Below, piece by piece: positions 1-64,000 of a stretch of 64,000 nucleotides of DNA. The notes below the pieces were generated by a model that made no database searches, was not told the DNA's origin, and saw nothing but the letters and a program-made list of their open reading frames with translations. The stretch is from Steroidobacter gossypii (GTDB taxonomy: Bacteria; Pseudomonadota; Gammaproteobacteria; Steroidobacterales; Steroidobacteraceae). Positions within the stretch are counted from its first letter, which is position 1; every line of letters begins with the position of its first letter. Where the stretch lies: the NCBI RefSeq assembly GCF_016801985.1, contig NZ_JAEVLS010000004.1, forward strand, positions 620,001 through 684,000. Reading direction: 5' to 3'. A program made the position numbers and the translations under genes.

Positions 1-259
1 AGCTTCTGAACAGCCCGTCGAGCTCGGCGAACAGGTTCGCGTCCGGACCGAAGTGACTGAACGTGTAGTCGCCGCTCGCGACGGCTTCGGCCATCTTCTG
101 CTTCATGCCGGCGCGATCGTAGCGATGGAAGCTGTCGCCCTCGATGAAGGCGGCAGTGATGGCCTCGCGACGAAAGATCTGCTCGAAGGTCCGCATGACC
201 GACGTCGTACCCGCCCCGGATGACCCCGTAACAGCAATGATCGGGTGTGTCGCTGACAT
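1..259 (-). CDS. cbbP: Phosphoribulokinase, N-terminal part (cut by window edge)
   Basis: Phosphoribulokinase makes ribulose-1,5-bisphosphate, the RuBisCO substrate, from ribulose-5-phosphate and ATP in the cytoplasm. Only the first 86 residues are present because the gene runs off the left edge. They start MSATHPIIAVTGSSGAGTTS, in which GSSGAGTT is the P-loop typical of the proteobacterial form, followed by FIEGDSFHRYDR. The ATG at 259 lies 10 bases after the stop of the FBPase gene in the same direction, so it is the last visible gene of the cbb operon. The identity is strong; completeness cannot be judged. Confidence 0.93.
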   Translation of the reverse strand, partial: MSATHPIIAVTGSSGAGTTSVMRTFEQIFRREAITAAFIEGDSFHRYDRAGMKQKMAEAVASGDYTFSHFGPDANLFAELDGLFRS

Positions 260-269
260 GGAGACCTGC

Positions 270-1331
270 CTAGGCTGGGCTGCTGAAGATGCTGCGTGAG
301 CCGAACAACGGCGCCTTGAATTCGAAATCGTTGTACTCGCGGTGATAGCGCTCGATGCGCTCCACCTCCGCGCGCGTTCCGAAAACAAATCCGATGCGCT
401 GATGCAGACTCTCCGGCTTCACCGTCATCACCGGCTCGCGCCCCGTGCTGGCACGGCCGCCAGCCTGCTCGATCAGGAAGCTGATCGGATTGGCTTCGTA
501 GAGCAGGCGCAGTCGCCCCGCTTTGGCGAGGTCCTTGCGGTCGCGTGGATACATGTACACGCCTCCTCGCATGAGGATGCGATGCGTGTCCGCAACCACC
601 GCCGCAATCCAACGCATGTTGAAATCACGGCCGCGGGGGCCAGCGGCGCCCTCCTGACATTCGCGCACAAAGCGCTTGATCGGCTGCTCCCAATGCCGCG
701 AATTCGAAGCGTTGATGGCGAACTCGGACGTGGTCTCGGGAATGCGCAGATCCGGATGCGTCAAGATGAACTCGCCGATCTCCCGATCCAGCGTGAAGCC
801 ATGCACGCCCCGTCCCGTCGTCAGCACCAGCATGGTCGAGGGCCCATAGATGGCGTAACCGGCGCACACCTGCTCGGTGCCCGGCTGAAGAAAGTCCTCG
901 ACCGCGGGCTCCGTGACGCCGTCTGGACAGCGCAGCACCGAGAAGATGCTGCCAACCGCCATGTTCACGTCCACGTTGGAGGAACCATCGAGAGGATCGA
1001 AGAGCAACAGATACTGGCCGCGCGGATATTCCTTCGGAATCAGATACGGTTGCTCCATTTCTTCGGAGACCATGCCCGCCAGCTGCCCACCCCACTCGTT
1101 GGTGCGAATGAAAATCTCGTTGGCGAGCACATCGAGCTTGGTCTGCTTCTCGCCTTGCACGTTGACCGTATCGGCTTCTCCGAGCGCGCCGGACAGCGCG
1201 CCCTTGCCCATCAAGGTCGCGATGCGCTTGCATGCCAGCCGAATGTCGTTCACCAGCGCGGTAAAGTTGCCGGTGGCATGCTCGTGACGGCGCTGTTCCT
1301 CGATCAGGAACCGGGTCAACGTTCTGGTCAT
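270..1331 (-). CDS. cbbF: Class I fructose-1,6-bisphosphatase of the cbb operon
   Basis: This 353-residue enzyme hydrolyses fructose-1,6-bisphosphate to fructose-6-phosphate, in the Calvin cycle and in gluconeogenesis. The length is normal for class I FBPase. The metal-binding core is visible: the acidic pair in SEEME near residue 90 and DPLDGSS at about 112-118; [12 protein letters not shown] follows near the C-terminus. Its ATG overlaps the TGA of cbbX by four bases (ATGA at 1328-1331), which suggests translational coupling. Its place between cbbX and cbbP shows it is the Calvin-cycle copy. Bacterial Calvin FBPases may also act on sedoheptulose bisphosphate; the sequence does not settle that. 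Confidence 0.95.
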
Positions 1332-2269
1332 GTCTGCAATTCCCCTTCTCGTTGTGTCTCCACGGGCGCCGGCTCCGCGAACACGCGGCTGGCTCGGATG
1401 TCCTCGGCTTCGATGGTCATCAGATCCCGCTTGGCCAGCGACGCAGTCCTTTTGGCGAACAGACGGCTCGCCTGCCGCAAACGGGCGCGATCGAGCGCGT
1501 TGCGAACCGACCTGGCGTTCGCGAAGTGCGGCTGCTTCTGGCGACGCTCGATGTATTCGCGCAGCGTCGATCTCGCGTCCGGGCTCAGCATGTACTGCAT
1601 TTGTTCGAGCATCAGCTGGGCGATCGCCATCAGTTCTTCGGAGCTGTAGTCCGGGAAGGCGATGTGATGCGCGATGCGCGAAGACATGCCCGGGTTGCTG
1701 CGGAAGAAACGATCCATGCGGTCTTCGTAGCCGGCCAGGATCACCACCAGATCGTCACGATGGTTCTCCATCTCCTGCAGCAGGATCTCGATAGCTTCCT
1801 GGCCATAGTCGCGCTCGTTCTCCGGTCGATACAGGTAGTAGGCCTCGTCGATGAACAGCACTCCGCCCATCGCACGTTTGAGCACCTCTCGGGTCTTCGG
1901 CGCGGTATGACCAATGTACTGGCCGACGAGATCGTCACGGGTCACTGCAACCATGTGCCCCTTACGCACGTAGCCGAGGTGATGCAGGATCTCCGCCATT
2001 CGCAGCGCCACCGTTGTCTTGCCGGTGCCCGGGTTACCGGTGAAGCTCATGTGCAGAGACGGCGCCTCGGTGCTCAGGCCGGCCTGGCGACGCAGAGTGT
2101 CGACCAGCAATAGCGAGCAGATGTCACGGATGCGAGTCTTCACCGGCGCAAGGCCGACCAGCTCGGCCTCGAGCTTCTCGATCACATCGGCGACATGGGA
2201 GTCGCGAAACGCTGCGTCCAGATTGAAGCGCGCGTCGTCGCCGACAGGGTCTTTGAGAACAGAGTTCAT
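1328..2269 (-). CDS. cbbX: CbbX, red-type RuBisCO activase (AAA+)
   Basis: CbbX is the AAA+ chaperone that pulls the C-terminal tail of red-type RuBisCO large subunits to release inhibitory sugar phosphates. The 313-residue reading starts [12 protein letters not shown] at 2269, behind a GGAGGGGG ribosome-binding stretch; a longer open frame reaches 2323 but would run through an intercistronic hairpin. Walker [10 protein letters not shown] is at about 78-86, the pore-loop region [11 protein letters not shown] at about 112-122, and Walker B VLFIDEA at about 137-143. It lies between cbbS and cbbF, the usual place in red-type operons, and confirms the RuBisCO class. Confidence 0.96.
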
Positions 2270-2286
2270 GACACAAACATCCCCCT

Positions 2287-2310
2287 CCCGCCCGACTGGC
2301 CTCGGGCGGG
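2287..2310 (-). promoter_or_regulatory. Intercistronic stem-loop between cbbS and cbbX
   Basis: A perfect 9-bp inverted repeat (arms 2287-2295 and 2302-2310, 6-base loop) lies between the cbbS stop and the cbbX ribosome-binding site. It has no U tract, so it is probably not a full terminator. Inference: it may stabilise the upstream cbbLS message or lower read-through, so that the activase is made at much lower levels than RuBisCO. Its lower arm directly abuts the GGAGGGGG stretch of cbbX. Confidence 0.6.
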
Positions 2311-2348
2311 CTCTTTCGATCAACGCTTATCCGATCAGGCTGGCGGGC

Positions 2349-2765
2349 TCAGTAGCGGTGCCCCTCCGGCCGACGTGTCGCATAGGAGCGCAATGCGTAG
2401 CGCACCTGGCGGCCCGGGCCTGCTTCGCGCAACAGCTCGAACCCCGGCTCCTCCTGCGGCCGCGCCACCAGGAACGACAGGCGCAGCGACTCGACGCCCC
2501 GCGTCGAATCGAACGCGTTCACCTTGATGTAGCGATTGGGAAAGGTCTTCCGGCATAGCTGCACCTCGCGCAGGATGCCGGCCGCATCCTTCAGGTCGAA
2601 CATGGGGATGCCGTACATCTCCCAGTAGGTGTTGCGAGGATGCGGATCCTCGGTGTACTCGACCGACAGCGCCCAGCCGCGTTGCAGGCAGTACTCGATC
2701 TGCGAGCTGATCTGCGCGTCGGTGAGATCGGGAAGAAACGAAAACGTACCTTGAGTGAGTCGCAT
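2349..2765 (-). CDS. cbbS: RuBisCO small subunit, form I red type
   Basis: The 138-residue small subunit caps the L8S8 RuBisCO. It begins MRLTQGTFSFLPDLTDAQI, the red-type opening, and carries the conserved PRNTYWEMYGIPMFDL stretch near residues 42-58. The C-terminus extends past the common core (EPGFELLREAGPGRQVRYAL), as expected for red-type small subunits, which have a beta-hairpin extension. It starts 12 bases after the cbbL stop, so the two subunits are translated from one message. The identity is certain from length, motifs and context. Confidence 0.97.
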   Translation of the reverse strand: MRLTQGTFSFLPDLTDAQISSQIEYCLQRGWALSVEYTEDPHPRNTYWEMYGIPMFDLKDAAGILREVQLCRKTFPNRYIKVNAFDSTRGVESLRLSFLVARPQEEPGFELLREAGPGRQVRYALRSYATRRPEGHRY

Positions 2766-2777
2766 GGCTGTCCCCTG

Positions 2778-5365
<2,588 letters not shown>

Positions 5366-5812
5366 ACGGCGCACGTTACAACTTGAGGCAAGCGCTCCGG
5401 CGCACGCACCAATCCGGAGAGCTTCCGGCGCTGTGCCCTGTCGCACAGCGCGCCCTCGCGCGCTCTGGAAAAGGCTTCGATCGGTAAAGACAAACAGAAG
5501 CTAAAACAAATAAAAACCAGCGATTTTTGCGACCCCATCCGCCAGCCCGGCGGGCGCGGCGCGCCGCGTCGATGTGAGTTGGCCAGCTTGTTGCAATAGC
5601 CGTGTCCGTTGGAGACCCGCACGACTTTCCGGGCGTCGACGCACTGGCAGCGGCGACGCGTATGGATTGCAACGACCAAAGGAGATTTCGGCGCTCCTCG
5701 AGCAAGGGCGCTGCGATAGGTCATATCACTGGGGAGCGACCTGTCGTGCCGGCATGGAGCCGGCGTTTTCGTGGTTTGAATGGCACGACCTACAAACACA
5801 CGGGAGACGACC
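5366..5812 (+). other. 447-base non-coding region with long leader of the TonB receptor
   Basis: No convincing gene is present. The left part contains an A/T-rich stretch (about 5487-5530) inside GC-rich DNA that could hold a promoter, but no clear boxes were identified. The right end carries two overlapping inverted repeats: a hairpin with 6-bp arms (5748-5753 and 5759-5764) followed by GTTTTC, and an 8-bp arm pair (5743-5750 and 5782-5789). They share bases 5748-5750 and cannot both form. This resembles an attenuator-like leader in front of the receptor start at 5813. No known riboswitch class was recognised. Confidence 0.45.
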
Positions 5813-8337
5813 ATGGATCATTATTCGATTTCGCCGCGGCCGGTTTCGTTACGCCTGGCCATCCTCGGGGCGCTGGGCATCAGCAGCGTTCCCATCGGCG
5901 AAGCCCTTGCCGAGCCGGCCAACAACCTCGTCGAAGAGGTCACGGTGGTCGGTTCACGCCGAGCCAACGCAGTGGACACCGTTGCTCCGGTCGATGTGAT
6001 ATCGGTGGAGCAGTTCCAAAGCGTCGGCGCGCCGGACATGGACAACATGCTGCGCAGCCTGGTGCCCTCTTACAACGTCGCCCAACAGCCCATCAACGAC
6101 GAATCCACCCTGGTGCGGCCCGCCAATCTTCGCGGCCTGCCTCCAGACAACACACTGGTGCTGGTCAATGGCAAGCGCCGACACCGCGGCGGCGTCATCA
6201 CCTTTCTGGGCGACGGCATCTCCGACGGTGCGCAAGGCCCCGACGTGGGCCCGATCCCGACCATCGCGTTGAAAGAGGTGCAAGTGCTGCGCGATGGCGC
6301 AGCCGCGCAATACGGTTCCGACGCGATCGCCGGCGTGATCAACTTTCAACTCAAGGATGCCGCTGACGGCAGCGACTTCGAAGCTCGTTACGGGCAGTTC
6401 TACAAGGGCGATGGCGCTACGTCACAGCTCGCGGCGAACGTCGGCCTGCCGTTGGGCGCGAATGGCTTCGCCAATCTAAGTTTCGAGTTCAGCGAGTCGG
6501 ACCCCACCTCGCGGAGCTCACAACGCGCGGATGCTCAAGCGCTGATCGATGCCGGCAACACCGCGGTCCAGAATCCGGCACAAGTCTGGGGACAGCCCCA
6601 GATCAAGGACTCGATGAAGTTTTTCATCAACAGTGGATTCGAGCTCACCGACTCGGTGACGGGCTACTTCTTTGGAAACTACGCGACTCGGGAGGTCGAC
6701 GGCGGCTTTTTCTATCGCAACCCCAACACGCGCGACGCAGTGTACACGGACGATGAAGGCGAGAGTCTGCTGGTCGCGGACCTCAATCCGGACAATGGCA
6801 TCAGCTGCCCCGCGGTGCCCATCAACAACGATGCGCCCGATCCCACGGCGCTCGCTCTGATCTCGGCCGGTGGCGCGCTGGATGCGGAATGTTTTGTTTT
6901 CAACGAGGCTTCGCGAACGGACTGCGCTACGACGTGAGCGGCTCCTATGGCAGCAGCGAGGTCGATTTTCTCATCTACAACACGGTCAACGCCTCGCTCG
7001 GGCCGGACACGCCGACACGCTTCAAGCCCGGCGTGAACCATCAGACCGACACCAACTTCAACATCGACCTGTCATACCCGCTCGCCTTGAGCGGCCTCGC
7101 CTCGCCGCTCAACGTCGCGTTCGGTTTCGAATGGCGCGAAGAGGAGTTCGAGGTGGAGCGCGGCCAGCTCGAGTCCTATCAAATCGGTCCGTACGCAGCA
7201 CAAGGCTTCAGCTCGGGCTCCAACGGCTTCAGCGGCTACGGGCCGCAATCCGAAGGCGTGTTCGCGCGTGAAAACATCGCGCTGTACCTGGATCTGGAGG
7301 CCGATATCACCGACCGATTGATTCTGGGCACCGCGGTGCGCTGGGAGGACTTCGACGACTTTGGCACCACCACCAACTACAAGCTGGCGGCCCGTTATGA
7401 ACTGACCGATGCCCTCGCCTTGCGCTCGACGGTGAGCACCGGGTTCCGTGCGCCGACTCCGGGTCAGTCCAACATCGTTCGCACCATCACGCAGATGATC
7501 CAGGGCAATTTGAGCGAGACCGGCGTGCTGCCGCCTACTCATCCCATCGCCATCTCGCTGGCCGATGTCGCCTCGGGCGGACAATTCTCGGCCGCGCCGC
7601 TGAAGCCGGAGGAATCGTTCAGCTGGACGGTCGGCACCACCTTCGATGTCGGGCCGGTGGACGTCACGCTGGATTACTTCAATATCACTTTGGAAGATCG
7701 CATCGCGCTCAGCAGCCTGATCGAAATCGATCGCACCGATCCGGCGCAAGTGGCCATCCTCGATCAGCTCAACGCCAGCGGCGTACCCGGAGCCACTACT
7801 TTGAGTGCGTTCCAGTTCTTCACCAACGATTTCGAGACGCGCACGCAGGGGCTCGATCTGGTCGCGACTCTGCCGTTCGAGACCGCAGCCGGACGCACCA
7901 ATCTGAGTCTCGCGTTCAACTGGACCGACACGAAGCTGGAAAGGATCACGGCGCTGGCCAACGAGACACGGAAGATACAGCTCGAAGATCAGCTACCGGG
8001 TTATCGCGCTGTCGTCACGGGCAATCACGCGGTGGGTCCATGGAGCTTCATGACGCGCATGAGCTACTACGACTCATACATCGTCGCGCTCGACATCGGC
8101 GCGGATGCCAGCGGTGAGTTCGATGGCAAGTACGGTGGTGAGTTCTTGTTCGATGTGGAACTGGGGTTGGAGATCAGGCAGGGGTATCGACTCACCGTCG
8201 GTGCGCAGGATGTTTTCGACAACGTACCCGATCGTTTTCCCAATCCTGAATTGAACAGCGGCGCCATCTATCCGACCGGTTCGCCCATGGGGTTCAACGG
8301 AGGCTTCTGGTATGCGCGGCTCAACATCGACTTCTGA
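5813..8337 (+). pseudogene. TonB-dependent outer-membrane receptor, frameshifted
   Basis: The 5' part (5813-6937) encodes a signal peptide, the TonB-box region EEVTVVGSRRAN, and a plug domain (VDVISVEQFQSVGAPDMDNM; QVLRDGAAAQYGSDAIAGVI). The 3' part (from about 6889) continues in another frame as a normal beta-barrel ending WYARLNIDF. The frames cross near 6900-6910, after CFVFNE and before GFANGLRYDVSGSYG. Related receptors usually have some 20-25 extra residues at this spot, so a small deletion may have caused the shift. The start at 5813 follows GGGAG. The gene is either a pseudogene, a very recent mutant, or an assembly error. The downstream oxidase begins 4 bases after its stop. Confidence 0.8.
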
Positions 8338-8341
8338 TGCA

Positions 8342-9895
8342 ATGCTGTCGCGCCGTAGCTTTCTTCACCTGGTGGGTGCGTTCGGGGGTTCGACTGCGGT
8401 GTATCGGGCCGCGGTTGGGATGGGGTTGATGTCGGCGAGCGCGGTGGCGCGACCCGACATCGCTCCGGTGCGCAATGGCAAATCGGTGTTGATCCTCGGC
8501 GCCGGCATCTCCGGATTGGCGGCGGCGTATGAGCTGAGTCGCAAGGGTTACGCCGTGAAGGTGATCGAAGCGTCGCATCGGCCGGGTGGACGCAATCTCA
8601 CTTTGCGGGGCGGCGATCTGGTGGACGAAGTGGAGTATCCGCAGCGATGCGAGTTCGATCGCCATGCGGATCTGTACTTCAACGCCGGGCCGGCGCGCAT
8701 CCCTGGCCATCACGCTGCACTCTTGAATTACTGCAAGGAGTTGGGCGTGGCGCTCGCGCCCTTCATCAACGAGAATCGCAACGCCTGGGTGCAGGACGAC
8801 GCGATGTTCGGCGGGCGGCCGGTGCGAAATCGCGAGTACATCGCCGACTCGCGCGGTTTCCTGGCGGAGCTGGTGGCGAAATCGATCCGGCCTGAAACAT
8901 TTGGCGCGACATTCACCCAGCGCGACTACCGGCAACTGCTCGAGTACGTGCGCCAGTTTGGCGAGCTGGATGAGCGCTTCAAATATGCGGGCTCAACGCG
9001 CGCCGGCTATGCGATCCACGATTACACCAAGCCGCCGGCCTACAAGCAGCCCCTCGACGCCCACGAGCTGTTGCGCTCGGGCTTCATCTATCTGATGAGC
9101 TTCAGCGAGCTGGATGATCAATCCGCCATGATGATGGAGCCCGTCGGTGGCATGGATCGCATCGTCACCGCGTTCATGGCCAGGATCGGCGCACTGGTCG
9201 AACTGAATTCACCGGTGCAGTCGATTCGCATCGGCGACTCCGGCGTCGCTGTTCGCTATCGCAAAGGCGGCAGCACCGTCAACGCGCATGCGGACTTCTG
9301 CCTCACCTGCATCCCAATGCATCTGCTGGCGCGCATCGAGCATAACTTCCCCAAGCGATATAGCGACGCCCTGTCCGCCGTCCCTCACGGCAAGCTGTTC
9401 AAGATCGGGCTGCAGATGAAACAACGCTTCTGGGAAAACGAAGGCATCTACGGCGGCATCTCCTGGACCATGCAGGACATCCAGCAGATCTGGTACCCCA
9501 CTCATGACATTCATCGTGACAAAGGCGTGGTGCTCGGCGCATACACATTCAGCGACGAGGTCGCGGAGAAGTTTGCCCGCCTGCCACCCGCGGCCAGGAC
9601 CAAGCTGGCGATCGAGCAGGGCGAGAGGATTCATCCGGGCTATGGCCGCCACGTGGAAAGCAGCATCAGCATCGCCTGGCATCGCATGAATCACATGTTC
9701 GGCTGCCCCGTGCGCTGGAGCGAGCCGCTGCAGGCCCAGTGTTTCCGGACGCTGCAGGCGCCGGTGGGCGGCCACTACCTGATCGGGGATCAGATGAGTT
9801 ATCACCCCGGGTGGCAGGAAGGTGCGCTACATTCTGCGTTCCATGCGATCGCGGATATCGACCAGCGCGTTCGCGCCAGTGCTTCTCTCGGATAA
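8342..9895 (+). CDS. Exported flavin amine/L-amino-acid oxidase
   Basis: A 517-residue FAD-dependent amine oxidase. A twin-arginine signal is visible at the start (MLSRRSFLHLVGAFGG), so the folded flavoenzyme should be exported by Tat. The Rossmann motif VLILGAGISGLAAAYELSRKG is followed by EASHRPGGRN near residues 75-85, and the C-terminal FAD contact GGHYLIGDQMSYHPGWQEGA is typical of the monoamine/L-amino-acid oxidase family. These enzymes oxidise amines or amino acids to imines and make H2O2. It starts 4 bases after the receptor and is followed 13 bases later by an exported RidA protein, which could hydrolyse the imine. The substrate is unknown. Confidence 0.87.
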   Translation: MLSRRSFLHLVGAFGGSTAVYRAAVGMGLMSASAVARPDIAPVRNGKSVLILGAGISGLAAAYELSRKGYAVKVIEASHRPGGRNLTLRGGDLVDEVEYPQRCEFDRHADLYFNAGPARIPGHHAALLNYCKELGVALAPFINENRNAWVQDDAMFGGRPVRNREYIADSRGFLAELVAKSIRPETFGATFTQRDYRQLLEYVRQFGELDERFKYAGSTRAGYAIHDYTKPPAYKQPLDAHELLRSGFIYLMSFSELDDQSAMMMEPVGGMDRIVTAFMARIGALVELNSPVQSIRIGDSGVAVRYRKGGSTVNAHADFCLTCIPMHLLARIEHNFPKRYSDALSAVPHGKLFKIGLQMKQRFWENEGIYGGISWTMQDIQQIWYPTHDIHRDKGVVLGAYTFSDEVAEKFARLPPAARTKLAIEQGERIHPGYGRHVESSISIAWHRMNHMFGCPVRWSEPLQAQCFRTLQAPVGGHYLIGDQMSYHPGWQEGALHSAFHAIADIDQRVRASASLG

Positions 9896-9908
9896 GGATA
9901 AGGAACAC

Positions 9909-10448
9909 ATGATGAGCCCACCGCCCCGCAGCCGCTTCTTCCGTCAACTGTTGCAGCTGACGAGTGCAGGTATCTGCACTGCTCTGCTCGCGCACAATGC
10001 ACATCCCACCGAAGTCGTCCGGCACTCGTTGCTGGGCGGATCGAAGTTCCCCATTGCACGCGCCGTCGAGGTTCCGGCGGGCACGACCATCATCTTCCAC
10101 AGCGGCATCACGCCCGCGCCGCTGGATCCGAAAGCACCCGCCGGCACCGCGGCCTATTGGGGCGATACCAAGACACAGGCACTGAGCGCTTTCGCGCGAA
10201 TCAAGGAGTCGCTCGATCAGCTGCAACTCGGCTTCGGCGACGTCGTCGCGATGACGGTGTACCTGGTCGGCGATCCGGCCAAAGGCGGCCGCATGGATTT
10301 CGAAGGTTTCATGGCCGCGTACTCGCAGTTCTTCGGCACGGCTCAACAGCCGCACCTTCCGGCACGCTCGACGGTGCAAGTCGCAGGGCTGGTGCAACCG
10401 GGAATGCTGGTGGAGATCGAAGTGCAGCTGGCCAAGCCCCAGAAATAA
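9909..10448 (+). CDS. Exported RidA/YjgF-family imine deaminase
   Basis: A 179-residue protein with a hydrophobic signal-like N-terminus (MMSPPPRSRFFRQLLQLTSA, then an alanine-rich stretch) and a RidA domain from about residue 45. RidA proteins hydrolyse reactive enamines and imines to ketones and ammonia. The essential RidA arginine appears conserved in LPARSTVQVAGL near residue 157, so an active deaminase is predicted. Most RidA proteins are cytosolic without a signal; export would match the Tat-exported oxidase 13 bases upstream. ATG 9909 is chosen because it follows AAGGATAAGGAACAC; a longer open frame overlaps the oxidase gene. Confidence 0.85.
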   Translation: MMSPPPRSRFFRQLLQLTSAGICTALLAHNAHPTEVVRHSLLGGSKFPIARAVEVPAGTTIIFHSGITPAPLDPKAPAGTAAYWGDTKTQALSAFARIKESLDQLQLGFGDVVAMTVYLVGDPAKGGRMDFEGFMAAYSQFFGTAQQPHLPARSTVQVAGLVQPGMLVEIEVQLAKPQK

Positions 10449-10492
10449 CCCGGTTGCATCTCTTGTAATTACTCATACAATTCAAACGACCT

Positions 10493-10519
10493 GGCGGGCC
10501 GGCGTAAAACCGGCCCGCC
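10493..10519 (+). terminator. Strong hairpin after the ridA-like gene
   Basis: A perfect 10-bp GC-rich inverted repeat (arms 10493-10502 and 10510-10519, loop CGTAAAA) lies 45 bases after the ridA stop and before the circuit A promoter. There is no U tract, so intrinsic termination is uncertain, but it separates two transcription units. Confidence 0.5.
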
Positions 10520-10571
10520 GCGGAGTCGTGCGCGCCGCTCGAGCACGTCGGGGATTATTTGCCACGCGATA

Positions 10572-10600
10572 GGTAACCACTTCGTGGCGAATCGCTCTAT
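10572..10600 (+). promoter_or_regulatory. Circuit A ECF promoter in front of the GH27 gene
   Basis: GGTAACC (10572-10578), 14 bases, CGCTCTAT (10593-10600). The same boxes with the same 14-base spacing occur before the sigma gene (12014) and before the receptor gene (13658), and nowhere else that I noticed in this window. The predicted start of transcription is near 10607, giving a leader of about 14 bases to the GH27 start. It is inferred to be read by the FecI-like sigma factor encoded at 12049. Confidence 0.75.
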
Positions 10601-10620
10601 GACTCCAGGCACTCGGGGGG

Positions 10621-11994
10621 ATGACTGTGTCCACAGGATTGAATCGTCGCGAATTGCTGGCCGCGGCCGGCGCGTTTGGGTTGCTCGCGCAGAACACATC
10701 TGCAAGCGCGAACTCGACTGAACAGCGAGCCGAGCAACTGCTTGCGCCCAGGCCGCCGATGGGTTGGAACAGTTGGAATTCGTTCGCGACCACCATCACC
10801 GAGGAACAGGCGCTCGCCAACGCCGAGATCATGGCGCGCGAACTGAAGCCGTTCGGCTATGACATTTTTACCATCGATATCCAATGGTACGAAGGCGAAG
10901 CCAAGGGCTACGACTACAACACCAAGCCGATTCCGACCATGGATGGCTACGGGCGCTTGCTGCCAGCGCCGAACCGATTCCCTTCGAGTGTGCAAGGCGC
11001 AGGCTTCAAGCCCATCGCCGACAAGGTTCATGCGCTCGGATTGAAGTTCGGCGTACACCTGATGCGCGGCATTCCACGGCTCGCGGTCGAGCGCAATCTG
11101 CCAGTGTTCGGTGGCAAATGGAAAGCACGCGACATTGCCAATACGAATAGCGTGTGCCCATGGAACCCGGACATGTACGGCGTAGACATGAGCAAACCAG
11201 GTGCGCAGGAATACTACAACAGCGTGTTCGCTCTGCTCGCTTCGTGGCACGTCGACTTCGTGAAGATGGACGACATGAGTCGGCCTTACGACGCCAATGC
11301 GCCTGAAATCGAAGCGGCGCACCGCGCGATCCAGGCTTGTGGCCGCCCCATCATCCTGAGCCTCTCGCCCGGCGAAACACCGCTGGTGAGCGGCGAGCAC
11401 GTGCGCCGGTATGCGCAGATGTGGCGCATCAGCGATGACTTCTGGGATGAGTGGCCGCAATTGAAGGCGCAGTTCACGCGGCTCGAGAACTGGTCCTTGT
11501 TCCAACAGCCCGGGCGGTGGCCGGATGCGGACATGCTGCCGCTGGGTCGCCTGGCGATGGGCGAGCGCGACTCGCGTTTCACGCCCGATGAGCAGCGAAC
11601 CTTGATGACATTGTGGTCCATCGCGCGTTCGCCGCTGATCATGGGCGGCGATCTGCGACACCTGGACCCGGCCACGCTGGCGCTGCTGACCAATCGTGAG
11701 GTGCTCGCCGTGAACCAGGCGAGCCGCGACAACAAACCGGCGTTGCTCATCGAGAATGTAAGGACTTGGACGGCGCGCGCCGAGCAAGGCGAAGCGCGCT
11801 ATCTGGCGATGTTCAACGTCAGCGACAAAGCAGAGACCAAGCAGGTCCACTACGACGTCGCTCGCCTGGGACTGAAGTCGGTCAAGGTGCGCGATCTGTG
11901 GGCGCAACGGGACCTCGGCGTCGTTCGCGATCGCGTGACGGCGTCGCTCGCTCCGCATGCCTGTCTTCTTTACAGCCTCACCCCTGCGGCCTGA
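10621..11994 (+). CDS. Exported GH27-type glycosidase (alpha-galactosidase family)
   Basis: A 457-residue glycoside hydrolase with a Tat-like signal (GLNRRELLAAAGAFGLLAQ). The family GH27 opening PPMGWNSWNSFATTITEEQA is clear at about residues 45-64. The nucleophile region appears as DFVKMDDMSRPY near residue 220, and WRISDDFWDEW near 270 carries candidate acid/base aspartates. GH27 retaining enzymes mainly release terminal alpha-galactose, but some act on alpha-N-acetylgalactosamine, beta-arabinopyranose or isomaltose units, so the sugar is not certain. A circuit A promoter lies just upstream, which links it to the receptor at 13783. The start (ATG 10621, or GTG 10627) is ambiguous because GGGGGG abuts the ATG. 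Confidence 0.85.
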   Translation: MTVSTGLNRRELLAAAGAFGLLAQNTSASANSTEQRAEQLLAPRPPMGWNSWNSFATTITEEQALANAEIMARELKPFGYDIFTIDIQWYEGEAKGYDYNTKPIPTMDGYGRLLPAPNRFPSSVQGAGFKPIADKVHALGLKFGVHLMRGIPRLAVERNLPVFGGKWKARDIANTNSVCPWNPDMYGVDMSKPGAQEYYNSVFALLASWHVDFVKMDDMSRPYDANAPEIEAAHRAIQACGRPIILSLSPGETPLVSGEHVRRYAQMWRISDDFWDEWPQLKAQFTRLENWSLFQQPGRWPDADMLPLGRLAMGERDSRFTPDEQRTLMTLWSIARSPLIMGGDLRHLDPATLALLTNREVLAVNQASRDNKPALLIENVRTWTARAEQGEARYLAMFNVSDKAETKQVHYDVARLGLKSVKVRDLWAQRDLGVVRDRVTASLAPHACLLYSLTPAA

Positions 11995-12013
11995 CGGAAA
12001 GTGCGTGCCATGA

Positions 12014-12042
12014 GGTAACCACTTCGTCGGCAGACGCTCTTT
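12014..12042 (+). promoter_or_regulatory. Circuit A ECF promoter of the sigma gene
   Basis: GGTAACC (12014-12020), 14 bases, CGCTCTTT (12035-12042). It matches the promoters at 10572 and 13658 in both boxes and spacing, so autoregulation of the sigma factor is inferred. The expected transcription start falls at about 12049, on the first ATG itself. The sigma message would then be leaderless, or translation begins at the next in-frame ATG (12073). Confidence 0.75.
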
Positions 12043-12048
12043 ATCTGC

Positions 12049-12564
12049 ATGTCGGCTGAAGCTGCTCGCGCAATGATCACTGGGCTGGTCGCCAGCCATG
12101 GCGTGAAACTGCGTCGTTTCCTGCTGCTGCGGGTCCGCAACTCGGCCGATGTTCCGGACATCCTGCAAGAGGTCTATTTGCGCATGTTGCGCGTGCCGAA
12201 CGTCGAGTCCATCCGCTCGCCGGAGGCGTATCTGTTCACGGTCGCACAACACGTGGTTCAACAGCACTCGCTGAGACAATCGGCGGCGCCCCCCTCCGTC
12301 GAACTCAGCGAGATGCTGAACTCCGCACGCGCTGTGCCGGATGTCGATCCAGTGCTCGATCTGGACGCGCAGCAATGCCTGGAACAATTGCAGGCCGAGC
12401 TCGATCGACTCTCGCCCAAGCTTCGTGCGACTTTCCTGCTGCATCGTCGCGACGGCCTGTCGCTGGAACAGATCGCCGAGCGCCTTGGCACCTCGCTGCC
12501 GATGGTGAAAAAGAACCTGATGCAGGCGCTGGTGCAGTTACGCCAACGGCTCGAGCGGGGTTGA
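12049..12564 (+). CDS. FecI-like ECF sigma factor, circuit A
   Basis: A 171-residue extracytoplasmic-function sigma factor. The region 2 core is visible as NSADVPDILQEVYLRMLRV at about residues 30-48 and the region 4 helix-turn-helix as LSLEQIAERLGTSLPMVKKN near 140-160. Such FecI-type sigma factors direct RNA polymerase to genes for one outer-membrane receptor when the receptor binds its substrate. The fecR gene starts 4 bases after its stop and the receptor follows. The start may be 12049 or 12073 given the promoter position. A specific promoter code for it is proposed from three matching sites. Confidence 0.92.
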   Translation: MSAEAARAMITGLVASHGVKLRRFLLLRVRNSADVPDILQEVYLRMLRVPNVESIRSPEAYLFTVAQHVVQQHSLRQSAAPPSVELSEMLNSARAVPDVDPVLDLDAQQCLEQLQAELDRLSPKLRATFLLHRRDGLSLEQIAERLGTSLPMVKKNLMQALVQLRQRLERG

Positions 12565-12567
12565 GTC

Positions 12568-13662
12568 ATGGCGCGACCCTCTTCCGCCAGACTCAATGCG
12601 CAGATCTACTCCGAAGCTGCGGAGTGGTTCGTGAACTGCCGCAGCGGCGCACTCGACGATGCATCACGTCGCAAGTTCGATGCCTGGCTGCGCCAGTCGC
12701 CGCAGCACCTGAGCGCGTATCTGGAACTCGCGGCGATCTGGGATGAAGCGCCGAATCTCGATGCTGAACGCCGCTGGGATGAGCAGACGCTGATCGACGA
12801 GGCGCGTGCCGATCAGAGCAATGTCGTGGCGCTAAGCCGACCCGCGACACCGGGTGGATCCGCGACCAGTTCTGCACCGATGCGCTGGCTCGACGCTTCG
12901 ATCGCCGCCGTGGCCATCGGCTTCGCCGCGTTGGTGTGGGTGTATCTGTTCCGTGAGCCTGTGTATGTGACGCAGATCGGCGAGCAACGCTCGATCGCGT
13001 TGTCCGACGGCTCGACCATGGAGCTCAATTCGCGCTCCAAAGTCCGCGTGCGCTATTCCGAGCATGAGCGTGCTTTGGAACTGCTCGAAGGCCAGGCTCT
13101 GTTCCGGGTGGCGAAAGATGCGGCGAGGCCCTTCATCGTCACCAGCGACGGCACGCGTGTGCGCGCTGTCGGTACCCAGTTCGATGTGAACAAGAAGCGC
13201 GAGGGCACTGTCGTGACGGTGGTCGAAGGTCGAGTCTCTGTGCTGACGAATGTTCCCGATGCCCGCGTGGAAGCCATCGCCGTCGACATGCCCAGGTCGA
13301 TGCCACGACTGCCGGAATCGGGCTCTTCCGGCATCCTGCTCGCCGCCGGTGAGCAAATCACTGTCACTGACACGGCGGCCAAGCAAGTGACACGTCCCGA
13401 CGTGGCTCGCGCGCTCGCGTGGACTCAGCGGCAACTGGTGTTCGAGGCCGCGACGCTGACCGAAGTGGCTGAAGAGTTCAATCGCTACAACCGGCGACAG
13501 CTCGTTCTGCGCGACCCGGAGCTTTACGAATTTCACATCAGCGGTGTGTTCGCTTCCACGGATCCTGGCGCATTGCTCGCGTTCCTGCGCGAGCGCGCGG
13601 ATGTGCACGTCGAAGAAACGGACGACGCAATCTATCTCACGAAAGATCGCGTGGTGCGGTAA
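12568..13662 (+). CDS. FecR-like anti-sigma/transducer, circuit A
   Basis: A 364-residue FecR-family inner-membrane protein. The cytoplasmic N-terminus carries the DUF4880-type segment EAAEWFVNCRSGALDDASRR and FDAWLRQSPQHLSAYLELAA. One transmembrane helix (SIAAVAIGFAALVWVYLF) lies near residues 111-128. The periplasmic FecR domain follows (EQRSIALSDGSTMELNSRS; LLEGQALFRVAKDAARPFIV), then a C-terminal STN-like domain (LVFEAATLTEVAEEFNRYN). It relays the receptor signal to the sigma factor and releases it. Its TAA stop (13660-13662) lies inside the -35 box of the receptor promoter. Confidence 0.93.
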   Translation: MARPSSARLNAQIYSEAAEWFVNCRSGALDDASRRKFDAWLRQSPQHLSAYLELAAIWDEAPNLDAERRWDEQTLIDEARADQSNVVALSRPATPGGSATSSAPMRWLDASIAAVAIGFAALVWVYLFREPVYVTQIGEQRSIALSDGSTMELNSRSKVRVRYSEHERALELLEGQALFRVAKDAARPFIVTSDGTRVRAVGTQFDVNKKREGTVVTVVEGRVSVLTNVPDARVEAIAVDMPRSMPRLPESGSSGILLAAGEQITVTDTAAKQVTRPDVARALAWTQRQLVFEAATLTEVAEEFNRYNRRQLVLRDPELYEFHISGVFASTDPGALLAFLRERADVHVEETDDAIYLTKDRVVR

Positions 13663-13686
13663 CCGATCGTTGGTGATTCGCTCTAT
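13658..13686 (+). promoter_or_regulatory. Circuit A ECF promoter of the TonB receptor
   Basis: GGTAACC (13658-13664), 14 bases, CGCTCTAT (13679-13686). It is the third copy of the circuit A promoter and overlaps the fecR stop codon. The predicted transcription start is near 13693, so the receptor message would have a leader of about 90 bases that begins with a stem-loop. Confidence 0.75.
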
Positions 13687-13692
13687 TGAGGA

Positions 13693-13770
13693 GGGCCCGT
13701 CGCACCTTAGACGACGGCCCATCACATCGGCCAAGCCGATGGGCTTGAGACTGTGCCTCGCGCGAGAGGC
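13693..13770 (+). promoter_or_regulatory. Leader RNA of receptor A with three consecutive stem-loops
   Basis: Three inverted repeats follow each other between the predicted transcription start and the ribosome-binding GGGGG at 13773-13777: 13693-13720 (9 paired bases with one bulge), 13725-13741 (7-bp perfect arms, loop CAA) and 13755-13770 (5-bp arms). Almost the whole leader is thus paired. It could stabilise the message or control translation; no known riboswitch was recognised. Confidence 0.5.
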
Positions 13771-13782
13771 CTGGGGGATGTC

Positions 13783-16700
13783 ATGCGAGTGAGCGTAGCG
13801 GCTGTTTGCCTGGCGCTGGTGGGACTGTCCGGCACGGCGGAATCGCAAGCCGCCGTCCGGAAACAAACTCACATTCCGGCGCAGGGCCTGGGCCTGGCGC
13901 TGCAAAGCTTGGCCAAGGAACGCAGCTTTCAGCTCGTCTATGTTTCCGAAGAAGTCGACGCGCTCAGCACTCGCGGCGCCGTCGGCCAATTCACGCCCGA
14001 AGAGGCGCTCGCCCAACTGCTCGCCGGCACCGGACTCACGTTCAAGTACCTCAACGACCACACCGTCACGATCCTGCCGGCCGCCCCGACCACGTTGCGT
14101 GAAGGCGCCGGCAAATCGGACGCGGGAGACAATCGCGTGCCACGCATCAGCAAACCTTCGATAGTGAAGAATGTTCGTCTGGCCTCGGCGGCTTCGGCCG
14201 TCATGTTCGGGGTAGCCAGCGGTCAGGCCGCCGCGCAGGTGACCGACGCGGAAGGACAGGATCTCGAGGAAGTCGTCGTCACCGGCATTCGCAGCAGCTT
14301 GCGCCAGGCCATGGAGATCAAGCGCGATTCCGACCAGATCGTCGATTCGATCGCCTCGGAGAGTCTCGGCAAGTTTCCGGACACCAACATTGCCGAGTCC
14401 CTGCAACGAATCACCGGCGTATCCATCGATCGCAGCGGCGGCGAAGGCCAGGCCGTCACGGTGCGCGGCTTCGGACCGGAGTTCAACACGGTGCTGCTCA
14501 ACGGTCGGCGGCTCGCCTCGGATACCGGCGCGCGCTCGTTCAACTTCGATGTGCTGCCGGCCGAGTTGATCTCGCGCGTCGATGTTTATAAGAGCTCCAC
14601 GGCGTTGCTTCAGGACGGCGGCATCGGCTCGACCATTCTGCTGCACACGCCGCGGCCGCTGGAACTGGGCGATTTCAAGAGCATTCTCTCCGCCAAGGCG
14701 TTGTACGAAGATCTGTCGGAGAACACCACGCCCGAAGTGTTCGGCATGATCAGCGACACCTTCGCCGACGGTCGTCTCGGCCTGCTGGTCTCGGCGTCCT
14801 ACCAAAAGCGAGAGAATCGTTCGGAGCGCATTCTCACCGACGGCATTCTCACCGCGCCTCGCGACAGCATGACCCTGATCAGAGATCAACTGGCGGCGCA
14901 GGGTTACTCGGAGGACGATCAGTTCTTCATCCCGCAGAACCTGAATGTCAGCCCCATCGACGAAGAGCGCGAGCGCATCAACTTCAACACCACGTTCCAG
15001 TACCAGATCGCCGACAACCTGCGCCTGACCGTGGACGGCATGTACGATGAATTCAGCGTGTTCACCGAAGCGAACTCGCTGGGCTTTTTCGTCACGCCGT
15101 CGATCATCACCGCCGCAACGTTCGATGAGAACCGCACGGCCACCAGCATCACGCAGACCATCGAAGCCGCGGTCGACTTCACTCGCTCGGTGCGCGATCG
15201 TCCCACCGACATCTACGCCGGCGGACTCAATCTCGCCTGGGATGTGAGCGATAGCGTCGGTGTCACCTTCGATTCGTCGTGGTCACGCGCCAAGTCCGGT
15301 GGCGCCGAAGGCACGGATGTCGCGGTGGTCGGCTTTCGCAAGGACATCTATACCCTCTCCTACGGACCCAATGGCATTCCTTCCGTATCCGGCGTGCCCT
15401 CGGAAGACTACGTGGATCCGACCCTGCCCGTCGCACACTTCAACATGCGCGGCAGCGGCGGCGGTCCGCTCGGTGGTGGCGCCGATCTGAGAGATGAGAT
15501 CTTCGAGCATCGCATCGAAGCGCAGTGGCAGCCGGACAGCGATGTGCTGAGGCGCGTCACCGTCGGCGCCTTCTACTCCGACGAGAAGCAGAGCCGCGAC
15601 ACACGGCTCACCGACAACGACATCCTTTGTATGTATTGCGGCTACTTCGTCGACATCCCCGACGAGCTGATGCGAACCTACAATGTCGGCTCTGGCTATC
15701 TCGGCGGCCGGATCTCCGTGCCCTCCGCATGGCAGGCCTTCGATATCGATCCGCTGCTTGCCTATCTCGAATCACCCGAAGCCGCCGCTGCGCGCGACGC
15801 CGCTCGCGGGCTTCCTCCCGGCACGACGTTGAACGAACTGGCAGCGAAGAACGGCTTCGCGCTGCATCGGCGTCCCGACTCCTCGCGTGTGGAAGAGCAG
15901 GTTGCCGCCTTGTATGCAGATGCAAGCATTGAAGGATCGCTTGGCGCCATGCCGTGGAATCTGACGCTCGGGGCTCGCTACGTTCGCACCGAGACCACCG
16001 CCTTTGGCCTCTCCCAACCTTTGCTCGACCTGGTCTACAGCGGCGATCCGACGCTGTATTCCCCCGTGCTCGCGCCCGAGCCGGTCACGGTCAGCCAGAC
16101 CAATACATATAACGACTTTCTGCCAAGCTTGAGCTTCCGTTTGAATGTCACCGACGATGTCATCGTGCGCCTGGCTGCGTCCAAGACACTCACCCGTCCG
16201 CCCTTGGGCGCGTTGTCTCCGCGACTGGTGATTGGTACGACGCGCTCCGGCAATTTGCAGGCGTCCAGCGGCAATCCCGACTTGAAGCCGTTCGAGTCCA
16301 AGAACGTCGATCTGTCGGCGGAATGGTATTACCAGGAGAACGGCTTCATCACCGTGGGCCTGTTCTATAAAGACGTGCAGAACTTCCTGGTGAACAGCGT
16401 CGAGAATCGGGTGCTGCCGATCGCCGACCGCGACAACCTGTTCGACGGCGATCCGGTGTTCGAGGTCAGCCTGCTCGACAATCTGGAAAAGGCCACCGTC
16501 AAAGGCGTGGAAATGGGCGTGCAGCACAGCTTCGACTGGCTGCCCGGCCTGTGGAGCGGCTTCGGCCTGGGCGGCAACGCCACCCTGGTGGACAGCGGCG
16601 CCGAGCTCAACGTGCAGGACATCTCACAAACATTCGCTCTGGAAGGGTTGGGCGATTCCTACAACGTCGTCGGCTTCTACGAGCGCGGGCCGCTCGAGGT

Positions 16701-16956
16701 GCGTGTCGCCTGGAACCGCCGCGAACGTTTCCTGCGCACCGCCGTCGGCTTCGGTCGGGAACCCACGTTCGTGCAGCCCTACCAGCAGCTCGACGCTCGC
16801 GCCAGCTACTCCATCACCGATCATCTCTCGGTGTTCGCCGAAGGCGTCAACCTCGGCAACGAAGTACAGCACCGCGTCGGCCGCTACGACAATCAGATCC
16901 TGCTGCTGGAAGAAACAGGGCGTCGTTATACGCTGGGCGTGAGGGCGGAGTTCTAG
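13783..16956 (+). CDS. TonB-dependent transducer receptor, circuit A
   Basis: A 1057-residue outer-membrane receptor. After a signal peptide, an STN domain spans about 27-100 (QGLGLALQSLAKERSFQLVY), which contacts FecR. The TonB box LEEVVVTGIR is at about 161-170, the plug follows (SLGKFPDTNIAESLQRITGV; VTVRGFGPEFNTVLLNGRRL), and the barrel ends YTLGVRAEF. Residues 131-152 look like a second signal sequence (VRLASAASAVMFGVASGQAA), as if an STN module had been joined to a complete older receptor. It probably imports a product or substrate of the GH27 enzyme that shares its promoter. ATG 13783 is preferred over GTG 13753 because of the GGGGG upstream. Confidence 0.92.
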   Translation: MRVSVAAVCLALVGLSGTAESQAAVRKQTHIPAQGLGLALQSLAKERSFQLVYVSEEVDALSTRGAVGQFTPEEALAQLLAGTGLTFKYLNDHTVTILPAAPTTLREGAGKSDAGDNRVPRISKPSIVKNVRLASAASAVMFGVASGQAAAQVTDAEGQDLEEVVVTGIRSSLRQAMEIKRDSDQIVDSIASESLGKFPDTNIAESLQRITGVSIDRSGGEGQAVTVRGFGPEFNTVLLNGRRLASDTGARSFNFDVLPAELISRVDVYKSSTALLQDGGIGSTILLHTPRPLELGDFKSILSAKALYEDLSENTTPEVFGMISDTFADGRLGLLVSASYQKRENRSERILTDGILTAPRDSMTLIRDQLAAQGYSEDDQFFIPQNLNVSPIDEERERINFNTTFQYQIADNLRLTVDGMYDEFSVFTEANSLGFFVTPSIITAATFDENRTATSITQTIEAAVDFTRSVRDRPTDIYAGGLNLAWDVSDSVGVTFDSSWSRAKSGGAEGTDVAVVGFRKDIYTLSYGPNGIPSVSGVPSEDYVDPTLPVAHFNMRGSGGGPLGGGADLRDEIFEHRIEAQWQPDSDVLRRVTVGAFYSDEKQSRDTRLTDNDILCMYCGYFVDIPDELMRTYNVGSGYLGGRISVPSAWQAFDIDPLLAYLESPEAAAARDAARGLPPGTTLNELAAKNGFALHRRPDSSRVEEQVAALYADASIEGSLGAMPWNLTLGARYVRTETTAFGLSQPLLDLVYSGDPTLYSPVLAPEPVTVSQTNTYNDFLPSLSFRLNVTDDVIVRLAASKTLTRPPLGALSPRLVIGTTRSGNLQASSGNPDLKPFESKNVDLSAEWYYQENGFITVGLFYKDVQNFLVNSVENRVLPIADRDNLFDGDPVFEVSLLDNLEKATVKGVEMGVQHSFDWLPGLWSGFGLGGNATLVDSGAELNVQDISQTFALEGLGDSYNVVGFYERGPLEVRVAWNRRERFLRTAVGFGREPTFVQPYQQLDARASYSITDHLSVFAEGVNLGNEVQHRVGRYDNQILLLEETGRRYTLGVRAEF

Positions 16957-16965
16957 CAACTTATC

Positions 16966-16999
16966 GCCGTGAGATCGCCGGCCGCGGCGATCTCACGGC
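16966..16999. terminator. Bidirectional terminator hairpin
   Basis: A perfect 14-bp inverted repeat (arms 16966-16979 and 16986-16999, 6-base loop) lies between the convergent receptor and acetyltransferase genes, 10 bases after the receptor stop. T-rich tails are weak on both sides, but size and position fit a shared terminator. Confidence 0.65.
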
Positions 17000-17002
17000 A
17001 GT

Positions 17003-17425
17003 TCAGCGAAGCCGCATGAGCCCGGCGGGCGCCGGGGTGAAACCGCACTCGTCGATATAAAAGCGACGCATCTGCTCTTCGAAATCGACGTGCAGGAATT
17101 CGCAGCCGGCGTTGGCGGCGCCGTCTCGAGCGGCTAGAACCAGGCGCATGCCGATGCGTTGGCGGCGGGCGGCGCGAGCGACCATGACATCCTGAAGCCA
17201 TGCGTGCACCAGGCCATCCCAGAGCACGTTGACGAAGCCGACCAGCGTCTCGCCGCGTCGGGCGGTGACCCAGCCCAGGCTATGTCTGCTGGTGAGCTCG
17301 CGCCAGTTCCATTCGGATTCGTCGAACACGCGAGTCTCGAACGCCTCGGCGTGCAGCTCGTTGACTTCCAGATTGCTGAACGCGCCACGCCATTCGAAGG
17401 TCAGCGTCTCATCGGCGGAGGACAT
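17003..17425 (-). CDS. GNAT-family acetyltransferase
   Basis: A 140-residue protein reading from MSSADETLTFEWRGAFSNLE. The GNAT fold is visible in GETLVGFVNVLWDGLVHAWL (strands) and the acetyl-CoA loop region VMVARAARRQRIGMRLVLAA, where R-x-x-R-I-G-M takes the place of the Q/R-x-x-G-x-G/A motif. The C-terminal FYIDECGFTPAPAGLMRLR matches the usual Y-x-x-x-GF-x-x end. The substrate is unknown; it may be a small molecule or a protein N-terminus. It follows the lipoprotein gene by 14 bases and is probably co-transcribed. A longer upstream frame overlaps that gene and is not used. Confidence 0.8.
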   Translation of the reverse strand: MSSADETLTFEWRGAFSNLEVNELHAEAFETRVFDESEWNWRELTSRHSLGWVTARRGETLVGFVNVLWDGLVHAWLQDVMVARAARRQRIGMRLVLAARDGAANAGCEFLHVDFEEQMRRFYIDECGFTPAPAGLMRLR

Positions 17426-17439
17426 GCGCGGCGCGTGGC

Positions 17440-17898
17440 TTACTCGACCTGGATTTCCACCGGCGTGCCGTACACCGTGCGGCCTTCTTCGCATTTGACC
17501 TTGGTGATCGGCGTCAAGGTGATCTTGCCCGGGGTCATCATGGTGGCCACCCGGCTCTTGTCGAGCTGAAACTCTTGGTGGAACTCGACCGAGTTCTCCG
17601 GCACGACTTCCCATTGCACGCTGTGAGCCACCTCGGCCTCGACTTCCACCGGCGGACGATACACCCAGCATTGGCCCTGAGTGAGCTCGCTGCGAGGGAT
17701 TTGTTTCCATTGGCCGGTGGTTCGCTGCTCCACGTGCAGGACAACCTGATCGCCCCGCTTCACCTGGGTGGCTGAGGCGGTCGCGGTCAGTTGCACGTCT
17801 TGTGAGCCCTCGAGCACGTACACCATCGGCCCGCGCTGTTCGCATCCGGCAATAACTACAAGAAGCGCGGGAACCAGAAGCTTGCCAACGGATCGCAT
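17440..17898 (-). CDS. Small lipoprotein of unknown function
   Basis: A 152-residue predicted lipoprotein. The N-terminus MRSVGKLLVPALLVVIAGCE is a clear type II signal with lipobox VIAGC, so the mature protein starts at Cys-19. The rest is mainly beta-type (VYVLEGSQDVQLTATASATQ; WKQIPRSELTQGQCWVYRPP), with no family recognised. A second pair of cysteines (about residues 88 and 141) could form a disulfide. The ATG at 17898 is chosen because it places the lipobox correctly; an upstream frame exists. It is followed by the acetyltransferase gene. Confidence 0.75.
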   Translation of the reverse strand: MRSVGKLLVPALLVVIAGCEQRGPMVYVLEGSQDVQLTATASATQVKRGDQVVLHVEQRTTGQWKQIPRSELTQGQCWVYRPPVEVEAEVAHSVQWEVVPENSVEFHQEFQLDKSRVATMMTPGKITLTPITKVKCEEGRTVYGTPVEIQVE

Positions 17899-18046
17899 GA
17901 TGTTCGGTTTTACCTCGCGGGCGCGGTCCGCCCGGCTGGCAAGATAAACGCAGGCTCGCGGCTGGCGCAACTCGGGCCTCACCTGCACGCCCCGCGCCAG
18001 TCCGTTATGCTCCCCCTCGCGACATCTTCCTTACGCGAGGGATTCG

Positions 18047-19387
18047 ATGATGAAGTTCGTGCTGAAATGCAGTGCGCTGTTGCTGGTTTGCTGGCAGGCG
18101 CAGGCGGCGAACGAGGCTGAATGGCAGTCGTTGTTCGACGGCAAGTCGCTGAATGGATGGCGACTGATCAATGGCAGCGCGAGCTACGAGGTGATCGACG
18201 GCGCCATCGTCGGCACCACCAAGGCGGGCACGCCCAACAGCTTTCTAGCCACCGAACAGACCTACGGCGACTTCATTCTGGAGTTCGAAGCGAAACAGAC
18301 CGTCGGCCCGACCAATAGTGGCGTGCAGTTTCGCAGCCACAGCAAGCCGGAGGTGATGAACGGCCGCGTGCATGGCCCGCAGATGGATCTGGACCCTTCG
18401 GAACGTCAATGGACCGGCGGGCTGTACGATGAAGCCATGACCGGCTGGTGGTACCCGGGCACGCTGAACCCGCAACCCGGCCTGTACAAATTCAATGAAT
18501 GGAACAAGATTCGCATTGAAGCCATCGGCACTTCGATGCGCACCTGGGTCAATGGCCAGCTCTCCGCGTACGTCGTCGATCCGACTTACAAGGACGGCTT
18601 CATCGCGCTCCAGGTGCATTCCATCGACAAGCCCGACGAAGTGGGCCGCAAGATTCACTGGCGCAACTTGCGGATCAAACAGACGTCCACAGCGTCGCCG
18701 GCCGAAGCGAACATCTTCGTTCGCAACACCATTCCCAACGATCTGAGCGAAGTGGAACGCAAACAAGGCTGGCGCCTGCTGTGGGATGGTCAATCCGAAA
18801 AGGGCTGGCGCAGCGCCAAGGGTGACGCGTTCCCTACCAGTGGCTGGCGCATGAAAGACGGCGAGCTGACCGTTACAGGCGGGGGCGGCGGCGACATCGT
18901 CACCGAGGAGACTTTCGGCGCATTCGAACTGCAACTCGATTTCCAACTCACGCCAGGCGCCAACAGCGGCATCATGTACTACGTTGGCGACTATGACGGC
19001 GGCGACGCCCTGGGCCTCGAATATCAGCTGCTCGATGACGAACGGCACGCCGATGCAAAACAAGGCACCGACGGCAATCGCACCCTCGCCTCGCTCTACG
19101 ACATCCAGCCTCGCACCCGGCTCATGACCAATGTCGGGCTCGCGCCGAAAGTCGGTCAGTGGCAGCATGCCCGCATCGTGGCGCGCTCGGACGGCAGCGT
19201 CGAACACTGGCTCAATGGCGTGAAGGTGTTGAGCTACACGCGCGGTTCGGAAGATTTCAAGCGACGCGTGGCCGCGAGCAAGTTCAAGGACATCGCCCGA
19301 TTCGGTCAGCTGGAACGTGGCCGCATCCTGTTGCAGGATCACGGCGACGAAGTCCGGTTCCGCAGCATCAAGATCCGAGCGCTTTAG
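18047..19387 (+). CDS. Exported tandem DUF1080 protein (3-keto-glycoside hydrolase family)
   Basis: A 446-residue exported protein with signal peptide MMKFVLKCSALLLVCWQAQA and two DUF1080 domains, at about residues 23-225 (EWQSLFDGKSLNGWRLINGS; TNSGVQFRSH) and 240-445 (GWRLLWDGQSEKGWRSAKGD; GANSGIMYYVGDYDGGDALG). Pfam names this family 3-keto-disaccharide hydrolase: members cleave glycosides whose sugar has been oxidised at C3. Single-domain proteins are common, so the duplication is notable. It is the first gene of a module with three Gfo/Idh/MocA dehydrogenases that could provide the 3-keto substrate. Substrate specificity is inferred only. Confidence 0.88.
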   Translation: MMKFVLKCSALLLVCWQAQAANEAEWQSLFDGKSLNGWRLINGSASYEVIDGAIVGTTKAGTPNSFLATEQTYGDFILEFEAKQTVGPTNSGVQFRSHSKPEVMNGRVHGPQMDLDPSERQWTGGLYDEAMTGWWYPGTLNPQPGLYKFNEWNKIRIEAIGTSMRTWVNGQLSAYVVDPTYKDGFIALQVHSIDKPDEVGRKIHWRNLRIKQTSTASPAEANIFVRNTIPNDLSEVERKQGWRLLWDGQSEKGWRSAKGDAFPTSGWRMKDGELTVTGGGGGDIVTEETFGAFELQLDFQLTPGANSGIMYYVGDYDGGDALGLEYQLLDDERHADAKQGTDGNRTLASLYDIQPRTRLMTNVGLAPKVGQWQHARIVARSDGSVEHWLNGVKVLSYTRGSEDFKRRVAASKFKDIARFGQLERGRILLQDHGDEVRFRSIKIRAL

Positions 19388-19413
19388 TCACCAGTCATCA
19401 GTCACCGGTCACT
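19386..19413 (+). repeat. 7-bp tandem repeat, four copies, in an intercistronic gap
   Basis: AGTCACC, AGTCATC, AGTCACC, GGTCACT follow directly on each other between the DUF1080 stop and the next start (19418). They replace a normal ribosome-binding site. A 13-bp TCAC-containing repeat occupies another gap of the same module (23618-23682). Confidence 0.7.
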
Positions 19414-19417
19414 TCTC

Positions 19418-20575
19418 ATGAGCAACACAGATCGTCGCGCCTTCCTGCAATCCGCCGGCCTGGCCGGCATGTTGTCCTCCATGTCGCCAGCAGTGCTCGC
19501 GCAAGGCGCCGCCGCGCCCGCGGCCCATGAAAAAGCACAGACCACCGCGCCGGCAGCCAAACATTCGATTCGCTTCGCCGCCATCGGCCTCGACCATGGG
19601 CACATCTACAGCATGACCGCCGCGATCCAGCGCGGCGGCGGCAAGCTGGTGGCCGTGTACGGCGCGGATCCAAAACAAGTTGCTGACTTTCGCGCCAGGT
19701 TCGGCGACATCAAAGTCGCGCGCAGCGAAGATGAGATTCTCGAAGACAAGACCATTCAACTGATCGCGGCCGCGCCGATCCCCGATCTGCGGGCGCCGCT
19801 GGGCGTGCGAGCGATGCGAGCCGGTAAGGATTACCTCGCCGACAAACCTGGCATCGTCACGCTGGAGCAGCTCGCAGAGGTTCGCAAGGCGGTCAAAGAG
19901 ACCGGCCGAAAATTCGCGATCATGTATTCGGAGCGTCTCGAAGTGCGCTCGGCCGTGTATGCGGGCGAGTTGATCCGTCAGGGCGCGATCGGCCGCGTGG
20001 TGCAAACCATCAATCTCGGGCCGCACCGGGTCAATGCGCCGTCGCGTCCCGACTGGTTCTGGGACAAAGCGCGCTTCGGCGGCATTCTCACCGACATCGG
20101 CTCCCATCAAGCCGATCAATTTCTGTACTACACCAACAGCACCAGGGCGCGCGTGGTCGCTTCGCAGACCGGCAATCTCGCGCACCCCGATCGTCCGAAG
20201 TTCGAAGACTTCGGCGACATGACCGTGGTCGGCGACGGCGGCACGGGCTACATCCGCGTCGACTGGTACACACCCGACGGCCTGAGCACCTGGGGCGACG
20301 GCCGACTGTTCGTGCTCGGTACCGAAGGCTATATCGAGCTGCGCAAATACGTGAACGTGGCGTCGAATCTGCCCGGCGGCAATCATCTGTACATCGTCGA
20401 CAAGAAACAGGCGCGCTACATCGACTGCAACGCCGTCGCCCTGCCGTTCGGCCCGCAGTTCGTCACCGACATCGTCGAGCGCACCGAGGTCGCGCAGAAC
20501 CAGGAGCAGGCGCTGCTCGCCGCCGAATTGGTGCTCACCGCGCAAAAACATGCTACCAACCCGGTGCTGACTTAA
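19418..20575 (+). CDS. Exported Gfo/Idh/MocA-family sugar dehydrogenase (first)
   Basis: A 385-residue NAD(P)-type oxidoreductase with a Tat-like signal (MSNTDRRAFLQSAGLAGML). The Rossmann domain begins near residue 50 (RFAAIGLDHGHIYSMTAAIQ), with YLADKPGIVTLEQL near 140 corresponding to the catalytic EKP region. The C-terminal domain carries GGILTDIGSHQADQFLYY near 225-242. Family members oxidise or epimerise sugars and polyols; exported ones keep their nucleotide tightly bound. Next to DUF1080 it probably oxidises C3 of a glycoside or reduces the released 3-keto sugar. It starts 30 bases after the DUF1080 gene. Confidence 0.85.
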   Translation: MSNTDRRAFLQSAGLAGMLSSMSPAVLAQGAAAPAAHEKAQTTAPAAKHSIRFAAIGLDHGHIYSMTAAIQRGGGKLVAVYGADPKQVADFRARFGDIKVARSEDEILEDKTIQLIAAAPIPDLRAPLGVRAMRAGKDYLADKPGIVTLEQLAEVRKAVKETGRKFAIMYSERLEVRSAVYAGELIRQGAIGRVVQTINLGPHRVNAPSRPDWFWDKARFGGILTDIGSHQADQFLYYTNSTRARVVASQTGNLAHPDRPKFEDFGDMTVVGDGGTGYIRVDWYTPDGLSTWGDGRLFVLGTEGYIELRKYVNVASNLPGGNHLYIVDKKQARYIDCNAVALPFGPQFVTDIVERTEVAQNQEQALLAAELVLTAQKHATNPVLT

Positions 20576-20678
20576 CTGGTCAGGCCACGTTAGCGGTCCC
20601 AACACCGTAATTGACAGGCTCCCAGCGATCGACTAACAATCCACTGGTCAGGCCACTTTCCACACGTTGAAAGTGGCC
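20575..20678 (+). repeat. 14-bp direct repeat and 10-bp inverted repeat before the receptor
   Basis: ACTGGTCAGGCCAC occurs at 20575-20588 and again at 20643-20656. The second copy runs into a perfect 10-bp inverted repeat (20651-20660 and 20669-20678, loop CACACGTT). No U tract follows, so the element may be an operator or an attenuator hairpin in front of the receptor at 20804. The remaining part of the gap (20679-20803) contains the ribosome-binding site GGGAGGAG at 20791-20798. Confidence 0.5.
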
Positions 20679-20803
20679 CGCCAGGGGGAATCCGATTGAT
20701 CAGGTCGCGTGTCACGCGGCCACGGCCGCGCTCGTCCGCGGTAAATCGAATGTTTCCTCCGCATCGATTCGGCCCATGGTCTGCGCAAGCGGGAGGAGCT
20801 GAT

Positions 20804-23617
20804 ATGAATCGGGGGATCTCCAGGACGGGTGTGAGCGTGTTGTCGCTGTGTCTCGGCGGCGTGGCGGCAGCCCAAAACGTGGAAGAAGTCATCGTCACCG
20901 GCTTCCGCGAAAGTCTCGAAGTCGCACTGGAAGCAAAGCGCGATTCGGTCAACTTCACCGACTCCATTTCCGCCGAAGACGTAGGCAAGCTGCCGGACAA
21001 CAATCTCGCCGAAGCGCTGCAACGCGTGCCGGGCGTGCAGATCTCGCGCACCAACGGCGAAGGTCAGCAAATCTCGATCCGCGGTCTGGGCCCGAGTTTC
21101 GCGCGTGTGCTGTTCGACGGCATGCCCATTTCGGCGGCGTCCGAAGGCAGCGTCGATCAACAGGCGCGCAATCGCGAGTTCGATTTCGATCTGCTGCCCT
21201 CGGAGATCTTCAGCACCCTGCAGGTTTCCAAGACACCGCGCGCCAGCCTCGTCGAGGGCGGTCTGTCGGGCACCATCGATCTGCGCACGCCGCGACCGTT
21301 CGACTACAACGATTTTCAAGCGAGCTATCAACTGCAAGCTGCCTATCAATCGACCTCCGAAGAAGTCGATCCGCGCGGCAGCTTCCTGATCAGCAAGAAT
21401 TGGAACGACAGATTCGGCGCGCTGTTGAGCGTTTCGACGTCACAACGCACCTTCCGCACCGACGGCTGGTCGTCCCAAGGCTGGACGTCGGGCCGCGTTC
21501 CCGGCAACGAAATTGGCCGGCCCTATGACGCAGGCTTTACCTGGAACCTGCCCAGCGTGTTTGCCTCACCCGCCAATCAGGCGCCGGATTTCATCAACGA
21601 GTCGGGCCTCACCAATGCGCAACTGAGCCGCACCCAGGTGCCGCGCCTGGGCCGCCCCGAAGTGCAGATCGGCGATCGCGATCGCATCGGCGGCACGCTG
21701 GCGTTGCAGTGGGCGCCGACCGATGCGCTGCAGTTCAACCTGGATGTGATCTACGCCAAGCTGGAATCCGACTTCGATCGCTACGCCAACAATCTGCTGG
21801 TGCGAAACACCACCAGTAACACCGACAACGAAACCGGCTTCGGCTACATCACGCCGAGCAACTTCAGCGTGGACGGCAACAACACGCTCACCAGCGGCTC
21901 GCTGCTGAACGCCAAGTTCTGGTCGGAGAACCGCCTGTTTCAACAGGAGTCGGACTTTAAGCACGTCGGCTTGGGCGGCTCCTGGCAGATCGCCGACCAG
22001 GTCCATCTGAGCGCCAAGGCGTCCAAGGCGGAATCCGATTTCCGCTGGCGCATGACCACCTACCTGTTTCTGTCGGAGCCGGGGCAAGTCGACCTGCAGG
22101 TGCGCGACGGCATCCCTGTCATCACGCCGCATCTGGATCTCGCCAATTCGAGCAACTGGCGGTTCAATACCGTTCGCGTGCAGCCCCGCACCCGCGAGGA
22201 GGAGAACGAGAATCTCGCGCTCGATCTCACCTTGGGCGACGATGAAAGGAACATTCGCATCGGCGCGCTGGCCAACAAGTACTTCCGCGAACGCCTGACC
22301 TACTCGTCGTCGGTGGGCTTCGACCAGGGCACCGCGCTCACGCCCTTCGGCTATACCGGCGGCGCGGCGCTCAGGGATTTCGATATCACCGATTTCTCCG
22401 AAGTCGTGCCCGTGAACTACGGCGAGCACTTCGACGACCCGGCGGGCTACAACCGTTGGATCGTGAGCGATCTGCGCGCCTTCAGCAGAATGATGGACCC
22501 CGGTGTGCTCGACGCCAACGCCAATCTGGACTTCCAGAATTCCGGCAGCTTCGAGGAGGACAACCTGTCGGCCTACATCGAAGCCAACGCCGCCTTCCAG
22601 GTGTGGGACCGCACGCTGCGGGTCAACGCTGGATTGCGCTACGTCAAGACCGAGCACGAGATGCAGGGCTTCATTCGCCTGGCCACCACGCCCGCGCCAG
22701 CCACCAATCTGTTCGGCATTCGCAAGGATGACTACGGCCGGAACACCATCGACGGGGAATATTCCGAATTCCTGCCTTCGCTCAATCTCGCTTACGAAGT
22801 GAGCGACACGGTGCTCGCCAGGTTCTCGATATCGCAGACCATGACGCGGCCGAATCCCAACGATCTGCAGCCCTTCACGGGCATCAGCACCGCCGGCGTG
22901 GTCTCGCAAGGCAATCAGAACCTGCAGCCGTACCTCGCCGATCAGCTCGACGGCGGCGTGGAGTGGTATTTCTCCGAAGGCGCGGTGCTGGGCGGCAACG
23001 TGTTCTACAAGGAAATTACCGGGTTTGTCGAAAGAGTCATCGCGCCGCAGCCGTTCCGCAACGCCGGCATCCCGCTCGACACCATCACCGATCCGACCAT
23101 TCTGGCGCTGCTGCCCAACGGGCTCGACACCATACTGCTGTTCAATACGCCGGTGAACGTCGACGATGTGACTTATCTGAAGGGCGCGGAGCTGCTCTAT
23201 CAGCAGCGGCTGGACAATCTGCTGAACGGTCTGGGCGTCACGCTCAATTACACGCGACTGGACTCCGGCAGCCAGGTCATCGTCGGCCTGGCGAAAACCA
23301 ACTACAACGCGGTGGTCTACTACGAGCAGGACCGCTTCGCCACGCGGCTGTCCTATAACTATCGCGACGACTATGTCGAATGCGAGGAGAACTGCGGCTC
23401 CACCTCGCCGGAGGCCGGGTTCCGTTATCAAGGCGGTTACCTCGACCTGAACAGCAGCGTAAACTTCAGCGCGCTCGGCCAGGATCTGACCCTGAGCCTG
23501 GAAGTGCTCAACCTGCTCGATGAGGAAGAATATTCCTTCTACGGCTACCGCAACCGTGCCAATACGTTGAATCGCCCGGGTCGGCAGTACATCCTTGGGA
23601 TTCGCGGACAGTTTTAG
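20804..23617 (+). CDS. TonB-dependent outer-membrane receptor of the sugar-oxidation module
   Basis: A 937-residue receptor starting MNRGISRTGVSVLSLCLGGV behind GGGAGGAGCTGAT. The TonB box region NVEEVIVTGFRESL is near residues 24-37, the plug follows (EDVGKLPDNNLAEALQRVPG; QQISIRGLGPSFARVLFDG), and the barrel ends QYILGIRGQF. It has no STN domain, so it is not a FecR-type transducer, unlike the receptors of circuits A, B and C. It belongs to the large family that imports oligosaccharides or aglycones in oligotrophic bacteria. Its position between the dehydrogenase genes suggests it imports the glycoside oxidised by this module. Confidence 0.92.
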   Translation: MNRGISRTGVSVLSLCLGGVAAAQNVEEVIVTGFRESLEVALEAKRDSVNFTDSISAEDVGKLPDNNLAEALQRVPGVQISRTNGEGQQISIRGLGPSFARVLFDGMPISAASEGSVDQQARNREFDFDLLPSEIFSTLQVSKTPRASLVEGGLSGTIDLRTPRPFDYNDFQASYQLQAAYQSTSEEVDPRGSFLISKNWNDRFGALLSVSTSQRTFRTDGWSSQGWTSGRVPGNEIGRPYDAGFTWNLPSVFASPANQAPDFINESGLTNAQLSRTQVPRLGRPEVQIGDRDRIGGTLALQWAPTDALQFNLDVIYAKLESDFDRYANNLLVRNTTSNTDNETGFGYITPSNFSVDGNNTLTSGSLLNAKFWSENRLFQQESDFKHVGLGGSWQIADQVHLSAKASKAESDFRWRMTTYLFLSEPGQVDLQVRDGIPVITPHLDLANSSNWRFNTVRVQPRTREEENENLALDLTLGDDERNIRIGALANKYFRERLTYSSSVGFDQGTALTPFGYTGGAALRDFDITDFSEVVPVNYGEHFDDPAGYNRWIVSDLRAFSRMMDPGVLDANANLDFQNSGSFEEDNLSAYIEANAAFQVWDRTLRVNAGLRYVKTEHEMQGFIRLATTPAPATNLFGIRKDDYGRNTIDGEYSEFLPSLNLAYEVSDTVLARFSISQTMTRPNPNDLQPFTGISTAGVVSQGNQNLQPYLADQLDGGVEWYFSEGAVLGGNVFYKEITGFVERVIAPQPFRNAGIPLDTITDPTILALLPNGLDTILLFNTPVNVDDVTYLKGAELLYQQRLDNLLNGLGVTLNYTRLDSGSQVIVGLAKTNYNAVVYYEQDRFATRLSYNYRDDYVECEENCGSTSPEAGFRYQGGYLDLNSSVNFSALGQDLTLSLEVLNLLDEEEYSFYGYRNRANTLNRPGRQYILGIRGQF

Positions 23618-23682
23618 AATCACTCTTTTGGATCACGCTTAAAGATCACGCTTAGGGATCACGCTCATGAGATCACGACAGG
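23618..23682 (+). repeat. 13-bp tandem repeat overlapping a start codon
   Basis: Units beginning GATCACGCT lie at 23631, 23644 and 23657, with a degenerate copy before (from 23618) and another after (from 23671). The spacing is 13 bases, then 14. The start codon of the next gene (23667) lies inside the third copy. No ribosome-binding site of normal type is visible here. Confidence 0.7.
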
Positions 23683-25034
23683 CCGATTCTTTTTCCCGCC
23701 GGACTTTCGGTAAGACGCTGCTGGGCGTGTCGTTGCCGCTGATCCTGCCGAGCCATGTGCTCGCTGCCGGGCCCAACAGCCGCATTCGCGTGGGTCAGAT
23801 CGGTTGTGGCCGCATCGCGCGAGACCATGACATGGTCGGCGTGCTCAAGTCCGGGATGGCCGACATCGTGGCGGTCTGCGATGTCGACGCCAATCGCGCG
23901 GCCGACGGCAAAAAGCGCGTCGAAGAGTTGTATCGACAGATCGGCGGAAGCGCGCCGCAAGTGAGCGTGCACAAAGACTACCGCGAAATCCTGGAGCGCA
24001 AGGACATTGACGCGGTGGTCATCAGCACGCCGGATCATTGGCATGCGGAGCCGGCGCTCGCGGCCGTGCTGGCCGGCAAGGATGTTTACCTGCAGAAGCC
24101 GTTCACGATGACCATCGCCGAAGGTATCGTGCTCAGAGACGCAGTGGCGCGCACCAAACGAATCCTGCAGGTCGGCAGTCAGCAGCGCTCGTGGAAACAA
24201 TTCAGACAGGCGGCCGAGTTGATCCGCTCCGGCCGTATCGGTCAGGTCCGCCGTGTCGAAATCGGTCTGCCCATCGACCCCACCGCGCCGGACGATCCGG
24301 TGCAGCCGGTGCCCGAGGGACTCGATTACGCTCAGTGGCTCGGCCCCGCACAGTTCGCGTACTACACCGAGCAACGCGTGCATCCGCGCCAGGGTTATTC
24401 ACGCCCCGGCTGGCTGCGCAACGAAGCATTCTGTCTCGGCATGATCACGGGCTGGGGCTCGCATCACTACGACACGATGCATTGGGCGCTCGACCTGGAG
24501 TCGAGCGGTCCGTCGCGCGTCGAAGGCAGCGCCGAGTTTCCGACCAACAAAATCTGGAACGTGCACGGCGCGTACGACGTGAAGCTCACCTATCCCGGCG
24601 ATATCAAGGTGCATGTCTCCGACAAGCACAACAATGGCTTGAAGTTCTTTGGCGACGACGGCTGGATCTGGGTGACGCGCGACGGCACCGCGACCGCGAG
24701 CGATCCCAGTTCGGGCAAGACCATGCCGCCGCTGGACGCCAGCGACCAACGCCTGCTCGATCCGAAGGGCTTGAAAGTGGAACTGCCTCGCAGCGACAGT
24801 CATCACAAGAACTGGCTGGAAAGCGTGCGCTCTCGCAAGCAGCCGCTCGCGCCCGCCCACATCGCTCATCGCAGCGGCAGCGCATGTATCGTCAGCTGGA
24901 TCGCCATGAAGCTGCAGCGCCCGCTCACCTGGGACGTGAAGTCCGAACGTTTCGTCAACGACGAGCAGGCGAACGCCTTGCTGTCGCGGCCGGAGCGCGC
25001 CCCGTACGGCATCGGCCGTCTGATCAAGAGCTGA
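23667..25034 (+). CDS. Exported Gfo/Idh/MocA-family sugar dehydrogenase (second)
   Basis: A 455-residue oxidoreductase with a Tat signal (FSRRTFGKTLLGVSLPLIL). The nucleotide-binding motif VGQIGCGRIARDHDM is near residue 42, VYLQKPFTMTIAEG near 132-145 replaces the usual EKP, and GWGSHHYDTMHWALDLE near 265-281 holds the conserved histidine/aspartate pair. This subtype, with an NGLKFFGDDGWIWVTRDG C-terminal stretch, is common in Bacteroidota and Planctomycetota degraders. It is predicted to act on sugars in the periplasm. It begins 49 bases after the receptor, inside a 13-bp repeat. Confidence 0.86.
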   Translation: MRSRQADSFSRRTFGKTLLGVSLPLILPSHVLAAGPNSRIRVGQIGCGRIARDHDMVGVLKSGMADIVAVCDVDANRAADGKKRVEELYRQIGGSAPQVSVHKDYREILERKDIDAVVISTPDHWHAEPALAAVLAGKDVYLQKPFTMTIAEGIVLRDAVARTKRILQVGSQQRSWKQFRQAAELIRSGRIGQVRRVEIGLPIDPTAPDDPVQPVPEGLDYAQWLGPAQFAYYTEQRVHPRQGYSRPGWLRNEAFCLGMITGWGSHHYDTMHWALDLESSGPSRVEGSAEFPTNKIWNVHGAYDVKLTYPGDIKVHVSDKHNNGLKFFGDDGWIWVTRDGTATASDPSSGKTMPPLDASDQRLLDPKGLKVELPRSDSHHKNWLESVRSRKQPLAPAHIAHRSGSACIVSWIAMKLQRPLTWDVKSERFVNDEQANALLSRPERAPYGIGRLIKS

Positions 25035-25057
25035 GCGACCCCACGAGAACTCTGTCG

Positions 25058-26434
25058 ATGAAACATCTGTTGAAGCGAGTCGCCGGCGCGACGCTGCTGC
25101 TCGGCCTTGCCCTGGCTTCTCGCGCCGAAGGCGTCACCGAACCGGTGCGCCTGCTGACGCTCGATCCCGGTCACTTCCATGCGGCCCTGGTGCAGAAATA
25201 TATGTACCGGGGCGTCGACCCGCTGGTGCATGTCTACGCGCCCAAGGGCGATGACGTGCTCGAGCACATGAAGCGCATCGAGGGATTCAACTCGCGCCAG
25301 GAGCAGCCCACTCACTGGCGCACCGAGGTCTATACCGGCCCTGACTACTTGCAGCGCATGCTCGAGGATCGCCGCGGCAACGTCGTCGTGATCTCCGGCA
25401 ACAATGCGCAGAAGGCGCAGTACATCTTGAGCTCGGTCGAAGCGGGTCTGAATGTGCTGGCCGACAAGCCCATGGCCATCACGCCGCCCGATCTCGAGAA
25501 ACTGAAGCAGGCGTTTGCAGTTGCCGAGAAAAAAGGCACGCTGCTCTACGACATCATGACCGAGCGCTTCGAGATCACGTCCATCCTGCAACGTGAGCTG
25601 TCGCAGCGGGCCGGGCTGTTCGGCTCGTTGCAGAAGGGCAGCCCCACCGATCCGGCCATTCGCAAGGAGAGCGTGCATCACTTCTCCAAGGTCGTCGCCG
25701 GCTCGCCGCTGAAGCGGCCGCAGTGGTTCTTCGACGTGCGTCAGCAAGGCGAAGGCCTGGTCGATGTCACCACTCACCTGGTGGATCTGGTGCAATGGCA
25801 GGCGTTTCCGGAACAGGCGCTGCAGCCCGCGGATGCCAAGGTGCTAAGCGCGAAGCACAGCCGTACGTCGATGACGCTGGATCAATTTCGCAAAGTCACG
25901 GGGGCGCCGGCGTTTCCAGACTTCCTGAGACAGGATGTGCAGAACGGCGTACTCGGCGTGTACGCCAATGGCGAGTTCACCTATCGGCTGCGCGGTGTGC
26001 ATGCGCTGGTCTCGGTGAAATGGGACTTCGAAGCGCCGGCAGGCGGCGGCGACACTCACTTCTCGGTGATGCGCGGCTCCAAAGCGACGCTCACCATCCA
26101 GCAGGGCCCGGCCGAGAAGTTCAAGCCCATGCTCTACATCGAACGCGCCAGCAACGTGAGCGCCGCCGCGCACGAGGCCGCAGTGAAAAGCGCGATCGCA
26201 TCGCTGCAGGATGAATATCCGGGCGTCGGCGTGCGCCGCGACGGCGAGCGATGGGCTGTCACGGTGCCGGAGAAGTACAACGTCGGCCATGAAGCGCACT
26301 TCGCGCAAGTGACGGAGAACTTCCTCAAATACCTGCGTTCGGGCAAGCTTCCGGGATGGGAAGTTCCAAACATGCTGACCAAGTACAGCACGATCATGCA
26401 GGCCTACGAACTCAGTCGCGCGGCATCGAACTAA
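25058..26434 (+). CDS. Exported putative oxidoreductase (third Gfo/Idh/MocA-like)
   Basis: A 458-residue exported protein with signal MKHLLKRVAGATLLLGLALA. The N-terminal domain is a divergent Gfo/Idh/MocA Rossmann fold (LDPGHFHAALVQKYMYRGVD; VVISGNNAQKAQYIL; NVLADKPMAITPPDLEKL), and the C-terminal part (DVTTHLVDLVQWQAF; VSVKWDFEAPAGGGDTHF) matches the putative-oxidoreductase C-terminal family seen in Bacteroidota. The start at 25058 follows the second dehydrogenase by 23 bases. A third, unlike dehydrogenase in one operon suggests successive oxidation and reduction steps on a sugar. The exact role is unknown. Confidence 0.8.
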   Translation: MKHLLKRVAGATLLLGLALASRAEGVTEPVRLLTLDPGHFHAALVQKYMYRGVDPLVHVYAPKGDDVLEHMKRIEGFNSRQEQPTHWRTEVYTGPDYLQRMLEDRRGNVVVISGNNAQKAQYILSSVEAGLNVLADKPMAITPPDLEKLKQAFAVAEKKGTLLYDIMTERFEITSILQRELSQRAGLFGSLQKGSPTDPAIRKESVHHFSKVVAGSPLKRPQWFFDVRQQGEGLVDVTTHLVDLVQWQAFPEQALQPADAKVLSAKHSRTSMTLDQFRKVTGAPAFPDFLRQDVQNGVLGVYANGEFTYRLRGVHALVSVKWDFEAPAGGGDTHFSVMRGSKATLTIQQGPAEKFKPMLYIERASNVSAAAHEAAVKSAIASLQDEYPGVGVRRDGERWAVTVPEKYNVGHEAHFAQVTENFLKYLRSGKLPGWEVPNMLTKYSTIMQAYELSRAASN

Positions 26435-26448
26435 CACGCGAGCACCGA

Positions 26449-28956
26449 ATGCGATTCTCGGCGGCGGCCCTCGCCGCCATGCTCGTATGCGCACCCGCGT
26501 GGCAAGCGCAGGCGCAGAGCGGCGATAGGCCAGGAGAGAAACAAGACGCGCCCAAGATCGAAGCGCCGCCTGCGCCGGCGTTGAGCCCGGAAGCTGCGTT
26601 GAGAACATTGCGTGTCGCGCCGGGCTTCCGTGTCGAACTGGTTGCGAGCGATCCGCTGGTGTTCGATCCCGTAGCCATGACCATCGGGCCGGACGGTCGA
26701 ATGTGGGTCGTCGAAATGCGCGCGTTCATGCCGAACGTCGACGGCACAGGCGAAGACGCGCCGATCGGCACCATCGCCACGCTCGAAGACACCGACAACG
26801 ACGGTCGCATGGACAAGCGCACCGAGTTCGCCAACGGGTTGATCCTGCCGCGAGCCATCGCGCTGGTCGGCGACGGCGTGCTGGTGGCCGAACCGCCGAA
26901 CCTCTGGTTCATGCGCGACACCAACGGCGACGGCAAGATGGATGACAAGCAGCCAATCGCGAACGACTACGGCAATCCCACCAATCCGGAGCATAGCGCC
27001 AACGGTTTGTTGTGGGGCCTGGACAACTGGATCTACAGCGCCAACCACACCACTCGCTTCCGCTATCAGGCAGGCAAATGGCGGCGTGAGCCGACGGCGT
27101 TCCGCGGCCAGTGGGGCATCGCTCAGGACGATTTCGGTCAGCTGTACTTCAACAACAATAGTGTCGCGCTGTTCACGGATGCGCTGCCCGCCGAATATCT
27201 GCTCCGCAATCGTCATCTGCCCAATCCGCGCGGCGCCAATGTACAGATGGCCGGATCGAGTGAGATATCGGTGTGGCCGGCGCGAGTGAATACAGGTGTC
27301 AATCGCGGCTACAAGATCCTGCGCGAAGACGGCACGCTGCCGGTGCTCACCGCAGCCTGTGGCCCGGCCATCTATCGTGGCTCGCTGTTTCCAGAGAGCT
27401 TCCGGGGCGACGCCTTCATCGCCGAGCCCGCGGGCAATCTGGTGAAACGCCTGATCATCGAACAGCGCGAGGGCGAGCCTCACGTTCGCAACGCGTATCA
27501 CCAAACCGAATTCCTCGCCTCCACCGATGAGCGCTTCCGACCGGTCAGCGTCTACAACGGTCCGGACGGCTCGCTGTACGTCGTCGACATGTATCGCGGC
27601 GTGATTCAGCACCGCATCTTTCTAACGACCTATCTGCGCAATCAGATCAAGGAGCGCGGCTTGGAAGCGCCGCTCGGCATGGGGCGCGTATATCGCATCG
27701 TGCCGGAGAATGCGCAACGTCGCCCGATACCGAATCTCTCCAAAGCGAAGCCGCCGCAGCTCGCGAAGGCGCTCGACCATGACGAAGCATGGGTGCGAGA
27801 GACGGCGCAACGTCTGCTTGTCGAACGTCACGATGCAAGCGTGTCCCCCGCGCTTCGTCAACTTGTGACTTCCTCGCCTCGACCGGCGACTCGGGTCCAT
27901 GCGCTGTGGACGCTGGACGGCGTCGACGCCATCGATTGGTCGACCGCGGCGGCCGCGCTTCGCGACGCCGAGCCCCGCGTCGCCGCTACTGGCGTGCGAG
28001 TGGCCGAGCGGTTCTTGAAGACGGAACCGGAGCGCACCGTCACGGCGATGCTCGAGCGGGCTCGATGGAATGAGCCTGCCGTGGTTCGTCAGGTCGCGCT
28101 TTCGTTGGGCAGCGCCCCGGCCAAACATGCCGACCCGGCACTGCTGGAGATCGCACAGCAAGCGGGTTCGCTGCCCTATGTGGCCGATGCGATTGTAAGC
28201 AGCCTCGCCGGACGGGAGTTCGCATTTGCGGCGACGCTGATGGCAAGCGACGCCACGAACGATATCGCGATGATGGCGCCCGTCTTGGCGGTAGCAACCG
28301 CCACCGTGCTGCACTCGGGGAATGCCGAGCAGACTCAAGCGTTGCTGAATCGCTTGAACGATTCGAAGACGCAGCCGTGGGTGCACGCTGCGCTGCTCGA
28401 TGGTGTCGATCGCCTCATTCCTCGAGCGAGCGATGGCTCGCGACGCATGGCGTTTCTGGCGGCCGAGCCTCGCGCTTTGCAGGCGTACGCATCGAGCAAC
28501 GCTGCCGATGCGTCGAGAGCAGCGCTGCTGCTGAAGTCGTTGCGGTGGCGAGGAGCGACTGTCGATGCCGCCGCGTCACTGGCGAAGCTCACGCCCGAGC
28601 AGCGTCAGCAGTACGAAAGAGGACGGATCGCATTCGCAGTCTGCGCCGCCTGCCATCAGGACGAAGGTCAGGGCATGGCCGGTCTGGCGCCCGCGTTGGC
28701 CGGATCGCAATGGGTGAATGGGTCGCCGCAAGCGCTGGTCCGTATCGTGCTCAACGGCAAGGTCGATCAGCTCGCCATGCCCGGCCTGGGCGGCTCGCTC
28801 GACGATGCGACTGTCGCTGCCATACTTACCTATGTGCGCCGGTCGTGGGGCAACGAGGCTTCACCCATCGACGCAGACACGGTCAAGTCCATTCGCGACG
28901 TCGTGTCACATCGCGACGAGCCGTGGAGCGACGAAGAGCTCCAGCCGCTTCGCTGA
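26449..28956 (+). CDS. Exported PVC-type dehydrogenase-domain protein with HEAT region and cytochrome c
   Basis: An 835-residue exported protein with signal MRFSAAALAAMLVCAPAWQA. Residues about 45-430 form a propeller-like domain found in PVC-type membrane-bound dehydrogenase proteins (VDFDP-like FDPVAMTIGPDGRMWVVEMR; SLYVVDMYRGVIQHR) with calcium-like DTDNDGRMDKR and DTNGDGKMDDK loops. A helical HEAT-like part follows (about 460-720). The C-terminus (about 730-835) is a monoheme cytochrome c with CAACH and a candidate distal Met in KVDQLAMPGLGG. It starts 14 bases after the third dehydrogenase and could pass electrons from periplasmic sugar oxidation to the respiratory chain; that role is inferred. 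Confidence 0.85.
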   Translation: MRFSAAALAAMLVCAPAWQAQAQSGDRPGEKQDAPKIEAPPAPALSPEAALRTLRVAPGFRVELVASDPLVFDPVAMTIGPDGRMWVVEMRAFMPNVDGTGEDAPIGTIATLEDTDNDGRMDKRTEFANGLILPRAIALVGDGVLVAEPPNLWFMRDTNGDGKMDDKQPIANDYGNPTNPEHSANGLLWGLDNWIYSANHTTRFRYQAGKWRREPTAFRGQWGIAQDDFGQLYFNNNSVALFTDALPAEYLLRNRHLPNPRGANVQMAGSSEISVWPARVNTGVNRGYKILREDGTLPVLTAACGPAIYRGSLFPESFRGDAFIAEPAGNLVKRLIIEQREGEPHVRNAYHQTEFLASTDERFRPVSVYNGPDGSLYVVDMYRGVIQHRIFLTTYLRNQIKERGLEAPLGMGRVYRIVPENAQRRPIPNLSKAKPPQLAKALDHDEAWVRETAQRLLVERHDASVSPALRQLVTSSPRPATRVHALWTLDGVDAIDWSTAAAALRDAEPRVAATGVRVAERFLKTEPERTVTAMLERARWNEPAVVRQVALSLGSAPAKHADPALLEIAQQAGSLPYVADAIVSSLAGREFAFAATLMASDATNDIAMMAPVLAVATATVLHSGNAEQTQALLNRLNDSKTQPWVHAALLDGVDRLIPRASDGSRRMAFLAAEPRALQAYASSNAADASRAALLLKSLRWRGATVDAAASLAKLTPEQRQQYERGRIAFAVCAACHQDEGQGMAGLAPALAGSQWVNGSPQALVRIVLNGKVDQLAMPGLGGSLDDATVAAILTYVRRSWGNEASPIDADTVKSIRDVVSHRDEPWSDEELQPLR

Positions 28957-28974
28957 ACGGATCGTTCAGGTAAC

Positions 28975-28995
28975 GCCCGCTGGCCGCTGGCGGGC
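28975..28995 (+). terminator. Hairpin after the sugar-oxidation module
   Basis: A 6-bp GC inverted repeat (28975-28980 and 28990-28995, 9-base loop) starts 18 bases after the cytochrome gene stop. No U tract is present. It plausibly ends the module; a second small hairpin (29048-29064) precedes the next gene. Confidence 0.35.
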
Positions 28996-29087
28996 AGCCC
29001 CGGACCGTCTCGGATCTCCGACAAAACAGCGGGTTGAGCTGAGATAGGCGTGGCATGCCCACGCGCTCTATCCTACGATCCGCACCC

Positions 29088-31664
29088 ATGAAATTGCTCT
29101 GCCGATGGATCCTGAGTCTCGGGGTTTTTGGTGCCTCCCACGCGCTCGCCGCCAGCGCCGCGCCGTTCGACTTGGTGGGCCCGACCCTGGAGGTCACCGT
29201 TTCCCGAGGTGAAACCGTGCTGCCCATCGCCCAGGCGCCGCATCTGGCCTCGGGCGACAAGCTATGGATCAAGGCCGACTTCCCGGAGAACCAGTCCGAG
29301 CACTATCTGCTGGTGGTCAGCTTCCTGCGCGGCCCGACCAATCCGCCGCCCAAGGACTGGTTCTTCCGCTGCGAGACCTGGAAGAAGAAAAAGCGCAGCT
29401 GCGGCGCCGAGGGCCTGAGCATCACCGTGCCGGACGGCGCAAAACAGGCGCTGATCTTTCTGGCGCCCGAAGACGGCGGCGATTTCAAAACACTCGTCAA
29501 CGCGGTGCGCGGCCGCCCCGGTGCGTTCGTGCGCGCGACCCAGGACTTGAACCAGGCGACGCTCGATCGCTCGCGCCTGGAGCGTTATCTCAGCGCGATT
29601 CGTCAGCTCAACGCGGCCAACCCGGCCGTGCTCAAGGACACCACGCCGCTGCTGGCCCGCAGCCTGGGCATTCAGGTCGACCAGAAATGTCTCGATCGTC
29701 TGCCGCAGCTGCAAGCGCCCTGTCTGATGGAAGGACAGGACACGCTGATCCTCAACGACGGCCACAGCGTGTCCATCGTCGAAGCGCTGACCACGGGGCC
29801 TGCGAGCGACCTGCTCATGACCGCCAGCGCCACGCGCGAGGGCAACTACGGTTACTACAGCCCATACATTTCATCGCTGCTCGACCTCGGCCGGCTGTTC
29901 GATTCGTTCCGGGTCGCGAACTATCAGTACATCCCGGCGCTGGCCACGGCGGTCGGCTCGCAGCTCACATTGACGCTCAACACCCCGCCGTCCTTTCACG
30001 ATCCGAAGTCGGTGCTGACGGCCGCGCTGCCGGCGATCGAGAAGGCGCTGCCGCCGCCGCTGCATGCCGTCAGTCCCAAAGATATCTACTGCGCACGCAA
30101 GGATTCTTTGGTGCTGCCCGTCGAAGGCGCACCGCTGGTGTTCGCAACCGAGTACGCACACAACACGTTTCTGCGGGTCACCGGTAAGAACGGTGAAGTG
30201 ATCGAGCTGCCTGCGACCGCGGACGCCACCCGAGGCGGGTTCGTCGTCGATACGTCGCCGCTGGGGAATGCAAGTCTGGCGGATCGTTTCCGCGGTTCGC
30301 TGCATGGCTACTGGGGCTTCGAGAAATTCGACGGCCCGGCCTTTCAGCTGGTGAACACTCACACCCAGACCTGGACGCCGGCATCGCCGGAGGACCAGTC
30401 GCTGATCGTGGGCCGCGCCAACACCATTCATCTGCAAGCCGGCAGCGTGGCCTGCATCGATCGCATCATGGTCAAGGATCCGACCGGCAAGGAGCTGCGC
30501 GTCGATTGGTCGCCGGTCAAAGCGAACGAGGTGGAAATCAACCTGCCGCTGCAACAGGCGCAGCCCGGCGCGTTGACGTTGTTCGTGTCTCAGTACGGCG
30601 TGAGTGAGCCGCAGCCGCTGGAGCTGCGCGCCTATCCGGAGGCGGGACGCTTCGAAAGCTTCGCCATGCATGAGGGCGAAACGCACGGCATGCTCAAGGG
30701 CAGCCGGCTTGGCGATGTTGCCAGCCTGTCGTTGCAAGGCGTGGTGTTCGTGCCCACACCTTCGAGCACGATGGTGGAAGGCGATTCGCTGCGCATGGAG
30801 GTTGCACCTCCGTCTGCGTCGGATGCGGGTACGGAGGAAGCTCAACCTGCGCCGAAGCTGCAACAGGGAACGGCGGCCAAGGCGAAGGTGACACTGCGCG
30901 ACGGCCGCTCATATACCGTCAACGTCTCCGTCGCCGCGCCGCGGCCCAGCGTCGAGCTGGTTGGCAAGAGTGTGCAGGCTTCAACTCGCACCAACGAAAG
31001 CAACATCTCGCTGGCCAGCGAAGATCAGCTGCCGCAGGACGCACAGCTCATCTTCTCGGTGCGTGCCAAGTCGCCTGCCATTTTCAGTCGCGAAGCGAAT
31101 ATCGAAGTGGCCAGCCAGGACGAAGCGTTCGCCACCACGCTGAGCCTCGCCAATCGCGGCCTCACGCTGGCGGACACCAAAGTGGCCATCGCCACTTTCG
31201 ACCCGGCCAAGGCGTTTGGCTTCTCGGCGTTCGGGCCGCTGAAGTTCCGCATCGTCAACGAAGGTGTCGCGGGCGACTGGCAGCCGCTGGCAACGTTGGT
31301 CCGCCTGCCCGTGTTACAGGGGTTGCAGTGTCCTGCTGAAGCGGATCAGTCCTGCAAGCTCACCGGATCGAACCTGTTCCTGGTGAAGTCTGTCGCGAGC
31401 GATAAGGAATTCAAACAGGCCGTCGATGTTCCTGCCGGCTTCCCGGGCCGGGCGCTGCCCGTGCCCCGACCGGGTGATGATGGGCTGTATATCAAGCTTC
31501 GCGACGATCCCTCGATCGTGAACGTCGCAGCGCTTGTTGCGGAACATCCACCGGCGCCGCCTGTAGAAATCACGCCAGCCGCGCCGACGCCCGCGCCCGC
31601 TGCCGAACAAAACGCGTTGAGCGCTACGAGCAGCGCCCCCACGCCGGCCGCGCCGGCTGAATAA
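29088..31664 (+). CDS. Large secreted protein of unknown function
   Basis: An 858-residue exported protein with signal MKLLCRWILSLGVFGASHAL ending AASA. No family is recognised. Features seen: a conserved-looking N-terminal domain with WFFRCETWKKKKRSCGAEG and SITVPDGAKQALIFLAPEDG, a central beta-rich part with paired cysteines (ACLMEGQD region, DIYCARKD, VACIDRI, LQCPAEADQSC) that may form disulfides, repeated beta-sandwich-like stretches, and a low-complexity proline/alanine tail (APTPAPAAEQ). It stands alone, 131 bases after the sugar-oxidation module. It could be a surface or periplasmic structural protein. ATG 29055 is an alternative start. Confidence 0.75.
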   Translation: MKLLCRWILSLGVFGASHALAASAAPFDLVGPTLEVTVSRGETVLPIAQAPHLASGDKLWIKADFPENQSEHYLLVVSFLRGPTNPPPKDWFFRCETWKKKKRSCGAEGLSITVPDGAKQALIFLAPEDGGDFKTLVNAVRGRPGAFVRATQDLNQATLDRSRLERYLSAIRQLNAANPAVLKDTTPLLARSLGIQVDQKCLDRLPQLQAPCLMEGQDTLILNDGHSVSIVEALTTGPASDLLMTASATREGNYGYYSPYISSLLDLGRLFDSFRVANYQYIPALATAVGSQLTLTLNTPPSFHDPKSVLTAALPAIEKALPPPLHAVSPKDIYCARKDSLVLPVEGAPLVFATEYAHNTFLRVTGKNGEVIELPATADATRGGFVVDTSPLGNASLADRFRGSLHGYWGFEKFDGPAFQLVNTHTQTWTPASPEDQSLIVGRANTIHLQAGSVACIDRIMVKDPTGKELRVDWSPVKANEVEINLPLQQAQPGALTLFVSQYGVSEPQPLELRAYPEAGRFESFAMHEGETHGMLKGSRLGDVASLSLQGVVFVPTPSSTMVEGDSLRMEVAPPSASDAGTEEAQPAPKLQQGTAAKAKVTLRDGRSYTVNVSVAAPRPSVELVGKSVQASTRTNESNISLASEDQLPQDAQLIFSVRAKSPAIFSREANIEVASQDEAFATTLSLANRGLTLADTKVAIATFDPAKAFGFSAFGPLKFRIVNEGVAGDWQPLATLVRLPVLQGLQCPAEADQSCKLTGSNLFLVKSVASDKEFKQAVDVPAGFPGRALPVPRPGDDGLYIKLRDDPSIVNVAALVAEHPPAPPVEITPAAPTPAPAAEQNALSATSSAPTPAAPAE

Positions 31665-31796
31665 TCACCGCAAAAGATTGGCGGCGCGCCGCGCGTGACG
31701 GCCGCGTCGCCTGCAACGCGTGAGCTTTGCAACTCCAGCGTGGCCGGCTGGGCGAGCATCACCGAGTGAAGCAGAAACCGTCACGTCGAGAGGCGC

Positions 31797-32594
31797 TTAC
31801 GGACGCGCGCTGCAGAGTTGCTCGATCGCCGTTCTGGCATAGCGCACGAAGGCGGCGACTTCTGTGCCATGGCTGGCGAGATCGTCGTCCTCTTCGCCGC
31901 GATATGCCGCCAGCGCTTTCCTGAGCACCTGTTGGTTCGCAGGCGGCGTCCGCTCCAACAGCCAGGCGCATGCTGCGTCTTTTGATGCGATCTGTCCGGT
32001 CGCACCGGTGTACCAGATGCGGGCCAGCGCCAGAACGATGTTCCTTTCATCGCCCGCCCAATCTTCCGGTTGGTTCCATTGCGCGACAGTATCTCGCAGC
32101 GATTGGATGAGATGCGCTCGCGGGATCGGCTCGAAGAGGTCGATTACGCTGCAGCCCACGACAGTGACGCTATGCTGTCGAGCCTTGGTCAACAGGATAG
32201 CCAGATCGTGATCGAGGGTGGGGGGCTCGTAGATGCCCGCCTTCAGGTTCTCTCGCAGCCATTCTCCGAACTGCATCTCCCGCCTCGCTGGATACCGCCA
32301 CGGTACGATCTCCGATTTCGCCAGCACCGTCACCTCGAGCGCACGCAACTCTGCGTCCGTGCCAGGCGGTGCGGACACACTCAGCAACTCCATCATCAGT
32401 TCTCGCCGCGTGGCTTCGCTCGGCGGATCGGCCACGGTCACGAGTAAGTCGATGTCACTGAACCGCTTCAACCCCCCGTCGACAGCGGACCCGAACAGAT
32501 GAATCGCAATGATTGTCTCGCCGAGATGCCGCTCGAGGACCGCACGAGCCTTGGACAATTGCGCGGCGATTGAAGTTGGCAGCGGGTCGTTCAT
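31797..32594 (-). CDS. AadA-like (ANT(3'')-family) nucleotidyltransferase
   Basis: A 265-residue protein resembling aminoglycoside 3''-adenylyltransferases, which inactivate streptomycin and spectinomycin with ATP. The nucleotidyltransferase motif HLFGSAVDGGLKRFSDIDLL near residues 32-51 has the metal-binding D-x-D. Family signatures follow in order: PWRYPARREMQFGEWLREN, DHDLAILLTKARQHSV, QPEDWAGDERNIVLALARIW and the C-terminal EEDDDLASHGTEVAAFVRYA. The length is equal to classic AadA. No integron attC site was seen beside it, so it looks like a chromosomal, intrinsic homologue. Actual resistance is not shown. Confidence 0.88.
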   Translation of the reverse strand: MNDPLPTSIAAQLSKARAVLERHLGETIIAIHLFGSAVDGGLKRFSDIDLLVTVADPPSEATRRELMMELLSVSAPPGTDAELRALEVTVLAKSEIVPWRYPARREMQFGEWLRENLKAGIYEPPTLDHDLAILLTKARQHSVTVVGCSVIDLFEPIPRAHLIQSLRDTVAQWNQPEDWAGDERNIVLALARIWYTGATGQIASKDAACAWLLERTPPANQQVLRKALAAYRGEEDDDLASHGTEVAAFVRYARTAIEQLCSARP

Positions 32595-32627
32595 TCCCGG
32601 AATTCTAACAGCGAGCGCCGCGCCATC

Positions 32628-32646
32628 CGAGAGAGGTCATCTCTCG
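32628..32646 (-). terminator. Small hairpin downstream of the TonB-like gene
   Basis: A perfect 7-bp inverted repeat (32628-32634 and 32640-32646, loop GGTCA) lies 33 bases after the TonB-like stop, between it and the AadA-like gene. No U tract is present; termination or attenuation is only suggested. Confidence 0.3.
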
Positions 32647-32678
32647 AAGCGGGCAACGATTGCTGATTCTCGCGGAGG

Positions 32679-33218
32679 CTATTGCGCGTGTATTGCGTGA
32701 GCGGTCGCGCCACCGCGTGTGAAATGGAACTTCAGCAACATGGTGCGCGGCTGCTCCGAAGTGGCGGGCGTGAAGGTCCACTTCTTTGAGGCATCCAGAG
32801 AGAGCCGCGCGAAGTAGCGGCTGGGGCCGGGATCCTCCGTGACGGTCTCGACGACCGAGCCCTGCTTGTCGATCGTGACTCGAATGCCCACTCTCACCGT
32901 TCCCCAAACGGTGTCGAGCGCACTTTGCGGAACATCGGGGATTACTTCATTGACTGCTGAAGTCGGTGCATCCGCCAGCGGCTGCACTTCCGGTGCCGGC
33001 GGCCTGGGCTCGCTCGCACTCGCCACGGTTTGACTAACGGCAGGCTGGGGATCCGGCGCTCCCCTGACGGCGGGAGCATCGGATGTGAACAGGCGGACGC
33101 CGAACCACCCCAGCAGCACCGCGACAACCACAAGACTCAGCAACAGCGCCGGTTTGCTCAATCGGCTACGAGGCGGAGGCGGCGGCGGCTCTTGCTGCGT
33201 CAAATGGATGCGGATCAC
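32679..33218 (-). CDS. TonB-like protein (single membrane anchor, TonB C-terminal domain)
   Basis: About 179 residues if it starts at the GTG at 33218. A proline run (EPPPPPP) precedes one transmembrane helix (LSKPALLLSLVVVAVLLGWF), then a proline-rich periplasmic linker and a C-terminal domain (LDTVWGTVRVGIRVTIDKQG; YFARLSLDASKKWTFTPA) that fits the TonB C-terminal fold, which contacts TonB boxes of receptors. The start is uncertain: no good ribosome-binding site is seen and the frame is open further upstream. No exbB/exbD genes are adjacent. It may serve one of the receptors here or be a TonB-like paralogue with another role. Confidence 0.65.
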   Translation of the reverse strand: MIRIHLTQQEPPPPPPRSRLSKPALLLSLVVVAVLLGWFGVRLFTSDAPAVRGAPDPQPAVSQTVASASEPRPPAPEVQPLADAPTSAVNEVIPDVPQSALDTVWGTVRVGIRVTIDKQGSVVETVTEDPGPSRYFARLSLDASKKWTFTPATSEQPRTMLLKFHFTRGGATAHAIHAQ

Positions 33219-33423
33219 CAGCCGGTCGGCCGTCGAAGTGTCCAACTGGGGTGAGTTGCTGCAAGTCGTCAACGCGCGTCTCGAGTCGATGGGCAGCGCA
33301 GGAGTGAATGCGCCGGGGCTCTTTATCCTTGATCTCACGCGCGCGCGCAATCGGATACTCACTGACCTAACTCGCCGCGCGCTGTATGATGTGCCCGGCG
33401 GATGATACGAACAGAGGGCTCCC

Positions 33424-33807
33424 ATGAACGAAAGCACTGGCAAGCTCATCCTGCGACTGGCCCTCGGCGCACTCGTTCTGTTACACGGCATCGCCAAGAT
33501 CACCGGCGGCGTCGGCGGCCTGTCCGGCATGGTCACCGCGGCAGGGCTGCCGGCCTTCGTCACCTACGGCGTCTATGTCGGCGAAGTCATCGCGCCCATT
33601 CTGGTTCTGCTCGGCTGGTACTCCCGCATCGGCGCCGCGTTGATCGCCGTCAACATGCTCTTCGCCATCGCCCTCGCGCACAGCGCCGAGTTGTTCGTGA
33701 TCGGCAAGACCGGCGGCTGGGCGCTCGAGCTGCAAGGAATGTTTCTGTTCACCGCCATCGCCATTGCCCTGATCGGCCCCGGCCGTTTCAGCCTCAATGG
33801 CAAATGA
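33424..33807 (+). CDS. DoxX-family membrane protein
   Basis: A 127-residue inner-membrane protein with four predicted helices, beginning MNESTGKLILRLALGALVLL then HGIAKITGG, the family signature. DoxX proteins are small quinone-associated membrane proteins linked to oxidative stress and to thiosulfate or sugar oxidation in different bacteria; their exact reaction is mostly unknown. It is followed 27 bases later by an NTF2-like protein in the same direction and probably shares its message. The start follows AGAGGGCTCCC. Confidence 0.88.
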   Translation: MNESTGKLILRLALGALVLLHGIAKITGGVGGLSGMVTAAGLPAFVTYGVYVGEVIAPILVLLGWYSRIGAALIAVNMLFAIALAHSAELFVIGKTGGWALELQGMFLFTAIAIALIGPGRFSLNGK

Positions 33808-33834
33808 CCCGGAAGCGAAATGCGAGGTTGCCCC

Positions 33835-34305
33835 ATGAGCGAAGAACGTCCCCCCTTCCCGCCCTTCACCCGCGAGAGCGCCATCCAGAAAGTGCGCCTG
33901 GCCGAGGACGCCTGGAACAGCCGCGACCCCGCGCGAGTGGCGCTCGCCTACACGGTCGATAGCAAGTGGCGCAATCGCGCCGAATTTCCCGTCGGCCGCG
34001 AGCAGATCGTCGAGTTTCTCACGCGCAAGTGGCGTCGGGAGCTGGACTATCGGTTGATCAAGGAACTATGGGCGTTCGCCGACAACCGCATCGCCGTGCG
34101 CTTCGCCTATGAGTGGCACGACGACGCCGGCAACTGGTTTCGTTCGTATGGCAACGAGAACTGGGAGTTCGACGCTCGCGGCCTCATGCAACGTCGTTAC
34201 GCCAGCATCAACGACCTTCCCATTGCCGAATCCGAGCGCAAGTTCCACTGGCCGCAAGGCCGCCGGCCGGACGATCACCCGGGCTTGAGCGATCTCGGAT
34301 TGTAA
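33835..34305 (+). CDS. NTF2-like protein of the DUF1348 family
   Basis: A 156-residue cytoplasmic protein beginning [20 protein letters not shown], with the DUF1348 pattern [36 protein letters not shown] and [16 protein letters not shown]. The fold is a cone-shaped alpha/beta barrel like SnoaL or NTF2. Its function is unknown; homologues are often near redox or stress genes, as here with DoxX. ATG 33835 is chosen because GAGG lies eight bases upstream. It ends six bases before the convergent flavoenzyme gene. Confidence 0.85.
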
Positions 34306-34311
34306 AGGGCA

Positions 34312-35976
34312 TCAGCCACCCGGCACGTACTTGCCTTTGACCGGATCGATGAGTTGGCCCTTGGCGCGCAGACGCCGGGCCAATGCTTCGTACGGCACGT
34401 TTTGCACTGAAGTGCCATGCTCGATGGCAAGGACGGCGGCCTCGCCCGCAGATTGGCCGAGAATCATGAAGACAGGCTCCATGCGGATGGAGCCATACGC
34501 GATGTGAGACGCCGACACTGCGACGGGCACGAACAGGTTGGTCGCCTCGGCGGCCTTGGGAACGATGGCGTCGTAGCTGATCTCGTAGGTGCGATCGAGA
34601 TAGATCTGGACGTCGCCTTCGTTGCGAGCGAAGCCGTCAGCGTTCACATACCGCTGCACGTTGTGAGAGTCCATCGTGTATGAGCCCAGGCCGACCGAGC
34701 GCGGCGTGGGCAGCTCGCCTTCCAGATGACGCTCGGTCATGACGAAATCGGAGACCATCCGCCTGGCCTCGCGAACATACATCTCGCGCGGCCAGTGATC
34801 GGTGTCGACGAATTCATCCGCGCACAGCCCCCATTCTTTCATGGAGTCCCGCACGTCGGCGGGAACGCGCGGATCGTTCTGCAGGAACCACAACAGACCG
34901 GCCTGGTAGCTTTTGTGCGCTTCGAAGATTTCACTCCGGCGCTCGTAACCTGCCGTGGGGTAATCGTAGTTGCCACCGATGAAATCGGTCGAGATCGCGC
35001 CGTAGTTGTTGACGTCGGTCTTGTTGTTCGGGATCGGATCGTACTTGCGAAATTTGTGGCGCCAGCCTGCATCGAGATAACGGCCCAGCAGTTCGTAGGT
35101 CCAGGGGTTGTAATCCGCCGGCTTGGGCAGCGGCGCCCGAATCGCAGGATCCGTCGTCATGCACAGGCGGAAGTTATACGCTTGAATGCGTTTGTCGCCG
35201 CTGCCGTCCGGGGCCGGCGGACCGGGTCCGATCAAAGGCACCAAGCCGCTGGCGGGATCGCCGGGCTTTACATACGGATCGATGTCCAGCTCGAAATTGT
35301 GATGTTCGGCGTTTGCGGTCTGCACGCCGTTGTAGTCTTCGCCATAGAGGGCATTGGCTTCGCGCCCGGTGGTGAACGTTACGCCCGCCATGCCCATCAA
35401 GTCGCCTTCGTAACTGGCGTCGACAAACATTCGGCCAGTGTGGCGCGAGCCGTCCAGCATCTCGATGGACACGATGCGATTGCTCTGCTTGGTGACGGCA
35501 GTCGGGTCGAGTCGCAGCCTGGCATTGAAGACGGGGGTGATGCCCGCCTCTTCCAGCCAACGCATGTATATGGCCTCGGCGACGTGCGGCTCGAAGACCC
35601 ACATCGCGTCCTCCTCGCCTTCGGTCTTCGATTGCGAGGTGGCGATGCCTTTGAAGCCCACGCGATCGTAATGCGCCTTCACGTCCTGGTAGAAACGCCG
35701 CGCCATGCCGCCGATGGCGGCGTGATTGCCCGTGTCGGCCCAGCCCAAACCATTCGTGGTCATGCCGCCCACATGGCCGTCACGACACAGCAGCACCACA
35801 CTGCGGCCGCGGTCTTTGGCTGCAATCGCGGCCGTGAGGCCCGCCGGCGTGCAGCCATACACGACCAGATCCGTCATCGAAGCAGCACCGCCGTTCTGGT
35901 GAGAACCGGCGCAACCGGCAACGAACCCGAGGGCAGCGACGCTCGCCATGAAACGAGCCGTCGAGAAAGACATCAT
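34312..35976 (-). CDS. Lipoprotein FAD-dependent oxidoreductase (FAD_oxidored family)
   Basis: A 554-residue flavoprotein. It begins MMSFSTARFMASVAALGFVA then GCAG, a lipobox, so it should be a membrane-anchored periplasmic lipoprotein. The FAD-binding region is LVVYGCTPAGLTAAIAAKDR at about 34-53, followed by GHVGGMTTNGLGWADTG and IAYGSIRMEPVFMILGQSA near the C-terminus, all typical of the family found in polysaccharide and glycoside degradation clusters. Substrates are mostly unknown. It lies 73 bases after the circuit B receptor and is probably co-transcribed with it, so it may process the imported compound. Confidence 0.83.
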   Translation of the reverse strand: MMSFSTARFMASVAALGFVAGCAGSHQNGGAASMTDLVVYGCTPAGLTAAIAAKDRGRSVVLLCRDGHVGGMTTNGLGWADTGNHAAIGGMARRFYQDVKAHYDRVGFKGIATSQSKTEGEEDAMWVFEPHVAEAIYMRWLEEAGITPVFNARLRLDPTAVTKQSNRIVSIEMLDGSRHTGRMFVDASYEGDLMGMAGVTFTTGREANALYGEDYNGVQTANAEHHNFELDIDPYVKPGDPASGLVPLIGPGPPAPDGSGDKRIQAYNFRLCMTTDPAIRAPLPKPADYNPWTYELLGRYLDAGWRHKFRKYDPIPNNKTDVNNYGAISTDFIGGNYDYPTAGYERRSEIFEAHKSYQAGLLWFLQNDPRVPADVRDSMKEWGLCADEFVDTDHWPREMYVREARRMVSDFVMTERHLEGELPTPRSVGLGSYTMDSHNVQRYVNADGFARNEGDVQIYLDRTYEISYDAIVPKAAEATNLFVPVAVSASHIAYGSIRMEPVFMILGQSAGEAAVLAIEHGTSVQNVPYEALARRLRAKGQLIDPVKGKYVPGG

Positions 35977-36049
35977 CTTGCTTGCACCTCTGAGACAGCC
36001 GCGCCGAAGCGGGCCATCGCCGGCCCGCCCGACGAGATGGACTGGTGAA

Positions 36050-39000
36050 TCAGAACGTCGCCGCCACACCGAGATAGATCCGGCGATCGTCCAGATACGA
36101 GCTGTAGAGCCGACCGGGGTTGGTGCGATAGAAACTGTTGATCGCGCGCGTGAGATTCACGCCTTCCACGGTGACCTGGAAGTTGTCGTTGATTCTGTAC
36201 GATGCCGACGCATCCACCTGTCCGCGCGCATCCGCCCAGTTGGCGCCGCCCGACGCGATCGAGCCGCCGTTGGTCATGTACTCGCTGCGATAGTTGTATG
36301 CGACGCGGCCGCTGAACGGTCCCTTCTCGTAATACACCACGGCGTTGGCGCTGTGCTCGGATGAGTTGTTCAACGGATTGTTCCTGCCGGTGAGCTCGTC
36401 GATGTCGGGCGTCTCGCTATCCGCATAGGTGTAAGTGACGGCGTAGCCGAACCCGTCGAACGGCCGGGGCAGCATCGAGAGCGCCTGCTGATAGTTGAGC
36501 TCGATGCCCTGGACCTTGCCATCCTTGCCGTTGGTCGGCCGGCCGATCACATAGGTGTACGCAGCCGGACCGGTCAGTGTGTTGTTCGGCGCTTCGGGAT
36601 GCTCCTCGATCTGTTCCGAGTAAGTGGTGAATGCCGACACATCTTTATAGAACACACCCGCCGCCAGCAGGCTGGCCGGCGCGAAATACCATTCCACCGT
36701 GGTATCGAACTGGGTGGCGCGGAACGGATCGAGATCCGGATTGCCGGACGAGCCCGTCATCGAGACCGGCTGCAGCGACAAGCCGACGCCCGTGCTGGTC
36801 AGATCCGGGCGCGCCACCACTTTCGCAGCGGCAAAGCGCAACCGAACGTCGTCACGCAAATCGAAGATCAAGTTCAGGTTGGGCAGCGTGTCCGAGAACG
36901 ACTTGCCGGCTCGCGCGCGGATGGCCTGGTTACCCACGATGGTGTAGCCGAGCGATTCGCGATCGACATTCACCTGGCGCACGCCGAGATCGCCCGACAT
37001 CGGAATGCCGAACACATCCGTGCCAAATCTCACCATTGCAAAGAACGCATCCGTGGTCTGCTCCACCTGATTGATGGTCGCCTTCGCGCCGGTGCTGTCG
37101 AACGAAATCGGCGTCGCGCCGAGCGCGTTGCGGATGGTGTCGAAGTTGACGGTTCCGGTGAGGACCTGTCTCGGGTAGCTGCCGCTCTCGCCGGGAAACA
37201 GGCCGGATCTCGTGCCGGTGTACGACAGGCCCGGAACTTCGCTCGCCAGCAGCGGGCTGCCCGGTGTGGGATCGTGGCTCGCGAACGAAGGATAGGTGGA
37301 CTGCGGATTGCCGCCGAACACCTCGATGGTCTCGGTGCGCGCGCCGAACTTCACGGATGTGAAGAATCCATCCAGCTGAAACTCGACGTCGAAGTCCGCG
37401 TCGTGGCCTTTGTTCTCGGCCACGTAATCGACATCGAACGTGCTGTACACCTCGTATTGCGACGGATCGAAGATGTCGAAGTTGGCGTCGATGCCATAGT
37501 TCGGCGAAACATCCGAGCCCGCCGCGTTGTAGCCGACATTCACGTTGTTGCCCGCGAGCTGTCGGGTGACGAGCACGTTGTCGTTACCGGAGTTGTTGTT
37601 GCCGCCGTCGCCGCCAAGGCCCGCGCCCTCGCCCTCGCTCATCGAAGCGTTGAAGTTCACCGTCCAGCGGTCGCGGCTCCAGTTGGCGTTCGCGCTCAAA
37701 TACTCGTTCTCCGAGTAAGAGTCGCCGCCGTATAGCAGCGGGCGCAACGTCACCCCCGAGAAATCGCCCGACACCAGCGTGCCGCTCGCGTCGATGACGC
37801 CGTTGGTGATGTTGTTGTTGAGAATGACCTGTTGAACCGCACGAACGCGGTCGGTCTCGCGGCGAGACTTCACGCCTTCGAGCGTGAACGTCAGATCGTC
37901 GATCGGCCGCCACTGCGCCGAAGCGTTCACCGAATAGCGCTCGTCTTCGTAAGTGTTCGACCAGCTCATCAGCCGTAGCGGACGGAAGAACGTGTCATTG
38001 ACGCCGTCGCCGGTCACATCGACGTTGTTCACCTGCGTCCAGCCGCCGGACTGATAAAGATCGCTCGCGCCGCTCGAGTCGGAATACGAGCCGCTCAACA
38101 ACACGCCGAACTTGCGATCGGCAAAAGTGTGCGCGACGAACGCCGATGCTTTCTGGCCCCACTCCTCGGCGCGATCCGCATACGAGCTTTGCAGACGTCC
38201 CGAGACGACCGAGTCGTCCAGATCGAGCGGCCGCTTGGTGCGCAGGTTGATCACAGCGCCAAGCCAGCCTTCCACCAGGTCTGCCGAGGGCGCTTTGATC
38301 ACGTCCACGCCCGCGAGCAACTCGGGCGACACGTCGGCAAGATTGGGATCTCCGTTGCGTGCGCTGCCGATGAAGCTCTTGCCATTGAGCAGAAGCTTGT
38401 TTAATCCGAGGCCGCGCACGGTGATGGACTTGCCCTCGCCTTCCACGCGCGTGACCTGCACACCCGGAATACGGCTCAACGTTTCGGCGACGTTTTGGTC
38501 GGGCAGCTTGCCGATGTCCTCGGCCGAAATGGTATCCATGATGCGCGTGGCGTCGCGCTTGACCTCGATGGCATCGGCGATCGACTTGCGAATGCCGACG
38601 ACGGTGATTTGCTCGAGCACGGCTTCGTTGGCGGACGCGCTTTCCTGACCGTCATCACTGCCGTCCTCGCTGCCGTCATCGTGCGACCAGTCGCTTTGCG
38701 CAGGCGCCGCGGCTGGAACGGACTGCCTGGTCGGGCTTTGCTGTGCGCTCGCCAGCACCAGCACCACATCGGAGGAGGTGCGCTCGTGACGCAACCCGGT
38801 TCCCGACAGTAAATATTCCAATGCTTGATCGGCGGTCATCGAGCCGCGCAGGCTGGGCGCCTTGCGGTCGGCAATCACCGTCGGATCGAACACCAATTCA
38901 GTGCGGGTCTGGCGACCGAGCGCGGTCAACGATTGCGCCAGGTTGCCACTCTCGATCTCGATGGCAGTTTGTTCGCTGGACTGAGCGAAGGCGTTGCCGA

Positions 39001-39094
39001 TCATCGCGAGCGCGCAGGCGCCGCCCGTGACTCCGTTGCGAACGATCCATCGGATGGACAATTCGCGCAGCCGTTTCCCGTTGTTATTCACCAT
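36050..39094 (-). CDS. TonB-dependent transducer receptor, circuit B
   Basis: A receptor of about 1014 residues. A signal peptide (VTGGACALAMIGNAFAQ) is followed by an STN domain at about 40-115 (GNLAQSLTALGRQTRTELVF), an acidic linker rich in D, G, S and E, the TonB box LEQITVVGIRKS, a plug (EDIGKLPDQNVAETLSRIPG; SITVRGLGLNKLLLNGKSF) and a barrel ending RRIYLGVAATF. The STN domain marks it as the signal-giving receptor for the FecR/FecI pair upstream. The start is ATG 39094 or GTG 39091: GGGGGA touches the ATG, so the GTG has better spacing. The substrate is unknown. Confidence 0.92.
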   Translation of the reverse strand: MVNNNGKRLRELSIRWIVRNGVTGGACALAMIGNAFAQSSEQTAIEIESGNLAQSLTALGRQTRTELVFDPTVIADRKAPSLRGSMTADQALEYLLSGTGLRHERTSSDVVLVLASAQQSPTRQSVPAAAPAQSDWSHDDGSEDGSDDGQESASANEAVLEQITVVGIRKSIADAIEVKRDATRIMDTISAEDIGKLPDQNVAETLSRIPGVQVTRVEGEGKSITVRGLGLNKLLLNGKSFIGSARNGDPNLADVSPELLAGVDVIKAPSADLVEGWLGAVINLRTKRPLDLDDSVVSGRLQSSYADRAEEWGQKASAFVAHTFADRKFGVLLSGSYSDSSGASDLYQSGGWTQVNNVDVTGDGVNDTFFRPLRLMSWSNTYEDERYSVNASAQWRPIDDLTFTLEGVKSRRETDRVRAVQQVILNNNITNGVIDASGTLVSGDFSGVTLRPLLYGGDSYSENEYLSANANWSRDRWTVNFNASMSEGEGAGLGGDGGNNNSGNDNVLVTRQLAGNNVNVGYNAAGSDVSPNYGIDANFDIFDPSQYEVYSTFDVDYVAENKGHDADFDVEFQLDGFFTSVKFGARTETIEVFGGNPQSTYPSFASHDPTPGSPLLASEVPGLSYTGTRSGLFPGESGSYPRQVLTGTVNFDTIRNALGATPISFDSTGAKATINQVEQTTDAFFAMVRFGTDVFGIPMSGDLGVRQVNVDRESLGYTIVGNQAIRARAGKSFSDTLPNLNLIFDLRDDVRLRFAAAKVVARPDLTSTGVGLSLQPVSMTGSSGNPDLDPFRATQFDTTVEWYFAPASLLAAGVFYKDVSAFTTYSEQIEEHPEAPNNTLTGPAAYTYVIGRPTNGKDGKVQGIELNYQQALSMLPRPFDGFGYAVTYTYADSETPDIDELTGRNNPLNNSSEHSANAVVYYEKGPFSGRVAYNYRSEYMTNGGSIASGGANWADARGQVDASASYRINDNFQVTVEGVNLTRAINSFYRTNPGRLYSSYLDDRRIYLGVAATF

Positions 39095-39165
39095 TCCCCC
39101 TGATACAGCGATGGCCCTGCGGCTCTGATTGCATCGGACCATCGCAGCGACGGCCCGAATATTCC

Positions 39166-39195
39166 TAAAGAACGCGCGCCGGCAAGAAAACCTCC
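39166..39195 (-). promoter_or_regulatory. Circuit B ECF promoter of the receptor
   Basis: On the minus strand GGAGGTTTTC (39195-39186), 11 bases, then CGTTCTTTA (39174-39166). The region before the circuit B sigma gene has GGCGGTTTCC, 11 bases, CGTTCTTAT. Matching boxes and equal spacing before the sigma and receptor genes support one ECF promoter class, different from circuits A and C. Confidence 0.6.
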
Positions 39196-39225
39196 AAAGG
39201 CCACGCGCGCTCATGTGAATATTCT

Positions 39226-40272
39226 TCAGGGCCGCGCCACCAGCGCGAACACCTCCGGGCCGCGATACTCCACTGCGACCGGATGCAGGCTGGTCACCGC
39301 TTCCAGAAACTTGCGCTGACTGTTGGTGCGAAACACGCCCGAGATGCGCAGCTCCGCAAGCTTCGAATCCTCGATGCGAATTGTCTGGGTCGAGTAACGG
39401 TTGAACTCTTCGACCGCCTCGGCGAGCGACGTGTCGTCGAACTCGATCAGACCGTCGCGCCACTTGAGCAGGCGTTGCGCTTCCGGCGCCGCTCGATGCA
39501 CGACTTCCTGGTCGGTTGCGACCAGCGTCTCACCGGGGCTTAGATGAATGCTGGCTTGGGCGGTCTGGGCGGGAGGCGCAGCTGAACCTGCTTGCCAGAC
39601 GTTTTCCACCACGACGCGCCCTTCGACGAGCAACACTTCGACGCGCTCCTTGTCGAGCCGGACATCGAACGCCGTGCCGACCGCCACGATCTGCTTGCCG
39701 CCTGCGACGACAATGAACGGGCGCAATGGATCCTTGGCGACGTTGAAGAACGCCTGGCCGCGCAGCACTTCCACCGTGCGATGACGGCCATCGAAAGCCA
39801 CGTCGAGATCGGTATCGGTGTTGAGGGTGACGGCGGATCCGTCCGGCAGCGTTACATCCAGCTTCTCGCCGCGGCGGGTGGCGTAATCGGCCGCGCCTTT
39901 CTCGTATAAAGAAGCCACCGGCACTTGCCTGAAGAGATTCGGACCGCGATAGGCAATCAGAGCCGCGATGCCGACGAGCGCGAGCGCAATGCCAGCGGCG
40001 ATCGACTTCACGCCGAAAAGGGAACGCTCCGGCTGATAGCGAAGCGCAGCTCGTCGCAAGGCATCGAGATGCTGATCGTCGTGCGCGTCATCGAACACGC
40101 GCATCGCTGCGACGGCGCGCTCATAGGCCGCGGCATTCTCGGCCGCACGATCGCGCCAGGCTTCGAATGCACGACGATCTTCATCGGGCACGACGTCGGC
40201 ATCCATACGCGCTGCCCAGTGCGCGGCCGCTTCGGCGGGTGAAAGGTCTGCAGGGACGGGGCGAGCTCGCAT
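39226..40272 (-). CDS. FecR-like anti-sigma/transducer, circuit B
   Basis: A 348-residue FecR-family protein. The cytoplasmic part has AAAHWAARMDADVVPDEDRR and FEAWRDRAAENAAAYERAV. A transmembrane helix (SIAAGIALALVGIAALIAY) is near residues 90-108. The periplasmic FecR domain carries RGEKLDVTLPDGSAVTLNTD and VLRGQAFFNVAKDPLRPFIV, with the C-terminal STN-like segment IEFDDTSLAEAVEEFNRYS. It should hold the sigma factor inactive until the circuit B receptor binds its substrate. It begins 2 bases after the sigma gene stop. Confidence 0.93.
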   Translation of the reverse strand: MRARPVPADLSPAEAAAHWAARMDADVVPDEDRRAFEAWRDRAAENAAAYERAVAAMRVFDDAHDDQHLDALRRAALRYQPERSLFGVKSIAAGIALALVGIAALIAYRGPNLFRQVPVASLYEKGAADYATRRGEKLDVTLPDGSAVTLNTDTDLDVAFDGRHRTVEVLRGQAFFNVAKDPLRPFIVVAGGKQIVAVGTAFDVRLDKERVEVLLVEGRVVVENVWQAGSAAPPAQTAQASIHLSPGETLVATDQEVVHRAAPEAQRLLKWRDGLIEFDDTSLAEAVEEFNRYSTQTIRIEDSKLAELRISGVFRTNSQRKFLEAVTSLHPVAVEYRGPEVFALVARP

Positions 40273-40274
40273 CG

Positions 40275-40814
40275 TTACTTCCCGTTCAGACGCAAGTCGA
40301 GATGCACAACGGCGCGGGCCATGTGCTTCTCGACGGTGCTCATCGGCATTCCAAGCCGTTTCGCGATATCGCTGTAGCGCATTCCTTCGAGCCGGCGCAA
40401 AAGAAAAATGGTGCGAGTGACTTCCGGCAGCTCCAACACCGCCGCAGTCGCCTTCGCCAGGCTCTGCTTGCCTGCAAGAACTCGCTCGGGCGTGGAATCA
40501 TCCTTGAGACCGGGCTGATCCAGCTCGATGTCTTCGTGCGCGCTCGCCTGCCGCACCTGGCGCTTGCGCAGCCAGTCGTTGAGCACGCTCTGCGCGGTCT
40601 GGAAGACATAACCCGCCACGATCTGCGAGCCGTCGGCCTGCACCTTACGCACCAGGCGCACGAACACGTCCTGCACCAGATCGTCGATCTCGTGCTGTTC
40701 CTTGACCCGCTTGCTGAAGAACCGGCGCAGCGCCGGTCGAAACTGCGTCGACAGCAGGGCGATGTGCTCTGATTCGGCGCCCTCGGTGCGGTGTGCCGGT
40801 TTCGGCGCATCCAT
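40275..40814 (-). CDS. FecI-like ECF sigma factor, circuit B
   Basis: A 179-residue ECF sigma factor. Region 2 appears as QHEIDDLVQDVFVRLVRKV at about 40-58 and region 4 as MRYSDIAKRLGMPMSTVEKH near 147-166. It is first in the sigma-fecR-receptor-flavoenzyme series, all on the minus strand. The promoter 48 bases upstream matches that of its receptor gene, which suggests autoregulation. The start is preceded by AAGGTCGAG. Confidence 0.93.
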   Translation of the reverse strand: MDAPKPAHRTEGAESEHIALLSTQFRPALRRFFSKRVKEQHEIDDLVQDVFVRLVRKVQADGSQIVAGYVFQTAQSVLNDWLRKRQVRQASAHEDIELDQPGLKDDSTPERVLAGKQSLAKATAAVLELPEVTRTIFLLRRLEGMRYSDIAKRLGMPMSTVEKHMARAVVHLDLRLNGK

Positions 40815-40861
40815 CTCGACCTTGATCTCCCACGGCTACCCGGCGCATCGCGCCGTAGTAG

Positions 40862-40891
40862 ATAAGAACGCGCGTGGGACCGGAAACCGCC
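40862..40891 (-). promoter_or_regulatory. Circuit B ECF promoter of the sigma gene
   Basis: On the minus strand GGCGGTTTCC (40891-40882), 11 bases, CGTTCTTAT (40870-40862). It pairs with the receptor promoter at 39166-39195. Predicted start near 40855, giving a leader of about 40 bases. Confidence 0.6.
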
Positions 40892-41070
40892 ACCGCGAAG
40901 CTCGCAGTGTAGAGGACATCCAAGCAAAATGATTGCGCGGCCGGCTGGGGATGCAGGACTTTTTCCCTCACGGCCCGCGATTCAACCGGGCTTGCGCCGA
41001 CCCCGTTGCGCGCCTGCCGTGCGAGCGCCATCCTTGGCTCACGTCAACCGCACAGACCAACCCTCAGCCG

Positions 41071-42198
41071 ATGTTACTCACCGCGACCCAACAAGCCATC
41101 GCCGATTCCGTCCGTGAATTCGCTCAGGAGCGCATTCGCCCCCACGCGCAGCGCTTCGAAGCGGAGCGATGCTATCCGCCGGAATTGTTCCAGGAACTCG
41201 CCGAACTGGGGTTGATGGGAATGACCGCGCCGGAAGCGCAAGGCGGTGCAGGCGCCGATTATGTTTCGTATGCGCTGGCGCTGATGGAAGTCGCCGCTGC
41301 CGATGGCGCCCTGTCCACCATCCTGTCGATTCAGAACAGTCTCATGGTGTCGGCGCTGCTCAAGGATGGCGATGAGCGCCAACAGCAACGTTTCCTGCCC
41401 GAGCTGATCAGCGGTCGCATGATCGGCGCATTCGCCTTGACCGAAAGCGACGCGGGCTCCGACGCCTCCGCGCTACGCACGCGGGCTACCAAGGTGGACG
41501 GCGGCTATGTGCTCAACGGCAGCAAGCAGTTCATCAGCTCGGGCAAGATCGCCGGGCTGGCGCTAGTGTTCGCGATCACCGATCCCGAGGCGGGCAAGAA
41601 AGGCATCTCGGCATTCCTGGTGCCGACCGATCGCAAGGGCTACGTGGTGGACAAGGTCGAGCACAAGCTCGGTCAGCAGGCCTCGGACACCTGCGGACTG
41701 CGCTTCGACGATCTGCACATCGAGAGCGAGTTGCGCCTCGGCGCCGAAGGCCAGGGATATCGAATCGCCCTGTCGAATCTCGAAGCCGGACGCATCGGCA
41801 TCGCCGCGCAGTCGGTGGGCATGGCGCAAGCAGCGCTGCAGATCGCGGTAGCGTATGCGAAGGAACGTCGCTCCATGGGCAAGCTCATCATCGAACATCA
41901 GGCGGTCGGCTTTCGCCTGGCAGATCTCGCCGCCCGACTCGAAGCTGCGCGACAGCTGGTGCTGCACGCCGCAAGCATCAAGGACACCGGTGCGCCCTGC
42001 CTGAAGGAAGCTTCGATGGCCAAGCTGGTTGCATCGGAGACCGCCGAGGCGGTGTGCTCGGGCGCCATTCAGACCCTAGGCGGTTATGGCTATCTGGAAG
42101 AATTCGGCCTGGCCAAGATCTATCGCGACGTGCGCGTGTGCCAGATCTACGAAGGCACCTCCGACATTCAACGCATGGTGATCGCGCGGTCCCTATGA
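41071..42198 (+). CDS. Acyl-CoA dehydrogenase
   Basis: A 375-residue flavoprotein that introduces the alpha-beta double bond of acyl-CoAs. Visible signatures: FALTESDAGSDASALRTRA near 125-143 (FAD/substrate site), KQFISSGKIAGLALVFAI, ERRSMGKLIIEHQAVGFRLA near 270-290 and the C-terminal YEGTSDIQRMVIARSL with the catalytic glutamate. The length is typical of short/branched-chain types. ATG 41071 (MLLTATQQAIADSVREFAQE) is chosen because the homologous region begins there; a longer frame exists upstream. It is followed by enoyl-CoA hydratase and alpha-methylacyl-CoA racemase genes, suggesting branched-chain or sterol side-chain oxidation. Confidence 0.93.
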   Translation: MLLTATQQAIADSVREFAQERIRPHAQRFEAERCYPPELFQELAELGLMGMTAPEAQGGAGADYVSYALALMEVAAADGALSTILSIQNSLMVSALLKDGDERQQQRFLPELISGRMIGAFALTESDAGSDASALRTRATKVDGGYVLNGSKQFISSGKIAGLALVFAITDPEAGKKGISAFLVPTDRKGYVVDKVEHKLGQQASDTCGLRFDDLHIESELRLGAEGQGYRIALSNLEAGRIGIAAQSVGMAQAALQIAVAYAKERRSMGKLIIEHQAVGFRLADLAARLEAARQLVLHAASIKDTGAPCLKEASMAKLVASETAEAVCSGAIQTLGGYGYLEEFGLAKIYRDVRVCQIYEGTSDIQRMVIARSL

Positions 42199-42305
42199 GG
42201 CTGCGAAAGATGAACAATCGCTTCGAACCGGTACACCTTGGCCGTGTACGGTGGTAACGTGCCGTTGGGGGACTTCGGCAACGTCAAATATTAGGAGCGA
42301 CATTC

Positions 42306-43106
42306 GTGCGCACATACAGCACGCTGGCCTTGACCAGAAAAGATCGAATCCTGACCATCACCCTGAACCGCCCCGACGTGCTCAACGCGGTCAATCTGGA
42401 GATGCACGACGAGCTGGCGGATGCATTCAACTTTGCGGCGACCGACGATCAATCCGACATCGTCATCCTGACCGGCGCCGGGCGAGCCTTCTGCGCCGGC
42501 GGCGATATCGAACACCTGGCGCGCAACGCCGCCGCGCCCGAACGATTCGACCACGAAGCACGCATCGCCAAGCGCATCGTGTTCGCCATGCTGGACCTCG
42601 ACAAGCCGCTCATCTGCAAAATGAACGGTCCGGCCATGGGCCTGGGCGCCACGCTCGCCCTGCTTTGCGACGTGATCTATGCCGTCGACGGCGCGAAAAT
42701 CGGCGATCCGCACGTGTGCGTCGGCCTGGTTGCCGGCGATGGCAGCGCGGCGATCTGGGCGCAGCGCATCGGGCTGGGTCGCGCCAAGGAATATTTGATG
42801 ACCGGCGAGCCGATCAGCGCCAAACAGGCCGAGCAGATCGGCCTGGTCAATCACTGCGTGGCGCCGAGTCAGCTGGACGATGCCGTGGTCGGCTTCTGCA
42901 ACCGACTCAAGCACGGCTCCACGAACGCGATTCGCTGGACCAAAGTGCTGCTCAACCTGGAGCTGAAGCGCGTCGCTCACGCGGTGATGGATGCGGGCAT
43001 TGCGTATGAATCCGTGACCGCCCGCTCCGCCGACCATCGCGAGGCCGTCAAGGCCATACAGGAAAAGCGCAGACCGGTGTTCTGCCACGATCCCGCCAAA
43101 GTCTGA
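42306..43106 (+). CDS. Enoyl-CoA hydratase/isomerase family protein
   Basis: A 266-residue crotonase-fold protein starting with GTG (MRTYSTLALTRKDRILTITL), preceded by TAGGAGCG. The oxyanion-hole motifs FCAGGDIEHLAR near 65 and MNGPAMGLGATLALLCDVIY near 105-125 are clear. At the usual catalytic-glutamate region it reads KIGDPHVCVGLVAGDGS, a variant of the crotonase family in which the first glutamate position is not a standard P-E; the reaction could therefore be hydration, isomerisation or hydrolysis. It lies between acyl-CoA dehydrogenase and racemase genes. Confidence 0.87.
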   Translation: MRTYSTLALTRKDRILTITLNRPDVLNAVNLEMHDELADAFNFAATDDQSDIVILTGAGRAFCAGGDIEHLARNAAAPERFDHEARIAKRIVFAMLDLDKPLICKMNGPAMGLGATLALLCDVIYAVDGAKIGDPHVCVGLVAGDGSAAIWAQRIGLGRAKEYLMTGEPISAKQAEQIGLVNHCVAPSQLDDAVVGFCNRLKHGSTNAIRWTKVLLNLELKRVAHAVMDAGIAYESVTARSADHREAVKAIQEKRRPVFCHDPAKV

Positions 43107-43115
43107 AGCCGATCG

Positions 43116-44249
43116 ATGAGTTCGACACCGTCCACGGCTGGCTCCGCAGCCACCGGCCCGCTGCACGGCGTGCGCATCCTGGAGTTCGCGGGCCTGGGCC
43201 CGGCGCCCTTTTGCGGCATGCTGCTTTCGGATCTGGGCGCGCAGGTGCTGCGAATCGCCCGGCCCAACAATCCGATGCAGAGCTTCGACGCCATTCTCGA
43301 TCGCGGGCGCGTCACGTTGACGCTCGACTTGAAACAAAGCCATGGTGTCGAAGTTTGTCGCGCACTGAGCAAGAGCGCCGATGCGCTCATCGAGGGCTTC
43401 CGCCCCGGCGTGATGGAGAAACTCGGCCTCGGGCCGGACCTCCTGCTCGGCGAGAATCCGAAACTGGTGTATGGACGCATGACCGGCTGGGGTCAGCACG
43501 GGCCGAACGCTCATACCGCCGGGCACGATATCAACTACATCGCGCTCTCCGGCGCGCTGCATTCGATCGGCAGCTCCGCGAAGCCGACGCCTCCGCTGAA
43601 TCTAGTCGGCGATTTCGGTGGTGGCGCGTTGTATCTCGCCATGGGCGTGCTCGCGGCTTTGTTGAACGCACGCAGCACTGGCGTCGGTCAGGTGATCGAT
43701 TGCGCCATGACCGACGGCGTGGCATCGCTGATGAGCATGATGTTCGCGATGCGTGGGATGGGACAGTGGCGCGACGAGCGGCATGCGAATCTGCTTGATG
43801 GCGGCGCGCCGTTCTACGACACGTATCGCTGCGCGGACGACAAGTGGATTTGTGTCGGGGCGCTGGAGCGGCCGTTCTTTGCTGTTCTGCTCGAGAAGTT
43901 GGCTATCCCGTCCGGTGAGTATCCGAATCATTGGGATCCGGGTTGCTGGCCCGAGATGCGGGCTCGCTTCGAGCGGATCTTTGCAAGCAAGCCACAGGCT
44001 CACTGGTGCTCGCTGCTCGAAGACACCGATGCCTGCTTTGCTCCCGTTTGCTCGATGAGCGAGGCGATCAGCCACCCTCACAATGTGGCTCGCGGCACCT
44101 TCACTCAACATTCCGGCGTAATCCAACCGGCGCCCGCTCCCCGCTTTTCTCGCACGCCCTCTTCGATTCAGAAGAGCTCGGAGGTGGACGCGCAAACGCT
44201 GCGCGAATGGCGCGTGCCTGACGATCTCATCTCGCGCCTGCTGCCTTGA
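43116..44249 (+). CDS. Alpha-methylacyl-CoA racemase (CaiB/BaiF family)
   Basis: A 377-residue protein that interconverts 2R- and 2S-methylacyl-CoAs so that branched chains can be beta-oxidised. The racemase N-terminal pattern LEFAGLGPAPFCGMLLSDLG is near 23-42. Candidate catalytic residues are the histidine in HTAGHDINYIALSGAL near 130 and the aspartate in VGDFGGGALYLAMG near 160, in the spacing known for bacterial racemases. It differs from CoA-transferases of the family in this region. It begins 9 bases after the hydratase gene. In this lineage it may act in sterol or isoprenoid side-chain degradation (inference). Confidence 0.88.
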   Translation: MSSTPSTAGSAATGPLHGVRILEFAGLGPAPFCGMLLSDLGAQVLRIARPNNPMQSFDAILDRGRVTLTLDLKQSHGVEVCRALSKSADALIEGFRPGVMEKLGLGPDLLLGENPKLVYGRMTGWGQHGPNAHTAGHDINYIALSGALHSIGSSAKPTPPLNLVGDFGGGALYLAMGVLAALLNARSTGVGQVIDCAMTDGVASLMSMMFAMRGMGQWRDERHANLLDGGAPFYDTYRCADDKWICVGALERPFFAVLLEKLAIPSGEYPNHWDPGCWPEMRARFERIFASKPQAHWCSLLEDTDACFAPVCSMSEAISHPHNVARGTFTQHSGVIQPAPAPRFSRTPSSIQKSSEVDAQTLREWRVPDDLISRLLP

Positions 44250-44261
44250 TTGCGACTGCCT

Positions 44262-44281
44262 GCCGGGCCGTCGAGCCCGGC
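44262..44281. terminator. Hairpin between the convergent racemase and phoD genes
   Basis: A perfect 7-bp inverted repeat (44262-44268 and 44275-44281, loop CGTCGA) starts 13 bases after the racemase stop. It is a plausible shared terminator, without a clear U tract. Confidence 0.45.
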
Positions 44282-44286
44282 TGGGC

Positions 44287-44328
44287 TGGCTCGATCCGAC
44301 TGGCTCGACCCGACTGGCTCGACTCAAG
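44287..44328. repeat. 14-bp tandem repeat, about 2.7 copies
   Basis: TGGCTCGATCCGAC, TGGCTCGACCCGAC and a partial TGGCTCGACTCAAG follow directly on each other between the convergent genes. The last unit runs into the final codons of the phoD gene, so copy-number change could alter its C-terminus. Confidence 0.75.
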
Positions 44329-45883
44329 TGGCCCGATGCAGCTGCACCTTGCCACGCTCGACGGCAAAACTCGTGGCGAGCGATGCACGACCGCCGGGGG
44401 CGGAGACCTGATCCATCGTCCACACCTCGGTGCGCCACAGATCGCGACCGACGTCGAATATCTGATAGCCGCGGCGTGCGTCGTACAGCTGACAGTGCGG
44501 GTTTTCGGCCGGAGTGTTCTGCCAGCGTGGGTCGCGCTCGACTCCATCGCCGCCCGAGCTGATCGATGTACAAACAAACTCCGTGGCAGCCGCAGGACCG
44601 TCGAGATCGCCTTCTCGCACCGGAACCACACCGGCATGGTGGCGATGAACGTCGCCAGTGGCGATCACCACGTTCTGCAGATTGCGCTCGCGAATCTCCG
44701 CGACCAGTCGCTGACGAGCCGCCGTATATCCGCTCCATGAATCGACGTTGACCCGACCTGCCGCGCGGCTGGTGGGATACGTCAGAGGCATCACCATCAC
44801 CTGCTGCGCCAGCAGATTCCACCGCGAAGCATGATCGAAGCCCGCCGACAGCCATTGTTCCTGCTGCGAGCCAAGCATGGTGACCGGTCCCGAGTTGGAA
44901 ACGCGGCAGCCTTGCAGCTGCTTGTTCGGCTGCTTCGCACCGCCATTGCGATACTGCCTCGTGTCCAGCACCTGGACACGCAACAGGTCGCCGTAGTCGA
45001 AGCGACGATACATTCGAATCTGCCCGCCGGCGGGGAACTGCGCGCGTCGCACGGGCATGTGCTCGTACCAGGCCTGGAGCGCGGCGGCCCGACGCATCAT
45101 AAATGCTTCGGCAGGGCTTCCATCCTGGTCGCACTCCGCGTACCAGTTGTTGTCGACCTCATGATCGTCGTACGACACCAGAAACGCGGCCGCTGCATGC
45201 GCGAACTGCAGATCGGGATCCTGCTTGTACAGAGCGTAACGACGGCGGTAATCGTCGAGCGAATAGATTTCATCGCCGACGTGTGCGCGCACGCATTGCC
45301 TCTTGGTGCAATCGCGCGGCCCGTGTTCGTAAATGTAGTCGCCGTAATGAAAGATCGCATCGAGCTCTTGCGTCGCGCCGAGATGCCGGTACGCAGTGAA
45401 CAGGCCTTCCTCATAGTGCTGACAGCCGGCCACCCCGATGCGAACACGCTCCGTCGCCACGCCAGCGGCCGGCGCAGTGCGAGCCGTGCCTGGGGGACTC
45501 ATCTCACCGCCCGAACGGAAGCGATACCAATAGCGCCAGGCCGGCTTGAGACCCGTCAGCTCCACGTGCACTGAATGCCCGAGCTCCGGCCGGGCGGATT
45601 CCACGCCAGAGCGGACCACGCGAGAGAACCGCTCGTCTTCGGCGACTTCCCATTCCACCTCTACGACTTTCATCGGCATGCCGCCATGAGGCTCGAGCGG
45701 CGCGGGCGCGAGCCGCGTCCAGATCACGAAGCCATCGGACCAGGGATCTCCCGCTGCGATACCCAGCGAGAATGGATACGCGCCCGGCTGGCTGGCCCAG
45801 GCGCGCCTGCCCGAGAGCAGCGTGAGACTGCTCGCTGCCGCAACTTTCAGGACATCACGACGCGCGATCATGCGATGGGTCAT
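44324..45883 (-). CDS. phoD: PhoD-family alkaline phosphatase/phosphodiesterase
   Basis: A 519-residue exported metallo-phosphatase with a Tat signal (MIARRDVLKVAAASSLTLLS). The metal-site motifs are visible: GVAGCQHYEEG near 150, HYGDYIYEHG near 180, VSYDDHEVDNNWYAE near 235 and IATGDVHRHHAGV near 408. PhoD enzymes hydrolyse phosphate mono- and diesters, using calcium and iron, in the periplasm or outside. Its ATG overlaps the stop of the circuit C receptor (ATGA at 45880-45883), so it is translationally coupled and under the same ECF control. This suggests that circuit C serves organic-phosphate use. Confidence 0.92.
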   Translation of the reverse strand: MTHRMIARRDVLKVAAASSLTLLSGRRAWASQPGAYPFSLGIAAGDPWSDGFVIWTRLAPAPLEPHGGMPMKVVEVEWEVAEDERFSRVVRSGVESARPELGHSVHVELTGLKPAWRYWYRFRSGGEMSPPGTARTAPAAGVATERVRIGVAGCQHYEEGLFTAYRHLGATQELDAIFHYGDYIYEHGPRDCTKRQCVRAHVGDEIYSLDDYRRRYALYKQDPDLQFAHAAAAFLVSYDDHEVDNNWYAECDQDGSPAEAFMMRRAAALQAWYEHMPVRRAQFPAGGQIRMYRRFDYGDLLRVQVLDTRQYRNGGAKQPNKQLQGCRVSNSGPVTMLGSQQEQWLSAGFDHASRWNLLAQQVMVMPLTYPTSRAAGRVNVDSWSGYTAARQRLVAEIRERNLQNVVIATGDVHRHHAGVVPVREGDLDGPAAATEFVCTSISSGGDGVERDPRWQNTPAENPHCQLYDARRGYQIFDVGRDLWRTEVWTMDQVSAPGGRASLATSFAVERGKVQLHRAT

Positions 45884-48774
45884 GGCTTGTAGATGAGGTT
45901 GAAATAAAACGTCAGGCCTTTTTTCATTTCGGCGCGGCGCATGCTGAGAGCCTCGCCGTAGCCGAGATTCAGGTTGTCATCGAGCAGGTTCACCGCCTGC
46001 AGTTTCACGATCCACTCATCCAGTACGCGGTAGCGAACCGTGAAATCCAGTTGGCCGCGCTGCTGCGGCCCGCGATGCAGCCATGGATCGGCGCCGATAC
46101 CGTCGTAGTATTCATCGCCGTAGTTGTACGCGACACGCACCTCGCCACCGCGCGGCAGCTTGTAGAACAGCGCACCGTTGGCCAACCAGTCCCTCTGGAA
46201 CAACAGACGATCGACGTGCAGCGTCACGTCGTTCACCACGTAATCCATCTCGCCCCACATGCGCGACACGTTGACGGAGGCGCCAAGCTTGCCGGCCAGA
46301 AAGCCAGGCAATCCCGGGATTTGATTTTCGATGTATTGAAACTCGATGCCGCGCAGCCTGGATTCGTTGGCGTTCATCGGCGTGCTGACGGTGTACGGCA
46401 CGCCGCCGACCAGCTGCTCCTGTTTCAACGCGTAGATATCGTCCTTGATGTTCTTGACGAAGCCGCCGAGGCTGAGCAGACCGCTGCCGCCGTCCAGGTA
46501 ATACTCCAGCGCCAGGTCGACGTTGTCGGCGCGACGCGGCTCGAGATTCGGATTGCCGCGACTGATGCTGAAGGTGGTGTCGTTGCGCGTTTCGGCCCTG
46601 GCCAGATCTTCCGGCGCGGGACGACCCAAGGTGCGGCTATAACCCGCCTTCAATCGCAGCCGGTCGCTCAAGTCGTGCAGCACGTTCAGCGACGGCAGCA
46701 GGTACGAGTAGTCGCCCGAGTAGTGTTGGAAGGCGTTCTGAAACACGCCGCCCACGCTGAAAGGCACATCGGCACTGTAGTCCGCCAGGTCCGCACGCAG
46801 GCCGGCGATCACGCGCGTGCTCTGCGTCGCGTAGGTGCCCGAGATGTAACCATACGAAACGGTCTCGTCGTATGAATAATCCTGGCTCAGCGAGTTCGCC
46901 GCCGAAGTCGCGGCATTCACCGCCAGGTTGGGCCGGACGCTGGCGTTGTAAGCGTCGTAGTCGATCCACAGCACCGGGTAGTTCCACATCCAGGGCGTGT
47001 AGTTCGGATCGTAGGCCGCCAGCGCCAGCGACGATCTGTCGGATGTGAACGTCGTGTCGGTGAGGTCGCGCTGCATGTCGAAGCTGCGCAGCCCCAGACC
47101 GGCTTTGAGTCCCCAGCCGAGGCTGTCCGCATCGAAGTTCAGGGAGTAGTCGAGGCGGGCTTCCGCCGCTTCGCCCTGGGCGGAGGTGGTCACGTCCGTG
47201 GCGCTCAACAGAGAATAGTTGCTCGCCACCAGCATGGACTGCGGGTCCGACAGCGTGAACGAGACCGAGTCGCCCGACGTGTCGTAGCTCACATACGAAT
47301 CGGTCGGCCGGTACTGGTAGATGACCTCGTTCTCGGGGTTGTCGAACGTGTTGTCGTTATAGCCGGCGCGAAACTCCAGCCGCGACTGGTTAGCAAACTC
47401 GTAGCGCGTCTTGAAGATGGCGCCGCGGCTTTCGGTATCGAAACGGTCGTAGGCGAAGGTGGTGCGCACATCGGGGATGCGCAAGGTGCCTGTGGTCTGC
47501 GTCTGGTCGGTGATCCCGGTGAATGCACGCAACGTTGGCGCATTGGTCGTCTGGTCCTCGCGCTGCCGATAGTCATAGAGCATCAGCGAGCTGTACCAGG
47601 AGGAAGACGGCGAGAACTCGAGCAGCATCGAGCCACCATAGTTCTCCACGAAACTGGTGAAGTCGTAGCTGACGAACGCAGTCGGCGCCGGATCGTAGCC
47701 GTTGTAATCCGGACTGATCGGCGTGGTGGTGGCGCCGGTCGCGGTGTAATAAGCGCGCCCGTTCGGATTGCGCTTGGTTTCGTCGTAGCTGCGCTGCTGG
47801 TAAACACTGCTGAGCACGACACCGAACTGTCGGTCCGAGCCGAAGCGCTGCGACCACAGCTGCTTGATCCCGCCGCCCCAGGGCGAGTCCCGATAGCCGC
47901 CCGGGCTGTTGCCGCCCGGCACATCGTTATACGTCGCGTAGCTGGCGAATGTATCGACGAAGAACTTCTCGCCGCCTTCGAAGGCGCTGTAAGGGACGAT
48001 ATTGATGATGCCGCCGATCGCACCGGAGTCCAGATCGGCCGTGAATGTTTTGAAAACCTCGGTGGTGCGCGCCGCCTGGCTCGGAATCAGCGCCAGGTCG
48101 ACGCGGCGCTGACCGGCGCCTTGATTGGCGACCGAGATCATGCCGATGCCGTCGACAGACACATAGTTGAGATCGGGCGTGATGCCGCGCACCGCCACGT
48201 ACTGACTTTCCTGCTCGCCGTACAGCACCTGCATGGTGCTCACGCCGGAAACACGGCTCAGCGCGTCGGCAAGCGATTTATCGGCGAGATCGCCGGTGTC
48301 GTCCTGCGTGAGTGTGTCGACGATGGTCAACGAGCGGCGTCGGTTGGCGACCGCCTCCTGATTCTGGAAAGCGGTGCCGGTGACCACGACTTCTTCGACG
48401 CCGCTCGCCGCAGCGACCGACGTAGGTGAATCGGTGGCGAGCGCCAAGCGCATCGATTCCTTCCGACGCACGATCAGTGCACGCGAGGACGTTGTCACGA
48501 CTTCCAGCGGCGTGCCGGCGATCAACGCCTGCACGGCCTGCAACGCACTCATCTCGCCCTGCAACGCTGGCGCCTGCTGCCCGGCCACGTCCGCGGGACT
48601 GAACAGAATGTCCACGCCGCTCTGCTGAGCCACGACATTCAACGCCGCATCGAGCGACTGTGTCGCCATCGAAATGGTCACCGCTTCCGACTGCGCCTGC
48701 GCCGGACTCGCAAGCGCCAGCGCGATGCTTGCAACGAGGGCCGACAGGCCGGCGCGACTGTGAGACAACTGCAT
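45880..48774 (-). CDS. TonB-dependent transducer receptor, circuit C
   Basis: A 964-residue receptor. Signal peptide (LVASIALALASPAQAQ), an STN domain at about 30-105 (QSLDAALNVVAQQSGVDILF), TonB box VEEVVVTGTAFQNQ near 126-139, a plug (KSLADALSRVSGVSTMQVLY; IPSQAARTTEVFKTFTADLD) and a barrel ending KKGLTFYFNLIYKP. The plug lacks the usual I-R-G glycine motif context but keeps VAVRGITPDLNYVSVDG. As the STN receptor of the third FecI/FecR set it should report substrate binding. It overlaps phoD by four bases, so its substrate may be an organic phosphate compound (inference). Confidence 0.92.
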   Translation of the reverse strand: MQLSHSRAGLSALVASIALALASPAQAQSEAVTISMATQSLDAALNVVAQQSGVDILFSPADVAGQQAPALQGEMSALQAVQALIAGTPLEVVTTSSRALIVRRKESMRLALATDSPTSVAAASGVEEVVVTGTAFQNQEAVANRRRSLTIVDTLTQDDTGDLADKSLADALSRVSGVSTMQVLYGEQESQYVAVRGITPDLNYVSVDGIGMISVANQGAGQRRVDLALIPSQAARTTEVFKTFTADLDSGAIGGIINIVPYSAFEGGEKFFVDTFASYATYNDVPGGNSPGGYRDSPWGGGIKQLWSQRFGSDRQFGVVLSSVYQQRSYDETKRNPNGRAYYTATGATTTPISPDYNGYDPAPTAFVSYDFTSFVENYGGSMLLEFSPSSSWYSSLMLYDYRQREDQTTNAPTLRAFTGITDQTQTTGTLRIPDVRTTFAYDRFDTESRGAIFKTRYEFANQSRLEFRAGYNDNTFDNPENEVIYQYRPTDSYVSYDTSGDSVSFTLSDPQSMLVASNYSLLSATDVTTSAQGEAAEARLDYSLNFDADSLGWGLKAGLGLRSFDMQRDLTDTTFTSDRSSLALAAYDPNYTPWMWNYPVLWIDYDAYNASVRPNLAVNAATSAANSLSQDYSYDETVSYGYISGTYATQSTRVIAGLRADLADYSADVPFSVGGVFQNAFQHYSGDYSYLLPSLNVLHDLSDRLRLKAGYSRTLGRPAPEDLARAETRNDTTFSISRGNPNLEPRRADNVDLALEYYLDGGSGLLSLGGFVKNIKDDIYALKQEQLVGGVPYTVSTPMNANESRLRGIEFQYIENQIPGLPGFLAGKLGASVNVSRMWGEMDYVVNDVTLHVDRLLFQRDWLANGALFYKLPRGGEVRVAYNYGDEYYDGIGADPWLHRGPQQRGQLDFTVRYRVLDEWIVKLQAVNLLDDNLNLGYGEALSMRRAEMKKGLTFYFNLIYKP

Positions 48775-48857
48775 GATGTTCCGAAGATGGCGGCCGTACC
48801 GGCCGGACTCGCAATCGACGCCGCCGGGCGCGATTTCCTCAGAACTTTTTCATGAAT

Positions 48858-48871
48858 GTTTTGTGACGGGC
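48858..48871 (-). promoter_or_regulatory. Circuit C promoter element of the receptor
   Basis: GCCCGTCACAAAAC on the minus strand, between the fecR stop (48880) and the receptor start. The region before the circuit C sigma gene has GCCCGTCACGAAAC (50389-50402). The 13 of 14 identical bases suggest a shared -35 element; the -10 boxes are less clear. Confidence 0.5.
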
Positions 48872-48879
48872 GATGCGGG

Positions 48880-49827
48880 TTAGCGACCTGCCATCGACAG
48901 GCGCAACGTATCCGGCTGCGCCACCACGGAAACGGGCAGCATCGCCCGCAGCGCATCGGCGAAGGCCGCATTGTCCCCCACGCGAAACGTCCCGCTGATC
49001 CGCAGTTCAGCGATGGCGTCGTCCTCGAGCGTGAGCCGCTGGCGATCGTAGCGATTCATGATCTCCACCGCGTCCGCCACGCTGTCATCGTTGAAAATCG
49101 CTCGGCCGCCCTGCCATGCCATGAGGCGTTCGAGCGCTGGAGCGGCAACGGGAAGCAGCGTGGTGGAGGATTCCTCGAACACATGGCCGCTGGTCAGCAT
49201 GCTCACGGAGGAGCCCGCACCATCGAGTGCGGCGGAGCCGGACAACATCAGAATGCGGGCCGACTCCCCCTTTCGTGTCTCGATCTCAAACGCGCCGCGA
49301 TCGACACGCAGCTTGCAGCCGCCGGCGCGAACCACGAGTGAGCCGGAACTCCGCGAGCTCAGATCGAAGTGTGCGCGACCGCGTTCGAGCGTGGCCTCGC
49401 AGCCTGAATCGCGATTGCGTACGCGCAGCCGTGAATCCGCATCGAGCACCACCTTCGACCGATCGGCGAGCACGATCGTCCGCCGCTCACCGATATCGGT
49501 GCGGTAAATCTCAGCCCCAGCCGTCAGCGTGACCAAGCCACCCGCCGCAGCAGTCAGCGCCGCGCCGCCGCCGAGCAGAACGCCTCTACGGCTCAACCGC
49601 TCCGGTTGCGCAGAGTGGTCGAAACGTCGCGCACCGACCAGGTCCCACACGGCGGTCAGCTCTTCGAAAGCCCAAGCGTGCCTGTCGTCCGTCCGCAGCC
49701 ACTTTCGGAACTCCGCCCGCGTGCGCTCGTCGCAAGTATCCGCATGCAATCGCGCCAGCCATTCAGCCGCTTCACGCTCGATTCGAGCTCGCGCCACACG
49801 CGCCAGGATGTTTCTAAACATCTTCAC
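48880..49827 (-). CDS. FecR-like anti-sigma/transducer, circuit C
   Basis: A 315-residue FecR-family protein. It starts with GTG overlapping the sigma stop (GTGA at 49824-49827). The cytoplasmic part has EREAAEWLARLHADTCDERT and FRKWLRTDDRHAWAFEELTA. The membrane segment RLSRRGVLLGGGAALTAAAG near 78-97 looks like a Tat signal-anchor rather than an ordinary helix, which differs from circuits A and B. The FecR domain (GERRTIVLADRSKVVLDADS) and the C-terminal STN-like part (AIFNDDSVADAVEIMNRYD) follow. It regulates the sigma factor at 49824. Confidence 0.92.
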   Translation of the reverse strand: MKMFRNILARVARARIEREAAEWLARLHADTCDERTRAEFRKWLRTDDRHAWAFEELTAVWDLVGARRFDHSAQPERLSRRGVLLGGGAALTAAAGGLVTLTAGAEIYRTDIGERRTIVLADRSKVVLDADSRLRVRNRDSGCEATLERGRAHFDLSSRSSGSLVVRAGGCKLRVDRGAFEIETRKGESARILMLSGSAALDGAGSSVSMLTSGHVFEESSTTLLPVAAPALERLMAWQGGRAIFNDDSVADAVEIMNRYDRQRLTLEDDAIAELRISGTFRVGDNAAFADALRAMLPVSVVAQPDTLRLSMAGR

Positions 49828-50315
49828 AGCGCCTTGCTCGCACGCAACAGGCCCAACGCCGCCTTGGCGACATGCTTTTCGACAGCGCTTTCACTGATGC
49901 CCAGGCGCTCGGCGATCTCGCGATAACGCAAACCGTCCAGCCGATGCATGAGCAAGATCTGCCGCGTGCGGGGCTGGAGACGGGATAGCGTGGCATGCAC
50001 GGCATTCAGGCGCTGCCGAAGATCGAGCATCTCCTCGGGCGTGGGGCTGGCGTCCGCGATCGCGCTCAAATCCTCGTCCGTGCTGACATTCCTGCGGCGC
50101 TGACGCCGATGATCGTCGCGCGCCCGATTCACGGCGATGCGCACCATGAGAGCCTCGAAATTGCGGATTGGCGAGCCGTGCTCCGACAGTCGCACATACG
50201 CGTCATTCAAGTAGTCGCTGGCGTCCTGAGGACGCCCGGACAACGCTGCAATTTGCCGCCGCAACCGGCCCCAGATGGCGCGGTCTTTATCAACGTCCGG
50301 CTTCTCCGAAAACAT
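49824..50315 (-). CDS. FecI-like ECF sigma factor, circuit C
   Basis: A 163-residue ECF sigma factor when read from MFSEKPDVDKDRAIWGRLRR at 50315; a frame from 50366 adds 17 residues but starts close to the expected transcription start. Region 2 reads DASDYLNDAYVRLSEHGSPI with reduced acidity compared with circuits A and B, and region 4 reads LRYREIAERLGISESAVEKH. The promoter element upstream is shared with the receptor of this circuit, so autoregulation is inferred. Confidence 0.9.
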   Translation of the reverse strand: MFSEKPDVDKDRAIWGRLRRQIAALSGRPQDASDYLNDAYVRLSEHGSPIRNFEALMVRIAVNRARDDHRRQRRRNVSTDEDLSAIADASPTPEEMLDLRQRLNAVHATLSRLQPRTRQILLMHRLDGLRYREIAERLGISESAVEKHVAKAALGLLRASKAL

Positions 50316-50388
50316 CGCCAACCCCAGTGTCGCCGCCGGAACAGCAGCCGCTTTTGCGGGGCGCAAAGAGTAAGCCAGCGATTTGACG

Positions 50389-50402
50389 GTTTCGTGACGG
50401 GC
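50389..50402 (-). promoter_or_regulatory. Circuit C promoter element of the sigma gene
   Basis: GCCCGTCACGAAAC on the minus strand. It differs by one base from the element before the receptor of the same circuit (48858-48871). Transcription would start near 50362, which favours the internal start at 50315 for the sigma protein. Confidence 0.5.
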
Positions 50403-50503
50403 GTGCGTCCACCGCGGAACAAAAGCGGCGCGGCCGCATTGAGGCGGTAAGCGCCGCTAGCTCGACCAGAGCCCCGATCCGCCTGCCTTCTGGACGGTGC
50501 GCA

Positions 50504-51598
50504 ATGACGACGGCCGATGCCCTCCATTTGTTTCTTGGCCACAGCGCGAGCGGACAAGCGATTCGCCGTGTCGACTGGGCCGCCACGCCGCTCGGTCCGA
50601 TCAACAGTTGGTCGAACTCGCTGCGCACCATGGTGGGCGCGGTGCTCGACTCCGCCTTTCCGCAGTGCCTGGTGTGGGGTCCACGGTACACCCTGATTCA
50701 CAACGACGCGTTTCTTCCCATCCTCGGCAAGAAGGCTCCGGCCATCGGCCGATCGTTCGATGAAGTCTGGGCGGAGGCGTGGCACGTCATCGGCTCGCTG
50801 GTGGAGCGCGCCTATGCCGGGGAGCCGACGTTCGTCGAGGATCACGAACTGATCATCGAGCGCGTTGGCAAGCCCGAGCAGGTCTATTTCACGTTCTGCT
50901 ACAGCCCGATTCGCGACGATGACGGACGCATCGCCGGCATGCTCGACACCGTGGTGGAAACGACCGAGAAAATGCGAGCTCAACAACAAGCCCGCCTGGT
51001 CAACGCCGAGCTGGCGCATCGGATGCAAAACACCCTGGCCGTGGTCGGCTCCATCGCCGATCAAACATTCCGCTGCTCGGTGTCGCTCGAAGAAGCTCGC
51101 ACCACCTTCTCACGGCGGATGAAAGCGCTGGGCCAGGCCCAACAGGTGTTGACGCAGTCGGACTGGAGGAGCGCTCCAATGGCGGCCATCATCGAGGGCG
51201 CGCTCACTCCGCACAGCACGGCGCCGGGCGAAATCTGCGCTCAGGGGCCGCCGGTGGAGCTGTCGGCGCGCCAGGCGCTGTCGCTGAGCATGGCCATCCA
51301 TGAGCTGGCCACCAATTCGATGAAGTACGGCGCGCTGTCGGTGGCCGGCGGCGAGGTGACCGTGCGCTGGGGACTCGAGCCCATCGAGGGCGACGAATGT
51401 CTGCACCTGACCTGGACCGAATCGGGCGGGCCGAAGGTGACGCCGCCGGCACGCCGTGGCTTCGGTTCACTACTGATTCAACAGGTTCTAGCCACCGACT
51501 TCGGCGGCAAAGTGATCTTGAGCTACCCGCCCGAAGGACTGCGCTTCGAGCTGCAAACCAGGCTGAGCAATCTCAACCCGGAGCGGGTTGCGCGTTGA
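50504..51598 (+). CDS. PAS-type sensor histidine kinase, HWE/HisKA_2 family
   Basis: A 364-residue soluble sensor kinase. An N-terminal PAS-like domain spans about 15-155 (WSNSLRTMVGAVLDSAFPQC; FCYSPIRDDDGRIAGMLDTV), a pattern common in light or redox sensors. The phosphoacceptor region is ELAHRMQNTLAVVGSIAD near 169-186, and the ATPase part has SMAIHELATNSMKYGALS and HLTWTESGGP, the HWE/HisKA_2 hallmarks. No transmembrane helix is seen. No response regulator gene lies next to it, so it is an orphan; such kinases often feed the general stress response. The following genes are small membrane proteins. Confidence 0.9.
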   Translation: MTTADALHLFLGHSASGQAIRRVDWAATPLGPINSWSNSLRTMVGAVLDSAFPQCLVWGPRYTLIHNDAFLPILGKKAPAIGRSFDEVWAEAWHVIGSLVERAYAGEPTFVEDHELIIERVGKPEQVYFTFCYSPIRDDDGRIAGMLDTVVETTEKMRAQQQARLVNAELAHRMQNTLAVVGSIADQTFRCSVSLEEARTTFSRRMKALGQAQQVLTQSDWRSAPMAAIIEGALTPHSTAPGEICAQGPPVELSARQALSLSMAIHELATNSMKYGALSVAGGEVTVRWGLEPIEGDECLHLTWTESGGPKVTPPARRGFGSLLIQQVLATDFGGKVILSYPPEGLRFELQTRLSNLNPERVAR

Positions 51599-51676
51599 GC
51601 GTGCAGGAACAATCCCGGTCGCTGCAGCATTCACAGTGATTGACGTCACTGACGCCCGGCGTTGCCCGGGACACTC

Positions 51677-52174
51677 ATGCGACAACCAGGCAGCAGCGCC
51701 GAAGCCCAACTCGGATTGCCAGAATATCGGGGCCATACCACGGCCGAGAAGTTTGCGTTTGCATTGCTGGTTGTGTTCATTCTCGCCGCCATCGCCGGTG
51801 TGTTTGGCGATGGTCCTCTGAGCCAGTCGACGGCCGCGAGCGGCGACGGGCAGATGCGCGTCGAGTATCAACGTTTCTGTCGGCGCCACGCTCAACAACT
51901 GCTGGATATCACAGTGCCCACGCAGGCCGGCGCGAACAGTGTCGAGCTGCGTGTGAACGCCGAGTATCTGCGCCGCGTGCAGATTACCGAGATCTTTCCG
52001 CAGCCGTTGCAATCCACTGTTCACCAAACCGGCCTGCTGCGTTTCGCGACCGACGGCTCCGGCGGAACCCTGCAGATCCGTATGCATCTCGAGGCGCAAC
52101 ATGCCGGGTCACAGCAGGCGCGTTTGAGCGCGGGCACGCAGACCGTCGACTTCAAACAGTTCGCTTATCCGTAA
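51677..52174 (+). CDS. Small membrane-anchored protein of unknown function
   Basis: A 165-residue protein with one transmembrane helix near residues 27-45 ([19 protein letters not shown]) and a C-terminal extracytoplasmic beta-rich domain ([40 protein letters not shown]). No family is recognised. It is followed 17 bases later by a DUF421 membrane protein, and the two probably form an operon that couples a periplasmic domain to the membrane protein. The ATG at 51677 is the most plausible start. Confidence 0.7.
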
Positions 52175-52191
52175 CTCGGGAGGGCCGCACC

Positions 52192-52653
52192 ATGGACTCC
52201 GTGCTTCGCGCCGCCGCCGTTTATTTGATCCTGCTGATCATCTTGCGCATCGCGGGCAAGCGCACGCTGGCGCAGGTCACCGTGTTCGATTTCATTCTGC
52301 TGCTGATCATCGGCGAGGCCACTCAACAGGCGCTGCTGGGCGAGGACTTTTCCATCATCAACGCGGCCATCGTGATCGGCACGCTGGTGCTGCTCGACAT
52401 CGGGCTGTCGGTGCTCAAGCAACGTTCCGAGGCGCTGGACCGCGTCATCGACGACAGCCCGGTCGTGATCGTCGATCACGGCAAGCTGTTGCGCGATCGC
52501 ATGGATCGCTCGCGCATCGACGAGCAGGAGATCCTGGTCGCGGCGCGCGAGCTGCACGGGCTGGAACGCCTGGAGCAGATCAAGTTCGCGGTGCTGGAGC
52601 GAAGCGGCGGCATCTCCATCGTGCCCGCCGAATCGTCCGGAAAGGATTCCTGA
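52192..52653 (+). CDS. DUF421 (YetF-like) membrane protein
   Basis: A 153-residue protein starting [20 protein letters not shown], with the DUF421 signature [20 protein letters not shown] then [11 protein letters not shown]. Two to three transmembrane helices are followed by a cytoplasmic small domain ([27 protein letters not shown]). The molecular role of this family is poorly known; Bacillus YetF relatives affect membrane or spore processes. A ribosome-binding GGGAGGG lies just upstream. It follows the single-helix protein gene by 17 bases. Confidence 0.88.
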
Positions 52654-52718
52654 GGCGCGCTGGAACGTAACGCCGCGTCGGGTGTTTGCTCTACATCCAG
52701 TGCTATCGGACCCTCCAG

Positions 52719-53846
52719 ATGCCCAGACGGAACGCGAAGAACTCCGACGACACGCCGTCATCGCTGCTGGCGCACGGCGGCAAAGTGCTGAGCCTGGTCG
52801 TCGTTGACGCCTACAATGCCGAGATGCGCAGCCCCGAAGGGTTCCTCGGCGATCGCGCCAGCCGCCGTGCATTTCAAGCGATCCTGGACGACTGGCGCGA
52901 TCGCGTCAGCCGCGCTGGCGACGATCCGCTCGGCGAACTGCCCAGCGAGGAGATGAGCAAGAAACAGCTCGACAAAATGCTCGCCCAGGGCGATGCGGAA
53001 GCCGCGGGCGTGATCCATGGCGCCATCGAAGAGTTCGCACAGGAGTTCGCGCAAGTCATCCGGCGTTTCTTGAAATTGAAGGGCTGGCAGAACACCGAAG
53101 CACTGGTGGTCGGCGGCGGGCTGCGTCAGAGCCGCATCGGCGAGCTGGCGATCGGGCGGACGGCGGTATTGTTGAAAGCGGACGGCGTCGATCTGGACAT
53201 CAAGCCGATTCATCACCACGCCGATCACGCCGGATTGATCGGCTGCATACAGCTGGTGCCCTCCTGGATCCTTTCCGGCCACGACAGCATCCTGGCCGTG
53301 GACATCGGCGGCAGCAACATTCGCGCCGGCATCGTCGAGCTGCGTCGCAAGAGGGCTGCGGATTTCTCTCAAGCCGCCGTGGGTCATTTCGAGCTGTGGC
53401 GACACAGCGAGGATCAACCCGATCGCGAAGACGCGGTGGAGCGGCTCATTCAGATGCTCAACAGCCTGATCCGTCGCGCCACCAAAGACGGCGCCAACCT
53501 CGCTCCGTTCATCGGCATCGGCTGCCCTGGCGTCATTCGCTCCGACGGCTCCATCGAGCGCGGTGGCCAGAACCTGCCCGGCGACTGGGAGCAAAAGAGT
53601 TTCAATCTCCCCGAGAAGTTGCGCGCCGCCATCCCTAAGATCGGCGATCACGAGACAGTCATCGTCATGCATAACGACGCTGTCGTGCAGGGCCTGAGCG
53701 AGGCGCCGAGCATGCGCGACTACGAGCACTGGGGCGTGCTGACGATCGGCACCGGATTGGGCAATGCCCGCTTCACCAATCGCAGCGACGAGGACGACAA
53801 GGACGAAGAGGAAGAAGAGACGGACGACTCCGACGACGAGGAATAG
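52719..53846 (+). CDS. ROK-family protein with circularly permuted motif order
   Basis: A 375-residue protein. The motifs of the ROK sugar-kinase/regulator family are all present but in a changed order. The usual C-terminal part comes first: a helical stretch with LAQGDAEAAGVIHGAIEEFA near 88-107, LVVGGGL at 129-135 and ADHAGLIGC at 168-176. The usual N-terminal part follows: AVDIGGSNIRAG at 193-204 (phosphate 1), IGCPGVI at 267-273, NLPGDW at 285-290, HNDAVVQGLSE at 318-328 and IGTGLGNA at 343-350 (phosphate 2). The zinc-finger region is missing, and the protein ends in an acidic tail rich in D and E. The catalytic aspartate of HND is kept. The substrate is unknown. Confidence 0.85.
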   Translation: MPRRNAKNSDDTPSSLLAHGGKVLSLVVVDAYNAEMRSPEGFLGDRASRRAFQAILDDWRDRVSRAGDDPLGELPSEEMSKKQLDKMLAQGDAEAAGVIHGAIEEFAQEFAQVIRRFLKLKGWQNTEALVVGGGLRQSRIGELAIGRTAVLLKADGVDLDIKPIHHHADHAGLIGCIQLVPSWILSGHDSILAVDIGGSNIRAGIVELRRKRAADFSQAAVGHFELWRHSEDQPDREDAVERLIQMLNSLIRRATKDGANLAPFIGIGCPGVIRSDGSIERGGQNLPGDWEQKSFNLPEKLRAAIPKIGDHETVIVMHNDAVVQGLSEAPSMRDYEHWGVLTIGTGLGNARFTNRSDEDDKDEEEEETDDSDDEE

Positions 53847-53878
53847 CCTCGTCACTGCGCTCTTTCGGCGCGCTCGCC

Positions 53879-54301
53879 CTACCCTGGCACGCTCAGCTTG
53901 TTTGTTTGCTCTTTGCGCCCGAACGACAACGCCAACAGCGCTCCCACCACGCCCGCCACATACGGCAACGTCGCCTGGCTCGCAGCGATCCCGCTGCTCC
54001 AGTTCACATAAGCTTCGATCTGATAGAAGTTCAGTAACAAAAGCATGATGTACGCCGCCAGGAACGCGCCAAACCACCGACCTTTCCGAAACGGCCCAAA
54101 CAACCCGACCAACGCGAGCATCACGCCAAAACGTGGTAAACACAGAATGAGAAGCTGCATGGCAACCGCCCACTGGGAAGAAACCACCACGAGCTCAAAC
54201 ATAATCTGTGGCAAAAGGAACAACTCTGCCGCCACAGCTGCCGCTGTCAGCAACAGCAACCGTCGTCGTTCAGTGTCTCCGTTGCCCACGATGATCTCCA
54301 T
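53879..54301 (-). CDS. Small integral membrane protein of unknown function
   Basis: A 140-residue protein beginning MEIIVGNGDTERRRLLLLTA, with four hydrophobic segments (TAAAVAAELFLLPQIMFELV; VAMQLLILCLPRFGVMLALV; FLAAYIMLLLLNFY; YVAGVVGALLALSFG). No family is recognised. It is convergent with the ROK-like gene, 32 bases away, and no functional context is evident. The ATG at 54301 is preferred to an in-frame upstream start because the hydrophobic architecture begins right after it. The gene may be a membrane sensor accessory or an unneeded remnant; this is not known. Confidence 0.65.
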   Translation of the reverse strand: MEIIVGNGDTERRRLLLLTAAAVAAELFLLPQIMFELVVVSSQWAVAMQLLILCLPRFGVMLALVGLFGPFRKGRWFGAFLAAYIMLLLLNFYQIEAYVNWSSGIAASQATLPYVAGVVGALLALSFGRKEQTNKLSVPG

Positions 54302-54840
54302 ATCCGCCAAACGACCTTCCTTTCTAGGCGGGCCCAACGAACTTCACCCAGAATATTTGGTCGGGCGATCTTCGGGTCGGGCGCCCCGCCCAACTTTCGC
54401 CCATCACCGCTTGGGTCGAACCTCCCGTCTTCGGGGCGAAGTCCAAGCTTTGGAACGCTTCGAAGTGAGCACGGACCGCGCTGGTGGGCATGACCATACT
54501 AACCAACGCTGATAGATACTCAAGCAGTGACCGGCACTCATGGAGTCCGCGGCTGGAAAGCGTGGCATAGCGCGCGCTCAGCGCTGCACGGTCGCTGCCG
54601 CGTCGATCACCTCGGTCACGAAGCGCCCACGATGCACTTCAACCCGGACTTGCGTACCGATCGGGCAGCCGTCTGATCGGCGCAATATCGCCTGTAAATG
54701 CCAGAACGGCATCGACAAGGGTCGTACACACTCCGACGGCGAGCGCGGATCTCAGAATTGCTCGCATCGAAGCGCTGGAGCAGCGCAGCTTGCGCTGACG
54801 GCCGTACATCCTGGCAAGGAAGCTCACTCAAGGAGGAGGA
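54302..54840. other. 539-base region without a gene, including a structured palindrome
   Basis: No convincing coding frame is seen. A nested inverted repeat lies at 54409-54448: outer arms GCTTGG and CCAAGC, inner TCG and CGA, innermost CCCG and CGGG around TCTT. Left of it, GC-rich short repeats of GTCGGGCG type occur (about 54360-54390). The segment just before 54841 supplies the ribosome-binding AGGAGGAGG of the ORF6N gene. The palindrome could be a repetitive extragenic element or a small structured RNA; copy number elsewhere in the genome is not visible from here. Confidence 0.5.
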
Positions 54841-55377
54841 ATGGCGAAGAACAAAGATGCCGCGCTGATGCCGGTGGAGCACATCTCGAGATCGATTCTA
54901 GTCCTGCGTCGACAACGGGTCTTGCTGGATCGCGATCTGGCCGAGATTTACGGCGTGAGCACCGGCCGGCTGAACGAGGCGGTCAAGCGCAACGCGGCTC
55001 GCTTTCCCGAGGACTTCATGTTCCAGATCACCGAGCCGGAGCTTCAGAACTTGAGATCGCAGATTGCGATTTCAAGCTGGGGCGGTCGCCGCTACCGACC
55101 TTTCGTCTTCACCGAATACGGCGCGATCCAAGCCGCCAACGTCCTGCGCTCACCGCGCGCCATCGAGATGAGTCTCTATGTTGTGCGCGCCTTCGTGCAG
55201 CTTCGAGAGATGCTAGTCTCGAACAAGGAGCTGGCCCACCGCCTCGATGAGCTGGAACGCAAGCTCTCCACGCACGACCAGGCCATTACCGGCATCCTCA
55301 AGACCATCCGCGAACTCATGCACACGCCGGCACCGAAGAAGCGGCCGATCGGGTTCACAGCGAACCTCGATGAGTAG
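54841..55377 (+). CDS. ORF6N-domain (KilA-N-related) DNA-binding protein
   Basis: A 178-residue protein with an N-terminal ORF6N domain at about 12-100 (SILVLRRQRVLLDRDLAEIY, GVSTGRLNEAVKRN, then FVFTEYGAIQAANVL) and a coiled-coil C-terminus (ELAHRLDELERKLSTHDQAI). ORF6N proteins are related to phage and poxvirus DNA-binding regulators and are spread by mobile elements in bacteria. No integrase or phage gene is nearby, so it is likely a relic of past transfer or a stand-alone regulator. Translation is supported by AGGAGGAGG just before the start. Confidence 0.87.
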   Translation: MAKNKDAALMPVEHISRSILVLRRQRVLLDRDLAEIYGVSTGRLNEAVKRNAARFPEDFMFQITEPELQNLRSQIAISSWGGRRYRPFVFTEYGAIQAANVLRSPRAIEMSLYVVRAFVQLREMLVSNKELAHRLDELERKLSTHDQAITGILKTIRELMHTPAPKKRPIGFTANLDE

Positions 55378-55384
55378 AGGGGCC

Positions 55385-55503
55385 ATGAAGTTTCAGGAGA
55401 TCATTTCGCGCCTGACGGGGTTCAGCACCCCTATCTTTCGGAGGTCAATGACCCGCCTGAGCGCCACAACGATCGCCCTATCGCAAGCTATTCAAGCGAC
55501 GTG
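55385..55503 (+). pseudogene. Decayed fragment of a small protein gene (SRLTGFS family)
   Basis: A start-like ATG at 55385 begins MKFQEIISRLTGFSTPIF, a pattern I associate with a family that continues GVxWxPPE. Directly after PIF the frame changes: another reading gives GVNDPPERHNDRPIASY. The product then stops after some 40 residues. The match suggests a frameshifted, shortened gene next to the ORF6N gene. The family assignment is from memory of the motif and is not certain. Confidence 0.4.
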
Positions 55504-55527
55504 ACGCACGAACACAAGCAGCCGCCG

Positions 55528-56847
55528 CTACGAGCTCTGCAGCAACTCCAGAGCCGCCCGCTGCCCCGTGTTGAGCGCCCCGCCGACGCTGGAGGACTCT
55601 TCTTCGTCCAGCGCTTCGCCGGCGAAGAACAATGTTTGTTCGACCGAGCGCGCGAGTTGACGGCGGGCGGGGCCGGCGCCGACGCCGGCGTAGCTGTAGG
55701 CGCCGCAGGAATAAGGATCGCTTTGCCAGTCGTGCCAGTAGACGCCTTCGAGCATCCTGCGATAGTCGCGACGCTTGCCGAAAATTTCCGCGATGCTCTG
55801 CAGAGCCGGGCGCAAGACCTCGTCGGTGGAACGGCCGACGAGGTGAAGTGCCTTCGGGCCGCCGCTCCAGGCCACGAGGACGGGTGAGCGCACGGGCAGC
55901 GTGCTCCAGAAGGTGGGGAAAGGCGCGCCCTGGGCGTGAAAAAAGGCGACATCGCGGTGTTTTCCATCTTCGATTTCTGCCCAGAACGGCCTTGAGAAAC
56001 AGAGCACCAGCTTGACGACGGGCCCCATGAGCAAGCGCGAGAGCGGCAACTGCTTGCGCGGCAAGGAAGGTGTGAACAGCACGCTGCCTGGAGCCAACGC
56101 CGGCAGCTGCATGACTGCCAAGGGCAAAGTCACGACTGCCTGCGACGCGCGAACCTGGCCAGGTTCGCCGTGCCGGGTGAACGAAACATTCACCTCGCCT
56201 CGTCGCCAACGAATCTCGTTGACGATGCTGTCGAGCTGCACGCAGGCCTTCGCCGGATCCAGACTCCCGGCGAGCGAATCCATCAGTGCGCCGTAGCCCC
56301 GCTGGGGACGAAACGTAGGCGCGTCGGCCGCGCTGCCGCCACCCCACTCTTTCAAGATTTCGATGGCGCTCGCTCGCATCGGATCGGCTGCATCGAATCC
56401 TTCCACGAGCATGGTGGCGAACGATCGAACGGTGGGTGACAGCTGCCGTCGGTGTTTGTCGAGGAACTCGGCGAAAGGCAGATCCGCCCGCGGCTTGGGA
56501 ATCCTCTGCAGCCGCTGCTTCATGGTCTCGAACAGATCTTCGCTCTGTTTCAATCGGCCAGGCTGTGGCGCGCGATGACGGGTCTGCGCGGCGTCGATGG
56601 CAACGTCGCCCGCCAAACGCAGTTGCTCGAAGACACAGGGCGACTCACCGTGGATGAACTCGGCGCCGAGCTCCAACGGAATCGCCGCGCCACGCGGGCG
56701 GACGGTCAGGATGCGCCCGCCGACGCGGTCACGCGCTTCCAGTATGCAAACGGATTTGCCATTGCGGCTGAGTTGAGCGGCGGCCGCGAGACCCGCTGCG
56801 CCAGCACCGACGACGATGACGTCGTACGCGTCGACCGACTTAGTCAT
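55528..56847 (-). CDS. Flavin-containing amine oxidase family protein
   Basis: A 439-residue FAD enzyme, cytoplasmic (no signal). The dinucleotide motif VIVVGAGAAGLAAAAQLSRN is at about 10-29, followed by EARDRVGGRILTV near 37-49 and the C-terminal FAD site LFFAGEALDEEESSSVGGAL near 408-427. QRGYGALMDSLAGSL near 180 fits monoamine oxidases and related desaturases. The expected substrates are amines or polyamines; related proteins act on carotenoids or protoporphyrinogen. Its start lies within the last bases of the Rieske flavoenzyme gene (8-base overlap), so the two are coupled. Confidence 0.87.
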   Translation of the reverse strand: MTKSVDAYDVIVVGAGAAGLAAAAQLSRNGKSVCILEARDRVGGRILTVRPRGAAIPLELGAEFIHGESPCVFEQLRLAGDVAIDAAQTRHRAPQPGRLKQSEDLFETMKQRLQRIPKPRADLPFAEFLDKHRRQLSPTVRSFATMLVEGFDAADPMRASAIEILKEWGGGSAADAPTFRPQRGYGALMDSLAGSLDPAKACVQLDSIVNEIRWRRGEVNVSFTRHGEPGQVRASQAVVTLPLAVMQLPALAPGSVLFTPSLPRKQLPLSRLLMGPVVKLVLCFSRPFWAEIEDGKHRDVAFFHAQGAPFPTFWSTLPVRSPVLVAWSGGPKALHLVGRSTDEVLRPALQSIAEIFGKRRDYRRMLEGVYWHDWQSDPYSCGAYSYAGVGAGPARRQLARSVEQTLFFAGEALDEEESSSVGGALNTGQRAALELLQSS

Positions 56848-58369
56848 GCAGCCGCTTCAACGGCTGTTCCGCAGGTCCGCTCAGCACCGCGCCGGTGGGA
56901 TGGAAGCGCGAGCCATGGCAAGGACAATCCCAAGTGCGATCCGCACCGTTCCACTTCACCAGGCATTTCATGTGCGTGCATTGAGGCGCCAGCAAGGTCA
57001 ACTGTCCCGCGTCGTCACGATAGGCCGCGGCTTTTTTGCCCTCGTGATGAACGATCCTGCCCTCGCCTGGAGCAACCTGGTCCGGCGACTCGACGTCCGG
57101 TCCCCGCAGGCGATCGCGGACGAAATGATAGGGGTAATCGACATTCTCCTGCACGTAGCGCCACGTGCCGCCATGGAAGGGCGAGCGATTCACGGCGAAC
57201 AGGCCGACCCACGGATTGCTCCGGCCAAGGAATCGATCGCGAGCCATGAGCGCGCTCAGCGTACCGAGCGTGTAGCCATTGCCGGCGAAGCCGGTGCCGA
57301 TGAACTCGCGTTCCTCGTTCTCACCGATGAACGGCATGCCGTCGTCGGTTTCGATGACCTGGCCGAGCCAACGCCGCTCCACCGTGGCCTGTGGCAGCAC
57401 GGTGAACAGTCGCCGGGTCAGCTTGTCGAACACTTCGTCGACATTGCTCTCCTGTCCGGTCTTCACATCTTCGCCGCCGAAGACGGCATACAGATGATCC
57501 TCGCGTTCCTCGATGCGAAGATATTCATACGGATCGGCCGTGTCCCAATACAAGCCTTCCGGCACCGCGCCCAACGGCAGGCGAGCGCCGAGCACATAGG
57601 TGGTGTACAGCGCCAGCTTGGTTTGGAACAACGTCGAGGTCAACGGGCCCTTCTTGCCCATCAACGGATTGTGGGTGGCGATGATCAGATATTTGCAGCG
57701 GATCTTGCGACCGTTGGCATGCACCGTGAGCGGATCGCCGTCGTCGACCGACTGCAGCGTCGTGTTCTCGAACACCTGGCCGCCTTTCAAAACGATCGCG
57801 TTCAGCACGCCTTTCAGATAAAGCCGCGGATGAAACTTCGCCTGTTGAGCGAAACGGATGCCCGGCGTGCGCGCGTACGGCGTGGTCTCGGCAAACGTCG
57901 CGTCGAATCCGAACGACTGCGCCAGTTCGGCGTCCTTGCGCAGGTTCTCAACGTCTTTTCGATCCGGCTGCTCGCCGATGCGCGTGTGCAAGTAACCCGG
58001 CACGCGCACGAACTCCGCGTCATTCCCGGTGGCCTCGACGATCGTTTCGATGGTGTCGAGCGCGACCGCGCCGGCTTCCCAGAACTTACGCGCCGCATCT
58101 GTGCCGAATTTACTCACCAGGTGATGCAGCCGCTCGTCCGTGACGTAGGTCAGATGGGCAGTGGTCCGACTCGACTCGCCGCCGGCGACCTTGGCCCGAT
58201 CGATCAGGGCGACTCGCACCCCTTCCTGTTGCAGCAGATACGTGGTGGTGATGCCCGTGACGCCGGCGCCGACCACCAGTACGTCGACTTCGAGGTCCTG
58301 CGTCAGCACCGGAAATTCCGGCAGCGAGACGTTGGTCCAGAACGATGGATTGGTGGGCGCTGGCGACAT
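56840..58369 (-). CDS. FAD-dependent oxidoreductase with C-terminal Rieske [2Fe-2S] domain
   Basis: A 509-residue two-domain protein. The DAO-type FAD domain spans about 25-390 (VDVLVVGAGVTGITTTYLLQ; DRAKVAGGESSRTTAHLTYV; GMPFIGENEEREFIGTGFAG). A Rieske domain occupies about 425-509, with the cluster ligands visible as CTHMKC and CPCHGSRFHPTG. Such fusions oxidise amines or amino acids while the iron-sulfur centre carries electrons. The start is ATG 58369 (MSPAPTNPSFW); a GTG at 58399 would add ten residues. It precedes and overlaps the amine oxidase gene. Confidence 0.9.
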   Translation of the reverse strand: MSPAPTNPSFWTNVSLPEFPVLTQDLEVDVLVVGAGVTGITTTYLLQQEGVRVALIDRAKVAGGESSRTTAHLTYVTDERLHHLVSKFGTDAARKFWEAGAVALDTIETIVEATGNDAEFVRVPGYLHTRIGEQPDRKDVENLRKDAELAQSFGFDATFAETTPYARTPGIRFAQQAKFHPRLYLKGVLNAIVLKGGQVFENTTLQSVDDGDPLTVHANGRKIRCKYLIIATHNPLMGKKGPLTSTLFQTKLALYTTYVLGARLPLGAVPEGLYWDTADPYEYLRIEEREDHLYAVFGGEDVKTGQESNVDEVFDKLTRRLFTVLPQATVERRWLGQVIETDDGMPFIGENEEREFIGTGFAGNGYTLGTLSALMARDRFLGRSNPWVGLFAVNRSPFHGGTWRYVQENVDYPYHFVRDRLRGPDVESPDQVAPGEGRIVHHEGKKAAAYRDDAGQLTLLAPQCTHMKCLVKWNGADRTWDCPCHGSRFHPTGAVLSGPAEQPLKRLHD

Positions 58370-58763
58370 GAGCTGCAAAGATCGAGCTGATCCAAGCACA
58401 TAAACGTGTGCATTTACAGCAAGTTCCGATCAGGGGTACGTAAGGAGAGTGACCATATAGTCGGCGCCGCCCTTCGCAATGCGCCGCAGGTTCGCTCCAG
58501 CGGTCCCCGCATGCGCCATATTCTTGCGCATACAACTTAACAACTCTGTCACTGCGTAGCCGCCGCTACGCACGCCGATGTAACTGCGAGATAAATCAAG
58601 GAGCAACGCGCATCGATGGGCAGATCGATTGCTGTCGCGACGTGCACCGCAGGGTGAATGCGGAATCATCGTCCGGTCGATGCGTCGCGCTGGGCATCGC
58701 GCTGGGCGTCGGGCCGGGCGTCGGGGTGTGCGACGACCGGAAATATCACAGGGGAGTGTCGAC
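58370..58763. other. 394-base divergent intergenic region
   Basis: This gap separates the Rieske flavoenzyme (minus) from the diiron-protein gene (plus). It should contain promoters for both directions, but no clear boxes stood out. Some short open frames run across it, and one minus-strand stretch near 58430-58500 reads GGADYMVTLLTYP, vaguely like cytochrome c1; it is too short and lacks a heme motif. Repeats of CGCGCTGGGCATCG type occur near 58680-58730. Confidence 0.35.
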
Positions 58764-59576
58764 ATGGAAAGTCAGTTCGTGAGGACCGGCCCATTGATGG
58801 ACCTGGCGAGCTATCCGCAATGGCTGCAGGAGATCGTCGCTGCGTGCAGCGATGCGAGACGCAGCGTGGTTGCACACGAAATCTTTCAGCAGATGAGCGA
58901 AGGCGTGTTGCCGGCGGCGGCGATGCGGCGGTTCCTCGCCAGCTTCTGGCCGGTGATCGAGCAGTTTCCGCAGTACATGGCGATGAACCTGCTCAAGGTG
59001 CAGTACGAGCTGGGCGCCGGCCATGCGATGGCGCGGAAATATTTGATCCGAAATATCCGCGTGGAACAGAACCATGTCGAGTATTGGATCGACTGGTCGC
59101 AAGGACATGGCTTGAGCCGCGACGACCTGTGGTTCGGCTGGCGCTCCAGTTCTGCCGACGCGCTCAGTCACTGGTGCTGGCACACCTGCGAGCGCGATCC
59201 GCTGCCAGTGGCCATGGCGGCGACCAACTATGCGATCGAAGGGGCGACAGGCGAATGGGCTGCGTTCGTCTGCGATTCGTCAGCTTACGAGCATGGTTTC
59301 CCCGAGGATGTTCGCAAGCAAGCCATGAAGTGGCTGCGCGTGCACGCGCACTATGACGACACGCATCCGTGGGAAGCGCTGGAGATCGTAGCGACACTCG
59401 TCGGTCACCGCCCGCAGCGGCGGCGCGATGTCGCGACCATCGAATCCGCGATCGCCAAGAGCTACGAGTACATGCGTGCGGCCTTCGACGAGTGTCTGGC
59501 CGGCCCGACGACGGCTCGTATGCCGTATAGAAAAGCGGGGCGACTCGAGGCCGCCCCGCTCCACATCAGTTCTTGA
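58764..59576 (+). CDS. TenA/heme-oxygenase-like diiron protein
   Basis: A 270-residue all-helical protein of the TenA/PqqC/heme-oxygenase-like superfamily. Candidate iron ligands of the diiron (HDO) type are visible: EQNHVEYW (E-x2-H) near residues 98-105, E in AIEGATGEW near 155-163, and HAHYDDTH near 194-201, which has H-x3-D-x2-H as in CADD. Such enzymes cleave C-C or C-N bonds or make pterin/pABA-type and nitrogenous products using O2. The GGGGAG upstream supports the start at 58764. It is divergent from the Rieske/amine-oxidase pair. Its reaction is unknown. Confidence 0.78.
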   Translation: MESQFVRTGPLMDLASYPQWLQEIVAACSDARRSVVAHEIFQQMSEGVLPAAAMRRFLASFWPVIEQFPQYMAMNLLKVQYELGAGHAMARKYLIRNIRVEQNHVEYWIDWSQGHGLSRDDLWFGWRSSSADALSHWCWHTCERDPLPVAMAATNYAIEGATGEWAAFVCDSSAYEHGFPEDVRKQAMKWLRVHAHYDDTHPWEALEIVATLVGHRPQRRRDVATIESAIAKSYEYMRAAFDECLAGPTTARMPYRKAGRLEAAPLHISS

Positions 59577-60075
59577 TGGGGATCCGTTTCACGCGCGGTT
59601 TCGAGTTGGGGCTCTTGGGAATGGTGATCGTCAGCACACCATTCTTGAACCTGGCCTCGGCGCGATCCGCCTGCACATCCGGCGCCAGCGGGATGCGCCG
59701 CTCGAAGCGGCCGTAATAGCGCTCGGAGAATTGTTTCTCCTTGTCTTCGATTTCGGAGCGCTTCTCGCCGCGCAGGGTGAGGCTGCCGTCATCCATCAGG
59801 AGCTCGATGTCCTTTTCCTCCATGCCCGGGATTTCCGCGCAGACCTTCCATTCCTCGTCGGTCTCGGCGATCTCGAGACTCGGCCAGCCGCTGCGCTCGG
59901 ACGCGAATGCCGACCCGAACGACGGCCACCGCGTATCGAAGCCGCGGAACGCATCATCGAACAAACGATTCATTTCACGATGCAGCGACAGAAACGGATT
60001 GCGATCGTCGTCGCGAAACATCGCCGGCGTCTGATCGTTGCCCCGACGCCACGGGATCAGATCACGGACACTCAT
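59566..60075 (-). CDS. Small heat-shock protein, Hsp20 family (first)
   Basis: A 169-residue Hsp20. The alpha-crystallin domain spans about 65-160 (EWKVCAEIPGMEEKDIELLM; SLTLRGEKRSE; YYGRFERRIPLAPDV; GVLTITIPKSP) and ends with the I-x-I motif RIPIKN, which anchors subunits in larger complexes. These are ATP-independent chaperones that hold unfolding proteins. AGGAG lies before the ATG. Its end overlaps the convergent diiron-protein gene by 11 bases. It follows the second hsp20 gene and may be co-transcribed from the heat-shock promoter at 60726. Confidence 0.93.
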   Translation of the reverse strand: MSVRDLIPWRRGNDQTPAMFRDDDRNPFLSLHREMNRLFDDAFRGFDTRWPSFGSAFASERSGWPSLEIAETDEEWKVCAEIPGMEEKDIELLMDDGSLTLRGEKRSEIEDKEKQFSERYYGRFERRIPLAPDVQADRAEARFKNGVLTITIPKSPNSKPRVKRIPIKN

Positions 60076-60129
60076 GGCTGTCTCCTGCGATTGAGGTGAT
60101 CGTCCAATGAATCCGAGACGAACGCCGTC

Positions 60130-60150
60130 GGCGCCGGAAGGCCCGGCGCC
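60130..60150 (-). promoter_or_regulatory. Stem-loop between the two hsp20 genes
   Basis: A perfect 8-bp GC-rich inverted repeat (60130-60137 and 60143-60150, 5-base loop), 30 bases after the upstream hsp20 stop. It may partly terminate or process the message between the two genes; it lacks a U tract. Confidence 0.45.
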
Positions 60151-60179
60151 GCGGCTGTTCTCGACTTGATTCCAGCTCG

Positions 60180-60656
60180 TTAAGCGGCTTTGACGTCCGA
60201 CTCGATCTGGGTCTTCTCGGCCTTGGGCAGGCTGAGATCGGCCTTGATATCGATCCGACGGGGCTTCATCGCCTCGGGGATCTCACGCTTCAGATCGATC
60301 GTCAGCAGGCCGTTCGCCAGGTTCGCGCCGACGACGCGGACGTGATCGGCGAGCTCGAAACGGCGCTGGAACGAACGACCGGCGATGCCACGGTGCAGAT
60401 ACTGGGTATCCTCGGCCGCCGCCTTCTCGCCGCCCACCAGCAGCAGGTTGCGCTCCTGGGTAACGCTCAGCTCGTTCTCGCCGAAGCCGGCGACGGCGAG
60501 CGTGACGCGGTACTGGTCGTCGCCCGTCTTGATGATGTCGTACGGGGGCCAGTTGTCGAAGGTCGACACGCGGCTGGCGTTATCGAGCAGGTCGAAGACG
60601 CGGTCGAAGCCGACGGTGGAACGGAACAGGGGGGAAAAATCGAATGCAGTTCTCAT
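60180..60656 (-). CDS. Small heat-shock protein, IbpA-like Hsp20 (second)
   Basis: A 158-residue Hsp20 of the IbpA type: MRTAFDFSPLFRSTVGFDRV is the typical N-terminus, followed by NWPPYDIIKTGDDQYRVTLA and the crystallin strands near 35-130 (ERNLLLVGGEKA; LHRGIAGRSFQRRFELADHV; GLLTIDLKREIPE). The start at 60656 is chosen because GAGGA precedes it by eight bases; two more ATGs lie upstream in frame. Its mRNA leader carries a ROSE-like RNA thermometer and its promoter looks like a sigma-32 promoter, so it should be made only upon heat. Confidence 0.94.
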   Translation of the reverse strand: MRTAFDFSPLFRSTVGFDRVFDLLDNASRVSTFDNWPPYDIIKTGDDQYRVTLAVAGFGENELSVTQERNLLLVGGEKAAAEDTQYLHRGIAGRSFQRRFELADHVRVVGANLANGLLTIDLKREIPEAMKPRRIDIKADLSLPKAEKTQIESDVKAA

Positions 60657-60660
60657 GGCC

Positions 60661-60716
60661 ATATCCTCGATTGTGAGCAATATGAAACAACCGCGGTCCC
60701 GACAGTCGGCAACCGC
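60661..60716 (-). promoter_or_regulatory. ROSE-type RNA thermometer in the hsp20 leader
   Basis: On the minus strand, the leader folds into two hairpins. The first (60716-60693) pairs GCGGU with ACCGC and CCGA with UCGG. The second (60683-60661) has AUA UUGCU C facing G AGGA UAU. The UUGCU sequence opposite AGGA, with the bulged G, is the hallmark of ROSE elements and buries the ribosome-binding GAGGA (60668-60664) at low temperature. Heat should melt it and allow translation from 60656. Confidence 0.8.
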
Positions 60717-60725
60717 TCGAGGACG

Positions 60726-60754
60726 TATTTAGGGACGGCCCAATCGGGTTCAAG
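60726..60754 (-). promoter_or_regulatory. Sigma-32-like heat-shock promoter
   Basis: On the minus strand CTTGAAC (60754-60748), 13 bases, CCCTAAATA (60734-60726). The sigma-32 consensus is CTTGAAA, 13-14 bases, CCCCATnT; both boxes and spacing fit well. It would give a leader of about 60 bases in front of the hsp20 start, containing the ROSE element. Confidence 0.75.
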
Positions 60755-60834
60755 AGGGGTGTTTTGTGGCTCATTTGTGCCGAAGGACACACCCCCGGCG
60801 CAGCCAGCGCCAAAGGTCGGTGGCTCGCCGCTTC

Positions 60835-62226
60835 TTAGCTACGCCGCCAGGTGGTGCCTTCGGGCTTGTCTTCAAGGATGACCCCGGCGTCGGAGAGTTG
60901 CTGACGGACGCGGTCGGCTTCCTTGAAGTTCCGGGCGGCCCGGGCGGCTTTGCGCTCGGCGATCAGCCGTTCGATGTCGGCATCGCTCAAAGCGGACGCG
61001 CCAACAGCTTTCTGCAGAAACGCTTCCGGCGGCAGCTGCAGCAGTCCGAGCACGCCGCCCAGCGATTTCAGCTCGGCAGCAAGCGCGCCGGCCGCAGCCA
61101 GATCGCCAGCGCCCTTGGCGCGATTGACCTCGGTGGCCAATGTTTGCAAAGCCGCGATGGCGTCGGGCGTATTGAAGTCATCGTCCATGGCCGCTTGGAA
61201 GCGACGCGTCGCCTCGCCAGGCGTAAACGCCTCCGCGAGCGGAACGTCGCGAAGGGCGGTATAAAGCCGGCCCAAAGCAGCATCGGCCTGCTCGATCTGC
61301 ACCAGCGAATAGTTGATGGGCCCCCGGTACTGACTCGAGGCCAGGAAAAAACGCAGCACCTCCGGGTCACGCAGATGACCCGAATCGAGCACGTCGCGGA
61401 TCCGGAAGAAGTTGCCCAGCGACTTGGACATCTTTTCGTCGTCCACATTGACGAAGCCGTTATGCATCCACCACGACGCGAACGTGTCGCCCGTCGCCGC
61501 GCACGACTGGGCGATCTCGTTTTCGTGATGCGGAAATTTCAAATCCATGCCGCCGCCGTGGATGTCGAAGTGCGAGCCCAGCAAGTCGAGCGACATCGCG
61601 GAGCATTCGATATGCCAGCCCGGGCGACCATCGCCCCAAGGCGAGGGCCAGAACGGCTCGCCGGGCTTGGCGCGTTTCCACAGCACGAAGTCGGCTGGAT
61701 CGTGCTTGGCCTCATCGACCGCGACGCGGGCGCCGGCGCGGAGATCTTCCAGCGCCCGGCCCGACAGTTGGCCATAGCCTTCGAACTTCGATACGGAATA
61801 CAACACGTCGCCATTGCTCGCGACGTACGCATAGCCCTTGTCGATGAGCTGCTGCGTCATATCGATGATGCCCTGGATATGCTCGGTGGCCTTGGGCTCG
61901 TGCGTGGGCGGCAGAATGCCGAGCCGATCGTAGTCCTCGTGCATGAACCGGGTGAATCGCTCGGTCAGCGACTGGATGGTCTCGCCGTTCTCGGCGGCGC
62001 GCTTGATGATCTTGTCGTCGATGTCGGTGATGTTACGAACGAACACCACCTGATAGCCGCGATATTCCAGATAGCGGCGCACGATGTCGAAGGCCACCTT
62101 GGAGCGCGCATGTCCGATGTGGCAGAAGTCATAAACCGTATCGCCGCACACATACATGCGAACCACGCCCGGCTGATGGGTGCGGAACTCTTCCTTGCGA
62201 CCGGTCAATGAATTGAATATTTGCAT
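60835..62226 (-). CDS. cysS: Cysteine--tRNA ligase
   Basis: A 463-residue class I aminoacyl-tRNA synthetase charging tRNA-Cys. Zinc and active-site features are visible: [18 protein letters not shown] (zinc Cys and HIGH) at about 24-41, [15 protein letters not shown] with the zinc cysteine near 209, [14 protein letters not shown], and [10 protein letters not shown] near 270-279. The length is normal. It lies 12 bases downstream of gltX on the same strand and is likely co-transcribed. A pairing with the divergent cyclophilin gene nearby is typical for Gammaproteobacteria. Confidence 0.98.
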
Positions 62227-62238
62227 GGAACGATTGTG

Positions 62239-63666
62239 TCAGACCGCAAGCCTGCGGGCATGCTCCAGACGAGCCTGGATCTCGGCCACCGGCAGCAGCG
62301 CCAGCATGGGCGCCAGCTCCGGCCCGTGAGTGAACCCCGTCAACGCGGCGCGCAACGGCATGAATAGCCCGGGACCTTTCTTGCCCGTTGCCTGACCCAG
62401 CGCCTTGACCGCGGGTTTGAAGTCGGCGCCTGGCTGGCCGATCAGCCGCAATGCTTCGGTGAAATAGCTCTCGCCCGCCTCGCGAATCGCCGTGAGCGCA
62501 GCGGGCTCGAACTCATCGAGCTTGCCGAACACGACCTTGGCCCAGGCCTTCGCATCCGCCGGCAACTCAACATTGCCGCGCACGACGGAAACAAATTGCG
62601 CCTGCGTCTGCTCATCGAGCCCCGCCGGCAGCTCGGCGCCGATCCAGCTCACGAACTCCGCGGTGGACAGATGCGCCACGGTTTCTTTCTGCCAGTGACG
62701 CAACTGTGCGTCGTCGAATTTGGCGGCGGCGCGGCCCAGACGATTCAGATCGAAATCGGCGATCAGCGCCGCCTCGTCCAGCCAGCCGTCGCTGACGCAC
62801 GAGTGACCCAGCCGCACCAGGTGATTTCGCAATGCGCCTGGCAGATAGCCGCGCTCGCGCAACTCGCGCAAACTCGTATCGCCGTGCCGTTTGGACAGCG
62901 GCGCGCCATCCATGCCCAGCAACAACGCCACGTGGGCGTACTGCGGCACCCGCAAGCCCAGCGCCTGCAAAAGCAGGATCTGTCGTGGCGTGTTGGTCAT
63001 GTGATCGTCGCCGCGCAGTACCAATGTCACATCCATCAACGCATCATCGACCGCGTTCGAGAAAAAGAACGCGGTGCTGCCATCGGTGCGCCGAATGATG
63101 AAATCGCCGATGTCATCGCTGTTGAAGCGCTGCTCGCCGTGCACGAGATCGACGAACGACACCAACTGGCCCTGCGGCACGCGAAAGCGCAGCGCTGCCG
63201 GCAAACCGCGCGCCAGCCGTTCGGCGCGCTCTTCCGACGTGAGATTCCGGCAAGTGCCCGCATAGCGCGGCGGCTGCCCGGCCGCGAGTTGCCGCTTGCG
63301 TGAGATGTTGAGCTCGGCGGGCGTGCAGAAGCACGGATAGGTCAAGCCAGCCGCGTCCAGGCGCGACAACCATTCATCGTAGAGGGCGCGGCGCTGCTGC
63401 TGGCGATACAGGGTGTGCGGGCCGCCGATGTCCGGCCCCTCGTCCCAATCGATGCCCAGCCAATGCAGGTCCACGTACAGGGCATTCAAGAACTCCTCGC
63501 TGGAGCGCGCCTCGTCCGTGTCCTCGACCCGCAGGATGAAGCGGCCGCCGGCCTTGCGGGCGGCCAGATAGTTCAGCAGCGCCGTGCGAGCGTTGCCCAG
63601 GTGCAGGTACCCCGTCGGGCTGGGGGCAAAGCGCGTGACGAGCCGATCAGGCGGATCTGAAGACAT
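62239..63666 (-). CDS. gltX: Glutamate--tRNA ligase
   Basis: A 475-residue class I aminoacyl-tRNA synthetase. It starts MSSDPPDRLVTRFAPSPTGY, then LHLGNARTALLNYL containing the HIGH-type motif (HLGN), and holds the KMSKS-type loop PLSKRHGDTSL near 245-255. Arginine or glutamate discriminating features were not analysed, so a non-discriminating enzyme is possible. The frame remains open to 63777, but homology begins at 63666. cysS follows after 12 bases. Confidence 0.97.
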   Translation of the reverse strand: MSSDPPDRLVTRFAPSPTGYLHLGNARTALLNYLAARKAGGRFILRVEDTDEARSSEEFLNALYVDLHWLGIDWDEGPDIGGPHTLYRQQQRRALYDEWLSRLDAAGLTYPCFCTPAELNISRKRQLAAGQPPRYAGTCRNLTSEERAERLARGLPAALRFRVPQGQLVSFVDLVHGEQRFNSDDIGDFIIRRTDGSTAFFFSNAVDDALMDVTLVLRGDDHMTNTPRQILLLQALGLRVPQYAHVALLLGMDGAPLSKRHGDTSLRELRERGYLPGALRNHLVRLGHSCVSDGWLDEAALIADFDLNRLGRAAAKFDDAQLRHWQKETVAHLSTAEFVSWIGAELPAGLDEQTQAQFVSVVRGNVELPADAKAWAKVVFGKLDEFEPAALTAIREAGESYFTEALRLIGQPGADFKPAVKALGQATGKKGPGLFMPLRAALTGFTHGPELAPMLALLPVAEIQARLEHARRLAV

Positions 63667-63832
63667 CGCGTTGAATGGAGCCGGGGTTGCTTCGGTTGGG
63701 ACCGCGCATTCTATACGGCTGCCGCTCTCGGCGCTGTAAGGGCCGGTCTGCGCATCCCGACCCGGCGGCAAGGGCATCCGGCGGCCCCTTTATTGATAAA
63801 ATCGCCGGTCTTGCAAAACACGGCGGTTACCC

Positions 63833-64000
63833 ATGCGCATTTCAGGACTTTCTCGCCTTCTCGGCCTGACGGCGGCTCTGCTGCTCGGTTACGCGTCGCT
63901 GGCCGACAGCCAGACGGCGCAGCGCGTGCGGGTGGAAACCACCCTGGGCAACTTCGTCATCGAGCTCGACCCGCAGCGCTCCCCGCTGACGGTGGCGGCT
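63833..64000 (+). CDS. Exported cyclophilin-type peptidyl-prolyl isomerase (cut by window edge)
   Basis: The first 56 residues of a protein with signal MRISGLSRLLGLTAALLLGY ending near ADSQ, followed by VRVETTLGNFVIELDPQRSP, the start of a cyclophilin domain (typical T-x-x-G-x-F/I-x-I-x-L-x-x-x-x-A/S-P). Cyclophilins catalyse cis-trans isomerisation of proline bonds during folding; this one would act in the periplasm. It is divergent from gltX. The rest of the gene is outside the window. Confidence 0.88.
   Translation, partial: MRISGLSRLLGLTAALLLGYASLADSQTAQRVRVETTLGNFVIELDPQRSPLTVAA

Follow-up and report, generated by a model that had tools for sequence, protein, structure and literature searches.

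A circularly permuted ROK-family protein encoded by Steroidobacter gossypii

The window, a stretch of 64,000 nucleotides from the Steroidobacter gossypii genome, contains an open reading frame (ORF) of 375 amino acids plus stop, whose product was found to be a ROK-family protein with its two halves in exchanged order (Table 1). Circular permutation, proposed in an earlier note on this DNA, is strongly supported by a collinear profile-profile match after rotation, a rotation scan with its peak at residue 190, relatives with the same order and a structure model in which the chain forms one unit. We consider it reasonably probable that the protein is a permuted ROK-type kinase, putatively active on a sugar or sugar-like substrate and made under stress.

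Table 1. Features of the permuted ROK gene and its upstream region, in window coordinates
Feature	Position	Strand	Evidence
EcfG-type promoter-like motif, GGAAC-N16-TGTT	52662..52686	+	relaxed pattern
Circularly permuted ROK-family protein	52719..53846	+	Pfam, motifs, profile alignment, rotation scan
Equivalent of the ROK C-terminal part, residues 17-185 (third strand of second domain, helices, GGG, AGLIG)	52767..53273	+	
HG, residues 19-20, near the expected place of ExGH; Glu and zinc cysteines absent	52773..52778	+	H19 46/46
GGG adenosine-side motif, residues 132-134	53112..53120	+	46/46
AGLIG, canonical ROK C-terminal motif, residues 171-175	53229..53243	+	A171 41/46, G172 45/46, G175 46/46
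ROK N-terminal half plus phosphate-2 hairpin, residues 186-356	53274..53786	+	Pfam, profile alignment
DIGGSN phosphate-1 loop, residues 195-200	53301..53318	+	D195, G197, G198, N200 46/46
GQNLPG sugar-site signature, residues 283-288	53565..53582	+	Q284-G288 46/46
HND with putative catalytic Asp320, residues 318-320	53670..53678	+	46/46
GTGLG phosphate-2 loop, residues 344-348	53748..53762	+	46/46
Acidic C-terminal tail, residues 357-375, unconserved, mostly low model confidence	53787..53843	+	alignment, AlphaFold

Gene model and order of the two halves

The ORF is a real gene, as judged from its full-length relatives and the shared ATG start. Almost every relative in the alignment begins at the ATG at 52719 (M1 in at least 90%); an alternative TTG start at 52686 would lengthen the ORF and overlaps the promoter-like motif. 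No terminator-like fold was found at 53840-53900. The protein matched the Pfam ROK profile (PF00480) with 34.3 bits against a cut-off of 22.9, the best stretch being residues 192-353, which corresponds to profile positions 2-140, and 18 of the 19 members of one family alignment matched the same profile at E up to 1. The segment before this stretch is about equally long and holds the GD (residues 91-92), GGG and AGLIG motifs, which normally close a ROK protein; GCPG was located at residues 268-271. The swapped order had been read from such motifs in the earlier note; their positions were as described there, and the profile-profile test agreed. The roles assigned to residues in the permuted family presumably follow those in ROK structures.

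A family profile of 46 members (residues 15-358) was compared by hhalign with a profile of 26 canonical ROKs. The 46-member set contained no duplicate loci, and L007, L008, L021, L023 and L036 were excluded from it as interrupted or partial. For the canonical set, 26 of 32 loci were kept; L030, L031, L062, L086, L088 and L089 were dropped because their long central ORF contained no [DE]xGG[ST]-type motif. In native order, residues 191-355 matched ROK columns 7-147 (E 6.9e-10), and a separate second match aligned residues 76-182 with ROK columns 204-303 (E 1e-6), so the part that was expected to be the ROK C-terminal half does align there. When the halves were exchanged, a single collinear match over columns 7-303 was obtained, with 274 aligned columns, an E value of 1.1e-14 and a score of 107.7; residues 17-75 aligned just loosely in the rotated profile. 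By rotating the profile every 20 columns, a maximum score of 108.3 was reached with the break before residue 190, declining on both sides, compared with 75.2 in native order. Ten column shuffles scored 12.3-21.1 and the reversed profile scored 16.1. Chance motif order was rejected on the basis of the profile-profile alignment, the rotation scan and these shuffled and reversed controls. These results demonstrated the permutation at the level of sequence profiles. Single-sequence HMMER, which is much less sensitive than profile-profile comparison, barely profited from rotation (Pfam score from 34.3 to 35.0 bits).

The protein would derive from a ROK-type (actin-like/ASKHA) kinase through natural circular permutation. 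The break, placed at the phosphate-2 loop in the earlier note, was located just after the phosphate-2 hairpin. It would fall inside the second actin-like domain, between this hairpin and the strand that normally comes next, the ExGH/zinc site of canonical ROKs. The new C-terminus would close the phosphate-2 hairpin, the new N-terminus would open the following strand, and a short linker around residues 180-190 would connect the former N- and C-termini. The permutation may have come about by tandem duplication with loss of the outer halves; among the matches, no intermediate form was seen.

Structure prediction, proposed earlier as a check, was performed by AlphaFold2 with 14 sequences. The best model was one unit with a pLDDT of 80.6 and a pTM of 0.81; the pLDDT ran from 80.6 down to 67.7 across the five models, and the low-confidence stretches (at least 3 residues below 50) were residues 1-22 and 359-375. 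According to the DSSP listing read in rotated order, the first domain of the model is b-b-b-a-b-a-b-a (residues 190-326). The second domain consists of strands 337-343 and 347-354, then 27-32, helices, and 128-133, 139-154, 160-163 and 168-179, with two strands coming from the C-terminal end of the chain and one from its N-terminal end. Because the second domain draws strands from both chain ends in the model, the two halves should fold together, and we infer from the model that they form one unit. In sequential Foldseek searches, the top match was the exopolyphosphatase 8jgx (E 3.6e-5), which is not a ROK. Matches to ROK structures spanned roughly half of the chain (2yhw, 172 columns at 3.0 Å; 2qm1, 169 columns at 3.0 Å), and those to tandem hexokinases spanned 404-439 columns with an rmsd of at least 30 Å. 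Half-chain matches of the model would be expected of a permutant, yet they are short of proof.

Conserved residues and candidate function

The phosphate-1, catalytic ND, phosphate-2 and adenosine motifs of the ROK family were all found in 46 of the 46 permuted members. The invariant residues were D195, G197, G198, N200, C269-P270-G271, Q284-N285-L286-P287-G288 and H318-N319-D320, and also G344-T345-G346-L347-G348, G132-G133-G134 and D169. Another three residues invariant in all 46 sequences, H19, W227 and H229, were specific to the permuted family. The zinc motif CxCGxxGC was found in 0 of 46 permuted members compared with 24 of 26 canonical ROKs, some of which also lack it. The loss of this motif, as observed in the earlier note, was confirmed for the S. 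gossypii protein, but since the motif is absent in the whole 46-member set, this protein is not unusual in lacking it. ExGH, the sugar-binding motif of ROK kinases, was present in 26 of 26 canonical ROKs and absent from its site in the 46 members; the sole match among them, at residue 220 of L010, lay outside the site. The missing ExGH/zinc module coincides with the location of the new chain ends. As ExGH is missing, catalysis on hexoses is not assured. The long acidic tail, also pointed out earlier, is present in the S. gossypii protein but is a local trait. Family tails comprise 0-32 residues and several are lysine-rich, and an acidic tail as a family feature was rejected owing to this variability across the 46 members.

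The earlier note had left it between kinase and sugar sensor. Because the catalytic and nucleotide motifs are invariant (46/46), the kinase is favoured and the sensor less so. A sugar or sugar-like substrate would most likely still be phosphorylated, with Asp320 as the base. The nucleotide would be held by DIGG, GTGLG and GGG, and the substrate by GQNLPG together with W227, H229 and H19, which may stand in for ExGH and zinc. The sugar phosphate would be supplied during stress, under the general stress sigma factor. This is what we infer for catalysis, substrate, regulation of the S. gossypii gene and physiological role.

That the permuted ROK has turned into a non-catalytic sugar sensor or regulator is unlikely, although it deserves weighing. 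ExGH and the zinc motif are missing, ROK repressors form a class (5f7r was among the fold matches), and the tail, charged and variable, could be a docking site for a partner. However, none of the 46 members deviates at the catalytic Asp, the phosphate loops or GGG, features for which a pure sensor would have no use. Pfam lists no DNA-binding domain, and as to a winged helix, residues 1-22 are of low confidence and a ROK strand follows at 27-32.

Polyphosphate-glucose phosphotransferases (PPGKs) are not known to have a zinc motif, and a permuted polyphosphate-dependent or dual-donor glucokinase could have descended from a PPGK-like ROK already without zinc; we regard this as rather improbable. 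PPGK (NF045942) was the top NCBIfam model, with 24.7 bits in native order and 25.7 bits rotated against a cut-off of 250, and among PDB entries the rotated profile matched the polyphosphate/ATP-glucomannokinase 1woq best (E 0.0027, N-terminal ROK half only). Yet the rotated S. gossypii protein scored 24.2 bits with ROK glucokinase, a margin of 1.5 bits, and 16.5 and 12.3 bits with BglK and NanK, respectively, all far below cut-off. Across 11 members, the BglK and allose kinase models matched 10 each and PPGK 8, and the half profile preferred 6q26 (E 0.00073) over 1woq (E 0.0053) as its best PDB match.

That two unrelated half-domains with short motifs in common were fused, with no permutation, can practically be dismissed. 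In favour of a fusion, the N-terminal half gave chance-like HMMER matches in the PDB, none of them significant, and on its own matched Pfam ROK weakly in the S. gossypii protein (profile 179-291, E 0.041) and at E up to 1 in just 6 of the 15 members (4.7e-4 at best). Against it stand the alignment of residues 76-182 with canonical ROK columns 204-303 at E 1e-6, the single collinear alignment obtained after rotation, the rotation scan with shuffles and the one-unit model.

Relatives, promoter motif and gene neighbourhood

The search for same-order homologues, another check proposed earlier, was successful. Among 98 related genomes, 7 carried same-order relatives, all within the genus and with the source genome counted; one of them (G001) was in two pieces. 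In named genomes, a scan with six peptide patterns from one sequence as query detected the same order in 15 loci, of which 2 were interrupted by a gap or frameshift; the sources include Steroidobacter, Peristeroidobacter, Roseomonas, Siccirubricoccus, Tardiphaga and Rhizobiales. Split-gene forms were rejected, as L021 is broken by a run of N and L023 by a frameshift in a metagenome assembly. There were 206 matching plasmid records, mostly from Rhizobium (111) and Sinorhizobium (79), and 204 of the 206 covered at least 80% of the query. A partial, apparently degenerate permuted-ROK remnant was seen on a Bradyrhizobium barranii plasmid (L036:6001-6297). Whole-genome searches, which spanned Pseudomonadota, revealed the permuted ROK in 22 of 398 genomes. 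It was found in 2 of 369 genomes sampled from the class of the window (source genome counted) and in 15 of 385 from a second class, that of G125, where G1089 gave a partial match at positions 276-355.

Identity of the relatives to the S. gossypii protein ranged from about 87% down to 45%. No native-order member at such similarity was among the relatives listed, which suggests that the permutation may have arisen in one old event. The database label 'ROK family protein' was attached to 19 of 19 feature-bearing rows of the plasmid matches and, in a second set with overlapping rows, to 11 of 12, the remaining row being labelled 'hypothetical protein'. This label conceals the swapped half order.

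The published EcfG promoter motif is given as GAAC-N16,17-C/GGTT in the available text of PMC4814048. Within 150 bases upstream, it was found in 8 of 26 representatives (0.24 expected) and in 13 of 46 unique proteins (0.39 expected). A relaxed motif, GGAAC-N16,17-NGTT, chosen after the S. gossypii gene had been seen, preceded 18 of 46 family genes compared with 0.36 expected; among 399 other ORFs from these loci, uncurated controls chosen by length from ATG, it preceded 8. The permuted family is enriched in the promoter motif, with 28 of the 46 genes lacking even the relaxed form. The motif in S. gossypii fits the relaxed pattern alone because its -10 element, TGTT, differs from the published C/GGTT. 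In the whole window, 5 matches to a similar pattern were counted against 2.99 expected; therefore the single match before the permuted ROK is not significant alone and could be due to chance.

NepR was detected in the S. gossypii genome by Pfam (E 1.7e-13). Its locus (L148:1897-5597; G000:C11:1633400-1639400) contains phyR-like, ecfG-like and histidine-kinase ORFs as identified by eye; the motif occurs there 3 times in 6 kb (0.24 expected), once before the probable nepR start. Of the family-bearing genomes, 17 of 22 had NepR and 5 gave no match, and overall 92 of 398 Pseudomonadota genomes had it. The motif enrichment and NepR point to probable expression of the permuted ROK under control of the general stress sigma factor. 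Within the genus, 13 of 14 genomes had NepR and 7 of 14 had the permuted ROK, and no tracking of the two was seen. The NepR counts, in the 22 family-bearing genomes as in the genus, speak against a tight link. Among the 92 NepR-bearing genomes, S. gossypii was the sole one labelled as its own or the same class. EcfG is called exclusive to Alphaproteobacteria in the available text of PMC3892343. In the portions of the general-stress literature available, ROK is named solely for the transcription factor SMa2004.

A conserved operon was rejected: none was found among 44 loci, and the neighbours were unconserved beyond close relatives. The recurrent neighbour clusters in these loci were SDR genes (10), otsB-like genes (7) and ferritin-like/DUF892-like genes (6). 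Seven annotated plasmid regions contained an intact copy of the permuted ROK gene, and in 5 of them (four from Rhizobium and one from Shinella) it was oriented divergently from otsB; two further regions carry no annotation and are outside the 7. The four Rhizobium loci had the motif on the ROK strand, and the Shinella locus did not. R. etli otsB is reported to be (p)ppGpp-induced in the available text of PMC3188799. Upstream of the permuted ROK in the window lies ORF 50504-51598, which encodes a PAS domain and an HWE histidine kinase (PF07536), and ORF 51640-52653 sits between the two. HWE/HisKA2 kinases are described as feeding the alphaproteobacterial general stress response (PMC12148442, available text). 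DUF892/YciE-like stress genes, as identified by eye, lie close to the permuted ROK at L020:1578-2087 and L103:7830-8342 and have an EcfG-like motif of their own; a relative in L024 is annotated as ferritin-like. A stand-alone ORF6N-domain protein (PF10543), a domain often found in phages, is encoded near the permuted ROK at 54841-55377 of the window.

Comparison with known systems

No description of a permuted ROK, glucokinase or ASKHA protein was found in the open-licence literature. We tentatively propose that this is the first described natural permutant of a ROK/ASKHA sugar kinase. One old event may have put the chain ends at the lip of the sugar site, where ExGH and zinc are missing, and made the pocket accessible to a new substrate, probably one other than glucose; a stress-induced family would then have spread by plasmids and chromosomes through Pseudomonadota. 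A conserved natural permutant would mean that the actin-like kinase fold can accommodate new chain ends within its second domain, beside the active site. These ends sit where zinc and sugar normally bind, so the effect of moved ends on substrate becomes testable, and the link to a stress promoter gives a physiological setting.

With the ROK family (glucokinases, N-acetylmannosamine kinase and BglK), the permuted proteins share phosphate-1, the catalytic ND, phosphate-2, GGG and AGLIG, and they are collinear with it once rotated. They differ in the swapped half order, in the absence of the ExGH and zinc motifs and in their own signatures, WRHADD, GQNLPG-W, HNDAVVQGLS and GFxGDRAS. 1woq and PPGK, which gave the rotated profile and the S. 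gossypii protein their best matches in the PDB and in NCBIfam, respectively, have the native order. The permuted protein scores far below the PPGK cut-off. ADP-dependent glucokinase has a ribokinase-like fold. A non-sequential segment swap between this enzyme and 2-dehydro-3-deoxygluconokinase is described in the available text of PMC2213659; that swap is local, whereas the permutation here involves the whole chain, and the fold is different. The alphaproteobacterial PhyR-NepR-EcfG regulon is resembled in that its promoter motif stands before part of the family and NepR is encoded in the same genome.
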